Origin: Terriglobia bacterium
Lineage (GTDB): Bacteria; Acidobacteriota; Terriglobia; Terriglobales; Acidobacteriaceae
Assembly (NCBI GenBank): GCA_032252755.1
Contig: JAVUPY010000066.1
Span: 1 to 63,259, forward strand
Length of the DNA stretch: 63,259 bases
Direction of reading: 5' to 3'
Position 1 is the first letter of the stretch; each line of letters starts with the position of its first letter. Both the position numbers and the translations under genes were made by a program. Under the pieces are notes generated by a model that did no database searches, was not told the DNA's origin, and saw nothing but the letters and a program-made list of their open reading frames with translations. Positions 1-63,259 of the stretch are shown piece after piece.

Positions 1-1
1 C

Positions 2-364
2 ACAGTCATCACCCGGAAGGCCTATGGTGGTGCCTATTGCGTCATGGCCTCCAAGCACATTCGCACCGATGTGAACTATGCCTGGCCCACCGCCGAAATC
101 GCGGTCATGGGGCCCGAAGGCGCAGTCAACATCGTGTACAAGCGCGAGCTCGATAAGTCACAAAATTACGCGGAAAACCGTGCGGGGAAGGTCGAAGAGT
201 TTCGCGAGCGCTTTGCCAATCCCTACATCGCGGCAGAACGGGGCTTTGTCGATGCCGTAATTCGTCCCCGCGACACGCGTAAAAAGTTGATCCAGGCGTT
301 GGAGATGCTCGACACCAAACGCGACAAAAACCCCAGCAAAAAGCACGGCAACATCCCGCTGTAA
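2..364 (+). CDS. Acyl-CoA carboxylase carboxyltransferase subunit, C-terminal part (cut by window edge)
   Basis: The open frame runs in from the left edge and ends at TAA 364. The visible 120 residues match the C-terminus of the propionyl-CoA carboxylase beta / methylmalonyl-CoA decarboxylase alpha family: RKAYGGAYCVM, then WPTAEIAVMGPEGAVNIVY, then FANPYIAAERGFVDAVIRP and an IPL end. Members transfer CO2 between carboxybiotin and an acyl-CoA in the cytoplasm. AEIAVMGPEGA is typical of the propionyl-CoA type; substrate is not decidable from this end alone. It is distinct from accD further right, so the genome has at least two carboxyltransferases. The upstream part and operon partners lie outside the window. 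Confidence 0.93.
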   Translation, partial: TVITRKAYGGAYCVMASKHIRTDVNYAWPTAEIAVMGPEGAVNIVYKRELDKSQNYAENRAGKVEEFRERFANPYIAAERGFVDAVIRPRDTRKKLIQALEMLDTKRDKNPSKKHGNIPL

Positions 365-514
365 CCTATCTGAATTCGGGCTCTAGAACTTCGTAATCCG
401 ATGCAGGGTTGCCTCACATCTCTCGCGGTGCGAGGTGCGGATGTGTGCACCCGTGGCAACCTGCGCTTCATGGATCCGCTCCAACCGTTGAGCATCAACA
501 GGGAGGATGTACCT

Positions 515-826
515 ATGCAATCTCTTCGAAAATCATGGCGCATGGCCCCGGCAATTGCTGCCATGGGAGCCATGTTCTTATTCGCTGGCGTCCCGCAGCT
601 TCGTGCGGACGACGACCATCACGAGTGCCGCGAGCGTATTGAAAGGGCACAGTCAAAGCTCGACCGCGCCGTTTCCCGCCATGGCGAGGGCAGCCGGCAA
701 GCCGAGCACGCACGGCGTGACTTAAACGCCCAGCGCGACCGTTGCTGGAGTCGCTACCACGGCTACTGGGGCCACGATGCGCGCTGGCACGATCAGCGTG
801 ATTGGGACGACCACGACCGTCACTAA
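515..826 (+). CDS. Small secreted protein with Cys-x38-Cys helical core (paralogue 1)
   Basis: 103 residues of unknown function. The start at ATG 515 is chosen because GGGAGG lies at 501-506; longer in-frame starts have no ribosome site. Residues 1-33 form a signal peptide ending near LRADDD, so the product is exported. The mature part is highly charged. Two cysteines with exactly 38 residues between them bracket an amphipathic stretch with ER-x-E-x-AQ-x-KLD and HG-x2-S-x-QA, and the tail is rich in His, Trp and Asp. The next gene (1010-1441) has the same pattern, so this is a local duplication. A periplasmic disulfide or metal-binding role is only a guess. Confidence 0.75.
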   Translation: MQSLRKSWRMAPAIAAMGAMFLFAGVPQLRADDDHHECRERIERAQSKLDRAVSRHGEGSRQAEHARRDLNAQRDRCWSRYHGYWGHDARWHDQRDWDDHDRH

Positions 827-851
827 ACTGTGCTGAAGCAAGGTACGCTGG

Positions 852-877
852 GCCGCCTGCGGGCGGCTCCGTCTTTT
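852..877 (+). terminator. Rho-independent terminator-like hairpin
   Basis: A perfect 6-bp stem (GCCGCC 852-857 / GGCGGC 862-867) with a TGCG loop is followed by TCCGTCTTTT. It lies 25 bases after the stop of the small secreted protein and before the next start. Confidence 0.55.
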
Positions 878-1009
878 GCAGCGAGAATCCGGACCGCCGG
901 CTATGGCGACGGGTTGCCCCCAATGATTGCGTGCTCACCAATTCAAGTGGCAACCGCCTCTCTGCCAGAACCACTCTAATATTCGAAACGCCATTGAGAG
1001 GAGCGTGTT

Positions 1010-1441
1010 ATGACTTCACAGAGTAAAGCTCTGCGGGCGGCGCCTGCCTTGGTCGCCTTGGGTGCGATGTTCTTCTTCGCCACCCCCCACCTGCGGGCCC
1101 AGGATGACGAAGCTCGCCACGACTGTCACGAGCGGGTCGAACATGCACAAGCAAAATTGGATCAGGAAGTGGCCGAACACGGGGACGACAGCTTGCAGGC
1201 GCGTTACGCCCAGCACCAGTTGCATGAGGCGCGCGAGCACTGCACGAATGAACAGAACGGCTATTACGACAACCGCTCGTCCGATAACGGCGCTTATCGC
1301 GATCGCCGCGATCAGGATCAGTACGATAACCGTCAGAACAACCCTGATTACAACAATCCTAACTACAACAACAACCCTAATTACAACAACAATGATAACG
1401 GGCAGTACCAGCCGCCACCGGATGATCAGCGACCCCGTTAA
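1010..1441 (+). CDS. Small secreted protein, paralogue 2, with Asn/Tyr-rich repeat tail
   Basis: 143 residues, ATG 1010 preceded by GAGAGGAG at 995-1002. A signal peptide covers roughly residues 1-31 (hydrophobic ALVALGAMFFFA, then LRAQ). The central 40 residues mirror the upstream gene, including the two cysteines at identical spacing and the ER-x-E-x-AQ-x-KLD and HG-x2-S-x-QA signatures. The last 55 residues are low-complexity, with short NPNYNNN-type units, and end in Pro/Asp. That extension is absent from the first copy and probably arose by slippage. Function unknown; the pair looks like a recent tandem duplication with divergent tails. Confidence 0.75.
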   Translation: MTSQSKALRAAPALVALGAMFFFATPHLRAQDDEARHDCHERVEHAQAKLDQEVAEHGDDSLQARYAQHQLHEAREHCTNEQNGYYDNRSSDNGAYRDRRDQDQYDNRQNNPDYNNPNYNNNPNYNNNDNGQYQPPPDDQRPR

Positions 1442-1460
1442 GAGTTTCGGGGTGAATTGG

Positions 1461-1493
1461 AACGGGCCTCGCGCGTGGGTGGCCCGTTCATTT
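1461..1493 (+). terminator. Terminator-like hairpin
   Basis: An 8-bp perfect stem (AACGGGCC 1461-1468 / GGCCCGTT 1481-1488) is followed by CATTTG. It lies 20 bases after the stop of the Asn-rich secreted protein. Confidence 0.55.
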
Positions 1494-1539
1494 GCGCCAG
1501 GCACTTCAGCACATTGAACTCGTCGCCGCCCGATACTGA

Positions 1540-1545
1540 TACCCT
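1540..1545 (+). promoter_or_regulatory. Candidate -10 box (TACCCT) for leaderless SemiSWEET-LOG transcript
   Basis: TACCCT is separated by 6 bases from the GTG start at 1552, and there is no Shine-Dalgarno sequence. A transcript would begin at or next to the start codon. The same hexamer and spacing occur before the gene at 15062-15337 (minus strand). Confidence 0.4.
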
Positions 1546-1551
1546 TCTTAG

Positions 1552-1824
1552 GTGATCTCCAGCGCACTGGTTGGCTATATTGCCGGGACGCTCACCACCG
1601 CGTCCTTCCTGCCGCAGGTGTGGCAGTCCTTCCGATCGCGCTCCTGTCGCGATCTCTCGTACCTCATGCTCTTCGTCATGGGCAGCGGCACAGCGCTATG
1701 GACGGTCTATGGCGTGATGCTGCGCCGTCTGCCGATCATCCTGCCCAACGCCATCAGCGTCTGTCTTATCCTGTCGCTGATCCTGATGAAATCTGCCTAC
1801 CAGTCCCGGAGCAAGAAGCCGTGA
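1552..1824 (+). CDS. SemiSWEET family sugar transporter (MtN3/PQ-loop)
   Basis: 90 residues with a GTG start. Three transmembrane helices are visible: near 4-22, 34-55 and 62-80. The PQ-loop sequence TTASFLPQVWQ is in helix 1, with SCRDLSY after it and a conserved LPNAIS-type helix 3. SemiSWEETs are half-size (three-helix) transporters that dimerise in the inner membrane to pass mono- or disaccharides; the actual substrate cannot be read from sequence. The stop codon overlaps the LOG-family start by 4 bases (GTGA), so the two are co-translated. No ribosome site is visible; see the candidate -10 box six bases upstream. A second SemiSWEET lies at 35750-36010. Confidence 0.88.
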   Translation: MISSALVGYIAGTLTTASFLPQVWQSFRSRSCRDLSYLMLFVMGSGTALWTVYGVMLRRLPIILPNAISVCLILSLILMKSAYQSRSKKP

Positions 1825-2438
1825 AAGCGTCCCCCGCAGTTTGTGTCTTCAGTTCGTCGAGCGACGCCATCGACCGTGAGTTCTTCGGCCCTGCCCTGGA
1901 AGTTGGGATGGAAATCGGACTCCGAGCCGGAACCCTGGTTTTCGGAGGTACGAGTGTAGGCCTTATGGGCGCGGTGGCGCGCTCCACTCAAAAGCATGGC
2001 GGCCGCGTGGTGGGTGTGCTCCCGGGCTTTATGCGCGCCCGCGGCATTGCCTACACGAGCGCCGACGAGCTCATCATTACTGCCGATATGCGCGAACGCA
2101 AAGCCACCATGGAATCGCGCAGCGACGCATTTCTCGCGCTGCCCGGCGGCTTCGGCACGCTTGAAGAAATGATCGAGATCATTACCCTGAAGCAGTTGCG
2201 CCAGCACGCTAAGCCCATCGTCTTCCTCGACATCAACAACTTCTACCGGCCACTGCAGCGGCTGTTTGAGCACATGATCACCAACCACTTCGCCAAGGAA
2301 GCGATGCGGCAGATCTACCACTTTGCCGACGATGTGCCGGCGGCGTTTCGCTATCTCGACGAGTACGAACCGCCGAAGATCGATGAGAAGTGGACGCTAT
2401 CGGCTGAGATGGGAGAGATCAGTACGGATCGGGAGTGA
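1821..2438 (+). CDS. LOG-family (TIGR00730) nucleotide phosphoribohydrolase-like protein
   Basis: 205 residues starting at GTG 1821, which overlaps the SemiSWEET stop by 4 bases; longer in-frame reading would run through the SemiSWEET gene. Rossmann-like fold with FGGTSVGLMG (about 41-50), MRERKATM (90-97) and PGGFGTLEE (108-116), which is the PGGxGTxxE signature of the lysine-decarboxylase-like/LOG family. Characterised members cleave cytokinin or purine riboside 5'-monophosphates to the free base and ribose 5-phosphate. In bacteria the physiological substrate is often a plain nucleotide such as AMP. The family is certain; the substrate is inferred. Confidence 0.9.
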   Translation: MKASPAVCVFSSSSDAIDREFFGPALEVGMEIGLRAGTLVFGGTSVGLMGAVARSTQKHGGRVVGVLPGFMRARGIAYTSADELIITADMRERKATMESRSDAFLALPGGFGTLEEMIEIITLKQLRQHAKPIVFLDINNFYRPLQRLFEHMITNHFAKEAMRQIYHFADDVPAAFRYLDEYEPPKIDEKWTLSAEMGEISTDRE

Positions 2439-2443
2439 ATGTG

Positions 2444-2475
2444 GGTGCCCCACCCTTCCCGCAGGGATGGGTGGG
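2444..2475. repeat. Dispersed hairpin repeat, GGTGCCCCAC family, copy 1
   Basis: The arms CCCACCCTTCCC and GGGATGGGTGGG pair at 11 of 12 positions around a GCA loop. It begins with the GGTGCCCCAC sequence shared with copies at 15027, 56294 and 60787. It lies between the convergent LOG and accD genes and may also act as a bidirectional terminator. Confidence 0.55.
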
Positions 2476-2499
2476 ATTGTCGACTCAAATGGTCTCGAT

Positions 2500-3345
2500 C
2501 TAGTTCGGCGTCATAAACGCAAACGCCCGCGCTACGTACGCCTTTAGATTCTTGCGATCCACCACCGCATCCAGCATGCCGTGCTTCAGCAAAAATTCCG
2601 AACGCTGGAAACCCTCGGGCAGCTTTTGCCGGATTGTCTGCTCAATCACGCGTGGGCCGGCAAAGCCGATCAGCGCGCCCGGCTCAGCGATGTTCAGGTC
2701 TCCCAGCATGGCAAATGAAGCGGTCACGCCGCCGGTCGTGGGGTCGGTTAGCAACGAAATGTACGGCACCTTGGCGGCTTCCATGCGCGCCAGCGCCGAG
2801 GAAATTTTTGCCAGCTGCATCAGGCTGATCACACCTTCCATCATGCGGGCTCCGCCCGACGCGGAGACGATCAATAGCGGAGTGCGCTCGTCCGTCGCAC
2901 GTTCAACAGCACGGGTGATCACTTCACCCACCACCGATCCCATGCTGCCGCCGATGAAGTTGTACTCCATCACGCTGCTGATCACCGTCTGGCCGTAGAT
3001 CTCGCCCTTCGCGTTGATGACGGCGTCCTTCAGTCCGGTGTCGTGCTGTGCGCGCTTCAGTCGCGTGGCGTAAGGCTTCAGGTCGGTGAACTTCAGCGGA
3101 TCGGTCGACTGCAGGTTGTTATCGAAGGTCTCGTATTTGCCGTCATCGTAGAGATAACCGAGTCGGGTGCGTGCATCGATGCGGAAGTGTTTTTCGCACT
3201 TCGGGCAGACGTACAGGTTCTCTTCGAGGTCCTTCTTCCAGATGATCTGGCGGCACTGCTCGCACTTAACCCAGAGACCTTCGGTCTTAACCTTCTTCTC
3301 GCCCGATGTGTCGAGCTCAACGCTTTCCCGCTTGAACCAACTCAT
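2500..3345 (-). CDS. accD: Acetyl-CoA carboxylase carboxyltransferase subunit beta
   Basis: 281 residues, the usual size. The N-terminal zinc ribbon has Cys28-x2-Cys31 and Cys47-x2-Cys50 (CEQC and CPKC), followed by the crotonase-like carboxyltransferase domain with SASGGARMMEG and TDPTTGGVTASFAMLGD. AccD pairs with AccA in the cytoplasm to transfer CO2 from carboxybiotin to acetyl-CoA, giving malonyl-CoA for fatty acid synthesis. Start ATG 3345 is preceded by GGGAAG. accA is not in the window. cobO follows on the left with a 39-base gap before this start, probably with its own promoter. Confidence 0.97.
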   Translation of the reverse strand: MSWFKRESVELDTSGEKKVKTEGLWVKCEQCRQIIWKKDLEENLYVCPKCEKHFRIDARTRLGYLYDDGKYETFDNNLQSTDPLKFTDLKPYATRLKRAQHDTGLKDAVINAKGEIYGQTVISSVMEYNFIGGSMGSVVGEVITRAVERATDERTPLLIVSASGGARMMEGVISLMQLAKISSALARMEAAKVPYISLLTDPTTGGVTASFAMLGDLNIAEPGALIGFAGPRVIEQTIRQKLPEGFQRSEFLLKHGMLDAVVDRKNLKAYVARAFAFMTPN

Positions 3346-3384
3346 AGTTGCTTCCCATCCGCTCCCGCTGGAGCGAGTCGCATT

Positions 3385-3921
3385 CTAGTATTCGATGCCG
3401 CGTTGTGCCAGGATGCCCTTCTGATACGCGTGCTTTACCTCGCGCATTTCGGTCACTGTATCGGCGAGTTCCACGATTGTCGGATGCGCGTTGCGCCCCG
3501 TCAATATTACGTGCACCATCTCCGGTTTACGCTTCAGGACCTCGGCGACCTTCTCCGGATCGAGCATCTTGTAGCTGATGGCGTAATTGATCTCGTCGAG
3601 GACAACCAGGTCCCACGTGCCGGACAAAATGGCGTCGGCCGCTTCCTGCCAAGCCTCTTCCACCATCCGAATATCTTCCGGATCGGTCTCGGCGCCACCG
3701 ACCTTCACGAACCCGCGGCCCATCTGCTTCATCACGAACTTGTCGCCGAAGGCCTGCACGGCATCGAGCTCGCCATAGTGCCACGAGCCCTTCAAAAACT
3801 GCAGCATCAAGACCTTCATTCCGTTGCCGACCGCGCGCAGTGCCGTGCCCATGGCGGCCGTGGTCTTGCCCTTGCCCGGGCCGGTGTTAACGATGATCAA
3901 TCCCTTGCGAACGTCTGTCAT
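3385..3921 (-). CDS. cobO: Corrinoid (cob(I)alamin) adenosyltransferase, CobO/BtuR/CobA type
   Basis: 178 residues. The start is placed at the ATG giving MTDVRKGLIIVNTG; a longer frame upstream lacks family similarity. The P-loop GPGKGKTTAA is at 14-23, followed by LQFLKGSWHYGE, the Walker-B-like DLVVLDEINYAI, and VILTGRNAHP, all typical of the family. The enzyme adenosylates cob(I)yrinate or cobalamin using ATP to make adenosylcobalamin. No other cobalamin genes are nearby, so it may serve salvage. TACAAT on the minus strand at 3951-3956 is a reasonable -10 box, giving a leader of roughly 20-25 bases. Confidence 0.94.
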   Translation of the reverse strand: MTDVRKGLIIVNTGPGKGKTTAAMGTALRAVGNGMKVLMLQFLKGSWHYGELDAVQAFGDKFVMKQMGRGFVKVGGAETDPEDIRMVEEAWQEAADAILSGTWDLVVLDEINYAISYKMLDPEKVAEVLKRKPEMVHVILTGRNAHPTIVELADTVTEMREVKHAYQKGILAQRGIEY

Positions 3922-3992
3922 ATCCGTTTCCCACACGGGGCGAATGCTTGATTGTAATTCGCCCAGCTCTGTCGTGCCTACCGGACCCGCGC

Positions 3993-3998
3993 TACCAT
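3993..3998 (+). promoter_or_regulatory. Candidate -10 box (TACCAT) for DUF1572 gene
   Basis: TACCAT lies exactly 6 bases before ATG 4005, with no Shine-Dalgarno sequence. It is one of the leaderless-type starts in the window. Confidence 0.35.
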
Positions 3999-4004
3999 AT
4001 CGGC

Positions 4005-4553
4005 ATGGCACATCGCTTCATGACCTCCTACCTCGAAGATTCCATCGCCGTCTTCCGCCTCTACAAGCGACTCGGCGAAGGCGCGATCTCACAGGTGAAC
4101 GACGAGCATCTCTGCACCGTGCTCGATCCGGAGATGAACTCGATCGCGCTCATCGTGAAGCACATGGCCGGCAACATGCGCTCTCGCTGGACCAACTTCC
4201 TCACCAGCGACGGCGAAAAACCCAATCGCAACCGCGATACCGAGTTTGAAGCGCCTCCCGAATCTCGCGAGGCATTGATGAAGCTTTGGGAGCAAGGGTG
4301 GGGATATGTGTTCGCAGCGCTGGAGCCGCTCAGCGACGCCGATCTAACTCGCGAAGTTACGATCCGCGGCGAGCCACACTCGGTAATGCAGGCCATCAAT
4401 CGGCAGATCGCGCACTACTCCTATCACGTAGGCCAGATCGTCTTTCTAGCCAAGCACTTTCAGTCGGAGCAGTGGAAGTCGCTCACCGTGCCTAGAAAAG
4501 GCTCCGCGGAATTCAACGAGCGGGTGCGCAAGGGCGAAGCGAGCCAGCGCTGA
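4005..4553 (+). CDS. DinB-fold protein, DUF1572 family
   Basis: 182 residues. ATG 4005 begins MAHRFMTSYLEDSIAVFRLYK, the usual N-terminus of the family. A four-helix DinB/YfiT-like bundle is expected, with the histidine positions that bind a metal in this superfamily: IVKHMAGNM near residue 50 and IAHYSYHVGQI near 136-146. Members are putative metal-dependent thiol S-transferases or hydrolases and the individual function is unknown. It is transcribed divergently from cobO with only 83 bases between starts. A second, unrelated DinB-fold gene lies at 30107-30622. Confidence 0.85.
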   Translation: MAHRFMTSYLEDSIAVFRLYKRLGEGAISQVNDEHLCTVLDPEMNSIALIVKHMAGNMRSRWTNFLTSDGEKPNRNRDTEFEAPPESREALMKLWEQGWGYVFAALEPLSDADLTREVTIRGEPHSVMQAINRQIAHYSYHVGQIVFLAKHFQSEQWKSLTVPRKGSAEFNERVRKGEASQR

Positions 4554-4564
4554 ACCCAAGGAAA

Positions 4565-4586
4565 AAGGCAGGGCGCACCCTGCCTT
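4565..4586. terminator. Bidirectional terminator between DUF1572 and hup
   Basis: A 9-bp perfect stem, AAGGCAGGG / CCCTGCCTT, has a CGCA loop between two convergent genes. A-rich sequence lies to the left (GGAAAAAGG), giving a T-run in the minus direction, and TTACTTCT lies to the right. Confidence 0.7.
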
Positions 4587-4616
4587 ACTTCTGCTCTGTC
4601 ATTCTTGCGTTTCGAT

Positions 4617-4898
4617 TTATCTCGATTTATTCACGGCCTTCTTTAGTTCCACTCCCGGCGTGAACTTCGCCACTTTCCGTGCTGCAATCTTGATCACTGA
4701 ACCGGTCTGCGGGTTCCGTCCATTACGTGCGCGGCGCTGCGAAACCGCGAAGGTTCCGAAGCCCACCAGCGTAACGCGCTCGCCCTTTTTTAATGCACCG
4801 GTGATGCCGTCGACCAAAGCGTCGATCGCTTCCGCCGCACTCGTCTTGCTGATGCTCGAAGCTGCCGAGATCTTGTCCACCAAGTCCGCTTTGTTCAT
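4617..4898 (-). CDS. hup: HU family nucleoid DNA-binding protein
   Basis: 93 residues, full length. MNKADLVDKISAAS opens the dimerisation helices, followed by VTLVGFGTFAVSQRRARNGRNPQTG, the DNA-binding beta-arm with the conserved RNPQTG tip, and a Lys-rich end. HU bends and compacts DNA in the nucleoid as a dimer. The ribosome site AAGGAGG, 5 bases from the ATG, is strong and fits high expression. The gene stands alone, with the convergent terminator at 4565-4586 downstream. Confidence 0.96.
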   Translation of the reverse strand: MNKADLVDKISAASSISKTSAAEAIDALVDGITGALKKGERVTLVGFGTFAVSQRRARNGRNPQTGSVIKIAARKVAKFTPGVELKKAVNKSR

Positions 4899-5043
4899 GA
4901 AGCCTCCTTGCAGGCTATAGGTCGTCCACCCTGTCGAACCGGATGCGATCGCGAGGGACCTAGTCCCATGCCGTCAGGGACTGGCACGCAAGGGAAAGGT
5001 CGAAGCCATGCGCGGAGGGTTTTATCCCGCAGAGTTGGCGAAG

Positions 5044-7575
5044 TCAATAGCCCAACACTATTTTATTTTTCGGCGGACGTCCTGCACGGGATCTACGGCC
5101 GATTCCCCGGCTCAGGCCACCATTGGCTCTCCGTCCGGAGCGCCATTGTGCGCCAATGCCCCCCTGGAACACGCCCACATAGAGCCCGAGTCGTTCCCCA
5201 ATCGAAGTCAGGTGATGTTGCGCCTCTTCGTTCTGGAACTCCTCAATTTGCGGCGCCCGCTGCAGCAGTTCGAAAAACAGGTTCTGCGTCCGCCACAAGT
5301 CCACTTCAAAAGGCAGCATCTTCAGCAAGCTGAGGGCATCATCAAAACGTGAAAGGTTCTTCAGACTCAAATCGCTCTCCAGCTCCTCGGCAATTCGATT
5401 GATCGATTTCTTCAGGACAAACGAAAGCCCCGCCGAATCGAGTTCAATGCCCTCGCGACGTACCGTGTTGAGCAGGTCCTGGATCTCGGGAATGTTCATG
5501 TTCTCGGCCGAGAACTCCGCCCGCAACCGTGAATTCAACACGAACTCGGCGGTCACGCGCAGGATGTGCGGCAACGGCGCACGAATGCTGGCCAGGAACT
5601 GCATCAGCGACGCATGGTGCTCGTAAATCTGGCGGTAGGCGGCATCCGCCTCGTTCAGTGTCGAGCGCAAAACCTGGTCAACAATGCGCCGCTGTTCGTC
5701 GCGGAACAGCGACTTCAGGTTGTAGGTCGTGTTGTCGAAGTGCTTATTGAAGACGCGCAGGATCTCGGCAATGTCGCCCGCCCCGGCTGCCTGCTCGGTT
5801 TCGCGTTGCAATTCGTCATAATCTTCCTGGCCGCGGAAGTACCGCACTCCCGCGTTCACATTGTGATCGCCAAAGTGCAAAACTCCGAATGTCATGTCAG
5901 CCTGCTCCAGCGTAATCCGCGAGCAGATCACGGCACGGCCTACGGCAGTCCTTGTGCGGCCCGCCGCCCGCTGTTCATGCTGCCGCAGGTTCACGTCGTA
6001 GCAATAAATTGAGCTTCGGTCCGTGTATCCATCGAACAATGACGCAATTGCATAGTGCGCGCCGACGCTGAGCAGGTTCACCTGCGCAGGTTTCACCCAG
6101 CGCTGGTAGATATCCGCCCCATTGCCAAGCTCTTTCAAATTGCTGTGCGCCTGCCTCAGACCATCGAGGAAGTGCTGCTCAAATCCATTGCCAAACAGGT
6201 CCTGTGCCAACTGTAGCGCCCGTCCGGCGTACATGATGACCTGCACCGTCTCGATCCCCGAGAGCTCATCGAAGAACCAGCCGCAACTGGTGTACATCAG
6301 CATGGCGTGCCGCTGCATCTCCAGCAGTTTCAGGGCCTGCACGCGTTCTTCGCGCCCAAGTTCGTGCTTCTGATGCGCGGCAAAGAAACTGTCGAGACTC
6401 TTCTTAGAGCGGTCAAGGATCACGTCGATATATCGATCGCGCGCCGCTCCTGGATCTTTCAAGAGCTTCGCTGCCGCCTCCTGGTATGGTTTCTCGAGTC
6501 CCTCGCGTAGCCGGTCCAGGCCAGTGCGCAGCGGCGCACGCCAATCCTGCGTCCAGCCCGGCTTCATACCAGAGTTGCAGCCGCAGTTGCTGCGCCAGCG
6601 CTCAATGCCATGTGCGCAACTCCATGACGTGTTATTGACGATCTCCACTTCGTGCGTGGGGGGATGCTTTTCCAGATACTCTCCGTAATTCGTGATCGTC
6701 GCCAGGTTGTTCTGTTCGATATAGTGCAGCGCGTACGCCAATGCCATTTCGCCATATCGATGATGGTGTCCGTATGTCTCACCATGGGTAGCGATGTGCA
6801 TCAACTGCGGCCAGTTACGACCGTCGCTAAAGCCGCTAATCAAGCGCTTCGCAAAAGTCTCACCATTCGACAGCAGCCCTTCGAAAGCCACTGCGCGCGA
6901 GATTGGCCCGTCGTAGAAAAATAGATTGATGTGCTTTCCGCTTGGCAGTCGGCAGAGATATGCGCGTGTGGGATCGATCTGCCCGCCTGCAATATTTTTC
7001 CAGCGTCCGCCGGGGCCGAGTTTACGCACCTCGCCGGCCTGGTGCGGCGCGAGAATCGTGAACTTGATTCCCTGGTCAGCGAGCACTTCGAGGCTCTCAA
7101 CATCGGCCGCTGCCTCCGGCAACCACATGCCTTCAGGCCGGCGCCGAAAGCGCTTCTCGAAGTCGCGTAGTCCCCAAATCACCTGCGTCTGCTTATCGCG
7201 GCGCGTCGCCAAGGGCAAGATCATGTGGTTGTAGGCCTGCGCAATGGCGTTGCCGTGTCCCGAAAACCGCTCAGCGCTTTGGCGATCGGAATCGAGAACG
7301 CGCTGATAAATGTTCGGCGCCTTCTCCTCCATCCACGACAGCAACGTGGGACCGAAGTTGAAGCTTATATGTGCGTAGTTACTGTAGATCTCGTGGATTC
7401 TGCCATTGGGACCGAGGATACGGGCCGCCGAATTCGGCGCATAACACTCCGCGGTAATCCTTTCGTTCCAGTCGTGAAAGGGATAAGCAGAATCTTGTTG
7501 TTCGATTGCTTCCAGCCACGGATTTTCACGGGGGGGCTGGTAAAAATGGGCATGAATACAGATATATCGTTCCAT
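5044..7575 (-). CDS. Glycoside hydrolase family 57-like protein with DUF3536
   Basis: 843 residues. The N-terminal half is a GH57-type (beta/alpha)7 barrel: CIHAHFYQPPRENPW at 5-19, MWLPEAAADVESLEVLADQG near 145-165 carrying the likely nucleophile region, and ATHGETYGHHHRYGEM near 262-277. The C-terminal half corresponds to DUF3536, seen only with this type of GH57 domain. GH57 enzymes act on alpha-glucans (amylase, branching enzyme, glucanotransferase). For the DUF3536 branch no activity is established to my knowledge. No signal peptide is present, so it is cytoplasmic and probably linked to glycogen or maltodextrin turnover. No other glycogen genes are adjacent. The C-terminal 30 residues are basic and look disordered. 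Confidence 0.9.
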   Translation of the reverse strand: MERYICIHAHFYQPPRENPWLEAIEQQDSAYPFHDWNERITAECYAPNSAARILGPNGRIHEIYSNYAHISFNFGPTLLSWMEEKAPNIYQRVLDSDRQSAERFSGHGNAIAQAYNHMILPLATRRDKQTQVIWGLRDFEKRFRRRPEGMWLPEAAADVESLEVLADQGIKFTILAPHQAGEVRKLGPGGRWKNIAGGQIDPTRAYLCRLPSGKHINLFFYDGPISRAVAFEGLLSNGETFAKRLISGFSDGRNWPQLMHIATHGETYGHHHRYGEMALAYALHYIEQNNLATITNYGEYLEKHPPTHEVEIVNNTSWSCAHGIERWRSNCGCNSGMKPGWTQDWRAPLRTGLDRLREGLEKPYQEAAAKLLKDPGAARDRYIDVILDRSKKSLDSFFAAHQKHELGREERVQALKLLEMQRHAMLMYTSCGWFFDELSGIETVQVIMYAGRALQLAQDLFGNGFEQHFLDGLRQAHSNLKELGNGADIYQRWVKPAQVNLLSVGAHYAIASLFDGYTDRSSIYCYDVNLRQHEQRAAGRTRTAVGRAVICSRITLEQADMTFGVLHFGDHNVNAGVRYFRGQEDYDELQRETEQAAGAGDIAEILRVFNKHFDNTTYNLKSLFRDEQRRIVDQVLRSTLNEADAAYRQIYEHHASLMQFLASIRAPLPHILRVTAEFVLNSRLRAEFSAENMNIPEIQDLLNTVRREGIELDSAGLSFVLKKSINRIAEELESDLSLKNLSRFDDALSLLKMLPFEVDLWRTQNLFFELLQRAPQIEEFQNEEAQHHLTSIGERLGLYVGVFQGGIGAQWRSGRRANGGLSRGIGRRSRAGRPPKNKIVLGY

Positions 7576-7637
7576 GGGAGGCGGAGCAGTACAGAGTTTT
7601 TGATGCAGTTTCTAAGGCCAGCAACTCTGGAAGATGT

Positions 7638-7673
7638 AAAAACTAGAATCGGCGGGGTTTGCGCCCCGCCGAT
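7638..7673 (-). terminator. Rho-independent terminator of aceA
   Basis: On the minus strand a 10-bp perfect stem (ATCGGCGGGG / CCCCGCCGAT, 7673-7648) with a 6-base loop is followed by CTAGTTTTTACATC. It begins 20 bases after the aceA stop, a textbook intrinsic terminator. Confidence 0.85.
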
Positions 7674-7692
7674 CCAAGGTTTGTAGCTACCG

Positions 7693-9021
7693 TTAGTTTG
7701 CAGCCAGCGTTGATGTTGCCTCGCCACCGATCGTAGCTTCAGGCGACTGAAACTGTTCGGCTTCCGTGGAGTGCTCCAGCGCGGTGGTCGACGCCTGTCC
7801 GCTCGTCACCACGTTCTGCACCGCATCGAAATAGCCGGTGCCCACAAAACGCTGGTGCTTCACCGCTTCGTAACCTTCCTTCTCCAACCGGAACTCCTCT
7901 TCCTGCAGCGCCGAGTAGGCCGTCATGCCGGCGTGCTGATAGCCCTTTGCCAGTTCGTACATACTCAGGTTCAAAGCATGGAACCCGGCGAGCGTGATGA
8001 ACTGGAACTTGTAGCCCATCTCTGCCAGTGCCGGCTGGAAGCGAGCGATGTCGGCGTCGCTCAGTTTCTTCTTCCAGTTGAAAGACGGCGAACAGTTGTA
8101 AGCCAGCAGCTTGCCCGGGAACTTCGCATGAATGGCATCGGCGAAACGTCGCGCCTCCTCAATGTTCGGCTCCGAAGTTTCGCACCAGATCATATCGGCA
8201 TAGGGCGCGTAAGCAAGGCCGCGCGCGATTGCCGAATCGAGCCCACCCTGGATGCAGAAGAAGCCTTCGTTGGTGCGATTGCCGGTAAGGAACTGCCGAT
8301 CGTACGGATCCACATCGCTGGTCAGCAAATGTGCACTGTTCGCGTCGGTGCGCGCCAGGATCAATGTCGGGACGCCGCAAATATCGGCCGCCAGACGTGC
8401 CGCCACCAGCTTCTGCACCGCTTCGGTTGTCGACACCAATACTTTGCCCCCGAGATGTCCGCACTTCTTCGCCGAAGAAAGCTGATCTTCGAAGTGCACG
8501 CAGGCGGCACCGGCATCGATCATTGCCTTCATCAGTTCGAAGGCATTGAGATTGCCACCGAAGCCCGCCTCAGCGTCCGCAATCATTGGGGCAAGGAAGT
8601 GGAATCCGTTGCGCCCTTCGGAATGATGGATCTGGTCGGCGCGCAGCAGAGCGTTGTTCAGACGACGCACCAGGTTCGGCACGCTGTCTGCCGGGTAAAG
8701 GCTCTGGTCCGGATACATTTGACCCGCGTCATTGGCGTCTCCTGCAACCTGCCAGCCGGAGACATAGACTGCCTTCAATCCGGCCTTCACCATCTGCACC
8801 GCTTGGTTACCGGTCAGGGCTCCGAGGGCGGGCACATATTTTTCTTCGTGCAGAAGCTTCCAAAGGCGCTCGGCGCCGAGACGAGCGAGGGTGTAGTCGA
8901 TGCGTATGGTGCCGCGAAGACGCTCAACCTCTTCAGGGGTATAAGGCCGGGTTATGCCTTTCCAGCGCGGGTTGGAATTCCAGTCATGCAGCAGTTCTGC
9001 AGCGAATTGGTTCGTTGCCAT
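7693..9021 (-). CDS. aceA: Isocitrate lyase
   Basis: 442 residues. The active-site hexapeptide region [10 protein letters not shown] has KKCGH at 185-189; [24 protein letters not shown] near 87-110 and [21 protein letters not shown] are also characteristic. It cleaves isocitrate to glyoxylate and succinate, the first step of the glyoxylate shunt, in the cytoplasm. GAGAGGA precedes ATG 9021, and the same TGAGAGGAC string sits before aceB. aceB is 294 bases upstream on the same strand. TATAAC at 9102-9107 (minus strand) is a possible separate promoter for aceA. Confidence 0.98.
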
Positions 9022-9315
9022 GGGTGGTCCTCTCAGTACGAATTTGTATTCTGTGCATCCGCCTGCCCGGTTAGGCCTCGACGAACACGCACAACGTTCG
9101 GGTTATAGGGGTCGCACTCCGCATGACGGATGTACGCGCCCAAAGACTTAACGGCACGCCGGTCTTCGCCGCACCGTAAGTCACCGCAGGACCTTTCGCC
9201 TATTGAACGGTCGCAAGGTGTTTCCCGCGGTCCCCGCCAAATCCGCACCACCAGGGTCGAACGGAGGGGGGCTGTCACTGCATTCGGGTCGCCCTATGTT
9301 GGACGCCCTGTTGAT

Positions 9316-10890
9316 TTAAAACGGATCGAACTCGCCGTTCTTTACCATCGCTTCCGCAATGCGTCTCGCCTCACGGAAGGTTTCGGGAGAACCCAGGTCT
9401 TTACCTGGATTCGCGATTAATTTGTCCAACTCTTCATTGAAAAGCTGGGTTATGAATTCAGGCGTGTGCTCAACAGATTTGCCCGTGTCGTCGGTAATCG
9501 GCACGGTCTTGGAATGCTTCATTCGCTGCGCAATCATCAGGCGATAAATACGGTCCGTCGCCAGATCTTCCATGTAGCCATCGAGCAGGCTCGCGCCTTT
9601 GCCGTTGAGGACACCGTTGCGGTAACGAATCACAGTGCGAACCGCCGCGCGCGTTCCCGTCAGCGTCTTCTTGCCCACTCCGGTCGGCGCCGGACGCAAA
9701 TCCGGATACCGCGGCGCATTCGCGCGACGCGCATGCATCTGGTTGGGATTCGGGAATTGGTCCACCGCGATCTGGTTCTGATCGGGATGCCCGGTCCACG
9801 CTCCGTCCATCAGGCAATTGGCTTCGTTCTTCTTGTCTTTCGCCAGCACATCCAGCGCACGCGCATTCAGTTCGGCATCTTCGCGGCTCGGATACAGCGC
9901 GGTCATGCCGCCGATCGCCAGGCAGCCACGCTTGTGGCAGATCTCAGGAATCAACTCGCGCAGGTTCTGAAAGAACTGCACGTCGTGCGGGATCGTGTTG
10001 CGGTCGGGCAGCACCCACTCCGGATCGTCGAGATTGAAATGGATCAGACTGGCCATGTAATCCCAGCGGCTAAGGTTCAATCCCAGGATGTGATCGCGCA
10101 GGTTGTAGAGGAACTCTTCCATCTGGTAGGCCTCGGGATGCGACTCCACCAGCGCCATGCATTTGATGTAATCCTTCGGCCAGCCGCGCATTTCCGCGAT
10201 CTTCTGGAAGAGATCTCGCCACCACAGCGCTTCTTCCGCGCTCTCGCTCTTTGGAATATAGATACAGAGATTGTGCTTTAATTTCGCAGGATCGACTTGG
10301 AACGCCAGAGAGCCTACATCGAACACCGAGGCCGACATCACCTCCGGCATCACCCCCGCCTGGTTCAAGTGCAGCCCGCGGGAGCGCGTCCAGATCACCG
10401 TGTTGCTGTCTTTGATATCAACTTCGCGATCACGCTTTTTGTCGAAGTACGTCAGCTCTCCAGCCAGCGCCTTGAGAACATTCTGCATTCCGAGCATCTC
10501 GTGGTCCCACTGGTTCACAATGGAATCTTCCAGGTCGAGCATCACTCCGGGCGCGCCGGAGTTGAGCATCTTCACCACCAGTTCCGCTTCGTCGGCCGGC
10601 CCGGTCATCTGGTTGCGCTGGTCTTCGCACCACTTCGGAAAAGCGATGCGCCACTCTCCCTGCGTCGCCTCCGACGGTCGCAGATGATCGGGACGGTCGC
10701 CTTCCAGCGACGCCTCCAGCACTCGCTTGCGCTTGGCCACGAGTTCCTGCTGACGCGGCGTGAACAACTGATGCAGCGTTTGCAGAAATTCGAAGAGCCC
10801 TGGGGCCAGGTCGCGTCGCGCATTGAATCCCGCCGGAGCGCTATTGAGTTGAAAGCCAGTTGCGGTTGGATAATTTGCCGTGCTGCTCAT
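9316..10890 (-). CDS. aceB: Malate synthase A
   Basis: 524 residues starting at ATG 10890 (MSSTANYPTATG) after GAGAGGACAT; an upstream in-frame start adds 23 residues without family similarity. LDLEDSIVNQWDHEM and RDHILGLNLSRWDY identify the family, the latter being a variant of the malate synthase signature (SR replaces the more usual CGR). The C-terminal region contains GVGKKTLTGTRAAVRTVIRYRNGVLNGKGASLLDGYMEDLATDRIYRLMIAQ-like malate synthase A sequence. It condenses glyoxylate with acetyl-CoA to malate. Together with aceA it gives growth on acetate or fatty acids; the partial acyl-CoA carboxyltransferase at the left edge fits the same diet. Confidence 0.97.
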   Translation of the reverse strand: MSSTANYPTATGFQLNSAPAGFNARRDLAPGLFEFLQTLHQLFTPRQQELVAKRKRVLEASLEGDRPDHLRPSEATQGEWRIAFPKWCEDQRNQMTGPADEAELVVKMLNSGAPGVMLDLEDSIVNQWDHEMLGMQNVLKALAGELTYFDKKRDREVDIKDSNTVIWTRSRGLHLNQAGVMPEVMSASVFDVGSLAFQVDPAKLKHNLCIYIPKSESAEEALWWRDLFQKIAEMRGWPKDYIKCMALVESHPEAYQMEEFLYNLRDHILGLNLSRWDYMASLIHFNLDDPEWVLPDRNTIPHDVQFFQNLRELIPEICHKRGCLAIGGMTALYPSREDAELNARALDVLAKDKKNEANCLMDGAWTGHPDQNQIAVDQFPNPNQMHARRANAPRYPDLRPAPTGVGKKTLTGTRAAVRTVIRYRNGVLNGKGASLLDGYMEDLATDRIYRLMIAQRMKHSKTVPITDDTGKSVEHTPEFITQLFNEELDKLIANPGKDLGSPETFREARRIAEAMVKNGEFDPF

Positions 10891-11088
10891 ATGTCCTCTC
10901 AAAAACGATGCCCGCTCGAGGAATCGGATAACGAATCGGCTACGCCCGCTCGAGTCCATGGGCTGGATGCGCCTGGCGAGAGCAATTCTGATGCTTTCGC
11001 CTGAGTGACGGTTGTCCTAAGGGAGCTCAGCCCCCGCAGGGGTTTCCCTTCGGCGGTCCTATTTAGTACTCGTGGAGTACGCGGAAGC

Positions 11089-11835
11089 TCAAGCTTTAGC
11101 GGTTACTCCCGCTAAAGCAGAGAACAACTCTGGGTCCGTTTGGCGCAGTCTCAAAAGCAAGTCTGCCCACAACGGTTGCAAAAATGGGATTTTGGCAATT
11201 TCGCGTTTGGCGGTCAGTGCCGCTTCCATCGCGATTGGTTTCGGCTCGATTCCGAGAGCTCGGGCGCTAGCGGCTACCGACAAATTGCGCTGCACCATGC
11301 CTTCCAGCAACAGCATGGTCACCGTCGCCAGCTGCACGTTCGGCCCACGCGTGATGGCGCCATGGTTCGGGAGCAGGATCGCGTGGTGGTCACGCAGCGC
11401 GTCCGCCATGGGACGCACCCGCTCTTCGCTTGATGCCAGCCCGCTATATTCCTCTTCCACAATTGCCACATCACCAGCCAGAATGCAGCTCTCCTGGTCG
11501 TAAATCTCCGGTTGTTTGCGAAACGCACTGAACGTCACCGTTGCTGGCGGATGGGTATGTACCAGCGCCACAATGTCCGGCACGTGCTGGTGAATCACCC
11601 CGTGCAGCAGGATCGTGTCGTTGACCCAGCCTTCGCCATTTACGATCTTCCCTTCGAAATCGCAGGTGAGGATATCCGCCGGCTGCAAAGTCGCAAACGA
11701 TGGCCCAAATCGGTTCACCAGCATTCGGTTCTCGCCTATCGCAATGCTGATGTGCCCCGCATTCGCCACACTGAGCCCGGCGCGATAGAGCACACGCGCG
11801 GCACAGCAAATGTCGAATTTGAGATTTTCGGGCAA
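11089..11835 (-). CDS. Class II aldolase/adducin family protein
   Basis: 248 residues from TTG 11835. This start is preferred because GAGGA lies 6 bases before it and a TTGCGT-16-TATTAT promoter sits just upstream (11859-11886), inside the longer alternative that begins at ATG 11910 without a ribosome site. The zinc-site motif ALVHTHPPATVTF and a third histidine in LLPNHGAI are present, as in L-fuculose-1-phosphate or L-ribulose-5-phosphate aldolase/epimerase relatives. AGLSVANAGHIS replaces the usual SGNxS phosphate loop. The substrate is unknown. It lies upstream of the aceBA genes on the same strand but about 200 bases away. Confidence 0.85.
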   Translation of the reverse strand: MPENLKFDICCAARVLYRAGLSVANAGHISIAIGENRMLVNRFGPSFATLQPADILTCDFEGKIVNGEGWVNDTILLHGVIHQHVPDIVALVHTHPPATVTFSAFRKQPEIYDQESCILAGDVAIVEEEYSGLASSEERVRPMADALRDHHAILLPNHGAITRGPNVQLATVTMLLLEGMVQRNLSVAASARALGIEPKPIAMEAALTAKREIAKIPFLQPLWADLLLRLRQTDPELFSALAGVTAKA

Positions 11836-11858
11836 GCGTTTCCTCAACCGGGGTGACG

Positions 11859-11886
11859 ATAATAAGCAACTTTTGGGCGCACGCAA
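11859..11886 (-). promoter_or_regulatory. Sigma70-like promoter for class II aldolase gene
   Basis: On the minus strand TTGCGT (11886-11881) is 16 bases from TATTAT (11864-11859). Transcription from here would start near 11852, followed by GAGGA and TTG 11835. Confidence 0.5.
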
Positions 11887-12181
11887 AGCAAAAAATGAAT
11901 GGCGGTTCATTTATCTTGGTTGCGAATTTCTAGCTTGGGTTGTCGGTCCTGCGCCAACTGTGGTTTGAGATGTCCGAGCCTCAGGATTCGATGCAGATTG
12001 CGAGCCGGATCTCGCGCTGGAATTCCCGTTTTGGCAATTTGGCTGCTCGTTTACAGACTGCGAACAAGTGACTGACTACTGTAACCGCTCACCCGCCAGT
12101 AACTGCGCATAAGTAGTTTGGGATTGTATTCAGAGTAGCGCGAGGCTAGCTTTAGGTTTACTCCATTCGTGAGGCGATACT

Positions 12182-12808
12182 TTGAAAGGCCATTCTATAG
12201 TTCTCCTGGCATTCTTGAGCTCGTTGATGCTTTGTACCTTGGTCGCTGGCCAGGGAGACCCTCTGCCGCTGGGCGGCAATAATGATCAGAGCCTCGGGCA
12301 AGTGGCAAAGCAGAAGCCAAGCAGCGCAGTACATGCCAAGAAGGTGCTGACCGATGACGATCCGAGTATTCACCGCCTGGGGATTCCGCAGATTTCCTTG
12401 GATAACATTTCGAACGCCGAAGAGATCGCGCAAGCGATCCTTGCTCATTCCTCGCACCACACCCCACAGGAAACCGAGAGTGTGGTGAAAGACTGGTACG
12501 ACGACGAGATGGATGAGATCGCGCATGCCCGGTCCGAAATCGGTCGGGCTACCTCGAAGCCCAAGCCTGTGATGATCGATAATCCTGACGATTACGAAAA
12601 ATCGATGCGTCAGTACCGCGAGCAGCAGGAGGTTGAAGCCCAGAGAACGGCGACGCGGGAGCTGGTCGTGCGATCCCGAAATGATGTGATCCACAAAATT
12701 CACGACCGCCTCGCGGCGGTACGAACCAGTATTCAAACGCGCGGACTGTCCTACAAATGGTTCGATACCAATTTCCCTTACGTTATCTACTACGGTCCTG
12801 CGGAATAG
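12182..12808 (+). CDS. Secreted protein of unknown function
   Basis: 208 residues from TTG 12182, supported by GAGG 8 bases upstream. Reading from there gives a complete signal peptide (Lys-Gly, then IVLLAFLSSLMLCTLVAGQ), whereas the first internal ATG would cut it. The mature part is hydrophilic, with LGIPQISLDNISNAEEIAQAI and HTPQETESVVKDWYDDEMDEIAHARSEI-like acidic helices, then a basic middle and a short aromatic end, KWFDTNFPYVIYYG. No domain is recognised. It is transcribed alone between the divergent aldolase gene and the convergent thrS. Confidence 0.7.
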   Translation: MKGHSIVLLAFLSSLMLCTLVAGQGDPLPLGGNNDQSLGQVAKQKPSSAVHAKKVLTDDDPSIHRLGIPQISLDNISNAEEIAQAILAHSSHHTPQETESVVKDWYDDEMDEIAHARSEIGRATSKPKPVMIDNPDDYEKSMRQYREQQEVEAQRTATRELVVRSRNDVIHKIHDRLAAVRTSIQTRGLSYKWFDTNFPYVIYYGPAE

Positions 12809-12831
12809 AGAAAGTTTGGTGCGCAAAGCTA

Positions 12832-12856
12832 AGGGAGGCAGTGAGTCTGCCTCCCT
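12832..12856. terminator. Bidirectional terminator between secreted protein and thrS
   Basis: A 9-bp perfect stem AGGGAGGCA / TGCCTCCCT with a 7-base loop, followed by CTTTGGGTTT, lies between two convergent genes. Confidence 0.7.
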
Positions 12857-12877
12857 CTTTGGGTTTGGTTGGCTTAG

Positions 12878-14887
12878 TTACTCCAGCGTCGGTTTCTTTT
12901 CGGCAATCAGCTTTTCAATGCGTTCGACGAACTGATCAAGCGGCACCGTTTCCGTCTTTTCGTTGCCGCGCGTGCGAACGTTGACCGAGTTTGCCTCGGC
13001 TTCCTTGTCGCCCACCACGAGGATGAACGGCACCTTTTGCAGAGCGTGCTCACGGATCTTGGCGTTCATCTTTTCGTTGCGACCGTCCACCTCGACGCGC
13101 ACGCCCTTGGATTTCAGTACCTCGGCTACCTTATTTGCATAGTCGAGGTGCTTTTCGCCGATCGGCACGAGGACCGTCTGCACTGGCGAGAGCCACACCG
13201 GGAATGCTCCGGCGTAGTGCTCGATCAGCACGCCAAAGAAGCGTTCTACCGAACCATAGAGCGCGCGGTGCACCATCAGCGGCTGGTGACGCTTACCATC
13301 TTCGCCCACATACTCAAGTTCGAAGCGTTGCGGCAGCGTAAAGTCGAACTGCACCGTCGAAAGCTGCCACAGTCGCCCGATGGCATCGACCAGCTTGATA
13401 TCGATCTTGGGCCCATAGAATGCCGCTTCGCCGGGGATGCGCTTATAAGGGATGCCGCGCCCATCGAGCACTTTCGTTAGAGTGCCTTGCGCGAGGTTCC
13501 ACTGGTCATCGGTTCCGATGAAGCTCTTGCGATCGTTAGGGTCCCACTCGCTCAGTTCGACCTGAAACTTGTCGAAGCCAAACGTATGCAGAACCGAAAT
13601 CGCGAAATCGATACACCCGCTGATCTCGCCTTCAATCTGCTCCGGAGTGCAGAAGATGTGCGCATCATCCTGGGTGAAGCCGCGCACGCGCAGCAGGCCA
13701 TGCATCACGCCCGAGCGCTCGTAGCGATACACGGTGCCGAGTTCGCCCAACCGGACCGGCAGGTCGCGGTACGACCGCAGCGAGTCCTTATATATCAGGA
13801 TGTGGAACGGACAGTTCATCGGCTTCATGCGATATTCCGCATCGTCCAGTTCCATGGTGTCGAACATGTTCTGCGCGTAGTAGCCCTCGTGGCCCGAGGT
13901 CTGCCACAACTGGCGTCGCGCCACGTGTGGCGTGTAGACGAGCGAGTAACCGCGCTTCAGATACTCGTCGCGCATCCAGTCTTCCATCAGCTTGCGCATC
14001 ATTCCGCCCTTGGGATGCCAGAAGATCAGCCCCGGCCCGGCGAGTTCCTGGATGGAGAACAGATCGAGTTGCTTGCCCAGGAGGCGATGATCGCGCCGCT
14101 TCGCCTCTTCCACCTGCTTCAGCCACTCGTCCATGTCTTTCTTCGAGAAGAACGAGGTGCCGTAGATGCGCTGCAGCTGCGGATTCTTCTCGTCGCCGAG
14201 CCAGTATGCGCCGGCGATGTTCAGCAACTTGAACGCCTTGATCTTGCCCGTGGAAGGAATGTGCGGCCCGCGACAGAAGTCGACGAACTTCCCGGTCTTG
14301 TAAAGTGAGATTTTTTCATCGGGCTTGGTGAACTGCTCGATGAAGTGGCACTTCATGAAGTCGCCCTCGCCCTTGAACTTATCCAGGCCCTCGGTGCGGG
14401 GCAGCCATTCGCGCGCATAGGGCTCGTTTCGCTGCACGATCTCCTGCATCTTGGCTTCGATCTTCTGCAGGTCTTCGGGCGTGAACGGAGTCGGACGATA
14501 AAAATCGTAAAAGAAACCGCTCTCGGTTGCCGGGCCGTGACCGAGCTTGGTCTCGGGAAAGAGTTCGAGCACCGCCGCCGCCATCAGGTGCGCGGACGAG
14601 TGACGGAAGACTTCGAGCGACTCGGGATCTTTCTCGGTGAGAATACGGATCGAACTGTCGTGCTCAAGCGGCTTGGTGAGATCGACCAGTTGCCATCCGT
14701 TGCCGCCCTCGCCGTGACCGGAGGCGCAGCCGGATTCCTCGGAACCGTTCAGTGGACCGACCTTGGCGACCAGCGCGGCGTCAGCCAAACGAGGGCTGAT
14801 CGATCGCGCCACGTCCAAAGCGGTAGAACCCTTCGGCAGTTCCTGCACGTTGCCGTCGGGAAGTTTGATCTTAATATTGTCTGCCAT
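12878..14887 (-). CDS. thrS: Threonyl-tRNA synthetase
   Basis: 669 residues. Start ATG 14887 (MADNIKIKLPDGN) follows GAGGGG; a longer frame upstream is not conserved. Order of domains: TGS (1-70), editing/SAD domain with HSSAHLMAAAVLELFPETKLGHG (about 130-155), class II catalytic core with MNCPFHILIY (zinc cysteine) and SGVMHGLLRVRGFTQDDAHIF, and the anticodon-binding domain with LSPVQTVLVPIGEKHLDYA. It charges tRNA-Thr in the cytoplasm. The usual infC neighbour is missing on this side, and no T-box leader is seen in the 170 bases upstream. Confidence 0.98.
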   Translation of the reverse strand: MADNIKIKLPDGNVQELPKGSTALDVARSISPRLADAALVAKVGPLNGSEESGCASGHGEGGNGWQLVDLTKPLEHDSSIRILTEKDPESLEVFRHSSAHLMAAAVLELFPETKLGHGPATESGFFYDFYRPTPFTPEDLQKIEAKMQEIVQRNEPYAREWLPRTEGLDKFKGEGDFMKCHFIEQFTKPDEKISLYKTGKFVDFCRGPHIPSTGKIKAFKLLNIAGAYWLGDEKNPQLQRIYGTSFFSKKDMDEWLKQVEEAKRRDHRLLGKQLDLFSIQELAGPGLIFWHPKGGMMRKLMEDWMRDEYLKRGYSLVYTPHVARRQLWQTSGHEGYYAQNMFDTMELDDAEYRMKPMNCPFHILIYKDSLRSYRDLPVRLGELGTVYRYERSGVMHGLLRVRGFTQDDAHIFCTPEQIEGEISGCIDFAISVLHTFGFDKFQVELSEWDPNDRKSFIGTDDQWNLAQGTLTKVLDGRGIPYKRIPGEAAFYGPKIDIKLVDAIGRLWQLSTVQFDFTLPQRFELEYVGEDGKRHQPLMVHRALYGSVERFFGVLIEHYAGAFPVWLSPVQTVLVPIGEKHLDYANKVAEVLKSKGVRVEVDGRNEKMNAKIREHALQKVPFILVVGDKEAEANSVNVRTRGNEKTETVPLDQFVERIEKLIAEKKPTLE

Positions 14888-15026
14888 GACATACCCCTCG
14901 GAACCGATTGGTCGTGCGCACAAGTGCCCAATCCACATCGGTTCGGAAACTATCAGTGTAAAGAGAGCGGAAGAGGGAAGCAAACCCGCGCCGCACGAAA
15001 GCACCGAGTAGCGCCCGCGCGAGCTT

Positions 15027-15063
15027 GGTGCCCATATCTGCCGGAGTTAGCAGATGTGGGTTC
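15027..15063. repeat. Dispersed hairpin repeat, GGTGCCCCAC family, copy 2
   Basis: GGTGCCCATATCTGC and GCAGATGTGGGTTC form an 11-bp stem with one wobble pair and a short loop containing GGAGTTA. It abuts the stop codon of the small membrane protein at 15062, on that gene's 3' side. Copies at 56294 and 60787 share the same beginning, the GTTAG/GTTGG loop and the GGGT end. Confidence 0.65.
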
Positions 15064-15337
15064 AGCGCGGACGCGGTGCTGTTCGTCTCTCGAGGAAGAG
15101 TTGGTAGAGCAGGGCGCAGACACCAAAGCCGATAGCCACGTAGATAGCGATGTTGCGGTAGGCCAGCGCCATGTTCGGATGAACGCCTCGGACGGCGCCC
15201 CCAATTGCATACCACAGAATGCCAGTCATCAAACCGACTCCCATGCCGAGCATGGTGAAGATGAGCGTCACGAACAAGGTTCGAAACGTCTTCACGAAGA
15301 GTCGGCCGAGCCAGGTTGGTTGAGGTGCGCCTGCCAT
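15062..15337 (-). CDS. Small membrane protein, unknown function
   Basis: 91 residues from ATG 15337 (MAGAPQPTWLG). Two transmembrane helices are seen: LFVTLIFTMLGMGVGLMTGILWYAIGG (about 21-47) and IAIYVAIGFGVCALLYQLF (about 63-81). The C-terminus is short and basic, so both ends are probably cytoplasmic. No family is recognised. It sits between thrS and a divergent cytoplasmic unknown; a TACCCT box 6 bases before the start and the absence of a ribosome site suggest a leaderless transcript. Confidence 0.6.
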   Translation of the reverse strand: MAGAPQPTWLGRLFVKTFRTLFVTLIFTMLGMGVGLMTGILWYAIGGAVRGVHPNMALAYRNIAIYVAIGFGVCALLYQLFLERRTAPRPR

Positions 15338-15343
15338 GGAAAT

Positions 15344-15349
15344 AGGGTA
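15344..15349 (-). promoter_or_regulatory. Candidate -10 box (TACCCT) for small membrane protein
   Basis: On the minus strand TACCCT is followed by 6 bases (ATTTCC) and then ATG 15337. The hexamer and spacing are the same as before GTG 1552. Confidence 0.4.
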
Positions 15350-15418
15350 CAAGGTCCAAGGCACGAGGTTCAAGATGGGCAAAACGGCAGCCGGCCATTC
15401 TTTCACCTCGCACCTTGT

Positions 15419-15424
15419 TACAAT
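15419..15424 (+). promoter_or_regulatory. Candidate -10 box (TACAAT)
   Basis: TACAAT lies 9 bases before ATG 15434, in TTGTTACAATAGCCCTTCG. No Shine-Dalgarno sequence is present. Confidence 0.4.
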
Positions 15425-15433
15425 AGCCCTTCG

Positions 15434-16168
15434 ATGTCCACAACCCAAGCCATCACGCACTCGCCATCGGAAGTCCTGCGCATGGCGCCGGTTCAGCAAG
15501 GGCCGAATGGCATCTGCTTTGCCTTTACTGGCCAAGTCAGCGTGCCTCCGGCCGAACTGGAGCGAATGGTCGCCGCCGTCCCGCCCAGCATTGCCGCCGC
15601 GATGAGCCGCAAGGCTTTCTACTTCGTTCCGCTCACGGTGGTCGAGAACGACGAAGTGGTCATCGCCGACCGCTACGACGTCAGGCTCAGCGACAACGCT
15701 GTCTGCCACCGCAATCTCACGCTGGGCGATGCACAGTGCGTCTTCATCTCCACGCGCTTGATGGATGACCGCTTCGCCGTGGCGTTTGAGTTCTTCATCA
15801 ACATCGGGCACGCGTTCGTGGAGTCGGTTGGCTTCTCGCAGGAGTTCGCCGAACTGGCCTGGAAGCAGGTGCAGGACAAGGTGAAGGGTGAAACCTCGCT
15901 CGACGCTTTCGAATTGCGCAAAGTAGCGACTTCGAACCTTCCGGACGCCGAGCGCGCCAAGACCGAGTACTTCGAGGCGGCCTTCAGCGACGCTATCGCC
16001 GTCTACATGCTTTCGCTCTATCTCGACGTGGACTACTACGATCTCCGCGAGCGCGATTACCCTCTGCTCGCCCCCGCAGCTCTGGCCGAGCGCCTGCGCA
16101 AGGTGGCTGAACTCTTCCCGGCGCCGCCCGGATTCGAGTTCGCCGTCTACTATCGCCGCAGGGCTTAA
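15434..16168 (+). CDS. Conserved-looking cytoplasmic protein, unknown function
   Basis: 244 residues from ATG 15434. No signal peptide or membrane helix. The sequence is compact and regular, with an alpha/beta start (FAFTGQVSVPPAELERMVAAVPP), a central HRNLTLGDAQCVFISTRLMDDRFAVAFEFF, and helical segments to DVDYYDLRERDYPLLAP. Codon use matches its neighbours, so it is a genuine gene. No family recognised, and no catalytic signature stands out. Confidence 0.7.
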   Translation: MSTTQAITHSPSEVLRMAPVQQGPNGICFAFTGQVSVPPAELERMVAAVPPSIAAAMSRKAFYFVPLTVVENDEVVIADRYDVRLSDNAVCHRNLTLGDAQCVFISTRLMDDRFAVAFEFFINIGHAFVESVGFSQEFAELAWKQVQDKVKGETSLDAFELRKVATSNLPDAERAKTEYFEAAFSDAIAVYMLSLYLDVDYYDLRERDYPLLAPAALAERLRKVAELFPAPPGFEFAVYYRRRA

Positions 16169-16192
16169 GCAGAGCGCCGAGCCAGGAAAGCC

Positions 16193-16609
16193 CTACGCCG
16201 CCCGAATTTCTTCGGCCCGCCCGGTCGCTTCCCAATCTGTCGCCGAGATCACCAGCGTCTCGATCATCGCTTGTGCTTCGAAGACTGTTGCCGCACCCTG
16301 GTTCGCGAATCCCATGATCACCGGGAGCCCCGAGGCCATGCTCGCCTGCGCCATGTCGATTTTCCCGTGCATGGGAAACGAGATCGGCCTTTTACCGTCG
16401 CCGTCGTAATCGGTCAGCAGGGTTGCGGCTAAAACCGCCGTGCCATTGATGAGCGCCGTTGCCGTCGCCCTCTTGTGTTTACCCCAGAATGCCCCCGCGA
16501 TCATGAAGAACGCGGCGGTCGTCAGGAAATCCAGTGTCTTGTGCGTCTTCGGGTCGATCACCCGAGGAATCTTTTTTCCATACAGCAGCTTATCCATCAG
16601 CCAATTCAT
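16193..16609 (-). CDS. Hypothetical protein with hydrophobic segments
   Basis: 138 residues from ATG 16609, with GGGGAG upstream. Two moderately hydrophobic stretches, LDFLTTAAFFMIAGAFWG (about 27-44) and ATATALINGTAVLAATLL (48-65), suggest an inner-membrane hairpin. DYDGDGKRP follows, then a soluble C-terminus (MASGLPVIMGFANQGAATVF). Family not recognised. The Sel1-repeat gene lies 58 bases upstream on the same strand, so co-transcription is possible. Confidence 0.65.
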   Translation of the reverse strand: MNWLMDKLLYGKKIPRVIDPKTHKTLDFLTTAAFFMIAGAFWGKHKRATATALINGTAVLAATLLTDYDGDGKRPISFPMHGKIDMAQASMASGLPVIMGFANQGAATVFEAQAMIETLVISATDWEATGRAEEIRAA

Positions 16610-16667
16610 GCCAGTTTCTCCCCAACAGGAAAAGATGCTTGAGCTAGCTTCGGAGATGGTGGCCTGG

Positions 16668-17684
16668 TCAGTGTTGGTTCGGTGCGGGGAAGGAATTGAC
16701 TCCGGGCGTGTCCGGATCTGTCATTGGCTTGTGAACCTGGTCCTTCTGTTCTGATTCCTGAACCGCCGAGAGAACCTGCTGGGCCATGTCGTCGTCCGGA
16801 TTGTGCGCGTTCAGCCAAGCCCGGGCGCGGCGCTCGCCTTCGGCCTGCTGCGCGAGTGTGAGTTCCCGGTTCAGCACGATGATCGCCTGGGTGGCCGCAC
16901 TGTCGCCATCGCGAGCAATGAGAAACCATTTGTAAGCTTCGACGGGATCGCGCTTTACACCCCTTCCTTCCAGGTAAATGATCGCGAGATTGCTCTGCGC
17001 GACCGAAGCGCCCTGGTCGGCAGCCCGCATCAGCCACAGAATGGCTTTCGAATAGTCCTGCTCCACGCCGTTTCCGTCGTAGTACATGCGGCCGAGATTG
17101 GTTTCCGCTTTGGAGAGCCCGGCGTCCGCCCCTTTTTGGAACAACCGCGCCGCCTCTTTCAAATCCTTCGGCACGCCGTTCCCCTCAAGGTACATAAGCC
17201 CAAGGTTCACGCTGACGGCGATGTTGCCGTCTTCGAGCGCCCGGCGATAAAATTCCGCCGCTTTGGGCGCGTCCATGGGCACGCCAATTCCCGCCTCATA
17301 GGTATGGGCAAGGAAGAACTCGCCATCCGAATTTCGCTGATCCGCTGCCTTCTGCATCCACTGAACGGCTGCCGCGGTGTCCTTAGCGACGCCTCGCCCT
17401 TCCTGGTACATGAGTCCCAGGTTGGCCATTGCGGGAGCGTAACCTGCATTGGCCGCCTTGCGCATCCATTGCGCCGCGCTCAGGTCGTTTCTCGGTACGG
17501 CCGCACCATAGGCGTACGCCAGCGCGACCTCAAATTGCGCTTCGGGATCCCCCTGCTCGGCGTGTACCTTCAGGCTCGCGACATCGGAATCGTTCAGGTC
17601 GCGAAGAAAACTGGGAGCGCCCTGCGCGACCGCGAACCCGGTCACAAGCAACGCCGCAAGGACGAGTTGGAGCGCGCGTTTCAA
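16668..17684 (-). CDS. Secreted Sel1-like repeat (TPR) protein
   Basis: 338 residues from TTG 17684, which gives a compact signal peptide (Lys-Arg-Ala, then LQLVLAALLVTGFAVAQGA). TATACT lies 7 bases before it. An upstream GTG at 17726 would add 14 unlikely residues. Six Sel1 units follow, each about 36 residues, with the pattern A-x2-LG-x-MY-x-x-G-x-GV-x-x-D-x-x-x-A-x-x-W (for example ANLGLMYQEGRGVAKD and TNLGRMYYDGNGVEQDY). The C-terminal 40 residues are charged and low in repeats. Sel1 proteins are periplasmic or surface scaffolds in protein-protein interactions; the partner is unknown. Confidence 0.85.
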   Translation of the reverse strand: MKRALQLVLAALLVTGFAVAQGAPSFLRDLNDSDVASLKVHAEQGDPEAQFEVALAYAYGAAVPRNDLSAAQWMRKAANAGYAPAMANLGLMYQEGRGVAKDTAAAVQWMQKAADQRNSDGEFFLAHTYEAGIGVPMDAPKAAEFYRRALEDGNIAVSVNLGLMYLEGNGVPKDLKEAARLFQKGADAGLSKAETNLGRMYYDGNGVEQDYSKAILWLMRAADQGASVAQSNLAIIYLEGRGVKRDPVEAYKWFLIARDGDSAATQAIIVLNRELTLAQQAEGERRARAWLNAHNPDDDMAQQVLSAVQESEQKDQVHKPMTDPDTPGVNSFPAPNQH

Positions 17685-17691
17685 CTGAAAC

Positions 17692-17697
17692 AGTATA
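17692..17697 (-). promoter_or_regulatory. Candidate -10 box (TATACT) for Sel1-repeat gene
   Basis: On the minus strand TATACT is separated by 7 bases (GTTTCAG) from TTG 17684. This supports the shorter start and a leaderless message. Confidence 0.4.
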
Positions 17698-17796
17698 GGA
17701 GGAATGCAGCCGGCCTGTCGCTGCACAAAAGGACAACTACCAGCCCTAGTTCTTCAGTTCTTTGACTCTGCCGACCCGTGGGCCGGCGACCCTGCG

Positions 17797-19263
17797 CTAA
17801 TACTCTCCGTAGTGTCCTCGAACCGCTTCGAGCAGTTTGGCCGGGTCATAACCGATACCGTCCTTGAAGACTACGTCGACGTTCTCAATATCGTCGATTT
17901 TCGTCGCCGGATCTCCCTTGACCACGACCATGTCGGCGTCTTTGCCCGTCGCGATGGAACCGATACGATCCTGCCGCCCCAGGTACACTGCGCCGTTCCA
18001 CGTAGCGATTTTGATCGCCTCAACCGGAGTGAAGCCGGCCTCGACCAGCAGTTCGATCTCGCGCTGATCGCCAAATCCCGGCAGCGTGCCGCCGTTTCCC
18101 GTCGGGTCGGGGCCGGCGAGCAACATTCCGCCGGCGGCGACAAAAGCGCGCTCAAGGTCCATCTCGCGACGGAAAGCCGCGGCCGCCTTTTCCGGCGGCC
18201 GTTTTGCCGCAAGATTCCGTGCCAGCAGGAAGCGCTCCCGTGCCTGCGGTGTCATTGCGTCCAGCACTCGCTGCTGTAGCGGAGGCCTCCCGGGAACCAT
18301 GTGTTCGAACACCGGCAACGTCGACGTGACCGCAACTTTCTTCTCGATCAGTTTGGCAAAAAGCTGCTTCGCGGCATCGCCTTTAGGGTCCATTGCCATC
18401 AGCGTTGCCATTCCCTGGTCCTTCGAACACTCGTCCTCCTTCTTGCCGGGATCGAGTTGCGTGTTGACGAAGAACCCGTGCTCGAGGTCGTCGATGCCCA
18501 TATCCGCTGCTTCCGGATACGTGACCGAGCACAAGTGTCCGGTGATCTTCAGCCCGCGCTTGTGCGCCGCGTCTATAGCGGCCTTTAGTTCGGCGCGAGT
18601 GATGTTCATATACGCCTTGAACGAGGTTGCGCCTTCGTCCGCCCAGTAGTCCACGGTGCGCCGAGCATCGTCGGGCCCGGTCAGGAAGTGCATCTGGATG
18701 AAGTAGCTGTGGCTGCCCTCCAGGTAAGGCGCGGTGATATCCATGTGCGGGCCGGCGAGTTTCCCCTCCTCGATCATCTTTTCTTCGTTCAGATCGGCGT
18801 AGGGTTCCACACTGCCGGTTGTGCGCATTGTTGTGACTCCGTTCGCCAGGTAGAGCAGCGGCGAGCTGAACAACATCTCCGGGACCATTAGCGGTTGGTC
18901 GGATGTTCCATCGGCGCGCAGGTTGGGTCGCGCAATGTGGTACAGGTGATCGTGCATTCCCACGATGCCGGGGAAGACCGTGTACCCACGGAGGTTGAGC
19001 ACGGTTTCGCCGCTGGCGGCGTTCACATCCGCGCCCGGCTGGATTGCCGCGATGCGCCCATTCTCGATGACAATGTTGCGGTCATCCTGTGCCGGCGCGC
19101 CAGTTCCATCGATAACCCGAACGTGTGTCAGCACGATCCGCGGAGCGTCGTACCTTATGTACTTCTGCACCTCCGGCCCGAACTTCGGGGCGCTTTGGGC
19201 GCAGGCCACAATCGCCGCGAGCAGGCAGAACACGACGCACGACAAACTCCGCAGATGACGCAT
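17797..19263 (-). CDS. Secreted metal-dependent amidohydrolase
   Basis: 488 residues. ATG 19263 follows GGAGGAATCC and begins a clean signal peptide (LSCVVFCLLAAIVACAQ). The amidohydrolase fold is clear: VRVIDGTGAPAQDDRNIVIENGRIAAI (beta-sandwich), PGIVGMHDHLYH with the HxH metal pair, SFKAYMNITRAEL with a candidate metal-bridging lysine, KITGHLCS, DDLEHGFF, and LAGPDPTGNGGTLPG supplying the aspartate. Relatives include imidazolonepropionase-like and Xaa-Pro dipeptidase-like (PF01979) enzymes that hydrolyse cyclic amides or dipeptides. The substrate cannot be assigned; the location is periplasmic. Divergent from ruvA. Confidence 0.9.
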   Translation of the reverse strand: MRHLRSLSCVVFCLLAAIVACAQSAPKFGPEVQKYIRYDAPRIVLTHVRVIDGTGAPAQDDRNIVIENGRIAAIQPGADVNAASGETVLNLRGYTVFPGIVGMHDHLYHIARPNLRADGTSDQPLMVPEMLFSSPLLYLANGVTTMRTTGSVEPYADLNEEKMIEEGKLAGPHMDITAPYLEGSHSYFIQMHFLTGPDDARRTVDYWADEGATSFKAYMNITRAELKAAIDAAHKRGLKITGHLCSVTYPEAADMGIDDLEHGFFVNTQLDPGKKEDECSKDQGMATLMAMDPKGDAAKQLFAKLIEKKVAVTSTLPVFEHMVPGRPPLQQRVLDAMTPQARERFLLARNLAAKRPPEKAAAAFRREMDLERAFVAAGGMLLAGPDPTGNGGTLPGFGDQREIELLVEAGFTPVEAIKIATWNGAVYLGRQDRIGSIATGKDADMVVVKGDPATKIDDIENVDVVFKDGIGYDPAKLLEAVRGHYGEY

Positions 19264-19351
19264 GGATTCCTCCGGAAAATAGCGCACTATCATACCGCAC
19301 GACGTGCTCGATGGCGTGACTCTTACCTCACTGCAATTTCGTCGCTTGTCG

Positions 19352-19357
19352 TACAAT
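19352..19357 (+). promoter_or_regulatory. Candidate -10 box (TACAAT) for leaderless ruvA
   Basis: TACAAT is 7 bases before ATG 19365. No purine-rich ribosome site lies in that interval or just upstream. Confidence 0.45.
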
Positions 19358-19364
19358 TCTCGCG

Positions 19365-19949
19365 ATGATCGCCCACCTTCGCGGACGTCTCCTATCCAAG
19401 CATCCCAACCAGGCCATCGTGGAGTGCGCGGGCGTCGGTTACGACGTCGTGATCACCGTGCCGACTTTCGCAGACCTGCCCGAGGCAGGCAGCGACATCG
19501 CGCTGTTCATCCACACGCATGTTCGGGAAGATCAGATTGCGCTGTTTGGTTTCCTGCGCGCGGAAGAGAAGAGGCTCTTCGAGAAGCTCCTGATTGTGAG
19601 CGGCATCGGACCTAAGCTGGCGGTTACCATTCTGAGTGGGATGAAAACAAGCGACATGGTGGGTGCGATCCGCTCCGGAGATGTCGCGCGTCTCACCAAG
19701 ATTCCCGGAATAGGAAGGAAGACCGCTGAGCGCATGGTGCTGGAGTTGAAGGATAAACTGGAGGAGTTCACTGCCGCGCCGCCACCGCCCGCGGTCTCGC
19801 CGCTGGAAGAGGATGTGCTTTCAGCGCTCGTCAATCTCGGCTATCAGCGACAGGCGGCCGAACGCGCGCTTGCCGTCGCTGCCCGCGGCGCAGGGTCCCA
19901 GAATTTCGACAAGCTTTTCCGCGAAGCCCTGGCGGTCTTATCGAAGTAG
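19365..19949 (+). CDS. ruvA: Holliday junction branch migration complex subunit RuvA
   Basis: 194 residues, standard length. The N-terminal OB fold (MIAHLRGRLLSKHPNQAIVE) is followed by two helix-hairpin-helix motifs, VSGIGPKLAVTIL (about 78-90) and IPGIGRKTAERMV (113-125), and by the flexible linker and C-terminal RuvB-binding domain (ALVNLGYQRQAAERAL). RuvA tetramers bind Holliday junctions and load the RuvB helicase. Neither ruvB nor ruvC is adjacent here. The stop is 4 bases from the end of the convergent cheB-cheR gene, leaving no room for a terminator. Confidence 0.97.
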   Translation: MIAHLRGRLLSKHPNQAIVECAGVGYDVVITVPTFADLPEAGSDIALFIHTHVREDQIALFGFLRAEEKRLFEKLLIVSGIGPKLAVTILSGMKTSDMVGAIRSGDVARLTKIPGIGRKTAERMVLELKDKLEEFTAAPPPPAVSPLEEDVLSALVNLGYQRQAAERALAVAARGAGSQNFDKLFREALAVLSK

Positions 19950-19953
19950 CAGC

Positions 19954-22626
19954 CTATTTCTTCCGCCCGTTTTTCTTATTGCCCTTCGCAATGGTCTTCT
20001 TCGCGATCCCCTGTTTGCTCGCCGCTCGCTTTCCGTCGAAGTCCAATTCGTCGAAACTCAGCACGCTCAAGACGACCCCATCGATCCGGTTGTCCGAGGT
20101 TCTGTATGGCGTGAGCCGGAGGTCGCACCACTCACCTTCCGCATCCTTCACCCGGTACTGCTGTGGCCGGACTTCCGCGATCACGTCCAGCATCATCTTC
20201 TCAAGGTCGGCAACCTCGATCTTCAGTTTCAGCCGCGTAATCGGCCGCCCGACATCGGTCGCCGTTAAGCCAAGCACCTTGGTCGCCTGTGGCGTGTAGC
20301 GCCGAATGCTCAGGTCCGGCCCAACCATCACCATCGGCAGGTTGACGCTGTTCAGCAAGTTGTTGAGATCGTTGTTGAGCTGCGTCAGCATCTCGTTGCG
20401 ATGCTGCATCTCCTCGTTGACCGTGTGCAGTTCTTCGTTCGCCGACTCCAACTCTTCCTTCGAGGTCTGCAACTCCTCATTCGTACTCCGAAGCTCCTCA
20501 TTGCCGGACTGGATCTCTTCGTTGGCCGACTGCAGCTCCTCGTTCGTCGATTCCAGCGCTTCGATGATCGATTGCAGGTACTCCTTGGTCGCCGCCAGTT
20601 CCTGTTTGAGCTGGGCAATCTGCTTGTCCTTGGCCGTGCGCTCGTCTTCGCTGAGTGGAGTAGCGGCGTCGCCCGCGGTCGAAGTTTCGTTTCCTGTCGG
20701 AGTTTCAAAAGCCACAAGGAAGCTGGTCCTGTCCTGGACTGGGGTACGGAAAGGTGTAACCCGGATAGTTGTGACCGTATTTGATCCGTTCCCTTCGACC
20801 TGAACATTCGGCCGAACCGCATCAACGCCGCTTTTGCGAGCCTCGTCGAGCGCATTCTGCAACTCGAACAGCAGTCCCGGGCGCGCCATCTTCAGCAGGT
20901 TCAGGCTGGCTTTCCCCGCCGGCAGTTCGAGGTAAGGTCCGGTTCTTCCCTTGATCTGGATGATATCGAGCTGATCGTTTACCGCGACCGATGGTGGCGC
21001 ATAGCGCGCGAGCAGCAGACGTTCCGCCTCCCGCTGCAAATCCAGTGGTGCGCGAGCAGGCTCCGCCACTTTTGCCTCCTGGCTCTGGGACTCCCCCTGG
21101 TGGTGTGGTTCGTTCGCATGTACAGAAAAGCCAAATGTCACCGGGGTAGGCACCGATTTCTTTCGGTAGATTTTCTGTTTTTTGTCGGCCATGTCGAAAA
21201 GCTCCGCTCCTGAACCCAATAATCCTTCCGTGTTCCCGATCATCAGGAACCCGCCTGGGTTCAACGCATAGTGAAAGATCGGGATCACGCGCCGCTGTAA
21301 AGAGTGGCTGAGGTAAATCATGACGTTACGGCAACTCACCAGGTCAATCCGCGAAAATGGCGGGTCGCTGAACACGTTCTGCGTCGAGAAAATGCATAAA
21401 TCTCGAATCGACTTGCTGATCTGGTATCCGCCGTCAACCTTATGAAAGAAGCGCCGCAGCCTGATCGGCGAAACGTCGGCCTCGACGTTGTCCTTGTAGA
21501 CTCCGGCACGCGCGCGCTGAATCGCGCTCTCGCTCAGGTCGGTCCCGAAGATCTGGATGGGCATTTCCGTCCGTTCTTCACCCATGGACTCGAGCAGCGA
21601 GATCGCGTGCGAGTACGTCTCCTCGCCAGTCGAACAGCCTGGCACCCAGATTCGAATTGGCGTGGTACTGTCGTGGGACTGCCTCACCAACTCCGGGTAG
21701 ACGACCGCCTTTAGTGACTCGAATGCGTCCGCATCACGGAAGAAACTCGTCACATTGATCAGCAGGTCCTGGTACAGCGCCATCACCTCGTTGCGGTTTC
21801 GCTGCAGCAGCGCAACATAGTCCCGCAGCTTTTCAATCTTATGCATCGTCATCCGGCGCGCCACGCGGCGCCCTATCGTCGGCGGCTTATATTCGGAGAA
21901 GTCAACCCGGGTCGCGCGCCGCAGCATCCGGAAAATCTGCGCCATCTGCGCCTCGACGGTCTCCCGGACGTGCTCGGGCTCAATGGCGGCTCCGCGAACG
22001 TAAGGATGTCGCGAAATTCGCTCCAGTTCCTTCCCGATGTCTGCCGGCGGAAGGACCAGGTCAACACATCCCGCCGCGATCGCGCTCGCCGGCATACCGT
22101 CGTACTTGGCAGACTCATCCTGCGCAAACGTGATACCACCCTCTGCCTTGATCGCCGCCAGTCCTGAGGTTCCGTCGGAAGCGGTGCCAGAGAGGATGAT
22201 CCCGATCGCATTGTTCCCCTGGTCCAGTGCCAGCGATCGCATGAAAGTATCGATCGTGGTATTCACTGATCGTGGTTCTTCCCGGTGAGTTATTCGCAGC
22301 GCACCGTGCTGAATCGTCATGTCGCAATTTCGCGGAATCACATACACACTGTTCGGGGAGACCGGGGTCCCATCCTGTACCTCGACGACCTTCATTTTCG
22401 TCTCGCGCGCGAGGATTTCAGCGAAAGCACTTGTTCGGTTGGGATCAAGGTGAGGGATAAAAACAAACGCCATGCCCAGGTCGGGGGAAAGCGATTTCAG
22501 CAGGGTCGTGCACGCCTCTAAGCCACCTGCCGACGCACCCACCGCCACCACAGGGAAGTTCAACCGTGTGGGCCTGGTTTCCGCAGCCCTGGCTCTCGAA
22601 TTGCGTACCTGTTCCGTATCGCTCAT
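19954..22626 (-). CDS. CheB methylesterase-CheR methyltransferase-PAS fusion protein
   Basis: 890 residues. ATG 22626 follows GAGG at a 9-base spacing; the 15-residue longer alternative is less likely. Domains: CheB methylesterase (about 22-210; VGASAGGLE with catalytic Ser, FIPHLDPNRTS with His, LSGTASDGTSG with Asp) without a receiver domain; CheR methyltransferase (about 230-500; INVTSFFRDADAF, WVPGCSTGEETYS for SAM binding, VSCRNVMIYL); a long coiled coil of NEELQSANEE-type heptads (about 655-750); and a C-terminal PAS domain (VMVGPDLSIRRYTPQATKVLG). Such fusions modify chemoreceptor-like proteins or act as signalling hubs, often with a histidine kinase supplied in trans. No receptors or che kinase are nearby. 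Confidence 0.93.
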   Translation of the reverse strand: MSDTEQVRNSRARAAETRPTRLNFPVVAVGASAGGLEACTTLLKSLSPDLGMAFVFIPHLDPNRTSAFAEILARETKMKVVEVQDGTPVSPNSVYVIPRNCDMTIQHGALRITHREEPRSVNTTIDTFMRSLALDQGNNAIGIILSGTASDGTSGLAAIKAEGGITFAQDESAKYDGMPASAIAAGCVDLVLPPADIGKELERISRHPYVRGAAIEPEHVRETVEAQMAQIFRMLRRATRVDFSEYKPPTIGRRVARRMTMHKIEKLRDYVALLQRNRNEVMALYQDLLINVTSFFRDADAFESLKAVVYPELVRQSHDSTTPIRIWVPGCSTGEETYSHAISLLESMGEERTEMPIQIFGTDLSESAIQRARAGVYKDNVEADVSPIRLRRFFHKVDGGYQISKSIRDLCIFSTQNVFSDPPFSRIDLVSCRNVMIYLSHSLQRRVIPIFHYALNPGGFLMIGNTEGLLGSGAELFDMADKKQKIYRKKSVPTPVTFGFSVHANEPHHQGESQSQEAKVAEPARAPLDLQREAERLLLARYAPPSVAVNDQLDIIQIKGRTGPYLELPAGKASLNLLKMARPGLLFELQNALDEARKSGVDAVRPNVQVEGNGSNTVTTIRVTPFRTPVQDRTSFLVAFETPTGNETSTAGDAATPLSEDERTAKDKQIAQLKQELAATKEYLQSIIEALESTNEELQSANEEIQSGNEELRSTNEELQTSKEELESANEELHTVNEEMQHRNEMLTQLNNDLNNLLNSVNLPMVMVGPDLSIRRYTPQATKVLGLTATDVGRPITRLKLKIEVADLEKMMLDVIAEVRPQQYRVKDAEGEWCDLRLTPYRTSDNRIDGVVLSVLSFDELDFDGKRAASKQGIAKKTIAKGNKKNGRKK

Positions 22627-22688
22627 CGGCTCGCCTCTTCCAATGATGTCTTGATACGAACGGCCTATCACGATACAGCCGCTTCGAC

Positions 22689-23177
22689 TTAATCGGCCTT
22701 TGCTTCGGTGCGAGCGGGGTATGGCGGCGCGTATTGGCTCTCGATGATCTCTGGACTGGACCTCAAAGCGAAGGTACCGCCTTGCCGCAACTCACGGTTG
22801 ATACTTATATTGACGGCAAGGTCCTGACAATGATGTGCCAGTTGCTTCAGCGACTGCTGCAATTCCATTAAGAGCGCGCGATTCTGTTTTCGGAGTTCCT
22901 GCGCCGCCTCGAGGCCTGTCTTCACCGGCCGGCTCACGACAGGAGCATCAGGAAGATCGAACTTACCGGTTCTCGGCGACCAGCGCGTGGCAATCCACTG
23001 ATCCAACTCTTCCCTGGTGGCGCGAACAATGCCTTTTGCGTGAGTATTGGGTCTTTGCACCGGAAGCCCGAATTGCGCCTCCCAGCGCTGAACAGTCCGC
23101 ACACCTTTGCCGAGGTACGATGCTATCTCTTTCCAAGAGGTGAAAACGACTGAATCAGAAATCATGCCATCCGGCAT
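22689..23177 (-). CDS. Helix-turn-helix DNA-binding protein with coiled-coil tail
   Basis: 162 residues. ATG 23177 follows GGGAGTGAG; an internal ATG four codons on is an alternative. Residues 10-55 form a winged/MerR-like HTH (FTSWKEIASYLGKGVRTVQRWEAQFGLPVQRP), then ATREELDQWIATRW. Residues 88-115 are a heptad-rich coil (ELRKQNRALLMELQQSLKQL). HTHs of this kind precede output domains in acidobacterial proteins; here the output domain is missing. The stop is 62 bases upstream of the cheB-cheR start on the same strand, so it may be co-transcribed with and regulate that gene. TATAAT at 23199-23204 (minus strand) is a likely -10 box. Confidence 0.8.
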   Translation of the reverse strand: MPDGMISDSVVFTSWKEIASYLGKGVRTVQRWEAQFGLPVQRPNTHAKGIVRATREELDQWIATRWSPRTGKFDLPDAPVVSRPVKTGLEAAQELRKQNRALLMELQQSLKQLAHHCQDLAVNISINRELRQGGTFALRSSPEIIESQYAPPYPARTEAKAD

Positions 23178-23352
23178 AACTCACTCCCAAGCTGGATAAT
23201 TATAGTTGATGCTTAACAACGCGGCGGCGTTGAATGGCGTTCAAAGGCAGAACTTTTCAGCACTAGCCGGCCTCGATTGCCAGGCAAATGTCGGCAATCC
23301 CCTCCACACGCGGCACATCTAGGCTGGCGAGGAGGGCTCGCGTGCCAAATCG

Positions 23353-23650
23353 AGAGTTATCGTGATCGGGGTCTCTGCATGTGGCATTGAAGCCCTGCAG
23401 CAGGTTTGTGCCGCATTGCCCCGAACCTCAACGCCGCTTCTGTAATTGTGATGCATGCCTCCCTGAATTCGGGTGGCCTACTCCCTAAGCTGTTAACCAG
23501 TGTGCGACGAGCACCCGCAATCCATCCCGGAAATGGCGAGCCGATCGAGAAGGGCATGATCTACGTCGCCCCACCCGACTACCACTTGATCTTTGAACCC
23601 GGGCTCAGACCTCGCACCCGAACTGCTCCAGCAACATGGCGCGAACGCCC
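23353..23650 (+). pseudogene. Decayed CheB-type protein-glutamate methylesterase
   Basis: Reading from 23353 gives RVIVIGVSACGIEALQQVCAALP, a CheB active-site start, up to about 23420. The match then jumps to another frame from about 23425, giving VIVMHASLNSGGLLPKLL, HPGNGEPIEKGMIYVAPPDYHLIFEPG. These are the histidine region and the following beta strands of CheB, in the correct order. The frames differ by one shift, and after about 23600 similarity fades and stops accumulate. The catalytic Asp region is gone. It is therefore a broken relic. It lies 170 bases beyond the start of the HTH gene and opposite in strand to the intact cheB-cheR fusion. Confidence 0.7.
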
Positions 23651-23876
23651 AGGTTTTCTAGTTGATCGTCGACGCAAAGAATTTTTGGTTTCTTCGACAT
23701 ACACCTCAGACGAAGTGCTGGAGTCGACCTGTTTTCCAGGGACCCGTTCGGATATGGGTTCGTCGCACGTATAGCTGCGATGTTTCCGGGGAATTCTCGG
23801 GATGCTTCGACCCTGAAGGCACTCCGCTGAAAATTACACTAACGGTTACGAACATTCCATCTTCCCCCCTGAGGGA
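23651..23876. other. Gene-free stretch after the CheB relic
   Basis: Both strands carry only short open frames with no recognisable protein. It probably holds further decayed sequence from the CheB relic's locus; no repeat or promoter stands out. Confidence 0.4.
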
Positions 23877-23901
23877 GAGCCCGCCTCATTGAGACGGGCT
23901 C
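23877..23901 (-). terminator. Terminator-like hairpin after phospholipase-type gene
   Basis: The arms GAGCCCGCCTC (23877-23887) and GAGACGGGCTC (23891-23901) pair with one mismatch around a 3-base loop, just downstream of the minus-strand gene ending at 23923. A T-run is lacking, so termination strength is uncertain. Confidence 0.45.
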
Positions 23902-23922
23902 GGCCGGCCACAACAGCGAAAG

Positions 23923-25434
23923 CTACCGTGCTGAGACCACTTCTCCGGATTCAGGATCGAGTACCAATCGCTCCGTACGCCGTTCGCCGCGGAAATCGAA
24001 CATATTGAGCAACGTTCCCGCCTTGGCATCGAAGGACTGATTACCCAGGCGCCCGAGGCCCCAATTATCTTCGATGAAGCGCAGGATCGACGATTGATCG
24101 GTGGTGGTGTGGTCCACAAAGTTCCGCTTTGCCCAAGGTGAGATCACCATCAGCGGAAGCCGCGGACCATAGCCGCACCGTCCCTGGTATTCGCCCTGCC
24201 CTGCTGTGCCACACAAGCCTGGTCCGAGCAAGGTGTCGGCCGCCGTGTTCGACTGCTGTACCACCGGTCCCATCACGTGGTCATACCAGCCGTCCGAGTC
24301 ATCGTACGAGATGATTACCGCCGTGCTGTTCCACTGCGGCAGGCGCTGGAGGTGGTTGATCGTCTCGACGATGAAGTTCTGCTCATCGAGTGGATCGGAG
24401 TATCCCGCGTGCCCGTCCTGGTAGGCGGGGGCCTTCAAATAGCTGACCGCCGGAAGATTTCCTGCATCCGCCGCCGCCCAGAAGTCGCTGAGATCGTACT
24501 GGTGGTTTGCCTGGTCGCTGTGACCGATCATCGCTACCGAGGTTGGTGGCAAATGGTGAGGATTCGCCGTCGAAGCAAAGTACTGGAACGGTTCGTGATG
24601 CGGAATGTAATCGATTGAGGATCCCGCGACGCCCGTGTGCGAGGTTCCGCAAACTGCCACGCCACTGCTGTACGATGTCGGCTTGAATCCGCCCTCAAAC
24701 CAACCCCAGGTTACATTGCGCTCGTTCAGCAGATCGCCGACGTTTTTGAAGTTCGCATCGGTAACATCGATCTTTGTTCCCTTGCTGCAATCGTCGCGAA
24801 CCGGATCAAGGTCGGAGATCAACGTGCTATCAATCACTCGGTTCGTGGGAGCCGTCGGCGTCACGCCGTGCGTCTGGCCGGCAACCAAGTTCAGCGCGCC
24901 CGGAGTTGATGGACCAAACGTGGTGCCGAACGAGTTGTCGCTCATGGCGAAATACTGCGCGTAGTTCCACAACGCGGTGACGGTGTTGCCGTCGTAGTAG
25001 TCCATCACGGTTCCGTTGTTGTCGCAGCCCAGCAGCGCAAAGCCATCCATCAGCCCGCCATGCTCTGCCGTCTGCTCGTCCGTGTAGCCGTGATCCATGT
25101 CGCAGGTTGCTGCCTGCGAGCGGTCGAGCCGTTGCGGTTTCATCGGATTCGGATTGAACGCAATCAACTCTGGCGTGAGCCCGTTCACCGCCGGCGTTCC
25201 TTTGAATGCATGGAACGCAGGTTCACCGTCGGGATTCGACGCGTAGGGATAAGTTGCGAAGTAGTGATCGAAAGAAACGTTCTCCTGGAAAATTACCACC
25301 ACATGCTTGATCGGCGTAGCCGTTGCAGAGGTAGAACTCGGCGGCGCAGCCAGGACCGGAGTGGTTGCCATGGAACCGGAAAGCAGAAGGCCAAGAGCGG
25401 ACTTGGCCGTGCGAATCAAAAATTCTTGTCGCAC
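23923..25434 (-). CDS. Secreted phosphoesterase (phospholipase C / AcpA acid phosphatase family)
   Basis: 503 residues from GTG 25434, chosen because AAAGGAG ends 5 bases before it. Upstream ATGs (25449-25455) have no ribosome site. A signal peptide is visible (Arg-Gln-Glu-Phe-Leu-Ile-Arg, then SALGLLLSGSMATTPVLAA). IKHVVVIFQENVSFDHYFATYP is the family's ENxSFDHYFG metal-site motif. GTTFGPSTPGALNLVAGQ, NFIVETINHLQRLPQWNSTAV with ISYDDSDGWYDHV, and LPLMVISPWAKRNFVDH complete the fold. The enzyme hydrolyses phosphate esters or phospholipids outside the cytoplasm. The next gene on this strand is another secreted phosphoesterase. Confidence 0.92.
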   Translation of the reverse strand: MRQEFLIRTAKSALGLLLSGSMATTPVLAAPPSSTSATATPIKHVVVIFQENVSFDHYFATYPYASNPDGEPAFHAFKGTPAVNGLTPELIAFNPNPMKPQRLDRSQAATCDMDHGYTDEQTAEHGGLMDGFALLGCDNNGTVMDYYDGNTVTALWNYAQYFAMSDNSFGTTFGPSTPGALNLVAGQTHGVTPTAPTNRVIDSTLISDLDPVRDDCSKGTKIDVTDANFKNVGDLLNERNVTWGWFEGGFKPTSYSSGVAVCGTSHTGVAGSSIDYIPHHEPFQYFASTANPHHLPPTSVAMIGHSDQANHQYDLSDFWAAADAGNLPAVSYLKAPAYQDGHAGYSDPLDEQNFIVETINHLQRLPQWNSTAVIISYDDSDGWYDHVMGPVVQQSNTAADTLLGPGLCGTAGQGEYQGRCGYGPRLPLMVISPWAKRNFVDHTTTDQSSILRFIEDNWGLGRLGNQSFDAKAGTLLNMFDFRGERRTERLVLDPESGEVVSAR

Positions 25435-25631
25435 ACAAACTCCTTTCATCATCATGCGCAGATTGGATTGAAGGCAATCCCTCAGGAAGGTCTCACCCAC
25501 AGCGAATGAACCTACTCGGGATTTGTTAATCGCGGGTTGATGGAGGATGAAGGTCTCGTGAAACAGCACGAGTGGCACGCAGATCGCGCCACTCGTATAG
25601 AAAGTACGTAAAAATGGGGGCAGTATCTAAG

Positions 25632-27671
25632 CTACTTCTGGCACAAACCCGGCTCAATCATCTTCTCCGAAGTCATGCATGCCGAATGAAAATACTTTTG
25701 CCCGCCGTACTCCTCCAGGAAGAGGACGGTTCGCACAGAGTTCTCGGCGGGATCCGACACAATCCACGTCATCGGCGGTTTTCCCGCGTCTTTCTGCCCG
25801 GCCAGCGCTTCTTCGATCACGCGCCCACCCAGTTTCCCGTTGGACGGAATCTTGAGATCGAGAATCTTCGCCAGTGTCGGCGTAATATCAGCGTTCCCAA
25901 CCGGCGCCGGGTCCACGCTTTGCTTCTTGAAGTCGGGACCGATCGCCGCCATGTTGTTCCAGGTACACTCGCGCCCAAAACCGCCATGGTTCCCCTGACC
26001 CTCTTGAAGACCACCGTCGGAGATTTGTATCCCCTGCATCAGGTCACCGGGGTTCATATAAAACGTCTTGAACGCAACCACCATGGCCGGGCGGGGCGTG
26101 ACCGCCGAACCTACAAGGCTGATCGCGCTCAGCGGCAATGTGCCCGGCAGCTTTCCGTAACGGTCGTCGACAAAGATCGCGCCCACGTAATCGAACTCCA
26201 GGAGGGCTTTCAGGATGTGCTGCACGGTCCCGGTGTTATTGTCGGGAACGTAGATCAGGTCCGAGCCGCCATTTGCAACCACAATGGCCATCGCATCCGA
26301 TCCATCGGCTTTGTAAACGGCTTGCCCGAGCAAGGCGCTTCCGGCTCTCGGGTGCTCCCAGCGCTCAACCGGCTTCGAGGTCTCATCCGTTGCAAGATGA
26401 ACTTGCTTGTAAGGTGTTTTCGAACCCGCAGGCGCCGGGTTATCGGGGTCCCACAAATTCGTCTGCAGCGCCCACGCAAGGTCGATCGCGAGGAATCCGC
26501 TGGGCAGGAACTCTTTGTTAGTGACGAGCTTCCCATTCGCCCCATAGTAAAGGTGCTGTGCCGATTCAGCGCTTGTGACCTTTGCCGTGCGATCGATCTC
26601 GTGCCGGCTGATCGTGGCAAAACCGTGATCCGATGTCACGAATACGTCCGTACTTGCTTTCACCTCAGGATGTTTGTCGAGCCATGCGAGCAACTGACCC
26701 AGGCAGCGATCCGCGTTTTCAACCGCCGCTTTCGAGGTCGGCCCATTAATGCCCGGCGTCAACTTCTGGAAGCTGTCGCCCTGGTTGTGCTGCGTCGCAT
26801 CCGGATCGCGCGACCAGAAGACCATTACGAAAGGCTTGCCGGAATCGACAAACATCGGCAGCACCGCCTTCGTCGTGACATCCACCATCCACTGCTGCTG
26901 CACGTCGTTCGCGCGCAACGTGCCGGGAGTCTGGGCGTCGCCATCGTTTCCGTTCGAATACGCGGAACTCTCCGCAAAGCCGTTGTTGCGCGCAGGTGCA
27001 TCCAGCGGAATGCCAGCTTCCGTCATCCGAGCTATGAGTTCCGTGGGCAGTGGAATCGATTTTGGCTGAAGATCCATGCGGTTCCACGGCTTGTACGCTG
27101 TGAAGTCGTCAATAATGATGGTCGGCGGCGTTACGAAATGCTTCTCCTGTGGGTTGATGGCCGCGGCGTCCTGGATCGCCGTTGGGCCGCCCTTGCCGAT
27201 CGCCGCGGTATTGAAGTCGTTCGCTCGCGCGGCCTGGAGCAATGTGGTCTCGTTCAGGTAATTGCCGCCGAAATGGCTATCGAGATCCGCAAGGACCTGA
27301 TCGCTCTCGACAAACGGGGTGATTGTTCCCGGCGTACGATCAAAGTTACCGCTGTCGAAAATCCGGTATCCCGTATAAAGCGCGTTGGCGAAATCTCCCG
27401 TGTCGCCCAACCGGTGTCCTGTGGCAATGGCTGAGGCATTCGCCGTCGTCAGCGTCGGATAAAGCGAGTAACTGTTTTCGAAATTTACTCCCTGCGTCCG
27501 CACCATCCACAGCGCGGGCGTATCCTTCGCGTTCACCGAACCGTGCCGCAACCCATCGGCAACAAAGACAATGACATTGCGTTGTGTCGTTTTCCTGGGA
27601 GCTTGTTGAGAATTACCGGCAACAGGGAACACTAACAGGGCAGCAACAATACATAGAGAAATACGTTTCAT
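25632..27671 (-). CDS. Secreted alkaline phosphatase superfamily protein (type I phosphodiesterase/nucleotide pyrophosphatase-like)
   Basis: 679 residues from ATG 27671, which begins a signal peptide (Lys-Arg-Ile-Ser-Leu, then CIVAALLVFPVAGNSQ). The frame is open further upstream but not protein-like. Metal and nucleophile sites are apparent: NVIVFVADGLRHG (Asp), SLYPTLTTANASAIATGH with the nucleophile Thr, and DVFVTSDHGFATISRHE (Asp-His). ENADRCLGQLLAWLDKHP resembles the helices that follow in phosphodiesterase members. Size is larger than minimal alkaline phosphatase owing to insertions. Substrate unknown. It and the downstream AcpA-like gene (197 bases apart) look like a pair for extracellular phosphate release; no Pho box could be seen. 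Confidence 0.88.
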   Translation of the reverse strand: MKRISLCIVAALLVFPVAGNSQQAPRKTTQRNVIVFVADGLRHGSVNAKDTPALWMVRTQGVNFENSYSLYPTLTTANASAIATGHRLGDTGDFANALYTGYRIFDSGNFDRTPGTITPFVESDQVLADLDSHFGGNYLNETTLLQAARANDFNTAAIGKGGPTAIQDAAAINPQEKHFVTPPTIIIDDFTAYKPWNRMDLQPKSIPLPTELIARMTEAGIPLDAPARNNGFAESSAYSNGNDGDAQTPGTLRANDVQQQWMVDVTTKAVLPMFVDSGKPFVMVFWSRDPDATQHNQGDSFQKLTPGINGPTSKAAVENADRCLGQLLAWLDKHPEVKASTDVFVTSDHGFATISRHEIDRTAKVTSAESAQHLYYGANGKLVTNKEFLPSGFLAIDLAWALQTNLWDPDNPAPAGSKTPYKQVHLATDETSKPVERWEHPRAGSALLGQAVYKADGSDAMAIVVANGGSDLIYVPDNNTGTVQHILKALLEFDYVGAIFVDDRYGKLPGTLPLSAISLVGSAVTPRPAMVVAFKTFYMNPGDLMQGIQISDGGLQEGQGNHGGFGRECTWNNMAAIGPDFKKQSVDPAPVGNADITPTLAKILDLKIPSNGKLGGRVIEEALAGQKDAGKPPMTWIVSDPAENSVRTVLFLEEYGGQKYFHSACMTSEKMIEPGLCQK

Positions 27672-27791
27672 TTCCGGAGAGAACTCCTCGTTTTTCGAGC
27701 AGAGTACGTGAGAAGAATATCCTACTCGGACGATATGAAAATGCCATAAAGCTTTTGCTCTATCGAGGAGACCGCAATCCGTCGCCTCTGG

Positions 27792-27797
27792 CACAAT
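27792..27797 (+). promoter_or_regulatory. Candidate -10 box (CACAAT) for HAD hydrolase
   Basis: CACAAT is 6 bases before GTG 27804 and no Shine-Dalgarno sequence is present. It fits the spacing seen at other leaderless-type starts but deviates from TANNNT at its first base. Confidence 0.3.
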
Positions 27798-27803
27798 ACT
27801 GAA

Positions 27804-28457
27804 GTGAACAGTAATCATTCGCTTCGCGCCGTTATCTTCGATTATGGCCGCGTTCTCTCGCTTCCGCCTTCCGACGCCGATTGGGCTGCACTCGCCGCTG
27901 CGACGAACCTGTCGCTCGATACCCTGCAATATCGTTACTGGGAGTATCGTGACGCCTATGACCGCAAGGAGATCTCCGCGTCCGAATACTGGGAGCGCGT
28001 TTCAGGCGAAGAGGTCGCAGGCGACAGGCTCGCAGAAATCATCGCGCTCGACGACGCACAGTGGACCGAGGTCAACCCGGAGATGCTGCGACGCGCCCTT
28101 CGCCTTAAAGACGCCGATATCAAGATCGCCATCCTGAGCAACATGCAGATCGATATGTTGCGCGCTATGCGCAGTAAGTTCGACTGGCTCGACGAATTTC
28201 ACGTCCAGATGTACTCCTGCGAAGTCGGCCTCGTGAAACCCGACCGCGAGGTTTACCAGGAGTGCCTGCTCCGCCTCGACGTCCAACCCAAAGAAACCCT
28301 CTTTCTCGACGACAAGCAGAAGAACACGGCGGGAGCTGAAGCCGTCGGCATCCGAACGTTACTCTTCGATGGCGAGGTTGCCGCCTTCGACCGCAAACTG
28401 CGGGATCTGGGAGTAGAGGTGGATTGGGGGAGTCAAAAGTCGAATGTCGAAAGCTAA
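27804..28457 (+). CDS. HAD superfamily hydrolase (subfamily IA)
   Basis: 217 residues from GTG 27804. Motif I is degenerate: AVIFDYGRVL has the first Asp, but Tyr replaces residue +1 and Arg-Val replaces the usual motif. Motif II is IAILSNMQ, motif III the lysine in VGLVKPDREVY, motif IV LFLDDKQKNTAGAEAVG. The second catalytic Asp of DxD is absent (DYG), as in many HAD-IA members annotated as HAD-like. The cap domain is helical. It probably dephosphorylates a small metabolite, but activity with a changed motif I is not certain. The last dozen codons run into a repeat-derived hairpin. Confidence 0.87.
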   Translation: MNSNHSLRAVIFDYGRVLSLPPSDADWAALAAATNLSLDTLQYRYWEYRDAYDRKEISASEYWERVSGEEVAGDRLAEIIALDDAQWTEVNPEMLRRALRLKDADIKIAILSNMQIDMLRAMRSKFDWLDEFHVQMYSCEVGLVKPDREVYQECLLRLDVQPKETLFLDDKQKNTAGAEAVGIRTLLFDGEVAAFDRKLRDLGVEVDWGSQKSNVES

Positions 28458-28480
28458 AGACTTAAGCTTTTGCTTTCGAC
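28446..28480 (+). terminator. Terminator hairpin overlapping the HAD stop codon
   Basis: GTCGAAAGC (28446-28454) pairs with GCTTTCGAC (28472-28480), with further AAAG/CTTT pairing inside, followed by TCTTAGTTTTTGAC. The stop codon is inside the left arm, so the last codons derive from the repeat. Confidence 0.65.
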
Positions 28481-28504
28481 TCTTAGTTTTTGACTTTTGA
28501 CTTC

Positions 28505-28544
28505 CAATAAAAACCTCCGGCGGCCCCCCACAGGCACGCCGGAG
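28505..28544 (-). terminator. Minus-strand intrinsic terminator
   Basis: On the minus strand CTCCGGCG (28544-28537) and CGCCGGAG (28522-28515) form an 8-bp stem followed by GTTTTTATTGG. It is about 190 bases downstream of the FlK-like gene and probably ends its transcript. Confidence 0.6.
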
Positions 28545-28664
28545 TATCAGGCGATTTACACATCTTGCGATGCTAGCAAAGAGATGCAGCTACTCACGTG
28601 CTGGACGCAAGAAAATTCGAGCATAAAACAAAAGGGACCGGTCAGATAAATAAGGCGAAACACT

Positions 28665-28726
28665 AAGGGCAGAACGGAGGCGATTTCCAAAGTCGAGGTG
28701 TCTTTGGGTATTTCCGTTCTGCCCTT
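28665..28726. repeat. Long inverted repeat with 14-bp perfect arms
   Basis: AAGGGCAGAACGGA (28665-28678) is perfectly complementary to TCCGTTCTGCCCTT (28713-28726). The 34-base interval holds a second, inner pair CCAAAG/CTTTGG, so a long hairpin can form. It begins 4 bases past the stop of the FlK-like gene, on its 3' side. Confidence 0.6.
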
Positions 28727-28729
28727 CTC

Positions 28730-29125
28730 TTACGGTTTAGGAATTTTCCATTTCTCCATGAACTTCGTGGTGTTCACAATTGTGCGCCGAATTGTTCCCA
28801 CGCCAATGTCCTTGTCGCCATCCGTAACCTTCACGTCGAGCGTATAGAACCGACCGTCTATCGACCTCACAGTGGCCTCGGCTCGCACTACCGCGTTAAC
28901 ACCGACGGGAGCGCGGTGCTCCACGTTGATTGCGGTTCCAACCGAGATCTCGTCCTTCTCACAGAACGGCTGCAGCGCATGCGCGCCTGCCGTCTCCATC
29001 AGTCGGACCATGTCCGGGGTTGTGTAAACCGGCGGAAGTGTATGCAGGTGCGCTGTCAGCGTGTGATCGAACTGCACTCGCTCCTGCGCCGTTCCCTTCG
29101 CTCCGATAGGCACTGATTTAGGCAT
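28730..29125 (-). CDS. Hot-dog thioesterase, FlK-like
   Basis: 131 residues from ATG 29125 (MPKSVPIGAKGTA). Single hot-dog domain: VYTTPDMVRLMETAGAHAL supplies the Thr and Glu, SVGTAINVEHRAPVG the His, matching the Thr-Glu-His arrangement of fluoroacetyl-CoA thioesterase FlK and its many housekeeping relatives. In ordinary bacteria such proteins hydrolyse short acyl-CoAs; fluoroacetate resistance should not be assumed. Cytoplasmic. TACGCT lies 7 bases before the ATG and there is no ribosome site. The nearest upstream gene on this strand is the CADD-like protein, 116 bases away. Confidence 0.85.
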   Translation of the reverse strand: MPKSVPIGAKGTAQERVQFDHTLTAHLHTLPPVYTTPDMVRLMETAGAHALQPFCEKDEISVGTAINVEHRAPVGVNAVVRAEATVRSIDGRFYTLDVKVTDGDKDIGVGTIRRTIVNTTKFMEKWKIPKP

Positions 29126-29132
29126 GCGCGAA

Positions 29133-29138
29133 AGCGTA
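29133..29138 (-). promoter_or_regulatory. Candidate -10 box (TACGCT) for FlK-like gene
   Basis: On the minus strand TACGCT is followed by 7 bases and ATG 29125, with no Shine-Dalgarno sequence. The hexamer is a weak match to TATAAT. Confidence 0.3.
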
Positions 29139-29241
29139 GACGCATCCTCGGTTTTGCGCAAGCAGTTAGGACAGGACTTATTTCATTCTGTTCCAAATCT
29201 GGAGCGCGTGTACGAGAACTGGCGCGATTTGGCGTCGCACT

Positions 29242-29916
29242 TTACGCGGTGACCGTGATCTGCCGCTGAACTCCATCCAGCGCCTGCCACAGCATCTGCG
29301 CGGCGCTCTCGCCGGCGGCCAGCGCCGCATCGCGCCCTTCCGGATTCGAGGCCAGTTCGCGTTCCAACTCGTCACGCCAGACCGCGGAATGCTGCACGTC
29401 GGCGAACTGGTGCAGTGTGAAATACCCGCAAGTCTTCGCGTCAGCGTTGTAGCGCTCGCGCAGTCCTCGAGCCTTCTCCTTGGCGACGCGCGGAACCTGC
29501 GACTCGTAGGCGTAGAAGCTCGCCAGTACTTCGGCGCGCGTCCCTGTCGAGGCGACGCTGCGGAAATGCGCGACCAGCGCTTCGATCTCCGCAACCGGTT
29601 TGCGCGAACGGACTTCCTCCGGGGAAGCTCCCATTCCGGCGGCAAAGTCGAGCCAGAGATCGGCATGTGCGCGGCCTTCGATCTCCTCGTCGGCGAGGTT
29701 GCGCAGAACGGCGCGGCGCAACTCGCCGTCCTCGAGCCGCGCATGGAACGCGCTCAGGTAGGTGGGAAAGGCCGCGACATGGTGATAGTACTCGGCGGAA
29801 TACTCGCGCAGGTCGTCGCGAGTGAGCTTGCCTTCGCTCCATGCCTGGTAAAACGGATGGCACGACAGGTCGAAACGCGCGACACGCGCGTTCAGTTCTT
29901 GCACAAATTCAGACAT
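29242..29916 (-). CDS. CADD-like di-metal protein, candidate self-sacrificing p-aminobenzoate synthase
   Basis: 224 residues from ATG 29916 after GGGGTGAG. Heme-oxygenase/TenA-like all-helical fold (CADD or PqqC-like family). Metal-ligand positions are all present: Glu77 and His84 (DEEIEGRAHADLW), Glu138 (FYAYESQVPR), and His169, Asp173 and His176 (TLHQFADVQHSAVW). Spacing agrees with the ligands I recall for Chlamydia CADD. Tyr23 (HPFYQAW) and Lys148 (AKEKARG) fall at the places of the CADD tyrosine and lysine reported to be consumed in p-aminobenzoate formation. Known members bypass pabABC in folate synthesis. Function here is an inference; no folate genes are in the window. Confidence 0.75.
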   Translation of the reverse strand: MSEFVQELNARVARFDLSCHPFYQAWSEGKLTRDDLREYSAEYYHHVAAFPTYLSAFHARLEDGELRRAVLRNLADEEIEGRAHADLWLDFAAGMGASPEEVRSRKPVAEIEALVAHFRSVASTGTRAEVLASFYAYESQVPRVAKEKARGLRERYNADAKTCGYFTLHQFADVQHSAVWRDELERELASNPEGRDAALAAGESAAQMLWQALDGVQRQITVTA

Positions 29917-30106
29917 CGTTCTCACCCCTGGAGAGATGGCAAGAACTCTACGGCAGAAGAGGCGGAATGAGCAAGGCCCTTTGCGGCGGATTATAGACCT
30001 CCGTCGCCGGTAGTGAATCGCCCCCCAATTGTGAGTAGCCGCGATCATAATCATCTGTTACACAGGCCAGAGATCCTCGGAAGAGGATCGGGGGAGGAAC
30101 GGTCTC

Positions 30107-30622
30107 ATGCCGGAGCTCGTCGCATGGTTGGATCGGAAATTCGATTTTGATTTTCCGGTAGCGCTCTATCCTAATGTGATCGTCAGGATCCGGGGCACAC
30201 CCGCGCGCCTGGAAGATGCCGTTCGCGGGTTGTCTCGCGAACAACTCATCGCGAAAACACAACGAAAGTGGTCGATTCAAGAGCATGCCGGGCACTTGCT
30301 CGACGAAGAGGATTTGTTCTGGCGGCGGCTGCAGGAATACCGTACGGGAGCGAAAACCTTGTCGCCTGCCGCGTACAAGAATGCCGAATTGAGGCATAAC
30401 GAAAGCCAGATCGCCGAGATTCTGCGCGAGTTCCGCAAGGCTCGCGAGCGGCAAATTGAAACGCTTGCCACTCTCGTTCCTGAAGACTTCGCGCGCACGG
30501 CGTGGCACGCAAGGCTACAGGTTTCGATGCGATTGGTTGACCATCTGCTTTTCATCGCGGAACACGATGATCATCACCTCGCGCGAATTTGGGAGCTGTG
30601 GGAAGAGGTAGCTAAGCTGTGA
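30107..30622 (+). CDS. DinB-fold protein
   Basis: 171 residues from ATG 30107, with GGGGGAGGAA before it. The N-terminus is LVAWLDRKFDFDFPVALYPNVIVRIRGTPARLEDAV. Metal-type histidines occur in WSIQEHAGHLLDEEDLF and in FIAEHDDHHLARIWEL, the latter being the HDxHxxxI helix of DinB/YfiT proteins. These are metal-dependent, thiol-using enzymes or stress proteins of mostly unknown substrate. Its 3' end overlaps the convergent ABC ATPase gene by 11 bases. Confidence 0.85.
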   Translation: MPELVAWLDRKFDFDFPVALYPNVIVRIRGTPARLEDAVRGLSREQLIAKTQRKWSIQEHAGHLLDEEDLFWRRLQEYRTGAKTLSPAAYKNAELRHNESQIAEILREFRKARERQIETLATLVPEDFARTAWHARLQVSMRLVDHLLFIAEHDDHHLARIWELWEEVAKL

Positions 30623-31571
30623 CCACGGGGCAGCGCGCCCAGTGGTGGGGAGCCACTTCGATCAGCGGGGGAAACTCTGTCGCACATGCCGGGACACGCA
30701 GGTCGCAGCGAGGCTCGAAGCGGCAGCCCTGCGGCTGCGATGCGAGGTTGGGCACGGTACCTTCGATCGTGCGAAGCGGCAGCGAGCGATCCGTGCGGAG
30801 CGACGGCACGGAGTTGAGCAGACCTCGGGTGTACGGATGCGCAGGCGAGTGAAAGATTTCGCGCGCGGGGCCGAGCTCGACAATGGAGCCGGCGTACATC
30901 ACCGCCACGCGATCTGTTACCTGCGAGACAACGGCGAGGTCGTGCGAGATAAACAGCATCGACAGGTCGAACTTGTGCCGCAGTTCCGCGAGCAACTCGA
31001 GAATCTGCGCCTGGATGGTGACGTCGAGCGCGGTGGTGGGCTCGTCGGCAATGAGCAGTTGCGGCCGATTGGCGATCGCCATGGCAATCATCACGCGCTG
31101 CCTCTGACCACCCGAAAGTTGATGCGGGTAGTCGCGCGCCCGACGCTCGGGCTCGGGGATGCCGACGTCATGCAGGGCCTGAATGGCGCGTTGCTGGGCT
31201 TCCCGCTTAGGGTGACCGTGGGCGGTAACGGCTTCGGCGACCTGGTCTCCGACTCGCATGACCGGATTCAGTGCCGTCATGGGCTCCTGGAAGATCATGC
31301 TGACGCGGGCACCGCGAACGCGGCGCATCTCGTCGGGAGATTTCGCGAGCAGGTCTTCACCATTGAAATGGATGGAACCTTCGATCCGCGCCTCCGGCGG
31401 GAGGAGGCGAAGGATGGCGAGCGACGTAACGCTCTTTCCGGAGCCGGATTCGCCGACGAGGCCGAGCGATTCACCCGTGGCGATCTCGAGCGAGACGTCG
31501 CGGACGGCGGTGATCGCGCCGGTAGGCGACGGGAATCGGACGAAGAGCGACTGAATTGAGAGGAGAGGCAT
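30612..31571 (-). CDS. Oligopeptide/dipeptide ABC transporter ATP-binding protein (DppD/OppD type)
   Basis: 319 residues from ATG 31571; a GTG 15 bases upstream is an alternative, and neither has a clear ribosome site. Walker A GESGSGKS (about 40-47), the ABC signature LSGGQRQRV, Walker [13 protein letters not shown] and the C-terminal oligopeptide-ABC extension [14 protein letters not shown] with the cysteine cluster are all present. In DppD/OppD the latter binds an iron-sulfur cluster. It energises peptide import with a second ATPase (DppF), two permeases and a binding protein. None of these is beside it, so it is an orphan here or is completed elsewhere. Confidence 0.93.
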
Positions 31572-31598
31572 CAGGAATCGTGCCACCAGGCGATCGGG

Positions 31599-31720
31599 CC
31601 ATCGTGCCGTCGGAGAACCCGTCGCTTCGAATATCGAATCACGAACAGGCTGTGCTCGGCAAATTCAGCAAGCCGGCTCCTTTCGATGGCTCGATGGCAC
31701 GATCCACAATGGCTCGATTG
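31599..31720. repeat. CGATNG-rich dispersed repeat between ABC ATPase and Yip1 gene
   Basis: Units of about 8-10 bases such as CGATCGGGCCATCGTGCCGTCG and, inverted, CGATGGCTCGATGGCACGATC occur at both ends. A similar string, CCATCGAGCGATCGTGCTATCG, lies at 54708-54729. They form imperfect pairing arms. Confidence 0.45.
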
Positions 31721-31721
31721 G

Positions 31722-32480
31722 TTAGCTAAAGGCTGCGCCTAGTGCAGCGCCGCCGACCTTGAACAGCAGGAACAAGAGGAAGATAGCCAGGAAGGCCGTG
31801 CCTTTCTTGACTTTTGAGTTCGCCGACACTCCGAAAGCCATCAGGAAGATGACCCATATGCTGAAAACGTCAAAGGCGGACACAACACCGTATAAGATTT
31901 TGTGCTGCATCGGGTCCATGAAATAGGCGGGGTTGGTTGCAACAGGATTCTTGATGTTGAACGCCGCCGGATCGATGCCGGCGAAGATAACTATTATGCC
32001 GAGCAAGGTCGACAAAATATTCGGCAACGACGCATAAGCGACGATGGCCATAAGATTCATGTAACGAAGCTGGGCCCCAAACCCGAAGTTGAAGGTTACG
32101 AGCAGGACCGCCGCCACGATGAGGTACATCAAGAGCACGAACACCGGGTTCGCATATGCGAAGACTTTGGATACTTTCATCTGCGTTCGCAGAATGTTGT
32201 CACGCTGCTCGGGCGGCATTTTGTCAATGCGCTCCTGCGCAGCAGGACTCTTGGCGATCTCGTTCTGCATGATCTGATCCCAGCCGATCTTCTTGTCGAT
32301 GGCGAAGATGAAGCCGAGCGAGACAACCGCCATTATGAGAAACGGAACCCACCAGCGTGCGTTTCGCTGAATGTCGGCGAACGTCTTGCTAGGCGCGACG
32401 AATGTATCGATGAGGCGTTCGGTCTCGCTGAGGCCCTTGGGTGCTTCGGCAATTGGAGGAACGGCAGAAGGAGTGCTCAT
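31722..32480 (-). CDS. Yip1-domain inner-membrane protein
   Basis: 252 residues from ATG 32480, with AGGAGC upstream. The N-terminus is soluble and Pro/Ser-rich (MSTPSAVPPIAEAPKGLSETE), followed by LIDTFVAPSKTFADIQRNARWWVPFLIMAVVSLGFIFA and at least five transmembrane helices. The tail ends in GAALGAAFS. The Yip1 family in bacteria is uncharacterised. No operon partner; the nearest genes are the orphan DppD on the left and DUF2157 divergent on the right. Confidence 0.85.
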   Translation of the reverse strand: MSTPSAVPPIAEAPKGLSETERLIDTFVAPSKTFADIQRNARWWVPFLIMAVVSLGFIFAIDKKIGWDQIMQNEIAKSPAAQERIDKMPPEQRDNILRTQMKVSKVFAYANPVFVLLMYLIVAAVLLVTFNFGFGAQLRYMNLMAIVAYASLPNILSTLLGIIVIFAGIDPAAFNIKNPVATNPAYFMDPMQHKILYGVVSAFDVFSIWVIFLMAFGVSANSKVKKGTAFLAIFLLFLLFKVGGAALGAAFS

Positions 32481-32663
32481 GAATGGCTCCTGATAACGCG
32501 CGGATTCTACCATTTGCGGATACGGAGAGCACGGAAGAAAAGATGCAGGGAAGTTCTTCGTTAAAAGGTTAACGTCAGGGCTGATTTTGGGTGCAAGAAG
32601 ATTCGCATCGTGCGTTCTAGTTTCGTGACGGTCAAAAGTCTCGCTTGATTGCGGGGAGGGAGG

Positions 32664-32669
32664 CATAAT
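32664..32669 (+). promoter_or_regulatory. Candidate -10 box (CATAAT) for DUF2157 operon
   Basis: CATAAT lies 10 bases before ATG 32680. GGGGAGGGAGG lies further upstream at 32653-32663, too far to be a typical ribosome site for this start and on the 5' side of the -10 box. Confidence 0.3.
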
Positions 32670-32679
32670 CCACCACACT

Positions 32680-33822
32680 ATGGCTCTATTCACTGATGTT
32701 GATCGCAAGCTGGACCGCTGGACGGCAGCAGAAGTGATTGATGCCGTGACGGCGGAGCGGATTCGACGGTTCGAGGCGGAGTCGCGGCGCAATTCAGATT
32801 TCCTGGTTCGAATCGCGCTGGCGCTCGGCGGGATCATGCTCGCCGCCGGAGTCCTGCTTTTTGTCGCTGCGCACTGGGACGCTTTATCGCCATCGCAGCG
32901 CTTCACGTTGGTTCTCAGCCTGACGGCCGTATTCCACGTTGCCGGCGCGTTCTTCGCGGAACGTATGCGGACGCTGTCGGTCGCGATGCACGCGATCGGG
33001 ACTTGCGCGCTCGGCGCAGGGATATTTTTGGCGGGACAGATTTTCAATCTGCAGGAGCACTGGCCCGGCGGCTTCATGCTGTGGTCGATCGGCGCGATGG
33101 CAGCCTGGTATGTTCTGCGGCACTCGGTGCAGGCCGTAATGGCAGCCCTGCTGGTCCCGATCTGGCTCGGCGGCGAGTGGATCGTTCGCGCCGGCGAAAG
33201 ACCGGCGGCAGGAACGGTGCTGGCGGGATTCACCGCCATGCTGGCGCTGACCTACCTCACACTTCCGCAGACCGGGTTCCGCGACGGCTTCCGGCGATCC
33301 TTGCACCTCATTGGCGGAGTCGCGCTCATCCCGGCGTGCATCTCTCTGATTTTCATGCGTGGCCAGGAACGCTACTGGAGCACTTGGGCGCCATCCTTGA
33401 GCACGGTCATGCTCGTTTCGGGATGGCTGCTCGCGCTCGGATTGCCGCTGCTGTTTTCGGTCCTCTTGAGACGCTGGGGAGCAATCTATAACGTCGTTGG
33501 AGCCGCGTGGCTCCTGGCGATCAGCCAGATGGATTACCACGACAACACGACTGAACTTGTGATCTACGGGTTCTGCGGTTTGGCCGCGGTCGGACTGATT
33601 GCCTGGGGTATCCGCGAAGCACAAAAGAATTACATCAATGTCGGCGTGGTTGGTTTCGCCCTCACGGTGATCTTCTTCTACTTCTCCAACGTCATCGACA
33701 AGCTCGGGCGCTCGCTCGCACTGATTACCGGCGGCGCGCTCTTCCTCATCGGCGGATATCTGCTTGAGAAAGTGCGGCGAAAACTCGTTGGTCAGCTCGC
33801 TGTTTCCGGAGGTGCCGCATGA
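32680..33822 (+). CDS. DUF2157 multi-pass membrane protein
   Basis: 380 residues from ATG 32680. The cytoplasmic N-terminus LDRWTAAEVIDAVTAERIRRFEAE is typical of DUF2157, followed by about ten transmembrane helices beginning IALALGGIMLAAGVLLFVAAHW. The function of DUF2157 is not known. It overlaps the next gene by 4 bases (ATGA), and that partner is a GDYXXLXY protein. The two domains occur together or fused in many bacteria, so they probably form one membrane complex. Confidence 0.88.
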   Translation: MALFTDVDRKLDRWTAAEVIDAVTAERIRRFEAESRRNSDFLVRIALALGGIMLAAGVLLFVAAHWDALSPSQRFTLVLSLTAVFHVAGAFFAERMRTLSVAMHAIGTCALGAGIFLAGQIFNLQEHWPGGFMLWSIGAMAAWYVLRHSVQAVMAALLVPIWLGGEWIVRAGERPAAGTVLAGFTAMLALTYLTLPQTGFRDGFRRSLHLIGGVALIPACISLIFMRGQERYWSTWAPSLSTVMLVSGWLLALGLPLLFSVLLRRWGAIYNVVGAAWLLAISQMDYHDNTTELVIYGFCGLAAVGLIAWGIREAQKNYINVGVVGFALTVIFFYFSNVIDKLGRSLALITGGALFLIGGYLLEKVRRKLVGQLAVSGGAA

Positions 33823-34325
33823 AAACGATGAAAAAAGGGTTGCTGGTTGGCCTGATTCACGTGCTGCTGGTGAGTTCTCTTGGCGCGAAGTTACTCATCG
33901 ACCGGGCGACGCGGCCGCGCATCTGGCTGCAATCGGTTTCTTACGATCCGAACCTGCCAATTCGCGGACGCTACGTTGCCCTGAGAGCGGTCGTCGAAAC
34001 CGACGTTCCGGCTGCGCGAAATCAATTCTCTTATCCGCAGGGCCTTTATCGGCTGGAAGTTCGTGATGGGAAGCTGTGGGCGATCAAGGATCCCCGAGGC
34101 ACGCAGAGATTGGTGTGGACGGGGACCAGAGATGGCAAGGGCGTCACCGCGCTTGCCGAGCCCTCGCTCTTTTTCATCCCGGATAACGCGAGCGATCCGT
34201 CGATCCGGAAAGCGGGCGAGCAGTTGTGGTTCGAGGCAACGATTCCGACGAAAGGCCCGCCGCGGCCGATTCGCCTGGCCGTCAGCAAGCCCGACGGAAC
34301 GTTTGCGCCGATAGAGATGAAATGA
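33819..34325 (+). CDS. GDYXXLXY-domain membrane-anchored protein
   Basis: 168 residues overlapping DUF2157 by 4 bases. One N-terminal membrane helix (GLLVGLIHVLLVSSLGAKLLI) is followed by LQSVSYDPNLPIRGRYVALRA, the DP-x-x-x-RGxYxxLR signature that names the family (first residues Gly-Arg-Tyr here instead of Gly-Asp-Tyr). The remainder is a beta-rich domain, expected in the periplasm. Function unknown; partner of DUF2157. The stop is followed by a strong hairpin at 34347-34397. Confidence 0.85.
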   Translation: MKTMKKGLLVGLIHVLLVSSLGAKLLIDRATRPRIWLQSVSYDPNLPIRGRYVALRAVVETDVPAARNQFSYPQGLYRLEVRDGKLWAIKDPRGTQRLVWTGTRDGKGVTALAEPSLFFIPDNASDPSIRKAGEQLWFEATIPTKGPPRPIRLAVSKPDGTFAPIEMK

Positions 34326-34346
34326 GTTCCGTCCCCGGACGAGTTG

Positions 34347-34397
34347 AGCCCTATTCTTCGCATCAATGGGGAGATGTGAGATGCGGAGAATAGGGCT
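34347..34397. terminator. Strong terminator hairpin after DUF2157/GDYXXLXY operon
   Basis: An 18-position stem with one T-G pair (AGCCCTATTCTTCGCATC / GATGCGGAGAATAGGGCT) and a 15-base loop is followed by TTGTTAG. It lies between convergent genes and can act on both strands. Confidence 0.7.
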
Positions 34398-34413
34398 TTG
34401 TTAGTTGGCTGAG

Positions 34414-34776
34414 TTACTGCATTGAGGTTTTCGTTTTTCCGTTCTGTGGGAACTTCAGCGAGAAATTGGAACGATCTATGGCCGTCAGGACTCGCGAACC
34501 GTTTTCCTTTGAAGTCTCGAAAGCGTTGTTGTATGGGTTTTTCTGGTCAACGATTTTTGCGGATGCAGTTGCGACAGTTTTGCCGTCTTTCACGAACTTT
34601 GTTTGCACCGCAGGACCATTTCCCGACCACCTGACGTCATAATGTCCGGCCGGAACCTTCTGACCGGCGACCATCAGTGCGTGATCGAAATTCACCTTCG
34701 CTGAATCTGTTTTGGCGAACACTGCAACGGGAAGCATCATGACGACGGTGAGCAAGCCCGCATAAACTACCTTCAT
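34414..34776 (-). CDS. Small secreted protein, unknown function
   Basis: 120 residues. ATG 34776 is set by AGGAGG lying 9 bases upstream; another ATG directly abutting the AGGAGG (34785) is too close. A signal peptide (VVYAGLLTVVMMLPVAVFA) precedes a mature domain of about 100 residues, with FDHALMVAGQKVPAGHYDVRWSG and a beta-rich pattern VQTKFVKDGKTVATASAKIV. This resembles small beta-barrel periplasmic proteins common in acidobacteria; no assigned domain name. Confidence 0.75.
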   Translation of the reverse strand: MKVVYAGLLTVVMMLPVAVFAKTDSAKVNFDHALMVAGQKVPAGHYDVRWSGNGPAVQTKFVKDGKTVATASAKIVDQKNPYNNAFETSKENGSRVLTAIDRSNFSLKFPQNGKTKTSMQ

Positions 34777-35186
34777 AACAACCATCCTCCTTGTTACGAG
34801 AAACATTTAGTGGGATGGCATTACTCGGGATGCCCGTTGGATGGGAATACGTTCAAGGCGCTTCGGTGCCCGGGAAGAAAGTGGCGCAGCGAACAAGCCA
34901 GCCAAACTTGGAACCTATTCACCACAGAGACACAGAAGCATCGAGTGACCATCTGAAACCACAACAATCCTGAAGGGCTTGGCTTTTTTGAATGAGATTC
35001 TCTGTGTCTCAGTTTTTCTGTGCTGAGAGGTTCCACTTGAATTTATCGAGCGACAATCACGCGGCCAACACCACCCGCTCCGCAGTTGCAGTTCCTCAGC
35101 GACCCCGGCATCCTTGCGTTAATCTTCTCCACCGCAACGACGCAGGTGGTAGAATCCTGCCGCCCAAATTTGGGCAGGAGGACTTC
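34777..35186. other. 410-base divergent intergenic region with repeat relics
   Basis: It contains no protein-like frame. It holds the AGGAGG of the minus gene at its left edge, a repeat-derived inverted segment at 34909-35035 (annotated separately) and the AGGAGG of the plus gene (35176-35181) at its right edge. No clear -35/-10 pair could be chosen. Confidence 0.5.
34909..35035. repeat. CACAGAG-type dispersed repeat, imperfect inverted pair
   Basis: TTCACCACAGAGACACAGAAG at 34918-34938 is mirrored by TTCTCTGTGTCTCAG at 34999-35013 and TTTTTCTGTGCTGAG, and the outer TGGAACCT/AGGTTCCA bases also pair. The CACAGAG/CTCTGTG unit recurs at 43058-43083. Confidence 0.55.
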
Positions 35187-35672
35187 ATGATTCGCCGCGT
35201 GTCCCTGTTCCTGACCCTCGCAGTCGCAATTTGCCTGGCGTTCACCGTCGTTGCGCAGCAACACGAACACGAAGCCAAAGCTGAAGCCGGTTTTGACAAG
35301 ACGATCATGCAGCAGGTGTGGGACGCCTGGGGAACGCTCGATCCAGCTAACCCGGCGAAGTTCTACAGCCACGAACCGAACCACACGTTCTATGACGTTG
35401 CGCCGTTGCAGTATCACAGCTGGGCGGAATACGAAAACGGAGTAAAGCCGCTACTTGCGGGATGGAAATCCATGAAGCCGACCGTCAACTACGACGGCAT
35501 GATCCATTCCGAGTCGCCGACAATGACTTGGACAACGAGTACCGTCGACATGGACGTTGTCACCGAAGACGGCAAAGACCAGCACATGAAAGTGCGGTGG
35601 ACGGCCATCTGGCACAAGCACGGAAACCAGTGGCTTATTGCGCATGAGCACGTCTCCGCTCCGATGCAATGA
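35187..35672 (+). CDS. Secreted SnoaL/NTF2-like protein
   Basis: 161 residues from ATG 35187, with AGGAGG at 35176-35181; upstream in-frame starts are not protein-like. A signal peptide (SLFLTLAVAICLAFTVVAQQ) precedes a cone-shaped NTF2-like domain: WDAWGTLDPANPAKFYS, HTFYDVAPLQYHSWAEYENGVKPLL and WTAIWHKHGNQWLIAHEHVSAPM. The last motif is the usual SnoaL/DUF4440 end. Many such proteins bind small ligands without known catalysis. Periplasmic. Confidence 0.85.
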   Translation: MIRRVSLFLTLAVAICLAFTVVAQQHEHEAKAEAGFDKTIMQQVWDAWGTLDPANPAKFYSHEPNHTFYDVAPLQYHSWAEYENGVKPLLAGWKSMKPTVNYDGMIHSESPTMTWTTSTVDMDVVTEDGKDQHMKVRWTAIWHKHGNQWLIAHEHVSAPMQ

Positions 35673-35699
35673 CGCAATCCGTTTCGGATTAGTAGCAAG

Positions 35700-35731
35700 C
35701 AAAGCCGCCCGTTGTTCAGGCGGCTTTCTAT
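35700..35731. terminator. Bidirectional terminator
   Basis: A 9-bp perfect stem AAAGCCGCC / GGCGGCTTT with a 9-base loop is followed by CTATTGTTCT; the A-run of the left arm gives a T-run on the minus strand. It lies between convergent SnoaL-like and SemiSWEET genes. Confidence 0.75.
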
Positions 35732-35749
35732 TGTTCTGCAGACCGGCGG

Positions 35750-36010
35750 CTATCTCTGGTAGCGGATTTTCATGCTGATGATGAATCCCTGCAGCGCGAG
35801 GGTTATGGAGTTGGCGAGAATCATCGGCCACGAATGCAGGTAAACGCCGTAGATAAACCAGAGCAAGAGGCCACAACTGAAGCAGATCAGCATCTTCCAG
35901 GAAAGATCGCCCGCCGATTTTACGCGATACGTATGCAGCACCTGGGGAAAGAAAGCGATTGTGGTCAGTACTCCAGCCATGTAGCCAATGGAAGTGAAAA
36001 CGGCGTCCAT
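35750..36010 (-). CDS. SemiSWEET family sugar transporter, second copy
   Basis: 86 residues from ATG 36010. The PQ-loop motif TTIAFFPQVLHTYR is in helix 1, then SAGDLSWKMLICFSCGLLLWFIYGVY and a third helix SWPMILANSITLALQGFII. It is the same family as 1552-1824 but clearly diverged, so not a recent duplicate. Half-transporter that dimerises in the inner membrane. TAAACT lies 6 bases before the ATG and no ribosome site is visible. Confidence 0.88.
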   Translation of the reverse strand: MDAVFTSIGYMAGVLTTIAFFPQVLHTYRVKSAGDLSWKMLICFSCGLLLWFIYGVYLHSWPMILANSITLALQGFIISMKIRYQR

Positions 36011-36016
36011 GGAGAA

Positions 36017-36022
36017 AGTTTA
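36017..36022 (-). promoter_or_regulatory. Candidate -10 box (TAAACT) for second SemiSWEET
   Basis: On the minus strand TAAACT is followed by TTCTCC and ATG 36010, the 6-base spacing of other leaderless-type starts here. Confidence 0.35.
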
Positions 36023-36072
36023 TCAATGAGAGCCGCGGGTTTCATAAACGAATGACGAATGTCGACGATCAA

Positions 36073-36111
36073 AACGACGAATGAAGAACCCCGACTTCTC
36101 TATTCGTCGTT
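36073..36111. terminator. Hairpin overlapping the end of the cupin gene
   Basis: AACGACGAAT and ATTCGTCGTT are a perfect 10-bp inverted pair with a 19-base loop. The cupin stop codon (36100-36102) is in the loop-arm boundary. The flanking ACGAATGTCGAC resembles TCGAATGTCGAA near the HAD gene end at 28439-28450, suggesting a shared repeat. Confidence 0.5.
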
Positions 36112-36483
36112 TCCAGATTTGTCATTATCCCGATGCACGGTCTCGATCGAAAACGCCGGCAGGCAAACCGCGATGTACTCGGCGCCTTCTTCCCGAGGGG
36201 TTGAGTACTGTACCCATTCGCCCGCATGCGCGATTACGGCCTGGCCGGCGTGGATGTCGAGTGAACCGCCCTTGTGCGTGACCCGCAACATGCCCTTCAG
36301 TACGACCGTGAACTCGTCGAATGCAGGAGTTTGTCCGGGCTCGATCCATCCACCGCGGGAGCGCATGTGCGCGACGCTCAGAGCGGTCGTGGAAGAATTC
36401 ACGCGTCCGATGTACTCGTCGATCAGTTTGGGCTTGTTACCCGCGGCGGTGATGCGCGTCGGCTGTGCTATGAGCGTGGGCAT
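36100..36483 (-). CDS. Cupin-domain protein, EutQ-like
   Basis: 127 residues from ATG 36483, with GGAG 7 bases upstream. Single cupin: GGWIEPGQTPAFDEFTVVLKGMLRV, then HAGQAVIAHAGEWVQYSTP. Metal ligands of cupin motif 1 are incomplete (Gln/Glu and no HxH), so a metal site is doubtful. Only 14 bases separate it from the end of the TauE/SafE gene upstream, so the two form an operon. A sensor or accessory role to the exporter is speculation. Confidence 0.85.
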   Translation of the reverse strand: MPTLIAQPTRITAAGNKPKLIDEYIGRVNSSTTALSVAHMRSRGGWIEPGQTPAFDEFTVVLKGMLRVTHKGGSLDIHAGQAVIAHAGEWVQYSTPREEGAEYIAVCLPAFSIETVHRDNDKSGNDE

Positions 36484-36497
36484 TGCGTGCGCTCCTT

Positions 36498-37274
36498 TCA
36501 GAATCCCTGTTTGTAGAAGAAATACAGTGACATGCCGGCCCCGATTGCAATGACCACCCAGCGCACGTGGCGGGGGTTCATCTTCTGCGCGAAGTAGGCC
36601 CCGAAATATCCTCCCAGCGCGGCTCCGATGAGCATCACCAGCGCCTGGGGAAGGTAGACCGCGCGAGCAATGAAGAATGGTATCAGCGCGATCCCGTTGC
36701 ACAGTGTAGCCAGGAGCGTTTTGTAGGCATTCATGGTGTGGATACTTTTCACGCCCATGATCGCGAACATCGCGAGCATCAGGATTCCTGCGCCCGCCCC
36801 AAAGAAACCGATGTAAACCGCAATGCAAAGCTGGATGAAGACCGCGCCCGCGACTGCCAACCGGGTCTGATTGCGCATGTGAGCGCTGCGCTCGCGAACC
36901 CAGGCGGTGATGCGTCCGCTGGCCGCGAACAGCAGGGTGGCACCACCCAGCAAGTAAGGAATCAGGCGGAGAAAAGTTGCTTGCGGAGTCTGCAACAGCA
37001 CCTTGGCCCCGATCAGAGCCCCAACCAATCCCACGATCATCAATGGGATCAGCATGCGTCGGTTCTCGCCCCGAAATTCACCGCGATAGGCACCGACACT
37101 GGCTAGCGTTCCCGGCCACAGCGCCGCCGTGTTGGTCGCATTCGCCTGCACGGGCGGAACTCCGGTCAGCAGAAGAGTCGGAAAACTTACGAACGAGCCG
37201 CCACCCGCAACCGAGTTGAGGGTTCCGGCCGCAATTGCTGCGAGAAAGAGCAGGACGGAGTCGTGGATGGTCAT
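36498..37274 (-). CDS. TauE/SafE family sulfite/organosulfur exporter-like membrane protein
   Basis: 258 residues from ATG 37274 after GGAG; an ATG at 37292 adds six residues. About eight transmembrane helices, with the family motif GTLNSVAGGGSFVSFPTLLL at the N-terminus and the second-repeat counterpart FFGAGAGILMLAMFAIMG in the middle. Members move sulfite, sulfoacetate, taurine-derived or other small anions across the inner membrane; the substrate cannot be set here. Operon with the downstream cupin. Confidence 0.9.
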   Translation of the reverse strand: MTIHDSVLLFLAAIAAGTLNSVAGGGSFVSFPTLLLTGVPPVQANATNTAALWPGTLASVGAYRGEFRGENRRMLIPLMIVGLVGALIGAKVLLQTPQATFLRLIPYLLGGATLLFAASGRITAWVRERSAHMRNQTRLAVAGAVFIQLCIAVYIGFFGAGAGILMLAMFAIMGVKSIHTMNAYKTLLATLCNGIALIPFFIARAVYLPQALVMLIGAALGGYFGAYFAQKMNPRHVRWVVIAIGAGMSLYFFYKQGF

Positions 37275-37422
37275 CGTGCCGACTCCATCCACAGTTCTTT
37301 GGTTCCCGCTACGCTGCGTAATTCACAGTTCATCCGGCTTCACTAGAATACAGAAGCCCACGTGAGAACTCACGAATTCGCAACAACCAAAAGGTAAGGG
37401 AAGCTTGTTCCCGCTCGCGGTA

Positions 37423-37800
37423 TTAAACGCTGGGTAATTCCACGCGCGTGCGCTCGTTGCGCACGTTGCCAGTGTTCAACGTTGTCTTTGGTTCGACCAT
37501 GACCAGGTGAACTTCGTCATCTGCAATCGGCAAATGCTCAATCCCGCGAGGAATGACCACGTATTCGCCGGGGCCGATTGTTACTTCGCGCTCGCCACCG
37601 TTTTCGCGAATGCGGATTCGCAGCTCGCCCTTCACTACCAGGAACATCTCGTCTTCGTGCTCGTGGTGATGCCACACGAACTCGCCCTTAAGCTTGGCGA
37701 GCTTCACATAGTTTTCGTTCAGCTCTCCGGCAATGCGAGGCGACCAATACTCATCGAAGCTTGAAAATTTTTCGGCGAAATTTACGACTTGAATCGGCAT
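37423..37800 (-). CDS. Single-domain cupin protein
   Basis: 125 residues from ATG 37800. Cupin motif 1 is complete: HHHEHEDEMFLVVKGEL carries the His-x-His-x4-Glu pattern, and motif 2 is PGEYVVIPRGIEHLP with the last His. This metal-binding arrangement suggests a functional dioxygenase, isomerase or sensor. VNFAEKFSSFDEYWSPRIAGELN is a typical N-terminus of small cupins of unknown role. It lies 148 bases upstream of TauE/SafE on the same strand. Confidence 0.88.
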   Translation of the reverse strand: MPIQVVNFAEKFSSFDEYWSPRIAGELNENYVKLAKLKGEFVWHHHEHEDEMFLVVKGELRIRIRENGGEREVTIGPGEYVVIPRGIEHLPIADDEVHLVMVEPKTTLNTGNVRNERTRVELPSV

Positions 37801-37923
37801 AGCTCAAAGATGATGCCATGCCGCTGGCGGATTCACGGCAAAAATACAACCGCGGTTCAACAGGTCCGGCTTATCTGACCCGGTGAATCCGCGGTTGATC
37901 GTGCCTCCCCCTGGGCAACAATT

Positions 37924-38865
37924 TCAGTGAACGTAGAGATTCTGGTAGGACTCGTATATCTTCCCGGCGGTATCCCAGGCCATGATGACCATGCGATGCG
38001 TGCTGTTGGCGGGAAGCGTGAACGATGCGGCAATTCCCGGCCCGCCAGAGCTGGCCTTCACGACGCCGTCGATATAGATCTTCGTTGCGGAGATCGGTGC
38101 CGGATTGTTCTGCACATCGGCCTGCACGGTGAACGTCGTCGGCACATCCTCGGTCCCTGGCTTGTTGATCACGATTCCCGGCGAGCACACCCCGCTCTTA
38201 GGATTGCATTCATAGCTGTAGAACGTCTTGAAAGTGCTGCTGGCTTTGAAGACGTGCCCGGCATAGTCCACTGCGCGTGCTGTTACGGTATGCATTCCGG
38301 CACTCAAGCCGGCACCGGTAACAATGGAATTCCCACTCTGACCAACCAGGAACTTGCCATCGACGTAGATGTTCACGTACTTGATCCTGGAGTTCTGGCC
38401 CGTAGCCGAAGCGGCGATCCCGACCGCTTCGTTCGGTTGCAAGCTGTTTGCCCTCGGCCAGCAGAGGTTGACGCCGGCGCTGCTGGGGGTCGAGCACCTG
38501 TTAACGCCATAGCCGGTTACATAAAAGGAACGCGTTGCCTGGTAGAGATTGCCGTTCGTGTCCCATGCTTTGACGGTAACGTGGTTCCAACCGTTTGTCA
38601 TCGAACCGTCGTAGAGTGTGCCGGGGAGGAAGCCGAAACTGTCGCGCTTGGTGCCATTGACCCAGACCTCGGAGCGCGCGACGGCACCGCTCGCGGTAGT
38701 CGCGGCCATTTCAATCCCGGCTGTATACATCACTACCGAGTTCTGGTTCGGAAAACAGATACGCAATCCGGGCGATCCCGGAGCGGCGCAGTCGGCGTGG
38801 GCAGCCGCCGAAAAGATGAGAACCATGGAGAAGAGTGAGAAGGCGATAACTTTCTGTATGAGCAC
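37924..38865 (-). CDS. Secreted protein with three Ig-like/Cys repeats
   Basis: 313 residues from ATG 38865 with a clear signal peptide (LIQKVIAFSLFSMVLIFSAAAHA). The mature part has three related segments, each starting with a Cys-pair (CAAPGSPGLRICFP, CSTPSSAGVNLCWP, CNPKSGVCSPG) and continuing into a beta-sandwich with WNHVTVKAWDTNGN, MHTVTARAVDYAGH or THRMVIMAWDTAGK. That is the pattern of bacterial Ig-like domains closed by a disulfide. Probably surface exposed or released, with an adhesive or carbohydrate-binding role. No anchor or enzymatic domain. Confidence 0.8.
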   Translation of the reverse strand: MLIQKVIAFSLFSMVLIFSAAAHADCAAPGSPGLRICFPNQNSVVMYTAGIEMAATTASGAVARSEVWVNGTKRDSFGFLPGTLYDGSMTNGWNHVTVKAWDTNGNLYQATRSFYVTGYGVNRCSTPSSAGVNLCWPRANSLQPNEAVGIAASATGQNSRIKYVNIYVDGKFLVGQSGNSIVTGAGLSAGMHTVTARAVDYAGHVFKASSTFKTFYSYECNPKSGVCSPGIVINKPGTEDVPTTFTVQADVQNNPAPISATKIYIDGVVKASSGGPGIAASFTLPANSTHRMVIMAWDTAGKIYESYQNLYVH

Positions 38866-39100
38866 TTAGAGCCCCTTGTGAAGCCGAAGGTCTACCGTGC
38901 CAAACAAAGAAGCAATCGCAATGCCAACAAAGAGCGTCAACTTGGCCCGAAAAACCTCGCGGGAAAGGAAATCCCGAGAAGAACAATGCTCAACAGAAGA
39001 AAGTGGCTGCCCAATATTGAGCAGCTTACAACTGCGGTAACCAGATATTCATTGGCGCGGCGTCGTCCCGCCGCATCCTAAGAAGATCCTGCCCCGGAGT

Positions 39101-39106
39101 TACAAT
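39101..39106 (+). promoter_or_regulatory. Candidate -10 box (TACAAT)
   Basis: TACAAT is 6 bases before GTG 39113, in GAGTTACAATTCACGG. The GGAG before it is upstream of the -10 box, so it cannot be a ribosome site for this start. Confidence 0.4.
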
Positions 39107-39112
39107 TCACGG

Positions 39113-40024
39113 GTGAACTACGGAATTAGTAACGAAAGAAAGACATCAAGGATGGGAAAGCTCGGAATCCTTCTTATCGCCGGTCTTGTACTGCCGGTGC
39201 TCTCTCTCGGTCAGCAATCGGTGCCCCCACAGTCAACTGCACCCGCATCCGGCACAGCGTCGTCCAGGGCCGCGACAGGACAGGACAAGGGTCTGGCCGC
39301 CATTGCTACTCAAGACCCCAACACGAAAAAGGCCAAAGACCTGTTGCAGAAAATGATCGCCGCCATGGGTGGGCAGGCTTTCTTGAACTACCAGACGATG
39401 ACGCAGGAGGGGCGCGCCTATACGTTCTACCAGGGACAGCCGAACTCCCTCGGCATCCTTTTCTGGCGATTCTGGAAGTATCCCGACAAGGACCGCGTCG
39501 AACTGACGAAGGACCGTGACGTAGCCTACATCTATAGCGGCGACAAGGGATACGAGATCACCTACAAGGGAACCGCCGCCATTGAGCCCAAGGAACTATC
39601 GGATTACCTTCTGCATCGGAGGTACTCAATCGAACAGGTTCTGCGCGTGTGGTTGCCGGATCCCGGCACGCTCGTCCTTTACGACGGCTCTGCCCTCGCC
39701 GATCAGCAGTTTGTAGAGCAGGTGACTCTCGTCAATAAGAAGAACCAGTCCGTTACTCTGGGAATCGATCCCAACAGCAATCTGCTTATTAAGAAGAGCT
39801 TTACCTATCGCGATTACGATGGATTGAAATCAACCGACGACGAGGTCTATGCCAACTACCGCGCCGAGGACGGGATTCAGACCCCGCACACGATCGTCCG
39901 CTACCACAACGGCCAGCAGACGGGGCAGCGCTTCGTCACCACTGTCAGCTACAACGTCCCAATCGATGCCCGCAAGTTCGAGGCTAAGATAACTTACGAT
40001 TTAAACCAATCCAGGAAAAAGTAA
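39113..40024 (+). CDS. Secreted protein of unknown function, LolA-like pattern
   Basis: 303 residues from GTG 39113; ATG 39152 is an alternative with no better ribosome site. The signal peptide is KLGILLIAGLVLPVLSLGQQ (about 16-35), followed by a Ser/Thr/Ala-rich linker. The mature domain begins KKAKDLLQKMIAAMGGQAFL and has strands FWRFWKYPDKDRVELTKD and LLIKKSFTYRDYDGL. The 'sum-of-change of outer-membrane lipoprotein-sorting' fold, which tracks with MGGxxxL starts, is a reasonable guess, but no motif settles it. Periplasmic; transcribed alone before lpxC. Confidence 0.7.
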   Translation: MNYGISNERKTSRMGKLGILLIAGLVLPVLSLGQQSVPPQSTAPASGTASSRAATGQDKGLAAIATQDPNTKKAKDLLQKMIAAMGGQAFLNYQTMTQEGRAYTFYQGQPNSLGILFWRFWKYPDKDRVELTKDRDVAYIYSGDKGYEITYKGTAAIEPKELSDYLLHRRYSIEQVLRVWLPDPGTLVLYDGSALADQQFVEQVTLVNKKNQSVTLGIDPNSNLLIKKSFTYRDYDGLKSTDDEVYANYRAEDGIQTPHTIVRYHNGQQTGQRFVTTVSYNVPIDARKFEAKITYDLNQSRKK

Positions 40025-40141
40025 CAGAGATCCTTGTCATCTTTGTAAGTGACTCAAAACAGTAAACTTGAACGGGGTCATATTCGCGTAAAAGCCACGT
40101 ACTGTGGTCAGGCAGCCACAGCGAACCGAATGGAATCACTT

Positions 40142-40155
40142 GTAATCTAGATTAC
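40142..40155 (+). promoter_or_regulatory. 14-bp perfect palindrome at the lpxC promoter
   Basis: GTAATCTAGATTAC is its own reverse complement and contains TAGATT, a possible -10 box, 9 bases before GTG 40163. It could be an operator or part of a leaderless promoter. Confidence 0.45.
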
Positions 40156-40162
40156 GGTTCCT

Positions 40163-41074
40163 GTGAGCTACGAACAGACAATCCGCGAGTCCGTGGAGTT
40201 TTCCGGCCTCGGTTTGCATAGCGGCGCTCCCGTCACCATGCGACTCCTTCCGGCGCCGGCCGGAACCGGCGTCATCTTCCGCCGCGTCGATCTCGACAAT
40301 TTCCTCATCGAGGCTACGGGACACAACGTCGCCAAGGTCAGCTACGCCACCAGTTTAATGAAGAAAGGCGTGCTCATTTCAACGACCGAGCACCTGCTCT
40401 CCGCGCTGGTTGGCCTCGGCGTCGATAACGTCATCATCGAAATCGACAACCTCGAGTTGCCGATCCTCGACGGCAGCGCGCTCCCGATCGTCGAGGCCAT
40501 TCTGAAAGCCGGTGTCCGCAAGCAACGCCGCAAGCGCCACTACCTCCGCATCCTCAAACAGGTTGAATTCCGCGATGGCGACAAGTTCATCGCCGTTTAT
40601 CCCTGGGACGGCTTCTCGGTTTCTTACAGCATCAACTTCCCCCACCCGCTAATCGGACGAGAGCACTTCCAGATCGAACTGACGAACGGGAGCTACCTGC
40701 GGGAGATCGCCGGCGCGCGCACCTTCGGGTTTCTCCACGAAGCGCCCATGCTGAAGAATATGGGACTGATCCGCGGCGCCTCCGAAGACAATGCCATTGT
40801 TCTCACTCGCGACGGAATAAAGAATGGCCCACTGCGCTACCCGGATGAATTCGTCCGGCACAAGGTGCTCGACCTCATTGGCGACCTCGCCCTCATTGGC
40901 CACCAGGTGCTGGGCCGCGTCGAAGCCGACCGCGCCGGGCACGCCATGCACACCGCGCTGGTCAGCCGCCTACTGCGCGATCCATCGCTATGGGAAATGA
41001 CGACCGTGGACGGCGAATCGCTCCAGCGTTCCGAACAGATGCAGGCACTCCTCCAACCTTCTGCCGAACGCTAG
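40163..41074 (+). CDS. lpxC: UDP-3-O-acyl-N-acetylglucosamine deacetylase
   Basis: 303 residues from GTG 40163 (SYEQTIRESVEFSGLGLHSG). Zinc ligands and catalytic residues are in place: EHLLSALVGLGVDN (first His), HKVLDLIGDLALIGHQVLG (His and Asp) and ADRAGHAMHTAL (general-base His). LpxC removes acetate from UDP-3-acyl-GlcNAc, the committed step of lipid A synthesis, and shows the organism is Gram-negative. Next lpxA/fabZ are not adjacent. No Shine-Dalgarno; the palindrome just upstream covers a possible -10. Confidence 0.97.
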   Translation: MSYEQTIRESVEFSGLGLHSGAPVTMRLLPAPAGTGVIFRRVDLDNFLIEATGHNVAKVSYATSLMKKGVLISTTEHLLSALVGLGVDNVIIEIDNLELPILDGSALPIVEAILKAGVRKQRRKRHYLRILKQVEFRDGDKFIAVYPWDGFSVSYSINFPHPLIGREHFQIELTNGSYLREIAGARTFGFLHEAPMLKNMGLIRGASEDNAIVLTRDGIKNGPLRYPDEFVRHKVLDLIGDLALIGHQVLGRVEADRAGHAMHTALVSRLLRDPSLWEMTTVDGESLQRSEQMQALLQPSAER

Positions 41075-41184
41075 AGCGCCTGGCTCGCGATTAAATTCGA
41101 CAAATACTCACCCATCCGCCTTGGTGTATCTTTTCCAGTTCAGCAAAACTATGCAGCCGGGACGACGCAACTCAGAGGAGGAGT

Positions 41185-42993
41185 ATGTCGAAATCGCGCA
41201 GAGAATTCCTCACCGAAACCTCGCTCGTCGTGATTGGAGCGGCCGCCGCAACCTTCAGCCACGCGCAAGAGCCGTCGCAGCAACAACAACCGCCAACGCC
41301 GGGCGCGCCACCGGCGTTCGGCACCGCGCCGCCGGTCGGACCTGAAGTTTCAGCCGGCACCTTCACCGAGGCTGAAAAACTCGTTCAGGTGGAGTACACG
41401 CAACCGCATCTCGAGGAAGCCGCCGGTAATTGGAGAAAATCGATGGCGCCCCTCTATGAGCGCCGTACCGGCCCGCGCAAAACTCCGCTGGAAGACACGC
41501 TGCCGCCCGCGACCACTTGGAATCCGCTGATCCCGGGCGCGCCCTCTGGCCCCCCGTCGAATCATTTTGTGCGCAGCCAGATCGACCCCGGCCCTCTGCC
41601 GCAGAACGAAGAAGACATCGCCTTCGCTCCTGTAACGCATCTCTCGCGCTGGATCGAGCAGCGCAAACTCACCTCGGAACGCCTCACACGCATTTATCTT
41701 TCGCGCCTCGAAAAATTCAATCCGAAGCTGCGCTGCGTCATTACTCTCACAACCGACCTCGCCCTTCAGCAAGCGAAACAGGCCGACCGCGAGATTGCTG
41801 CCGGAAAGTATCGCGGCCCCTTGCACGGAATTCCGTGGGGCGCGAAAGACCTGCTCGACACGGCGGACATTCCCACCACCTACGGCGCCGAACCCTATCG
41901 GAACCGAGTGCCCAAGGACAATGCTGTCGTTGTTCAGCGTCTGCATGACGCCGGTGCCGTCCTCGTCGCCAAACTCAGTCTCGGTGCGCTCGCGTTGAAT
42001 GACATCTGGTTCGGCGGTCAGACCATGAATCCGTGGCTATTGGAAGAAGGCGCGTCAGGCTCGAGCGCCGGCCCGGGCGCAGCCAACGCCGCCGGGCTTG
42101 TCGGCTTCGCCATTGGCAGCGAAACCGGAGGCAGCATCGTCGCACCATCAATGCGCTGCGGCGTCAACGGTCTGCGGCCCACTTTCGGCCGCGTTGCGCG
42201 CACCGGCGCCATGACTCTCTGCTGGTCGCTCGACAAGCTAGGCCCCATGGCGCGCAGCGTCGAAGACACCATCCTCGTGCTCCACGCCATCACCGGGCCC
42301 GACCACGCCGACAGCTACAGCCTTCCCAGCAAGCTCGACTACGACGCCACCCGAAGCGTGAAAGGTCTGCGCGTCGGCTATTTCCCCACTTGGATGAAAG
42401 AGCCGCCCGCGACCGATGTCGATCGTGCTGCGCTTGAGACGATCCAAAAGCTCGGCATGGTGCCGGTCGAAGTCTCGCTGCCTGACTGGAATTACGACTG
42501 CCTGGAAGTCGTTCTCTTCGCGGAAAGCGCCGCCGCTTTCGAAGAACTCACGCTCAGCGGTGCCGTCGATGAGCTCAAAATGCAGGTGCCCGACGCTTGG
42601 CCGAATACGTTCCGGCAGTCGCGCTTCCTTTCCGCAGTTGACTTCGTACAGGCCGACCGCATGCGCCGTAAGGTCGCGATGGAAATGTCGCGCGTAATGT
42701 CGCAAGTCGACCTGCTGCTCGTGCCGTCCCTGCGCGATGAAATGCTCACGCTGACGAACTTCACCGGCCACCCATCGCTCACGTTGCGCGCCGGCTTCGT
42801 CGAAGTTTCCGAAGCCCGCAGCGACTGGGCGCCTGACCCGGCGCATCCGCTTCCGAAATTCAATCCGCCGCGTCGCGTCCCGCACGGCGTCACGCTCATC
42901 GGCCGCCTCTTCGACGAAGGCACCGTCGTCCGCGCCGGACTGGCAATGGAGAAGAGCTTCAACGTGGCGGGAGAGAGGCCGCCGGGATTCTAG
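41185..42993 (+). CDS. Tat-exported amidase signature family enzyme
   Basis: 602 residues from ATG 41185, with GGAGGAG before it. Tat-like signal: Lys-Ser-Arg-Arg-Glu-Phe-Leu, then LVVIGAAAATFSHA. A Pro/Gln-rich linker follows. The amidase core carries the Ser-cisSer-Lys triad: PWGAKDLLDT (Lys), GASGSSAGPGAA (cis-Ser loop) and GSETGGSIVAPS (nucleophile Ser). VNGLRPTFGRVARTGAM is the usual next segment. It hydrolyses an amide in the periplasm; substrate unknown. Converges with the penicillin acylase gene, another amide hydrolase. Confidence 0.93.
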   Translation: MSKSRREFLTETSLVVIGAAAATFSHAQEPSQQQQPPTPGAPPAFGTAPPVGPEVSAGTFTEAEKLVQVEYTQPHLEEAAGNWRKSMAPLYERRTGPRKTPLEDTLPPATTWNPLIPGAPSGPPSNHFVRSQIDPGPLPQNEEDIAFAPVTHLSRWIEQRKLTSERLTRIYLSRLEKFNPKLRCVITLTTDLALQQAKQADREIAAGKYRGPLHGIPWGAKDLLDTADIPTTYGAEPYRNRVPKDNAVVVQRLHDAGAVLVAKLSLGALALNDIWFGGQTMNPWLLEEGASGSSAGPGAANAAGLVGFAIGSETGGSIVAPSMRCGVNGLRPTFGRVARTGAMTLCWSLDKLGPMARSVEDTILVLHAITGPDHADSYSLPSKLDYDATRSVKGLRVGYFPTWMKEPPATDVDRAALETIQKLGMVPVEVSLPDWNYDCLEVVLFAESAAAFEELTLSGAVDELKMQVPDAWPNTFRQSRFLSAVDFVQADRMRRKVAMEMSRVMSQVDLLLVPSLRDEMLTLTNFTGHPSLTLRAGFVEVSEARSDWAPDPAHPLPKFNPPRRVPHGVTLIGRLFDEGTVVRAGLAMEKSFNVAGERPPGF

Positions 42994-43057
42994 GAATTTT
43001 GTGCAAGTGGGTGGTTCTACACGGGCCATTCGCAGCTCATGTGGTTATGATTCAAAT

Positions 43058-43083
43058 CCTCTGTGTGCTCTGTGCCTTTGTGA
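43058..43083. repeat. CACAGAG-type dispersed repeat
   Basis: CCTCTGTGTGCTCTGTGCC followed by TTTGTG, on the minus strand CACAAAGGCACAGAGCACAC, is the same family as at 34909-35035. It lies between the convergent amidase and penicillin acylase genes. Confidence 0.5.
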
Positions 43084-43124
43084 AGACGCTCTTGAGGATG
43101 AACAAATCCGTCCAGGCAAGAAGC

Positions 43125-45299
43125 TCATTCTCCCGGATGATATGTCCGCTCCGTATGCCCCTGTAGCTGTGAGCGATAGTAATAAACCTCTCGCAGGTCG
43201 CCGGTAGCGTACCGCTTCGCCTCGTCGTTGAAGTGGCGCGACAGGGGATTGCCGCTCTCGCCGCCGGCCGTCACCGCCCTCGCCCGAACCTTCGGACCGA
43301 ACTCGATGACAGCGACGAAGCTGTTTCCGCTCGTCCCATACCATTTCTTCGTATTCGGATACTGCTTCGCTCCGAACGACGCCAGCGATCCCCATAACGA
43401 AGAAGTGAAGGCGACCGGCATGCTCCACTCCGAATCACTGAAGTGCGGATCGATGTCGTCATCGACGCGCTGGAAACGGTTGATTTTGCGCCACGGCGTT
43501 TTCCAGGTTCCGAAATCCGCCGTCAGCCGATCCGACGCCGCCGCGAGCGCCGGCAGCAACTTCTCACTCGGCAACTTGCTTATATAGTCGTACGGAGTTT
43601 CGCCGCTCGCCAGAATCGCCTCGCGGTTCTGTCGAAACACCTGGTCTCCCCAGAACACGGCCAGCGAGGTCGGAACGGAGTCCAGGCCCCAGCGGTAATC
43701 CCACCGACGCAACTCAGCGACCTGGTCCTTCAGTTTCGCTTTGAGCGGATCTGAGTCCGGGGCTTCATCCCAAGACTTGACGAGACTCGGAACTGTCTTG
43801 GCGAACCATGGCAGATACGAATCGAATGCCGCACCAATCAGCCCATCGATCGAAAAGTTTTTATTGTCTTCGAGTACGCGAACCGCATGCAATCCGCGCG
43901 CCGTCTCGCCACCCATTTCGACATACGCCGGGTAATCGGACTTCTTCAAACTCCCGGGCCCGCCGGCCGACCACGGCGCATCATTCGAGTTATAAATCCA
44001 TCCGCTCTTCGGATCGAGCAGATGCGGCGCTTCGTCAACCGTGAGGTGGCCATTCCAATCCGTCGCCGGAATGCTGCCATCCACCGGCTTGGTGAAATCG
44101 AAACGGTTGTCACGCCGCGGAATGTAGTTTCCCTGGAAGTACGCGATGTCGCCGTCGGAATCCGCGAAAATGGTATTGTTCGACGAGTTCGCGTACATCT
44201 CCATCACCTTCAGGTACGACTTGTAGTCCTTCGTCTTCGTCCGCAGGAACGACTGTTCGAGCTGCTGGATCGGCAACTGCATCAGCTTGATCGAAACCCA
44301 CTTGTCGCCAATCTTGCGAACGACCGGCCCATGGGTCGTGTAGTACACGGTGAACTTTCTCTCGGCCATGCCGTTGTAGGTTCGGTACGGCACCGTGATC
44401 ACCTTCTCGGTCACCGGACGCTCTTCGTCGCCGTATTTGTAGAAGTACTTGTCGCCCTTTCTCGAGATCGTCTCCAGGTATTCATCCACCGCATCGACGC
44501 CGCTCGACGTGTGCATCCAGCCGGTATGCTCGTTGAATCCCTGGTAGATGAAGAACTGTCCCCAGGTGGAAGCGCCATAGGCATCGAGGCCTTCGTCGCT
44601 CACCATCTGCAGCTCCGAGCGGAAGAAGAACGACGTATGCGGATTGATCAGCAGCAGCGCGTGGTGGTCAGTCGTATTTGACGGAGCAATCGCCATTCCG
44701 TTCGACCCACGCGGCTCGCCATCCTGTGGTCCTTCGTCGGTTTCTCTCGCGGCCGCGCTCGGCGTCCCACTGCCATAGAACGCCTGCAACTCGCGCAGAT
44801 TCACCCTCTCGATGTCGCCGCCAATGCTGCCTTCCGTGAAGCTCAACGCCATCCACGGCTCAAAGTGGTGGATCACCCGGGGCTTCACATCCGGATGCAT
44901 ATAGAGGTAATAGTTCAGGCCATCGGCGAAAGCATCCATTAGCTTCTTCAGCCACGCCGGGCTCTCCGCGTACTTCTGCTTGAGATCGACAGGATCGATA
45001 AACAGCTTCATACGCAGATCCTGGTAGATCGCCGACTCGCCCTGCGTTTGCGCCAGCAGCCCCATGGCGTTGATGTAGTTGGTTTCCACGCGATTGAAAT
45101 CATCTTCCGCCTGGGCATACTCAGCGCCAAAGACCGCGTCGGCATCGCTCTTGCCGTACACGTGCGCGATACCCCAATCATCGCGAATGATGGTCACGTT
45201 AGTGGCTTCCTGCTTCCAGCGTGCAATCTCCTGCTGCGTCGCCGCCTGCGCGGCCAGCGAAAGGAAAACGACTACAAGGACAAAAAGAATTCTCTTCAT
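43125..45299 (-). CDS. Penicillin acylase family Ntn-hydrolase (secreted)
   Basis: 724 residues from ATG 45299, with GAGG upstream. A signal peptide (ILFVLVVVFLSLAAQAA) leads to the alpha-chain start VTIIRDDWGIAHVYGKSDADAVFGAEYAQAEDDF. The autocatalytic cleavage point is DGEPRG/SNGMAIAP, with Ser199 as the N-terminal nucleophile, and ALLLINPHTSFFF next. SSNNTIFADSDGDIAYFQGNYIPRRD corresponds to the conserved beta-chain Asn region. Members cleave acyl-amides such as penicillins, acyl-homoserine lactones or other N-acyl compounds. Here the substrate is open; quorum-signal or peptide turnover are both possible. Confidence 0.94.
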   Translation of the reverse strand: MKRILFVLVVVFLSLAAQAATQQEIARWKQEATNVTIIRDDWGIAHVYGKSDADAVFGAEYAQAEDDFNRVETNYINAMGLLAQTQGESAIYQDLRMKLFIDPVDLKQKYAESPAWLKKLMDAFADGLNYYLYMHPDVKPRVIHHFEPWMALSFTEGSIGGDIERVNLRELQAFYGSGTPSAAARETDEGPQDGEPRGSNGMAIAPSNTTDHHALLLINPHTSFFFRSELQMVSDEGLDAYGASTWGQFFIYQGFNEHTGWMHTSSGVDAVDEYLETISRKGDKYFYKYGDEERPVTEKVITVPYRTYNGMAERKFTVYYTTHGPVVRKIGDKWVSIKLMQLPIQQLEQSFLRTKTKDYKSYLKVMEMYANSSNNTIFADSDGDIAYFQGNYIPRRDNRFDFTKPVDGSIPATDWNGHLTVDEAPHLLDPKSGWIYNSNDAPWSAGGPGSLKKSDYPAYVEMGGETARGLHAVRVLEDNKNFSIDGLIGAAFDSYLPWFAKTVPSLVKSWDEAPDSDPLKAKLKDQVAELRRWDYRWGLDSVPTSLAVFWGDQVFRQNREAILASGETPYDYISKLPSEKLLPALAAASDRLTADFGTWKTPWRKINRFQRVDDDIDPHFSDSEWSMPVAFTSSLWGSLASFGAKQYPNTKKWYGTSGNSFVAVIEFGPKVRARAVTAGGESGNPLSRHFNDEAKRYATGDLREVYYYRSQLQGHTERTYHPGE

Positions 45300-45565
45300 G
45301 AGACCTCTACAGGGGATGGTGTAGGGAACACAAAAACGCCGTTCCGGTTAACCCGACATGGTAACGCATGCGCGTAGCTGAAACGGGTAGAAGTCATCAA
45401 GACGGAGTCGCCTAAGCCACACTGCAGCCCTGACGCTCGTCAGCGACCGAACCTCGCTGCTGAAAAGTGAAAGATGCGGTGAGAACTCTGGAGGGGGCAG
45501 CGATTACGGCAGGCCGACTGCCGCTTGCACCCGGGCTTGCAAGCAGCAGGGCCTGCCAGGAACCT
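45300..45565. other. Gene-free stretch between penicillin acylase and tautomerase
   Basis: No protein-like frame. Small self-complementary segments, CGGCAGGCCGACTGCCG and GCTTGCACCCGGGCTTGCAAGC at 45510-45543, may form one or two short hairpins. The minus-strand tautomerase gene ends at 45566, so they may terminate it. Confidence 0.4.
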
Positions 45566-45790
45566 CTACGCGGTTTTCCCGGCGGCGATTGCGTGGACGT
45601 CGCCCGTGGTGAGCGTCTTCCCTCCGATACCCCAGTCCCCGCTCCTCGTTTCTTCCAGAACAACAACGGTATAGGGCCGCAAGGCCTCGCCCTCGATGGA
45701 TACCATGGCGTCCGTTAGTTTGGTGATGATCTCTTTCTTCTTCGCCGTGGTGAATACGCCTTCAATCATTTTCACTTCGATCAGTGGCAT
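45566..45790 (-). CDS. 4-oxalocrotonate tautomerase family protein
   Basis: 74 residues from ATG 45790, with GAGGAGAG upstream. After Met removal Pro1 is the catalytic base (MPLIEVKMIEGVFTTAKKKEI). The rest, LTDAMVSIEGEALRPYTVVVLEET and DWGIGGKTLTTGDVHA, is typical of the small tautomerase fold. Such enzymes tautomerise or dehalogenate small keto acids; the actual reaction is not predictable. It is divergent from the AraC gene with 177 bases between starts, so that regulator is a likely controller. Confidence 0.9.
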   Translation of the reverse strand: MPLIEVKMIEGVFTTAKKKEIITKLTDAMVSIEGEALRPYTVVVLEETRSGDWGIGGKTLTTGDVHAIAAGKTA

Positions 45791-45967
45791 TGCTATCTCT
45801 CCTCTTCTACGATATTGGGCTCCTGGTGAAGCCGAGATTGACTATGCGCGAAGAGATGGATGCCGTCTTGATTTTGAGTCTTATGTTTTTGCCTGCGCAT
45901 CCATAACCGAAACTTCAGTTTTCCTTTCGTCCGGCCCACTTTGCAGTACGTCTATTCAGGTGAAACG

Positions 45968-46954
45968 ATGGATGCTCTTTCCGAAGTATTGCGGGTGGTG
46001 AAACTGGAGAGCGCGTTCTTCTACAACGGTGAATTCAGCGCGCCTTGGCGTTTTCGCTCGCCAGAGTCCTGCAAGTTGGCGGCTTTCATTCGTGACGGGG
46101 CCGGACACGTGGTTGTCTATCACCTCCTACTCGAAGGCCGGGTCTATGCCGAAGCACAAGATGTGCGACTGCAGCTTCGACCGGGGGACATCGTCATCTT
46201 TCCACACGGTGATCCGCACGTAATCGAAAGCGGCCCCTCGCCTTACACCATTGACGGTGAAACCGAACTGCAACGCATCTTCTCCTGTGGGCTGAAACAG
46301 TCGCGCATGGGAGGCGGTGGCGAGATCAGCCGCTTTGTGTGCGGGTTTCTAATGTGCGAACCGCGGATGAGCCAGGTATTCCTTGCCGGACTACCCTCCG
46401 TGTTTAAAGTCAACATTCGTGATGGCGCAGCTGGCGAGTGGCTGGAGAAATCCATCCAGTATTCGATCTCGCAGGCGGGCAGCACTCAATCGGGCAGCGA
46501 GGCCGTACTGGCGAAGTTATCCGAAACACTCTTCGTCGAGACCTTGCGTCGTTACGTCGCGGAACTGCCCGAGCACCAAACTGGTTGGCTTGCGGGAGCG
46601 CGCAATCCGGAGGTCGGAAAGGCACTCGCGCTCATGCATAGCCGGCCAGAGGAACCGTGGACGATTGAGGGACTTGCACGCGAAGTCGGACTCTCGCGTT
46701 CCGTTCTGGCACAGCGGTTTCGGCAATATCTTGGTGAGCCCCCGCTCGCTTATCTCACTCGATGGCGGCTGCAACTTGGTATGCAAATGATGGCTTCCAC
46801 GAACCAGAGTGTGGCTCAGATCGCGTCGACCGTCGGATATGAATCCGAGTCCGCCTTCAATCGAGCTTTCAAGCGAGAGTTTGGCGATCCGCCCGCACGT
46901 TATCGCAGCAAGGCGAGGCAGCTAGTCGGCAGGGCATCTGCGCCTTCAAGATAG
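45968..46954 (+). CDS. AraC-family regulator with cupin_6 sensor
   Basis: 328 residues from ATG 45968, with AGGTGAAACG before it; a TTG at 45941 is a longer alternative. The N-terminal cupin_6 domain runs to about 175 (MDALSEVLRVVKLESAFFYNGEFSAPW, then RPGDIVIFPHGDPHVIESG). The C-terminal AraC double HTH follows (EVGKALALMHSRPEEPWTIEGLA, LARRVGLSRSVLAQRFRQY-type first helix pair, QIASTVGYESESAFNRAFKREFGDPPARYR). This class is often found beside oxidoreductase or hydrolase genes it activates, in response to an unknown ligand. The divergent tautomerase gene is the obvious candidate target. Confidence 0.93.
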   Translation: MDALSEVLRVVKLESAFFYNGEFSAPWRFRSPESCKLAAFIRDGAGHVVVYHLLLEGRVYAEAQDVRLQLRPGDIVIFPHGDPHVIESGPSPYTIDGETELQRIFSCGLKQSRMGGGGEISRFVCGFLMCEPRMSQVFLAGLPSVFKVNIRDGAAGEWLEKSIQYSISQAGSTQSGSEAVLAKLSETLFVETLRRYVAELPEHQTGWLAGARNPEVGKALALMHSRPEEPWTIEGLAREVGLSRSVLAQRFRQYLGEPPLAYLTRWRLQLGMQMMASTNQSVAQIASTVGYESESAFNRAFKREFGDPPARYRSKARQLVGRASAPSR

Positions 46955-46997
46955 ATTCAACAGAGAATGGCAGCGGTTGGTTTTGAAACGTTCGTCG

Positions 46998-48296
46998 TTA
47001 GGCGATTGCAACTCCCTCGAACGGCTTCTCCAGCGACTCGCTCTGTGGCGTCATCGGTTCAGCACCGCGCTCCGTGATCACCATATCGTCTTCCAGTCGA
47101 ATGCCGAACTCGTCGGGGATATAGATTCCTGGCTCATCGCTGAATGTCATGCCAGCCTCGAGCGGCAGTTCGTTGCCGTGAACCAGGTAGGGCCACTCGT
47201 GCCCATCCAATCCGATACCGTGTCCCAGGCGGTGCCCGAAGAACTTATACCCCGGACCGTAACCCGCATCGGCGATCAACTTTCTCGCAGCATCGTCCAC
47301 GCTGCCGCACGGACGCCCGACTTGCGCGGCCTTGAGCGCCGCCTGTTGTGCCCGGTGAATGATGTCAAACGCGGAATTCATTTTGTCGGTCGCCTTGCCG
47401 AGCACAAACGACCGCGTGATGTCCGATTGATAGCCTTCAACCGTGCAACCGCCGTCAATCCACACAACCGCGCCTTCTCGAATCACCTGCTCCTCAATTG
47501 CGCCGTGAGGATTCGCTGTGTACTTCCCGACCATCACGAATACATCGGCATTCGGGAACCCGAGTTGCCGGTGAGCGGCCCTGACGAGTTCTTCGAACTG
47601 CCGCCCAGTCATGCCGGGCTTGAGGGAAGTATGCGCCGCGGCGTAGGCGGTCAGAGTGACCTTATTTGCCAGTCGCATTAATTCGAGCTCATGCGAACTC
47701 TTGACCATCCGGCAACCGGCAGTGACGGCTGTCGCGCTGACGAACTTCAGGGCCGGGGCAGCCTTCGCCAGGCCATCGCTGAAGACAAACGGAACCGTCT
47801 CCTCAATGCCTATGGGTCCGGTCGCTACGCGTCGATCTCGGAGTGCGGCGGCGAGCAGCGCATAAGGATTATCGTCCTCCTCCCACGTGAGAACCGGCGC
47901 GGACTTCCCGAACGGCCCGGCGGAGATTTGCCCAACGGCTCGCGCTTCCTCGAACTTCGGGCAGACGAAGAACCCGTCTCCGCGCCCTGGCAGCACCATG
48001 GCAAAGAAGCGTTCGCTCGGCCACCATCTCACCCCCGAGAAGTAAGTCAACGAAGTGCCGGAGCTGACGACCATCGCATCGATGTGCCCCTTCGCCATCA
48101 ACTGCCGGGCCTTATCAAGTCGCTCGTGCCGTTCCGCACCGGTGATAGGCTTCGCTTGCGCTTTCCGCGATTTCAGGCGGGCAATCGCGCTCGGCAGCTT
48201 TTCCGTATCGGGCTGAATCTCGGCAACTGTTCTTCCGGCACCGAGAACCACTCCCGTCGATGCGGCGCATTGTAGAAACCGGCGTCGGCTGAACAC
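46998..48296 (-). CDS. Tat-exported M24 family peptidase (Xaa-Pro dipeptidase-like)
   Basis: 432 residues from GTG 48296, with GGGGGAAAA upstream. The Tat motif Ser-Arg-Arg-Arg-Phe-Leu-Gln precedes CAASTGVVLGAG. An N-terminal creatinase-type domain (IDAMVVSSGTSLTYFSGVRWW) is followed by the pita-bread fold with the five metal ligands: VWIDGGCTVEGYQSDITR (two Asp), GHRLGHGIGLDGHE (His), FSDEPGIYIPDEFGIRLEDD (two Glu). It probably removes Xaa-Pro or N-terminal residues of peptides in the periplasm. It is divergent from an amino-acid permease, so the pair fits peptide use. Confidence 0.93.
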   Translation of the reverse strand: MFSRRRFLQCAASTGVVLGAGRTVAEIQPDTEKLPSAIARLKSRKAQAKPITGAERHERLDKARQLMAKGHIDAMVVSSGTSLTYFSGVRWWPSERFFAMVLPGRGDGFFVCPKFEEARAVGQISAGPFGKSAPVLTWEEDDNPYALLAAALRDRRVATGPIGIEETVPFVFSDGLAKAAPALKFVSATAVTAGCRMVKSSHELELMRLANKVTLTAYAAAHTSLKPGMTGRQFEELVRAAHRQLGFPNADVFVMVGKYTANPHGAIEEQVIREGAVVWIDGGCTVEGYQSDITRSFVLGKATDKMNSAFDIIHRAQQAALKAAQVGRPCGSVDDAARKLIADAGYGPGYKFFGHRLGHGIGLDGHEWPYLVHGNELPLEAGMTFSDEPGIYIPDEFGIRLEDDMVITERGAEPMTPQSESLEKPFEGVAIA

Positions 48297-48457
48297 TTTT
48301 CCCCCGTGGTTGCTGGTAGCGAGCCATCATAAATCAGAGCGCCGGCAGCAGGACCACAGAATCGAAGTTGCAATCCACGAACGTGCGCGGCTGCCAGCGG
48401 ATTTTCGGGTTAATTCGCTTGGGAAAGAAGTAATTCTCGTGCGAGGATATCGGAACC

Positions 48458-49891
48458 ATGAGTGGGGCGCAGGCGGGGGAATCAACCGGTAACAACCAGC
48501 ACAGTCTGAAGCGCCAACTAGGTCTACGCGACCTGGTCTTGACGCAGATTTTGTACGTGGTCGGCACCACTTGGGTGGGCGTGGCCGCCGGTTTGGGCCA
48601 TGCCCAGGTGGTGATGTGGATAGCCGCCATGATCCTGTTCAATGTGCCAATGGCTGCCTCGGTCATCGCGTTGAACCGCATCATGCCGCTGGAAGGCGGA
48701 TTGTATGTGTGGGCCCGTGAAGCCTTCGGCGATATCGGCGGCTTTGTCACCGCATGGAACATCTGGGTGTACGGAATTGCGGTCACGGCGACGATTCTCT
48801 ACGAGACGCCGTCGGCAATTGCGTACTTGCTGGGCCCGCGGGCGCAGTGGCTTCCGAATAGCCACTGGGCGAGCACGGCTCTTATCAGTGTGCTTGTTTT
48901 GGCGGTAATGTCGGCGGCGTTGCGCGGGCTCGGTGTGGGCAAGTGGATTCACGATATCGGCGGGGCCGCGATGCTGACGGTTTTCGCAATGCTGATCCTG
49001 CTGCCGCTATGGGGATGGGCGCGACACGTGCCCATGCATTGGGATCCGCTACGAGTCACCGCACCCCCGGCCGATCTCCGCACCCTCGCTCTATTCGGGC
49101 AAATGATGTTCGGCGCATTATGCGGACTTGAGTACGTGGCAATCCTGGCCGGCGAGTGTAAGGAGCCTGAGCGAACGATCGGCCAGTCGGTGTGGATTGC
49201 CGCGCCGGTCATCTGTCTCATGTTTGTTCTGGGCACCGGGTCGGTGGAGGCGTTTGTGCCGAAGGGCCAGATTAATTTCATCGCGCCCATCCCGCAGACG
49301 CTGCGCGCAGCGCTGGGAAATGCGGGATTGGGAAATCTACTCGCAATTGTGGCAATTGCGCTGGTGGAAGTGCGCCTGCTCAGCGCCGCGAGCCTGGTTT
49401 TTACCGGCGTGACGCGGCTGCCGATGACCGCCGGATGGGACAGGCTGGTGCCGAGCTGGTTTTCGCGGCTGCATCCCAGGTGGCGGACCCCTGTGAATTC
49501 AATCGTATTTACAGGGGTGCTGGTTCTGTTAATGCTGCTGGCCGCGAGCGCGGGCGTGCATGCCCAGGAGGCGTTCCAACTGCTCGAGAACGCCAGTCTG
49601 ACGCACTACGCCGTGGCGTACCTGGCGATGTTCGCGATCCCGATCGTCGGCATGGGGACTCTGCGACGACGTTTGCCGCGTTGGTTGAAGTGGACGTCCG
49701 CGGTGGGACTCTTGTCGACGTCGTTCAGCCTGCTGATTGTCGTCTATCCCTTCGTGCACGTCGTGAATGCGCGCGTATACGCGCTGAAAATTGGCGGGAC
49801 GGTGGTCGTGAGCAACCTGATCGCGCTCGCGTTCTATGCGGTGCGACGGCGAATGATCACACGTGAGGAGCGCGAGGCAGCCAGGGCATAG
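48458..49891 (+). CDS. APC-family amino acid permease
   Basis: 477 residues from ATG 48458. About twelve transmembrane helices beginning LVLTQILYVVGTTWVGVAAGLG; PLEGGLYVWAREAFG and GFVTAWNIWVYG are typical of the amino acid-polyamine-organocation superfamily. EYVAILAGECKEPERTIGQSVW is the conserved helix 5-6 region. Substrate unknown; cytoplasmic-membrane symporter or antiporter. It pairs with the divergent secreted M24 peptidase. Confidence 0.92.
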   Translation: MSGAQAGESTGNNQHSLKRQLGLRDLVLTQILYVVGTTWVGVAAGLGHAQVVMWIAAMILFNVPMAASVIALNRIMPLEGGLYVWAREAFGDIGGFVTAWNIWVYGIAVTATILYETPSAIAYLLGPRAQWLPNSHWASTALISVLVLAVMSAALRGLGVGKWIHDIGGAAMLTVFAMLILLPLWGWARHVPMHWDPLRVTAPPADLRTLALFGQMMFGALCGLEYVAILAGECKEPERTIGQSVWIAAPVICLMFVLGTGSVEAFVPKGQINFIAPIPQTLRAALGNAGLGNLLAIVAIALVEVRLLSAASLVFTGVTRLPMTAGWDRLVPSWFSRLHPRWRTPVNSIVFTGVLVLLMLLAASAGVHAQEAFQLLENASLTHYAVAYLAMFAIPIVGMGTLRRRLPRWLKWTSAVGLLSTSFSLLIVVYPFVHVVNARVYALKIGGTVVVSNLIALAFYAVRRRMITREEREAARA

Positions 49892-49924
49892 AACGCATTC
49901 CCGAATAAGGGGAGCCCACACTGT

Positions 49925-50839
49925 CTACACGCCCGTCATTGCGACCATCAAAAAGATGATTACGTCCTGAATGAAATGGAGTGACCACGCCCATCCCAGG
50001 CCGCGAGTATCCACCATGCTTCGGGCCACTATCCATGCAAAGAAGGCGGCCATTGCCACCCCGGAAAATCCGGAAGGATGTCCGCCAAAGTGGGCAAGCC
50101 CAAACAGTACCGACGTCGCCGTGATCGCCTGCGCCACTCCCATGAAACGAGAACCGTACGCCAGCAGCAGGCATCGAAACCTGAACTCCTCGCTGAATGC
50201 ATTCAAAGCAGCGAATACGACCGCCGGGGCGAGCGCGGCGAGCAGCATCCCCGGTCGAAAGTGGTTCGAGGCGTTTGAGACAATCCATAGCTGCACCAGG
50301 AGAGTCGAGGAAATCGCGATCAACAGAATCGGTGCCACGACATTCCATCGTGTTCCTCGCAGGAAGGGCAGCCGAGTCGATGCGCGTAAATCTCCCGTCG
50401 CGAGGAAGACGTCTTTCCGGGTGAAACCACTTCGAAACAGCGTTAATGCGGCGATGATCGCGGGGATGAAACTCAGGAAGACGCCAGCGAACATGCGCTG
50501 TGCATGGGAAGCAGTCTGAAACCAGCCAACGTGCGCCTGGATCCTGCCCGCAACGGAGTCCCCGGCCACGAGTGCCGCCAAGACCCAGATGAACCGGTCT
50601 AGATATGATGGCGTCGATGCCAAAACCCTGACCGAAAGTGCCATCACGCAGAGCACTACGGCCTTTGCAATAGAGAAGTGCCAGGTCGGGGCCGACGTTC
50701 CCAGCAGATGCGCGGCGATGCTGTCGAAATCACTGGCGACAACAATTGCTGCCCACGCAATCAGCGCCTGGCGCGCTGAGACCCATCCGACAGACGAAGT
50801 TTGGGTCGGGGTTGCTTCGTCTGCTATCGCAGATCCCAT
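49925..50839 (-). CDS. CPBP (CAAX/Abi) family intramembrane metalloprotease
   Basis: 304 residues from ATG 50839, with AGAGG upstream. About eight transmembrane helices. The family's two active motifs are present: NAFSEEFRFRCLLL (EExxxR) and FGLAHFGGHPSGF, with a further His in SLHFIQDVIIF. Bacterial CPBP proteases include those acting on bacteriocin peptides and prenylated proteins; the substrate here is not known. Stands alone next to proS. Confidence 0.9.
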   Translation of the reverse strand: MGSAIADEATPTQTSSVGWVSARQALIAWAAIVVASDFDSIAAHLLGTSAPTWHFSIAKAVVLCVMALSVRVLASTPSYLDRFIWVLAALVAGDSVAGRIQAHVGWFQTASHAQRMFAGVFLSFIPAIIAALTLFRSGFTRKDVFLATGDLRASTRLPFLRGTRWNVVAPILLIAISSTLLVQLWIVSNASNHFRPGMLLAALAPAVVFAALNAFSEEFRFRCLLLAYGSRFMGVAQAITATSVLFGLAHFGGHPSGFSGVAMAAFFAWIVARSMVDTRGLGWAWSLHFIQDVIIFLMVAMTGV

Positions 50840-50981
50840 TGGAACCTCTTCCGATTGACAGTACGTGAAAATGGTTTGTACGTGTCACGGAGCAGGAAGG
50901 TTCCCGCGATGCCGCTTCTGACGATTCCGACTGCTGCCAGACCCGCTCTGGGCGTCCTCTATTTTCTCGTCGCTGCACATC

Positions 50982-52442
50982 TCAATATGCCCTTGCGAAG
51001 ACAGCGATCGTATCCGCCTCTTTGCCCGTGTAGACGCATTTCCCCGTGCCACCCGGTTGGTCATTCGGAATCACACGGATGGTCGCCTTTGTTTCTTCCT
51101 GGATCGTCTCTTCGTCCTCGCGTGTGCCGGCCCACCAGCAGCGCACGAACCCCAGTTCCACGCGCTCTTTCAATTCGTCGTAGTTGGTCGCCTCGAACGT
51201 GTGCTCCTCCCGGAACTTAAGCGCGCGCTGATAAAGGCCCTGTTGGATCTCGTCCATCAGTTTCGTCACATGCTCGGTCAGACCCGCCTGCGGAACAAAG
51301 CTCTTCGGTTTCTTCCCTTCGGGCGCGGAGCCGTCGAGCACAACCCGCTGCGCCAGCGCGACGCTCTGCTTCTGGACATCCTTCGGCCCGACCTCCATCC
51401 GCAACGGCACGCCCTTCAGTTCCCACTCGTTGAATTTGAACCCGGGCGTCAGATGCTCGCGCGTATCGATGTGGAACCGGATCTTGCCTCGCCATTCGGC
51501 CGTGATCTTGCCGATCGCCTCCATTACGCTCGCCTTTTCGGCGTCGTTCTTGTAAATCGGCACGATCACCACCTGTATTGGCGCAAGCCTCGGCGGCAGC
51601 ACCAGCCCGTCGTCATCGGAGTGTCCCATAATCGTGGCGCCAATAAGGCGCGTCGAGACGCCCCATGATGTCGTCCACGCGTGCTGCACCTGGTTGTTCT
51701 TGTCGGCGTAGGTGATGCCAAACGCTTTCGCGAAATTCTGCCCGAGATTGTGCGAAGTGCCCGCCTGGAGCGCGCGGCCATCCTGCATCATGGCCTCAAT
51801 CGCATACGACCGCAGCGCCCCGGCGAACTTCTCTTTTTCCGTCTTGATCCCGCGCAGCACCGGCAATGCCATGTCCTTCTCGACAAAATCGGCATAGACG
51901 TCGTTGAGGATCATCAGCGTTTCACGCTCGGCGTCGTCGTGGTCGACATGCACCGTGTGGCCTTCCTGCCAAAGGAATTCCGTCGTGCGTAGGAATGGAC
52001 GCGTACGCATCTCCCAGCGCATCACGTTTGCCCACTGGTTGATCAGCAGCGGCAGATCGCGCCACGAACGCACCCATTTGGCATAGAAATATCCGATGAT
52101 CGTCTCGCTTGTAGGCCGAATCACGTACGGCTCCGAAAGTTCCTCGCCGCCGGCGCGTGTCACCTCCGCGACTTCGGGGGCGAATCCCTCCACGTGCTCG
52201 GCTTCCTTCATCAGGAACGACTTCGGGATCAGCAGCGGAAAGTAAGCGTTGACATGGCCGGTGGCCTTGATGCGCTCGTCCAGTCCACGTTGAATTGCCT
52301 CCCAGATCGCGTAGCCGGTCGGCTTGAACACAATGCAGCCACGTACCACCTCGGCATAATCCGCCAGGTCGGCGCCACGAACGATATCCAAATACCACTG
52401 CGCATAATCCTTCGCGCGTGGAGTGATCCCCTCTTTCGCCAT
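50982..52442 (-). CDS. proS: Prolyl-tRNA synthetase, short (archaeal/type 3) form
   Basis: 486 residues, much shorter than the 560-600 of the bacterial form with the INS editing domain; this is the ProS type 3 arrangement. Class II motifs: IRPTSETIIGYFYAKWVRSW, RTRPFLRTTEFLWQEGHTVH and TSWGVSTRLIGATIMGHSDDDGLVLPP. The C-terminal zinc-type extension ends in FARAY. It charges tRNA-Pro; the lack of INS suggests any misacylated Ala is cleared by a free-standing editing factor or not at all. No T-box leader is seen. Confidence 0.97.
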   Translation of the reverse strand: MAKEGITPRAKDYAQWYLDIVRGADLADYAEVVRGCIVFKPTGYAIWEAIQRGLDERIKATGHVNAYFPLLIPKSFLMKEAEHVEGFAPEVAEVTRAGGEELSEPYVIRPTSETIIGYFYAKWVRSWRDLPLLINQWANVMRWEMRTRPFLRTTEFLWQEGHTVHVDHDDAERETLMILNDVYADFVEKDMALPVLRGIKTEKEKFAGALRSYAIEAMMQDGRALQAGTSHNLGQNFAKAFGITYADKNNQVQHAWTTSWGVSTRLIGATIMGHSDDDGLVLPPRLAPIQVVIVPIYKNDAEKASVMEAIGKITAEWRGKIRFHIDTREHLTPGFKFNEWELKGVPLRMEVGPKDVQKQSVALAQRVVLDGSAPEGKKPKSFVPQAGLTEHVTKLMDEIQQGLYQRALKFREEHTFEATNYDELKERVELGFVRCWWAGTREDEETIQEETKATIRVIPNDQPGGTGKCVYTGKEADTIAVFARAY

Positions 52443-52747
52443 TCGAAAACTGTGCCCCTTCTCTTTGGATCAGAGTTCACCGGCAGAAGCAGTGCATCCA
52501 TGATAATCGCCAGCGAAACAGAAATTTTAACTGTTCGAGTGCTACAACGGCGTTCGTGCCGGATATGACCGGCCAAATGACTCCGTGCGGAAGCTGATGA
52601 CGGCCGGAGACTCCAGCGTTATTGCTGAAGGTTGTCACTGCTACTCTCCGGCCACTAGGGCAGTATTCGTTGGATAATTTTGGGGCCACTTCCCTGGACG
52701 CATGGCAATCAAAGGGGCATGGCTAATCCCTTCAATGGAGGAACAGC
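52443..52747. other. 305-base divergent intergenic region
   Basis: No gene. It contains a 9-bp inverted pair, GGCCGGAGA (52602-52610) and TCTCCGGCC (52645-52653), separated by 34 bases. The AKR ribosome site GGAGG is at 52737-52741. A small RNA or attenuator is possible but unproven. Confidence 0.4.
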
Positions 52748-53647
52748 ATGAGCGCAAAGAACGAATCCAAAGAATCCAGGCCTGCTTCCAAAAGCGGGAC
52801 GTTTGCGATCGGTGGTGAACTTCCGGTGCACCGGTTGGGTTTCGGTACCATGCGACTCACTGGGCCCGGCATCTGGGGCGAACCGGCGGATTGCAAAGAG
52901 GCTATCGCTGTTTTGCGCCGAGCGCTCGACCTCGGAATCAATTTGCTCGATACCGCCGATTCCTACGGACCTTATGTCGCAGAGGAACTTATCCGTGAGG
53001 CTCTTCATCCTTATCCAGCCGGGTTGGTCATTGCGACCAAGGCAGGACTGCTTCGAACCGGGCCAAATTCCTGGACTCCGCTTGGCCGCCCCGAATACCT
53101 TCGGCAGGAATGCGAAATGAGCCTCCGTCGGTTGAAGCTCGACCGCATCGACTTGTTTCAACTTCATCGAATCGACCCTAACGTACCCGCGGACGATCAA
53201 TTCGGCCTCCTGCGCGATCTTCAGAAGGAGGGCAAGATACGTTTCGTCGGGCTTTCCGAGGCTAGTGTCGCTGAAATCCAGGCAGCGCGTCGCGTCGTCT
53301 CCATCGTAACCGTACAAAACCTCTACAACCTCACAGAACGGAAATACGAGGACGTGCTGCAGTACTGCACGCGTGAAAATCTCGGATTCATCCCTTGGTT
53401 CCCGCTCGCCACCGGCAACCTCGCTGCAACAGGCAGCCCGGTTCAACGCGCCGCCGAGCGCGCCGGAGCGCAACCCTCGCAGGTGGCACTGGCCTGGCTG
53501 CTCAGGAAATCCCCCGTTATGCTCCCGATCCCCGGGACATCGAAAGTGAAGCACCTCGAGGAGAACACCAAGGCGGCGCTTCTGCAGTTGGATGATGCGT
53601 TCATGGACGAGTTGGAAAACGTAAAGTCACCCGGCAAGGCCGCTTGA
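52748..53647 (+). CDS. Aldo/keto reductase
   Basis: 299 residues from ATG 52748, with GGAGG at 52737-52741. The (beta/alpha)8 fold and catalytic tetrad are present: Asp68 and Tyr73 ([10 protein letters not shown]), Lys98 (VIATKAGLL) and His140 (LFQLHRID). [15 protein letters not shown] and [13 protein letters not shown] place it in the AKR13/YeaE-type group. It reduces aldehydes or ketones with NADPH. An SDR gene follows 6 bases later, so they form an operon, but that SDR is frameshifted. Bases 52997-53035 recur inverted downstream at 54458-54496. Confidence 0.93.
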
Positions 53648-53677
53648 ACATCCATGGCCTCCGGGAGTTGTTATCAG

Positions 53678-54389
53678 ATGAATGAGAAATCGGGACATAT
53701 CGCGCTAGTCACCGGCGCAAACCGAGGCATCGGATTCGAAGTCTGCCGTCAGCTCGCAACCCGTGGCTTCACCGTCCTGCTCACAGCGCGGGACGCCACG
53801 AAGGCTCAGGTTGCCGCGAGAAAGTTGTACGAACCAGGCACAATCGAACCGCTTGCTCTCAATGTCGCCGACCCAGGCAGCGTCGAGTGAAGCCGCTGCT
53901 GAGGTGAAGCGCCGATTCGGCCATCTCGATGTGCTGATCAATAACGCCGGCATTAATTACGACACATGGGAGAACGTTGAGAACGCTGACATTCATGGCA
54001 CGGTAATGGACACGATCATCACGAACTTGGTAGGCCCTTGGCGTGTCTGCCAAGCGTTCCTGCCGCTCCTGCGAAAAAGCCGTTCAGCACGCATCGTGAA
54101 TGTTTCATCGGAATCAGGATCGCTCGCGAGCATGGGCGCCGGACCACCTGCTTATCAGGTCACCAAGGCTGGCTTGAACGCAATGACGCGTACTCTCGCG
54201 GCCGAGCTTCGCAGTGCTCACATCCTTGTCAACGCAGTCTGCCCGGGATGGGTCGCAACGGAGATGGGCGGCCCTGGTGCTCCGCGCAACGTTGCCGAGG
54301 GTGCCGCCAGCATCATCTGGGCAGCGACGCTGCCCGACGACGGCCCGACAGGCGGTTTCTTCCGCGATGGCAAACCCCTGCCGTGGTAA
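53678..54389 (+). pseudogene. Short-chain dehydrogenase/reductase with one-base frameshift
   Basis: The first part from ATG 53678 (MNEKSGHIALVTGANRGIGFEV) has the TGxxxGIG cofactor motif and runs to TGA 53888-53890. Similarity resumes in another frame at AAAEVKRRFGHLDVLINNAG and continues through SSESGSLASMGAGPPAYQVTKAGLNAM (Tyr-x3-Lys catalytic pair) to the family's end, FFRDGKPLPW at TAA 54387-54389. Omitting the T at 53888 joins the two halves into a complete 236-residue SDR, with VEEAAAEVKRR at the seam. So it is either a recent pseudogene or a sequencing error. It sits directly behind the aldo/keto reductase. Confidence 0.85.
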
Positions 54390-54457
54390 TGCACAATCCC
54401 GTGCCTCGAGATCAAAATGTTGTGCGATGGTCGGAGAGTGTGTTTTTGCAAAGGGAA

Positions 54458-54496
54458 CGCAATGACCAACCCGGCTGGATAAGGATGAAGAGCCTC
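54458..54496. repeat. 39-base inverted copy of an aldo/keto reductase segment
   Basis: By eye, these 39 bases are identical to the reverse complement of 52997-53035, which is inside the aldo/keto reductase CDS. The flanks do not match. It lies between the frameshifted SDR and tRNA-Met. Confidence 0.75.
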
Positions 54497-54523
54497 CGTT
54501 CCATCGGATGTTGTTGATTTGAT

Positions 54524-54600
54524 TGGTGGCGGCGGCTGGACTCGAACCAGCGACCTACGGATTATGAGACCGTCGCTCTAACCACCTGAGCTACACCGCC
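54524..54600 (-). tRNA. tRNA-Met (CAT)
   Basis: 77 bases on the minus strand including an encoded CCA (54526-54524). Acceptor GGCGGTG (54600-54594) pairs with CGCCGCC (54534-54528), with one T-G pair; discriminator A. D arm GCTC/GAGC, anticodon loop CTCATAA with CAT, and T arm GCTGG-TTCGAGT-CCAGC are all present. The last anticodon-stem pair is T-T. The three G-C pairs of an initiator anticodon stem are absent and the acceptor starts with a G-C pair, so it is an elongator Met (or, less likely, a lysidine-modified Ile2). Confidence 0.92.
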
Positions 54601-54985
54601 ATTGCTGAAAAACGCGGCAGGAACCTGCCAAAAGGTGGGGCGTGGATGACCCAACCTCATTGATTCTAAGGAGCAACTTGGGGCGTGTCAAACCAACGAC
54701 ATCGTGCCATCGAGCGATCGTGCTATCGAGCCAAAGTACAGCATCCAGGGCACGCGAGAGAGTTTTCCCGGAGAGGATTGGAGAGTTCGCATTTCCGGCG
54801 GCCCGCGCACGATAACCCGATCGCACGATTCCCTGATTTCTCGATTCCTTCGTCCTTGGTCCTCCGTCTAACCAGTATCCTGTCCATCACCCGAATTAGG
54901 TGCTTCGACTGGGGAACTCTCGGCATCAAACCGGGTATAATCGACGGAATGGCTGCGGCGCCTGTCGCGGCGGAGAAGTATTTTA
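54601..54985. other. 385-base gap with repeats and the S41 gene promoter
   Basis: No gene. It contains CCATCGAGCGATCGTGCTATCG at 54708-54729, related to the repeat at 31599-31720, and CGATAACCCGATCGCACGATTCC near 54810. GGCAGGAACCTGCC at 54617-54630 is a short hairpin on the 5' side of the tRNA. TATAAT at 54936-54941 is the likely -10 box of the next gene. Confidence 0.5.
54936..54941 (+). promoter_or_regulatory. Consensus -10 box (TATAAT) for S41-like gene
   Basis: A perfect TATAAT lies 44 bases before ATG 54986. No good -35 is visible at the expected distance, so it may rely on an activator. The message would have a leader of about 37 bases with AGAAGT-type purines before the start. Confidence 0.5.
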
Positions 54986-56224
54986 ATGTCCAGAGTCACG
55001 AAAACAGTTTTGCTGGTCATCTCGCTGGCGTTGGTGTCATTCACGATAGCGGGCGGACTGGGAGTGAAGGCCTCCACCGGCGACGGCGCCTACCGTCAAC
55101 TCGGGGTCTACAGTGAAGTTCTCTCGCGCATCCGCAGCGACTACGTCGAAGAGCCGAACATCGCGCTCGTCACTGACGGCGCGTTGCACGGTTTGCTGGA
55201 GTCGCTCGACGCTAACTCCAGCTACCTGAATCCCGAGCAATACAAACAGTACAAGGCGCTCAACGAGTCCAAGGGCACCATCGGCGCTGCCATCAGCAAG
55301 CGCTTTGGCTATGCCGCTGTCGTCTCCGTGGTTCCAGGCGGACCGGCGGATAAGGCGAACATCGAGGCGGGAGACATCTTCGAGGCAATCGAAGGCAAGA
55401 GTTCGCGCGACATGTCGCTGGCCGAGATCCATGGCATCCTCAGCGGCACGCCGGGTTCCGCCGTCAACGTCTCCGTCGTGCGTCCGCGTAAGGCTCAGCC
55501 TGACAAGGTTTCCATTGTTCGCGAGATCGTGAAGGAGCCTGCGGTCAGCGCCAAGATGATGGACGACGGCGTTGGCTACATCCGGCCTGACGGTTTCCCC
55601 AAGGGCCGCGCGCAGGAAATCGCTGCCAAGATCAAGGAACTGCAGAAGGAAGGCGCGAAGAAGTTCGTACTCGACCTGCGCAACTCCGGCAACGGTGACG
55701 AGCAGGAAGGCATTGCGACCGCGAACCTGTTCATCAACCACGGCCTCATAACCTATGTGCAGGGCCAGAAGTATCCGCGCCAGAACTTCGATGCCGATCC
55801 GGCAAAGGCAGTCACGACCGCGCCGCTTGTCGTGGTCGTGAACCGCAGCACCGCCGGTCCGGCCGAGATTATTGCCAGCTCGATTCTCGAGACCGCTCGC
55901 GGCGACGTTGTCGGTGATAAAACCTTCGGCACCGGTTCGATCCAGAAGCTGATCGAACTGCCTGATAGCTCAGCCTTGATTCTCTCGGTCGCGAAATACT
56001 ACACCCCGTCAGGCAAGGCCATCCAGGATACGGCCGTTACGCCCAACATCCTGGTCGCCGACAACTTCGACGACTTGAACGGCCCCGATGACGAGACCGA
56101 CAACAATCAACCGGAAGTAAAGAAAACCAACCAGCCCGACGAGCAACTGCGCCGCGCCATCGAAGTCCTGAAGAGCAAGGACCAGAAGACCGCCACGGCA
56201 GCAGCCGCCGCTCACGCCGCTTAA
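54986..56224 (+). CDS. S41 (CtpA-type) protease-like protein lacking catalytic Ser and Lys
   Basis: 412 residues from ATG 54986. One N-terminal membrane anchor or signal (VLLVISLALVSFTIAGGLG), a helical start (VYSEVLSRIRSDYVEEPNIALVTDG), a PDZ domain (about 100-165), then the S41 fold with LVVVVNRSTAGPAEIIASSI and DKTFGTGSIQKLIELPDSSALIL. In Tsp the catalytic serine is in SASASEI and the lysine 25 residues on in TFGKG. Here the aligned positions are Gly291 and Thr316, so both are missing. The fold is intact, so the protein is most likely a non-proteolytic scaffold. It precedes PBP1A and may guide wall assembly. Confidence 0.88.
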   Translation: MSRVTKTVLLVISLALVSFTIAGGLGVKASTGDGAYRQLGVYSEVLSRIRSDYVEEPNIALVTDGALHGLLESLDANSSYLNPEQYKQYKALNESKGTIGAAISKRFGYAAVVSVVPGGPADKANIEAGDIFEAIEGKSSRDMSLAEIHGILSGTPGSAVNVSVVRPRKAQPDKVSIVREIVKEPAVSAKMMDDGVGYIRPDGFPKGRAQEIAAKIKELQKEGAKKFVLDLRNSGNGDEQEGIATANLFINHGLITYVQGQKYPRQNFDADPAKAVTTAPLVVVVNRSTAGPAEIIASSILETARGDVVGDKTFGTGSIQKLIELPDSSALILSVAKYYTPSGKAIQDTAVTPNILVADNFDDLNGPDDETDNNQPEVKKTNQPDEQLRRAIEVLKSKDQKTATAAAAAHAA

Positions 56225-56248
56225 CTTCGCGACAAGAATCGCTTACGA

Positions 56249-56279
56249 CCGCGAACCCTCGGGTTCGCGGTTTTGCTTT
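56249..56279 (+). terminator. Intrinsic terminator of the S41-like gene
   Basis: CCGCGAACCC / GGGTTCGCGG forms an 8-10-bp stem with a tight loop, then TTTTGCTTT. It is 25 bases after the stop. Confidence 0.8.
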
Positions 56280-56293
56280 GCACAGAAAAACTC

Positions 56294-56330
56294 GGTGCCC
56301 CGCATCTGCAGTAGTTAGCGGATGTGGGTC
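56294..56330. repeat. Dispersed hairpin repeat, GGTGCCCCAC family, copy 3
   Basis: GGTGCCCCGCATCTGC and GCGGATGTGGGTC form a 10-bp stem with wobbles around AGTAGTTA. It lies between the S41 terminator and the PBP1A start. Confidence 0.65.
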
Positions 56331-56393
56331 TTTTGTACCTGATGCATTCCTCTCCACCCGTGCTATTCTGGCCTCGATCATCTCCGAAAACCG

Positions 56394-58637
56394 ATGAAGG
56401 TGTTGTACGAAGAGGTCCCGCCACCGCCGTTCGTTCCGGCGGACAAGCGCCACTTGGCGCGCCAGGTGATCTATGCGCTCATGCTGATCGCCGCCGCCGT
56501 GATCGGTTCCCTCGCCGGACTTCTCATCGTCTATTCCACCGATCTTCCCGAAGCCAACGAACTCGAACGCTATCAACCCAGCTCCATAACTGAACTCTAC
56601 GACGACAAGGGCCGCGTCATCGGCTCGTTCGCCTTGCAGCGCCGCGTCATCGCCAAGTACGACGACTATCCCAAGGTCCTCCGCGACGCCATCATCTCAA
56701 TCGAAGACAAGGATTTCGAGAAGCATCTCGGCGTCGACTGGTGGCGCGTCATCGGTGCCGCCTATCGCGACATAACTTCGGGCAGCAAGGCGCAGGGCGC
56801 CTCCACGCTTACCATGCAGCTCTCGCGCAACCTCTTCTTGAACGCCGACCGCAACTTCGGCCGCAAGCTCCAGGAGACGATGCTCGCGATGTCCATCGAG
56901 CGCCGCTTCACCAAGCAGCAGATCTTCACCATGTACGCCAACCAGATATTCCTCGGTCACGGCGTCTACGGCTTTGAAGCCGGCTCGGAATTCTATTTCA
57001 GCAAGAAGGCGAAAGACCTCACGCTCGAAGAAGCGGCACTGCTCGCCGGACTTCCCAAGGCTCCGAACTACTATTCGCCCATCCTCAATCCCGAACGCGC
57101 TCTTCGCCGGCGCAATCTCATCATTAACTCCATGCTTGAGGACGGCAAAATCACCAATGCCGAAGCCCAGCACGCCAAGTCGATGCCAATCCAGTTGAAG
57201 CTCCAGAATGATCCCAACTGGCTTGCACCTTATTTTGCGGAAGAAATTCGCCAATACCTTGAGAACAAATATGGCAGCGACGAAGTCCACCAGGGCGGTC
57301 TCAAGGTCTACACCTCGCTCGACACCGATCTTCAACGCGCCGCCAACCAGGCTGTCCTCGATGGTCTTGCCGCCTACGAGCGTCGTCACGGATGGAAGGG
57401 AAATCTGCTCAACGTGATCGCCGCCGGCTCCGATCTCGAAAAGTTCGACCATCCGGACTGGCGGCAACCGATCGAGCCCGGTTCCTACGTCCACGCTCTC
57501 GTCACCGATGTGACCAGGTCAAACGCAACCCTGCGCCTCGGCTCCTTCACCGCGCAACTCAGTCCCGCCGACATGGCCTGGACCCAGGCAAAATCCCCCG
57601 CCGACATCCTTAGCGTCGGCGACATCGTCTACGTCAAGGTTCTCGAGATAAACCATAATTCCGCGCGAGTCTCCCTCGAGCAGGATTCCGGCGCACAAGG
57701 CGCGCTGGTCGCCATCGACAACACCACCGGCGAAATCAAGGCCATGGTCGGCGGCCGCGACTTCGATCTCTCGAAATTCAATCGCGCCACGCAAGCTCTC
57801 CGCCAGACCGGATCGTCCTTCAAACCCTACGTCTACAGCGCCGCAGTTGAAGAAGGCGCGACGCCCGATGACGTCATCTACGACGGCCCGGTAACCTTCT
57901 CGACCGCTTCGGGTCCTTACACGCCACACAATTACGACGGTAAATTCGAAGGCAACATCACTCTCCGCCGCGCCTTCGCACAGTCTCGCAACATTCCGGC
58001 TCTCAAACTCATCCAGCGCGTGGGCGTGCAGAAGGTTATTGCGTACGCGCGCAAGTTCGGCGTTACATCGGAACTTCCACCAGTCCTCCCGCTCGCGCTC
58101 GGCGCCGCCGAAGTCACCTTGATGGAGCAGACCGCCGCCTTCTCCACTTTCCCGAACGATGGCGTGCGCGTCACGCCTCACTACATAACGCGCGTCGAAG
58201 ACTCCGAGGGCCACAACCTTGAGGAAGACTATCCCGAGGTCAAGGACGTCATCAGCCCGCACACCGCGCGCGTCATGACGCAGATGATGCAGCAGGTCGT
58301 TCTCCACGGAACCGCATACTCCGCGGCGAAGCTCAATCATCCTCTCGGTGGAAAGACCGGCACGACCAACGATTTCACCGACGCCTGGTTCATCGGTTTC
58401 TCGCCATCCATCACCTGCGGCGTCTGGGTCGGCTACGATGAAAAGAAAACGCTGGGCAAGAAAGAGACCGGTGCCATGGCGGCCCTGCCAATCTGGATCG
58501 ACTTCATGAAAGTCGCGATCGCCGGAAAGGATAAGGAGCAGTTCCCTGAACCCGCCCCGGAAGACACAAAGAAAGCCGTCGCGCAGCAGCACGTCGACAC
58601 ACCCGACTTCCGACCCGGCGATGGCGAGGCCCACTGA
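56394..58637 (+). CDS. Penicillin-binding protein 1A (bifunctional transglycosylase/transpeptidase)
   Basis: 747 residues from ATG 56394. N-terminal membrane helix ALMLIAAAVIGSLAGLLIVY. GT51 transglycosylase: ISIEDKDFEKHLGVD (catalytic Glu), QGASTLTMQLSRNLFL (a variant of STxTQQ), then ETMLAMSIERRFTKQQIFTMYANQIFLGHGVYGFEAGS. An OB-like insert is present (SYVHALVTDVTRSNATLRLG). Transpeptidase: TGSSFKPYVYSAA (active-site SSFK), SRN and GGKTGTTNDFTDAWFIGFS (KTG box). It polymerises and cross-links peptidoglycan on the outer face of the inner membrane. Its stop overlaps the PASTA gene start by one base. Confidence 0.96.
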   Translation: MKVLYEEVPPPPFVPADKRHLARQVIYALMLIAAAVIGSLAGLLIVYSTDLPEANELERYQPSSITELYDDKGRVIGSFALQRRVIAKYDDYPKVLRDAIISIEDKDFEKHLGVDWWRVIGAAYRDITSGSKAQGASTLTMQLSRNLFLNADRNFGRKLQETMLAMSIERRFTKQQIFTMYANQIFLGHGVYGFEAGSEFYFSKKAKDLTLEEAALLAGLPKAPNYYSPILNPERALRRRNLIINSMLEDGKITNAEAQHAKSMPIQLKLQNDPNWLAPYFAEEIRQYLENKYGSDEVHQGGLKVYTSLDTDLQRAANQAVLDGLAAYERRHGWKGNLLNVIAAGSDLEKFDHPDWRQPIEPGSYVHALVTDVTRSNATLRLGSFTAQLSPADMAWTQAKSPADILSVGDIVYVKVLEINHNSARVSLEQDSGAQGALVAIDNTTGEIKAMVGGRDFDLSKFNRATQALRQTGSSFKPYVYSAAVEEGATPDDVIYDGPVTFSTASGPYTPHNYDGKFEGNITLRRAFAQSRNIPALKLIQRVGVQKVIAYARKFGVTSELPPVLPLALGAAEVTLMEQTAAFSTFPNDGVRVTPHYITRVEDSEGHNLEEDYPEVKDVISPHTARVMTQMMQQVVLHGTAYSAAKLNHPLGGKTGTTNDFTDAWFIGFSPSITCGVWVGYDEKKTLGKKETGAMAALPIWIDFMKVAIAGKDKEQFPEPAPEDTKKAVAQQHVDTPDFRPGDGEAH

Positions 58638-59344
58638 TGCGCCGCTTCGTCAAATACACCGTCGCCGGCCTCGTCCTCATCATCGTTGCCATGGGATCCA
58701 TGCTGATCACCATGCGGCTGGCAATTCATCGCCGCGAAGTCATTGTCCCGAAATTCATTGGCCTGTTGCCGCAGCCGGCTTACGAACTCGCGCGGCAGAA
58801 CGGGCTCATCCTCGTTCGCGAAAGCCGTTTCTATAGCGACGATATTCCCGTCGGCCACATCGTCTCGCAGGAGCCCTCGCCCGGTCAAAAGGTGCGCAAA
58901 GGCTGGCGTGTCCGCATCGCCGAAAGCATGGGCCCGCAACGCAACGTCGTTCCCAGTGTCATCGGCGACAGCCCGCGCGCCGCCGAACTGAATATCTCGC
59001 AGCGCGGCCTCGAACTCGGAACCATCTCGACCATGGCCGTGCCCGATACTCCACCGAACCAGGTCATCGCCCAGAGCCCTCCACCTGATTCGCACGCCGC
59101 AAGCCCGAAGGTAAACATCCTTGTCTCCGCACCCGCCGACGATAAGGCCTACGTGATGCCCGACCTCACCGGCATGCGCCTCTCCGACGCCACCGCCGCA
59201 ATCACCAACGCCGGCCTCAAGCCGCAAGCGCCAAGCGCTGCGACGCCGGATGCAATCGTCGTAAAACAAACCCCAGCCGTGGGCCAGCGCGTCACCAGCG
59301 GCGCGACGGTGACCCTCGGCACCGGCACGCCGCCGCAAAGCTAA
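58637..59344 (+). CDS. Membrane-anchored free-standing PASTA-domain protein
   Basis: 235 residues starting at ATG 58637, whose A is the last base of the PBP1A stop. N-terminal helix (YTVAGLVLIIVAMGSMLITMRLA), then three PASTA units at about 35-98 (VPKFIGLLPQPAYELARQNGL), 104-170 (VPSVIGDSPRAAELNISQRGL) and 175-232 (MPDLTGMRLSDATAAITNAGL). There is no kinase or penicillin-binding domain. PASTA modules bind muropeptides, lipid II or PBP domains. Because it is translationally linked to PBP1A it probably works as a detached wall-sensing subunit of it. Confidence 0.9.
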   Translation: MRRFVKYTVAGLVLIIVAMGSMLITMRLAIHRREVIVPKFIGLLPQPAYELARQNGLILVRESRFYSDDIPVGHIVSQEPSPGQKVRKGWRVRIAESMGPQRNVVPSVIGDSPRAAELNISQRGLELGTISTMAVPDTPPNQVIAQSPPPDSHAASPKVNILVSAPADDKAYVMPDLTGMRLSDATAAITNAGLKPQAPSAATPDAIVVKQTPAVGQRVTSGATVTLGTGTPPQS

Positions 59345-59354
59345 ACTTAACCTG

Positions 59355-59405
59355 TGTCATCCTGAGCGGAGCCGCGCTGTTTTTGCGCGGCGGAGTCGAA
59401 GGACC
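59355..59405. repeat. TGTCATCCTGAGCG-type dispersed repeat with internal hairpin
   Basis: TGTCATCCTGAGCGGA, a GCCGCGC-TGTTTTT-GCGCGGC hairpin (59371-59391) and GGAGTCGAAGGACC form the classic layout of a small intergenic repeat seen in many bacteria. It sits at the end of the wall cluster, before convergent rsmB, and may act as a terminator. Confidence 0.6.
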
Positions 59406-59422
59406 TTTTGTTTCTCTCAGTG

Positions 59423-60754
59423 CTATTCGCCTCTTTGCAATATTGCCGCAAAGAACCCATCGCACGGATGCACCCCCGGCAATGTCCGCAGGAAAGCCCC
59501 CCGCACCATTGACTCGATATCATCCCAAACCAAGTCGCCCGCATCGCGAAGTCGCATTAGTTCTTCGCGACACGGCACCAACCGAAACTCCGGATGCGAA
59601 CTCAGAACCTTCTCGACCACCGCCGAATTCTCTTCCGTCTCCAGCGAACAGGTCGAGTAAACCGCTCGTCCTCCCGGCGAAACGTGCCGCAGAGCCGCCG
59701 TGATAATCGCAACCTGCCGCTGCTGCAAATCCTCGAGATCCCTCTTTTGCAGCTTCCATTTGATCTCCGGATTCCGCGCCAGCGTCCCGGTCCCGGAGCA
59801 GGGAACATCGGCAAGCACGCGATCGAACCTGTCTCCAAGCTGCAACGCCGTGATGTCCGCCGTCAGCACTTCGACATTCGCACACGCAGCCACCCGCTCC
59901 TGCAGCAAACGCGCCCGGTGCGGATGCAATTCCGCCGCCACAATGTGAGCCTCGGGATTCCGAAATGCCAGCGCCGCCGTCTTGCTCCCCGGCGCAGCGC
60001 ACGCATCCAGAACCCGCGTCCCTCGTCCGACCAGCATCGCAACGAGTTGCGACGCTTCATCCTGGATGAATACACGGCGTTCGCGATACGCTTTCGTATT
60101 CGTCACATCGCCAGAAACAACCCCCAAGGCTCCGTTCACTAGCACTCCAAGCCTGGTCTCAACTCCTTCTTTTTGGAGTTCCTCTGCGATCTCGGTGCCC
60201 GACTCGTGAATCCTCAGCACCGTCTCCGGCACCTTCTGATCGTATTCGCATATTTTCTGCGTCGCTGCCAGCCCGAAAATATCCATCCACCGCGAGACTA
60301 ACCATTGCGGATGCGCCAGTCGCTGCGCCAACTCTTCAACAGGTGTCCTTGCCGTGATCTTCGGCGGAGAGGACACTATTTTCCGCAGCACGGCGTTGGC
60401 GAATCCGACCGCCGATCGCTTCCGCGCCGCCTTCACCAACTCCACGCTCTCGTTGACCGCTGCACGCGCCGGAACCCGGTCGAGAAACCGAATCTGGTAC
60501 GCCGCCATGCGCAGCGCAATCAGCACCTCGGGATCGAGACTTCGTGGCTGCTTGTCAGAGACCGCTGCAATCGCGAGGTCGAGTGCCGACTGCCACCGCA
60601 GCACGCCCATCACGATCTCCGTACAAAGCCCGCGATCGGCAGCGCTCAAATTGCGCAGCAGGTCGGAATGCAGTAACTCCGACGCATAGGCATCTTCCTT
60701 CTGTACGCGAAGAAGAATTTGGAATGCAGCGGTTCGTGCAGGCGACGCGGGCAT
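59423..60754 (-). CDS. rsmB: 16S rRNA (cytosine967-C5)-methyltransferase
   Basis: 443 residues from ATG 60754 (MPASPARTAAFQIL). The NusB-like N-terminal domain (SELLHSDLLRNLSAADRGLCTEIVMGVLRW) is followed by the SAM-dependent m5C fold: DACAAPGSKTAAL, LADVPCSGTGTLARNPEIKW (catalytic Cys region) and AVYSTCSLETEENSAVV (nucleophile Cys). It methylates C967 of 16S rRNA in the assembled or precursor 30S. In many genomes it follows def and fmt; here the order fmt-rsmB has 87 bases between, including a dispersed hairpin. Confidence 0.95.
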   Translation of the reverse strand: MPASPARTAAFQILLRVQKEDAYASELLHSDLLRNLSAADRGLCTEIVMGVLRWQSALDLAIAAVSDKQPRSLDPEVLIALRMAAYQIRFLDRVPARAAVNESVELVKAARKRSAVGFANAVLRKIVSSPPKITARTPVEELAQRLAHPQWLVSRWMDIFGLAATQKICEYDQKVPETVLRIHESGTEIAEELQKEGVETRLGVLVNGALGVVSGDVTNTKAYRERRVFIQDEASQLVAMLVGRGTRVLDACAAPGSKTAALAFRNPEAHIVAAELHPHRARLLQERVAACANVEVLTADITALQLGDRFDRVLADVPCSGTGTLARNPEIKWKLQKRDLEDLQQRQVAIITAALRHVSPGGRAVYSTCSLETEENSAVVEKVLSSHPEFRLVPCREELMRLRDAGDLVWDDIESMVRGAFLRTLPGVHPCDGFFAAILQRGE

Positions 60755-60786
60755 AAACTTTCCGTCGGGCCCCCTTACGCATGCGC

Positions 60787-60825
60787 GGTGCCCCACATCT
60801 GCCGCAGTTGGCAAGGTGCGGGTTC
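60787..60825. repeat. Dispersed hairpin repeat, GGTGCCCCAC family, copy 4
   Basis: GGTGCCCCACATCTGCC and GGCAAGGTGCGGGTTC pair imperfectly around GCAGTT. It lies in the gap between fmt and rsmB, on the minus strand's path of transcription. Confidence 0.6.
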
Positions 60826-60841
60826 GGCGTAGGGTGGGCTT

Positions 60842-61774
60842 TTACCTTCCTAACATCTCTCCAGGCTGCGGTCGATAACCGTTGGCGAAATCTCTTGCAC
60901 TCATGCGTTTCTTCCCTTCAGGCTGCACTTCCATCAAATCCAGCACGCTGCGTTGGCCGCATCCGACGAGCAGGCGGTCCCCGGAAACCGTTACTTCGGC
61001 CTGCTCAAGCTGTAGCCCCACGCCTGGCCGGGCCGCATGAACCGTCAACTGCTTTCCACGAAACGTGGTGAACGCGCCCGGCCACGGCTGAAACCCGCGC
61101 AGCCGATTGAAAATTTCCGTCGCGCTGAGCGAAAAATCGATCCGCCCATCTTCTTTCTTCAATATCGGCGCCAGCGTCGCCTGCGAATCATCCTGTTTCG
61201 TGGGCTGCATCTCGCCGGCTTCAAATCCGCGCAGCGTCTCGATCAGCAGCGACGCTCCAAGCTGCGAAAGCCTCGGCGCAAGTGTGACCGCTGTATCATC
61301 CGCTGCAATTGGCATCTCCGCTTTCAGCAGCATGTCGCCTGTGTCGAGTCCGGCATCGATGCGCATCGTGGTCACACCGGTCACGGTTTCGCCGCAAGCA
61401 ATCGCCCACTGAATCGGCGCCGCCCCGCGATACTTCGGCAGCAACGAGGCGTGCAGATTGAGATTGCCCAGCCGCGGCAGCTCCAGCATCCATTTCGGAA
61501 TGATGCGCCCGTAGGCGACCACCAGGATCGCATCCGGCCGCAGAGCCTCCATCTGCGCTCGAAACTCAGCATTGTTCCTGATCTTCTCCGGCTGCACCAC
61601 CGGAATCCCCTCTTCCATCGCCGTCGTTTTGACGGGAGGCGCGGTCAGCGTCTGCTCGCGGCCCACCGGCCGATCCGGCTGCGTCACCACCAGCGGCACA
61701 TCGTAGCCGGCTCGCAGCGCCAGCTTCAGCGTGGGCACAGCGAACGCGGGCGTCCCGCAGAAGACCAGCTTCAT
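60842..61774 (-). CDS. fmt: Methionyl-tRNA formyltransferase
   Basis: 310 residues from ATG 61774, overlapping the def stop by 4 bases (ATGA); a GTG at 61780 is an alternative. KLVFCGTPAFAVPTL is the N-terminus and NLHASLLPKYRGAAPIQWA the formyl-folate binding and catalytic motif. The C-terminal OB domain (KQLTVHAARPGVGL) binds tRNA. It formylates Met-tRNAfMet using 10-formyl-THF. Forms the def-fmt unit with the deformylase that reverses its mark on the protein. Confidence 0.96.
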   Translation of the reverse strand: MKLVFCGTPAFAVPTLKLALRAGYDVPLVVTQPDRPVGREQTLTAPPVKTTAMEEGIPVVQPEKIRNNAEFRAQMEALRPDAILVVAYGRIIPKWMLELPRLGNLNLHASLLPKYRGAAPIQWAIACGETVTGVTTMRIDAGLDTGDMLLKAEMPIAADDTAVTLAPRLSQLGASLLIETLRGFEAGEMQPTKQDDSQATLAPILKKEDGRIDFSLSATEIFNRLRGFQPWPGAFTTFRGKQLTVHAARPGVGLQLEQAEVTVSGDRLLVGCGQRSVLDLMEVQPEGKKRMSARDFANGYRPQPGEMLGR

Positions 61775-62283
61775 TTCCACTCGCCGGTTCTCTGCAGCTT
61801 GCGAATCTTCCGCAAAATCAGGTCCCGCTTCAGCCCGCTCAGCCGCCAGGGGAACAGAATCCCGTCCAGATGATCGATCTCATGCTGGAAGGCGCGCGCC
61901 AGCAGCTCGCTCCCCTCCAGTTCAATCCAGTTCCCGTCCAGATCCTGGGCCTTCACCTTCACCTTCGACGCGCGCGTCACCTTGTCGCGAATGTCGGGCA
62001 GGCTCAGGCAGCCCTCCTCCTCCACCTGCCTGCCTTCCTTGTGCACGATCTCCGGATTCACCAGCACGATCTTGTCTTTCGGGTTCTGTTTGTTGCTGAG
62101 GTCGATGACCGTGATGCGCCTGCCCACCCCGATCTGCGGCGCCGCCAGGCCAATGCCCTGCGCCTTATACATCGACTCAAACATATCGGCCGCCAGCGTG
62201 CGCAACTCTTCGTTGAACTCCGCAATCTTCTCGGTCGGCCGCTGCAAAATTGGGTCCGGATATTTAACAATTTCCCTGATCAT
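61771..62283 (-). CDS. def: Peptide deformylase
   Basis: 170 residues, standard size. Motifs: GIGLAAPQIG (about 43-52), EEGCLSLP (89-96) with the metal-binding Cys, and QHEIDHLDG (133-141) with the two His and the catalytic Glu. It removes the N-formyl group from nascent proteins, using Fe2+ or a similar metal. Coupled to fmt downstream; aroC lies 50 bases upstream on the same strand and could share a transcript. Confidence 0.97.
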   Translation of the reverse strand: MIREIVKYPDPILQRPTEKIAEFNEELRTLAADMFESMYKAQGIGLAAPQIGVGRRITVIDLSNKQNPKDKIVLVNPEIVHKEGRQVEEEGCLSLPDIRDKVTRASKVKVKAQDLDGNWIELEGSELLARAFQHEIDHLDGILFPWRLSGLKRDLILRKIRKLQRTGEWK

Positions 62284-62333
62284 CTGCGTTTCTGCTTGTG
62301 TGTCCCTTTACCGTAAACGGTATCCCGTAATCC

Positions 62334-63131
62334 CTAGTACTTCCCCACCTGCTCCACATACCCCTCGTAATTCCTCTTCAACTCGCGCAGCGAATCCCCG
62401 CCGAACTTCTCCAGCGCCACTCGGGCCACGGTCAGCGCCACCATCGCCTCCGCCGCCACACCCGCCGCCGGCACCACGCACACGTCGCTGCGCTCATACG
62501 CCGCCTTCGTCTCCTCGCGCGTATCGAAGCGTACCGACTGCAGCGGACGCCGCAGCGTCGAAATCGGCTTCAGATACCCGCGCACCACAATGTCTTCTCC
62601 ATTAGAGATGCCGCCTTCGAGCCCGCCGGCGTTGTTTTGCTCCCGCGTAAAGCGCGTGTGCTGGCCGTCTTTCGCCTCCTGCGCATAGCCAATGGCATCG
62701 TGGACCTCCGACCCCAGCGACTCTGCCGCCGTCACCCCGCGCCCGATCTCCACCGCCTTCACCGCCTGCAGAGACATCACCGTCTGCGCCAGCAGGCCAT
62801 CCAGCCGCTCGTCCCAGTTGGCGCAGGTGCCCAGCCCCGGAGGCGCGCCGTGCACCACCACCTCAAAAACGCCGCCCACCGTGTCGCCGGTCCGCAGCAC
62901 CGCGTCCACTTCGGCTTTCATGCGCGCTTCGGTTTCCGCATCGACACAGTTCAGCAGCACTTCATCCTTCTCCCGCAGCGCCGCAATCTCTTCCCAGCGT
63001 GCCGTCCGCCCCAACTCGGCGCGGCCTACGCGAATCACGTGGCTCGCCACGTCGATCCCCAGTTCCAGCAGCAGCAGCTTCGCCACGGCGCCGCCGGCAA
63101 CCCGTGCCGTCGATTCCCGCGCCGACGCCCG
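62334..63131 (-). CDS. aroC: Chorismate synthase, N-terminus missing at a rearranged junction
   Basis: The C-terminal 260 or so residues are intact: AVAKLLLLELGIDVASHVIRVG, VEVVVHGAPPGLGTCANWDERLDGLLAQTVMSLQAVKAVEIGRG-type core with GSEVHDAIGYA, then NNAGGLEGGISNGEDIVVRGYLKPISTL, SDVCVVPAAGVAAEAMVALTVARVALEKFGGDS and the end. The enzyme converts EPSP to chorismate using reduced FMN. Upstream, similarity stops at the RASARES region (about 63115-63131). There the opposite strand starts a second aroC fragment, so the N-terminal third is not on this stretch. Either a chimeric join or a real rearrangement has cut it. Confidence 0.9.
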   Translation of the reverse strand, partial: RASARESTARVAGGAVAKLLLLELGIDVASHVIRVGRAELGRTARWEEIAALREKDEVLLNCVDAETEARMKAEVDAVLRTGDTVGGVFEVVVHGAPPGLGTCANWDERLDGLLAQTVMSLQAVKAVEIGRGVTAAESLGSEVHDAIGYAQEAKDGQHTRFTREQNNAGGLEGGISNGEDIVVRGYLKPISTLRRPLQSVRFDTREETKAAYERSDVCVVPAAGVAAEAMVALTVARVALEKFGGDSLRELKRNYEGYVEQVGKY

Positions 63132-63259
63132 CTGCAGTCTGTGCGTTTCGACACGCGCGAAGAGACGAAGGCTGCGTACGAGCGGAGTGACGTTTGCGTC
63201 GTTCCGGCGGCGGGCGTGGCAGCCGAGGCGATGGTGGCGCTGACGATGGCGGCGGTGGC
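63123..63259 (+). pseudogene. Inverted second fragment of chorismate synthase at the window edge
   Basis: Read on the plus strand from 63123 this gives RRPLQSVRFDTREETKAAYE, then RSDVCVVPAAGVAAEAMVALT, then MAAV to the edge. That is the same stretch as in the minus-strand aroC at about 62420-62560, with only a few residues different. The DNA differs at roughly 20 of 134 positions, nearly all third bases. So it is a diverged homologue (another strain or a paralogue), not a mirror artefact of the same molecule. Its own N-terminus is missing at the junction. A C-terminus would lie beyond the window. Confidence 0.8.

Follow-up and report, generated by a model that had tools for sequence, protein, structure and literature searches.

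Genes at the right end of the contig

The stretch of DNA analysed here (the window) makes up all of contig C66 (63,259 bp) of the draft genome G000. This draft consists of 5,387,153 bases in 96 contigs, with a listed completeness of 99.98 and a listed contamination of 3.03%. Relatives are referred to by genus codes (g34, g36, g47, g63, g29, g56 and g9) and individual genomes by numbers of the form G0xx or G1xx; the genus of G000 has no further genome in the comparison set. The main protein comparison was made between nine relatives from g34, g36 and g47 and eleven from other genera, which are referred to as non-g34.

The body of the contig ends with genes for a penicillin-binding protein (PBP) and a PASTA protein on the plus strand and rsmB on the minus strand (56394-60814), as assigned with Pfam. 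These are followed on the minus strand by the C-terminal part of fmt (60842-61417), which has a Formyl_trans_C match and an affinity like that of rsmB, and then by a conserved block in the same gene (61415-61443). A foreign-looking stretch, recognised from its protein identities and third-position GC, occupies positions 61444-63133 of the minus strand and is composed of the N-terminal part of fmt, def and an aroC (chorismate synthase, 62334-63133) that lacks its N-terminus. A C-terminal fragment of another aroC lies on the plus strand (63129-63259) and reaches the contig end. We infer a first misjoin at the conserved fmt block, at which the affinity switches, and a second one at a short shared sequence (63119-63133) where the two aroC pieces meet head-on.

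The head-on aroC junction

The minus-strand aroC loses its N-terminus at 63119-63133, where the plus-strand piece starts, and 126-141 nt separate the junction from the end of the contig. When relatives were aligned on both sides, C66 was observed to agree with the minus-strand copy as far as 63133 and with the plus-strand copy from 63129 onwards. The common stretch at the junction is at least CCGCT (5 nt, 63129-63133) and may extend up to 15 nt, depending on the codons of the donor. A preliminary description of this DNA had placed the junction at 63120-63131 and remarked on a short shared sequence there, and the alignment of relatives is in agreement with both statements. Neither copy gives a full-length match to PF01264 (Chorismate_synt), where the minus-strand gene covers profile positions 110-327 and the plus-strand piece positions 281-323 of 327; the absence of the N-terminal part from both had also been recognised. 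A second Pfam comparison placed the start of the minus-strand match at profile position 115 (115-327).

The two pieces form an inverted repeat (62416-62557 and 63118-63259) of 142 nt with 82% complementarity and arms 560 nt apart, which was recovered by BLAST at 85% over 128 nt. Over positions 63129-63259 the arms are identical at 110 of 131 nucleotides, and 18 of the 21 differences fall at third codon positions. Among the 43 codons compared, 17 silent changes and 2 amino-acid-changing ones were found. The earlier estimate of about 84% identity in DNA is accurate. Because the 21 differences are mostly silent and concentrated at third codon positions, the arms look like orthologues of two species and not like copies of one molecule.

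A change of affinity inside fmt

The genes near the contig end were observed to differ in their closest relatives. The mean amino-acid identity of rsmB is 58.6% to the non-g34 relatives (9 of 11 with a match, that of G030 over 81 residues only) and 43.8% to the g34/g36/g47 group (9 of 9), and the C-terminal part of fmt gives 62.1% (11 of 11) and 51.5% (9 of 9) respectively. This relation is reversed in the genes that follow, where the g34/g36/g47 group is the closer one for the N-terminal part of fmt (83.5% versus 63.9%), def (83.5% versus 56.8%) and aroC (88.3% versus 69.5%). The third-position GC also differs, with values of 0.56-0.72 for the C-terminal part of fmt and 0.75-0.89 for the remaining part of this gene and for def and aroC.

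When DNA identity is followed in windows along the gene, the switch falls at about 61370-61460. The contrast to its left is not clean, since g34 genomes equal or exceed most others in the windows at 61145-61279. We also compared the 95 sites of fmt at which the consensus base of seven g34 genomes differs from that of eleven others (each consensus at least 70%). C66 was found to be g34-like at 22 and other-like at 6 of the sites to the right of 61443, with corresponding counts of 9 and 48 to the left, and it has neither base at 10 sites (Fisher p=2.4e-8, a descriptive and not a blind value, since the groups were picked after the affinities had been seen). The best single breakpoint, at 61417-61464, accounts for 70 of the 85 informative sites.

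The conserved block at 61415-61443 contains the longest exact match of C66 for 9 of the 21 loci compared. Two g34 genomes share 29 nt with C66, contig C11 of the draft itself shares 25 nt, and 19-22 nt are shared by one more g34, one g36, one g47 and three genomes from other genera. For the other 12 loci the longest match in the scanned stretch lies outside the block; in three cases (20-23 nt) its end falls just within the left edge of the block.

A different affinity on the two sides of the putative first join is what is expected of an assembly chimera. The minus-strand aroC itself belongs to a longer foreign-looking stretch starting inside fmt at about 61417-61464, which was missed in the preliminary description. 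An affinity to g34 alone is no proof of foreign origin because the best matches of another large contig of the genome (C52:1-8000) are mixed and come from g34 and g9 genomes.

The reading frame of the predicted Fmt (60842-61780) continues without a stop through the join, and the protein matches both Pfam domains. This protein is probably a hybrid of the proteins of two organisms and not a natural one, and such hybrids can go unnoticed in databases.

Copies of aroC and def in the genome

A search of G000 revealed one further aroC, which is intact, at C11:64529-65632; the preliminary description had proposed looking for such a third copy. Thus aroC occurs in three places in this genome, whereas a search with an aroC model found exactly one in each of 17 relatives. 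The missing N-terminal part of the C66 gene was not found elsewhere in G000 when the region upstream of a g34 aroC was used as query: this query matched only the C11 aroC, a region on C6 (66% over 425 nt) and 41 nt on C54. Among 200 genomes, the best-scoring ones for aroC-def of C11 belong to g63, g29 and g56 (72-73%) and not to g34. In a literature search, we found no paper on two copies of chorismate synthase in Acidobacteria.

Three peptide deformylase genes were observed in G000, at C66:61825-62280, C11:65716-66168 and C25:27142-27636. The def of C66 is probably foreign, and that of C25 may be a genuine second def.

Gene order in relatives and the relation to contig C11

The genes fmt, def and aroC are adjacent in the relatives compared, and rsmB lies beside them in most. 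C66 shares the fmt-def-aroC order of this family neighbourhood but differs from it in having an aroC that is truncated by the join and has no upstream neighbourhood. The complete row PBP-PASTA-rsmB-fmt-def-aroC was observed in G055, G049, G044 and G117, that is, in 4 of the 11 non-g34 relatives. In the other seven the PBP match lies on a separate contig, and two of the eleven (G114 and G138) have no rsmB match in the stretch compared.

On C11, aroC and def are present together with codons 1-180 of fmt, where the contig stops. The end of C11 lies shortly past the same conserved block of fmt at which C66 switches. A native row of genes that was split into C66 and C11 would fit and is attractive because four relatives have the full row and the only Formyl_trans_C match in G000 is on C66. 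However, the last 183 nt of C11 (locus L031 14718-14900) are only 56% identical in protein to the corresponding segment of C66, and no relative is clearly close to them. The two contigs therefore do not simply fit together, and the separate PBP of seven relatives and the unmatched rsmB of two also speak against C11 as a simple continuation.

Search for the junction and its donors in other genomes

The aroC region was searched against 150 genomes drawn from a larger group, one of which is G000 itself. A match was found in 144 of the 149 other family genomes, and among the matches listed none is collinear with C66 past 63138 except G000 itself. The best match to positions 62334-63137 in these 149 genomes is 86%. 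The tail (63129-63259) is matched by 244 of 397 other genomes sampled from the larger family, where a g34 genome gives the best full-length value (87%) and another genome reaches 88% over 105 nt. For the stretch 61444-63133 the best match over the whole length is 83% among those listed for 35 loci. A near-identical donor (about 100%) was thus found neither for the tail in the 397 genomes nor for this stretch among the matches listed for the 35 loci.

A probable chimeric contig end

The sequence comparisons suggest that the right end of C66 is a chimera with at least two joins between related bacteria that was made in sequencing or assembly, and we give this a probability of about 0.87. The head-on arrangement of aroC is then most likely an ordinary artefact which is not to be read as biology. 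A chimeric contig end had been among the first choices of the preliminary description, and it is now favoured by the short distance between junction and contig end, the intact aroC of C11, the single copy in all 17 relatives and the lack of collinearity past 63138 in any relative listed. The affinity switch, the shared block and the inverted join are observed, as are the nearness to the contig end and the intact gene on another contig; both joins would have arisen outside the cell.

The chimera would have formed from the DNA of related bacteria that were sequenced together. At the conserved fmt block (61415-61443) the contig would leave its own organism and continue in the DNA of a g34-like one, and at 63119-63133 the g34-like minus-strand aroC would be fused head-on, over 5-15 shared nucleotides, to the C-terminal region of the aroC of another relative. 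Assemblers usually need overlaps of 21 or more. The exact sequence shared at the first join (19-29 nt) could mislead an assembler; only 5-15 nt are shared at the second. Because this second stretch is so short, a chimeric read or a template switch, possibly between molecules of two species, would be its more likely source than a wrong assembler overlap. The tail of 126-141 nt would correspond to about one short read.

No terminal inverted repeat was found at 40 other contig starts of G000, in a scan of starts only that took in up to 20 kb per contig. Within 250 nt of these starts, the sole inverted self-match is an 18-nt palindrome on C7, and direct matches of 54 nt (C50) and 34 nt (C76) were also observed. 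As none of the 40 starts has such a repeat, tails of this kind are not a general fault of the assembly as far as tested. This counts against the chimeric reading, as do the lack of a near-identical donor among the genomes searched, the imperfect contrast in the left part of fmt, the g34 matches of C52:1-8000 and the poor fit between C66 and C11.

Comparison with known chimeras

According to PMC7111523, a change of phylogenetic profile from one side of a join to the other can reveal a chimeric scaffold in a metagenome assembly; in the experience of its authors such scaffolds are rare. Compared with what is described there, C66 is alike in its differing profiles, in the conserved sequence shared at the first join and in the position near a contig end; it differs in having two joins within 2 kb, the second of them inverted.

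Inverted chimeras are known from multiple displacement amplification. For one amplification method, the part of PMC1855051 that deals with rearrangements gives over 85% of them as inverted and over 70% of the junctions as having 2-21 complementary nucleotides. The aroC junction of C66 resembles these chimeras in its inverted orientation and in a number of shared bases that lies within this range. It differs from them, as they appear in that source, in its arms, which at 84% identity do not come from one molecule.

Alternative explanations

A real hybrid locus would require that recombination at the conserved block of fmt brought in fmt-def-aroC across genera from a g34-like relative, that a later head-on inversion involving a second foreign aroC disrupted both genes, and that the C11 aroC serves the cell. 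The block that holds the switch is indeed highly conserved and might equally be a site of homologous recombination, and an intact aroC is present elsewhere. The upstream neighbourhood of a g34 aroC was found on no other contig of G000, which speaks for such a locus but is also expected if the contigs of the other organism were binned elsewhere; the g34 genomes among the best matches of C52:1-8000 also count in its favour. Two events and two donors would however be needed, both less than 2 kb from the contig end and the second no more than 141 nt from it, in a group where all 17 relatives have one aroC and none of those among the matches listed has the junction. We consider this highly unlikely, and the real inversion between paralogues that had been held possible in the preliminary description, although still conceivable, is unlikely.

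It is very improbable, too, that all of C66 comes from a contaminating organism and only the terminal 126-141 nt are chimeric. The listed contamination of 3.03%, the presence of aroC and def on both C66 and C11 and the disagreement of the two contigs in their common fmt stretch are consistent with it, but the affinity switches within fmt and not at a contig border. The tetranucleotide pattern and GC of positions 1-60000 are also similar to those of the other sampled contigs of G000 (r 0.77-0.82 to their mean), although this test is poor at separating close relatives. It covered C66 1-60000 only, with chunks of G000 under 14,000 bases dropped, and composition is not decisive on whether C66 belongs to G000.

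A fold-back in amplification or library preparation, in which one aroC molecule is copied back on itself, has the inverted orientation, the few shared junction bases and the arms 560 nt apart that are typical of amplification chimeras as described in PMC1855051. Such a copy would however be identical, and this proposal of the preliminary description is barely conceivable for arms with 21 mismatches over 131 nt, of which 18 fall on third codon positions. An identity of no more than 84% between the arms contradicts a fold-back of one aroC molecule.

If the chimeric contig end is accepted, the last 1.8 kb of C66 (the N-terminus of fmt, def and aroC) are unfit for phylogeny, for gene counts and for claims of duplicated essential genes.

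Other features of the window

A search of a plasmid collection with the window returned weak actinobacterial matches only. A perfect inverted repeat of 39 nt was also observed in the window, with arms at 52997-53035 and 54458-54496. One arm lies within an aldo/keto reductase gene (52748-53647) and the other lies downstream of an open reading frame (53763-54389) which presumably encodes a short-chain dehydrogenase. This repeat could be another small scar of assembly or copying, or a natural remnant.
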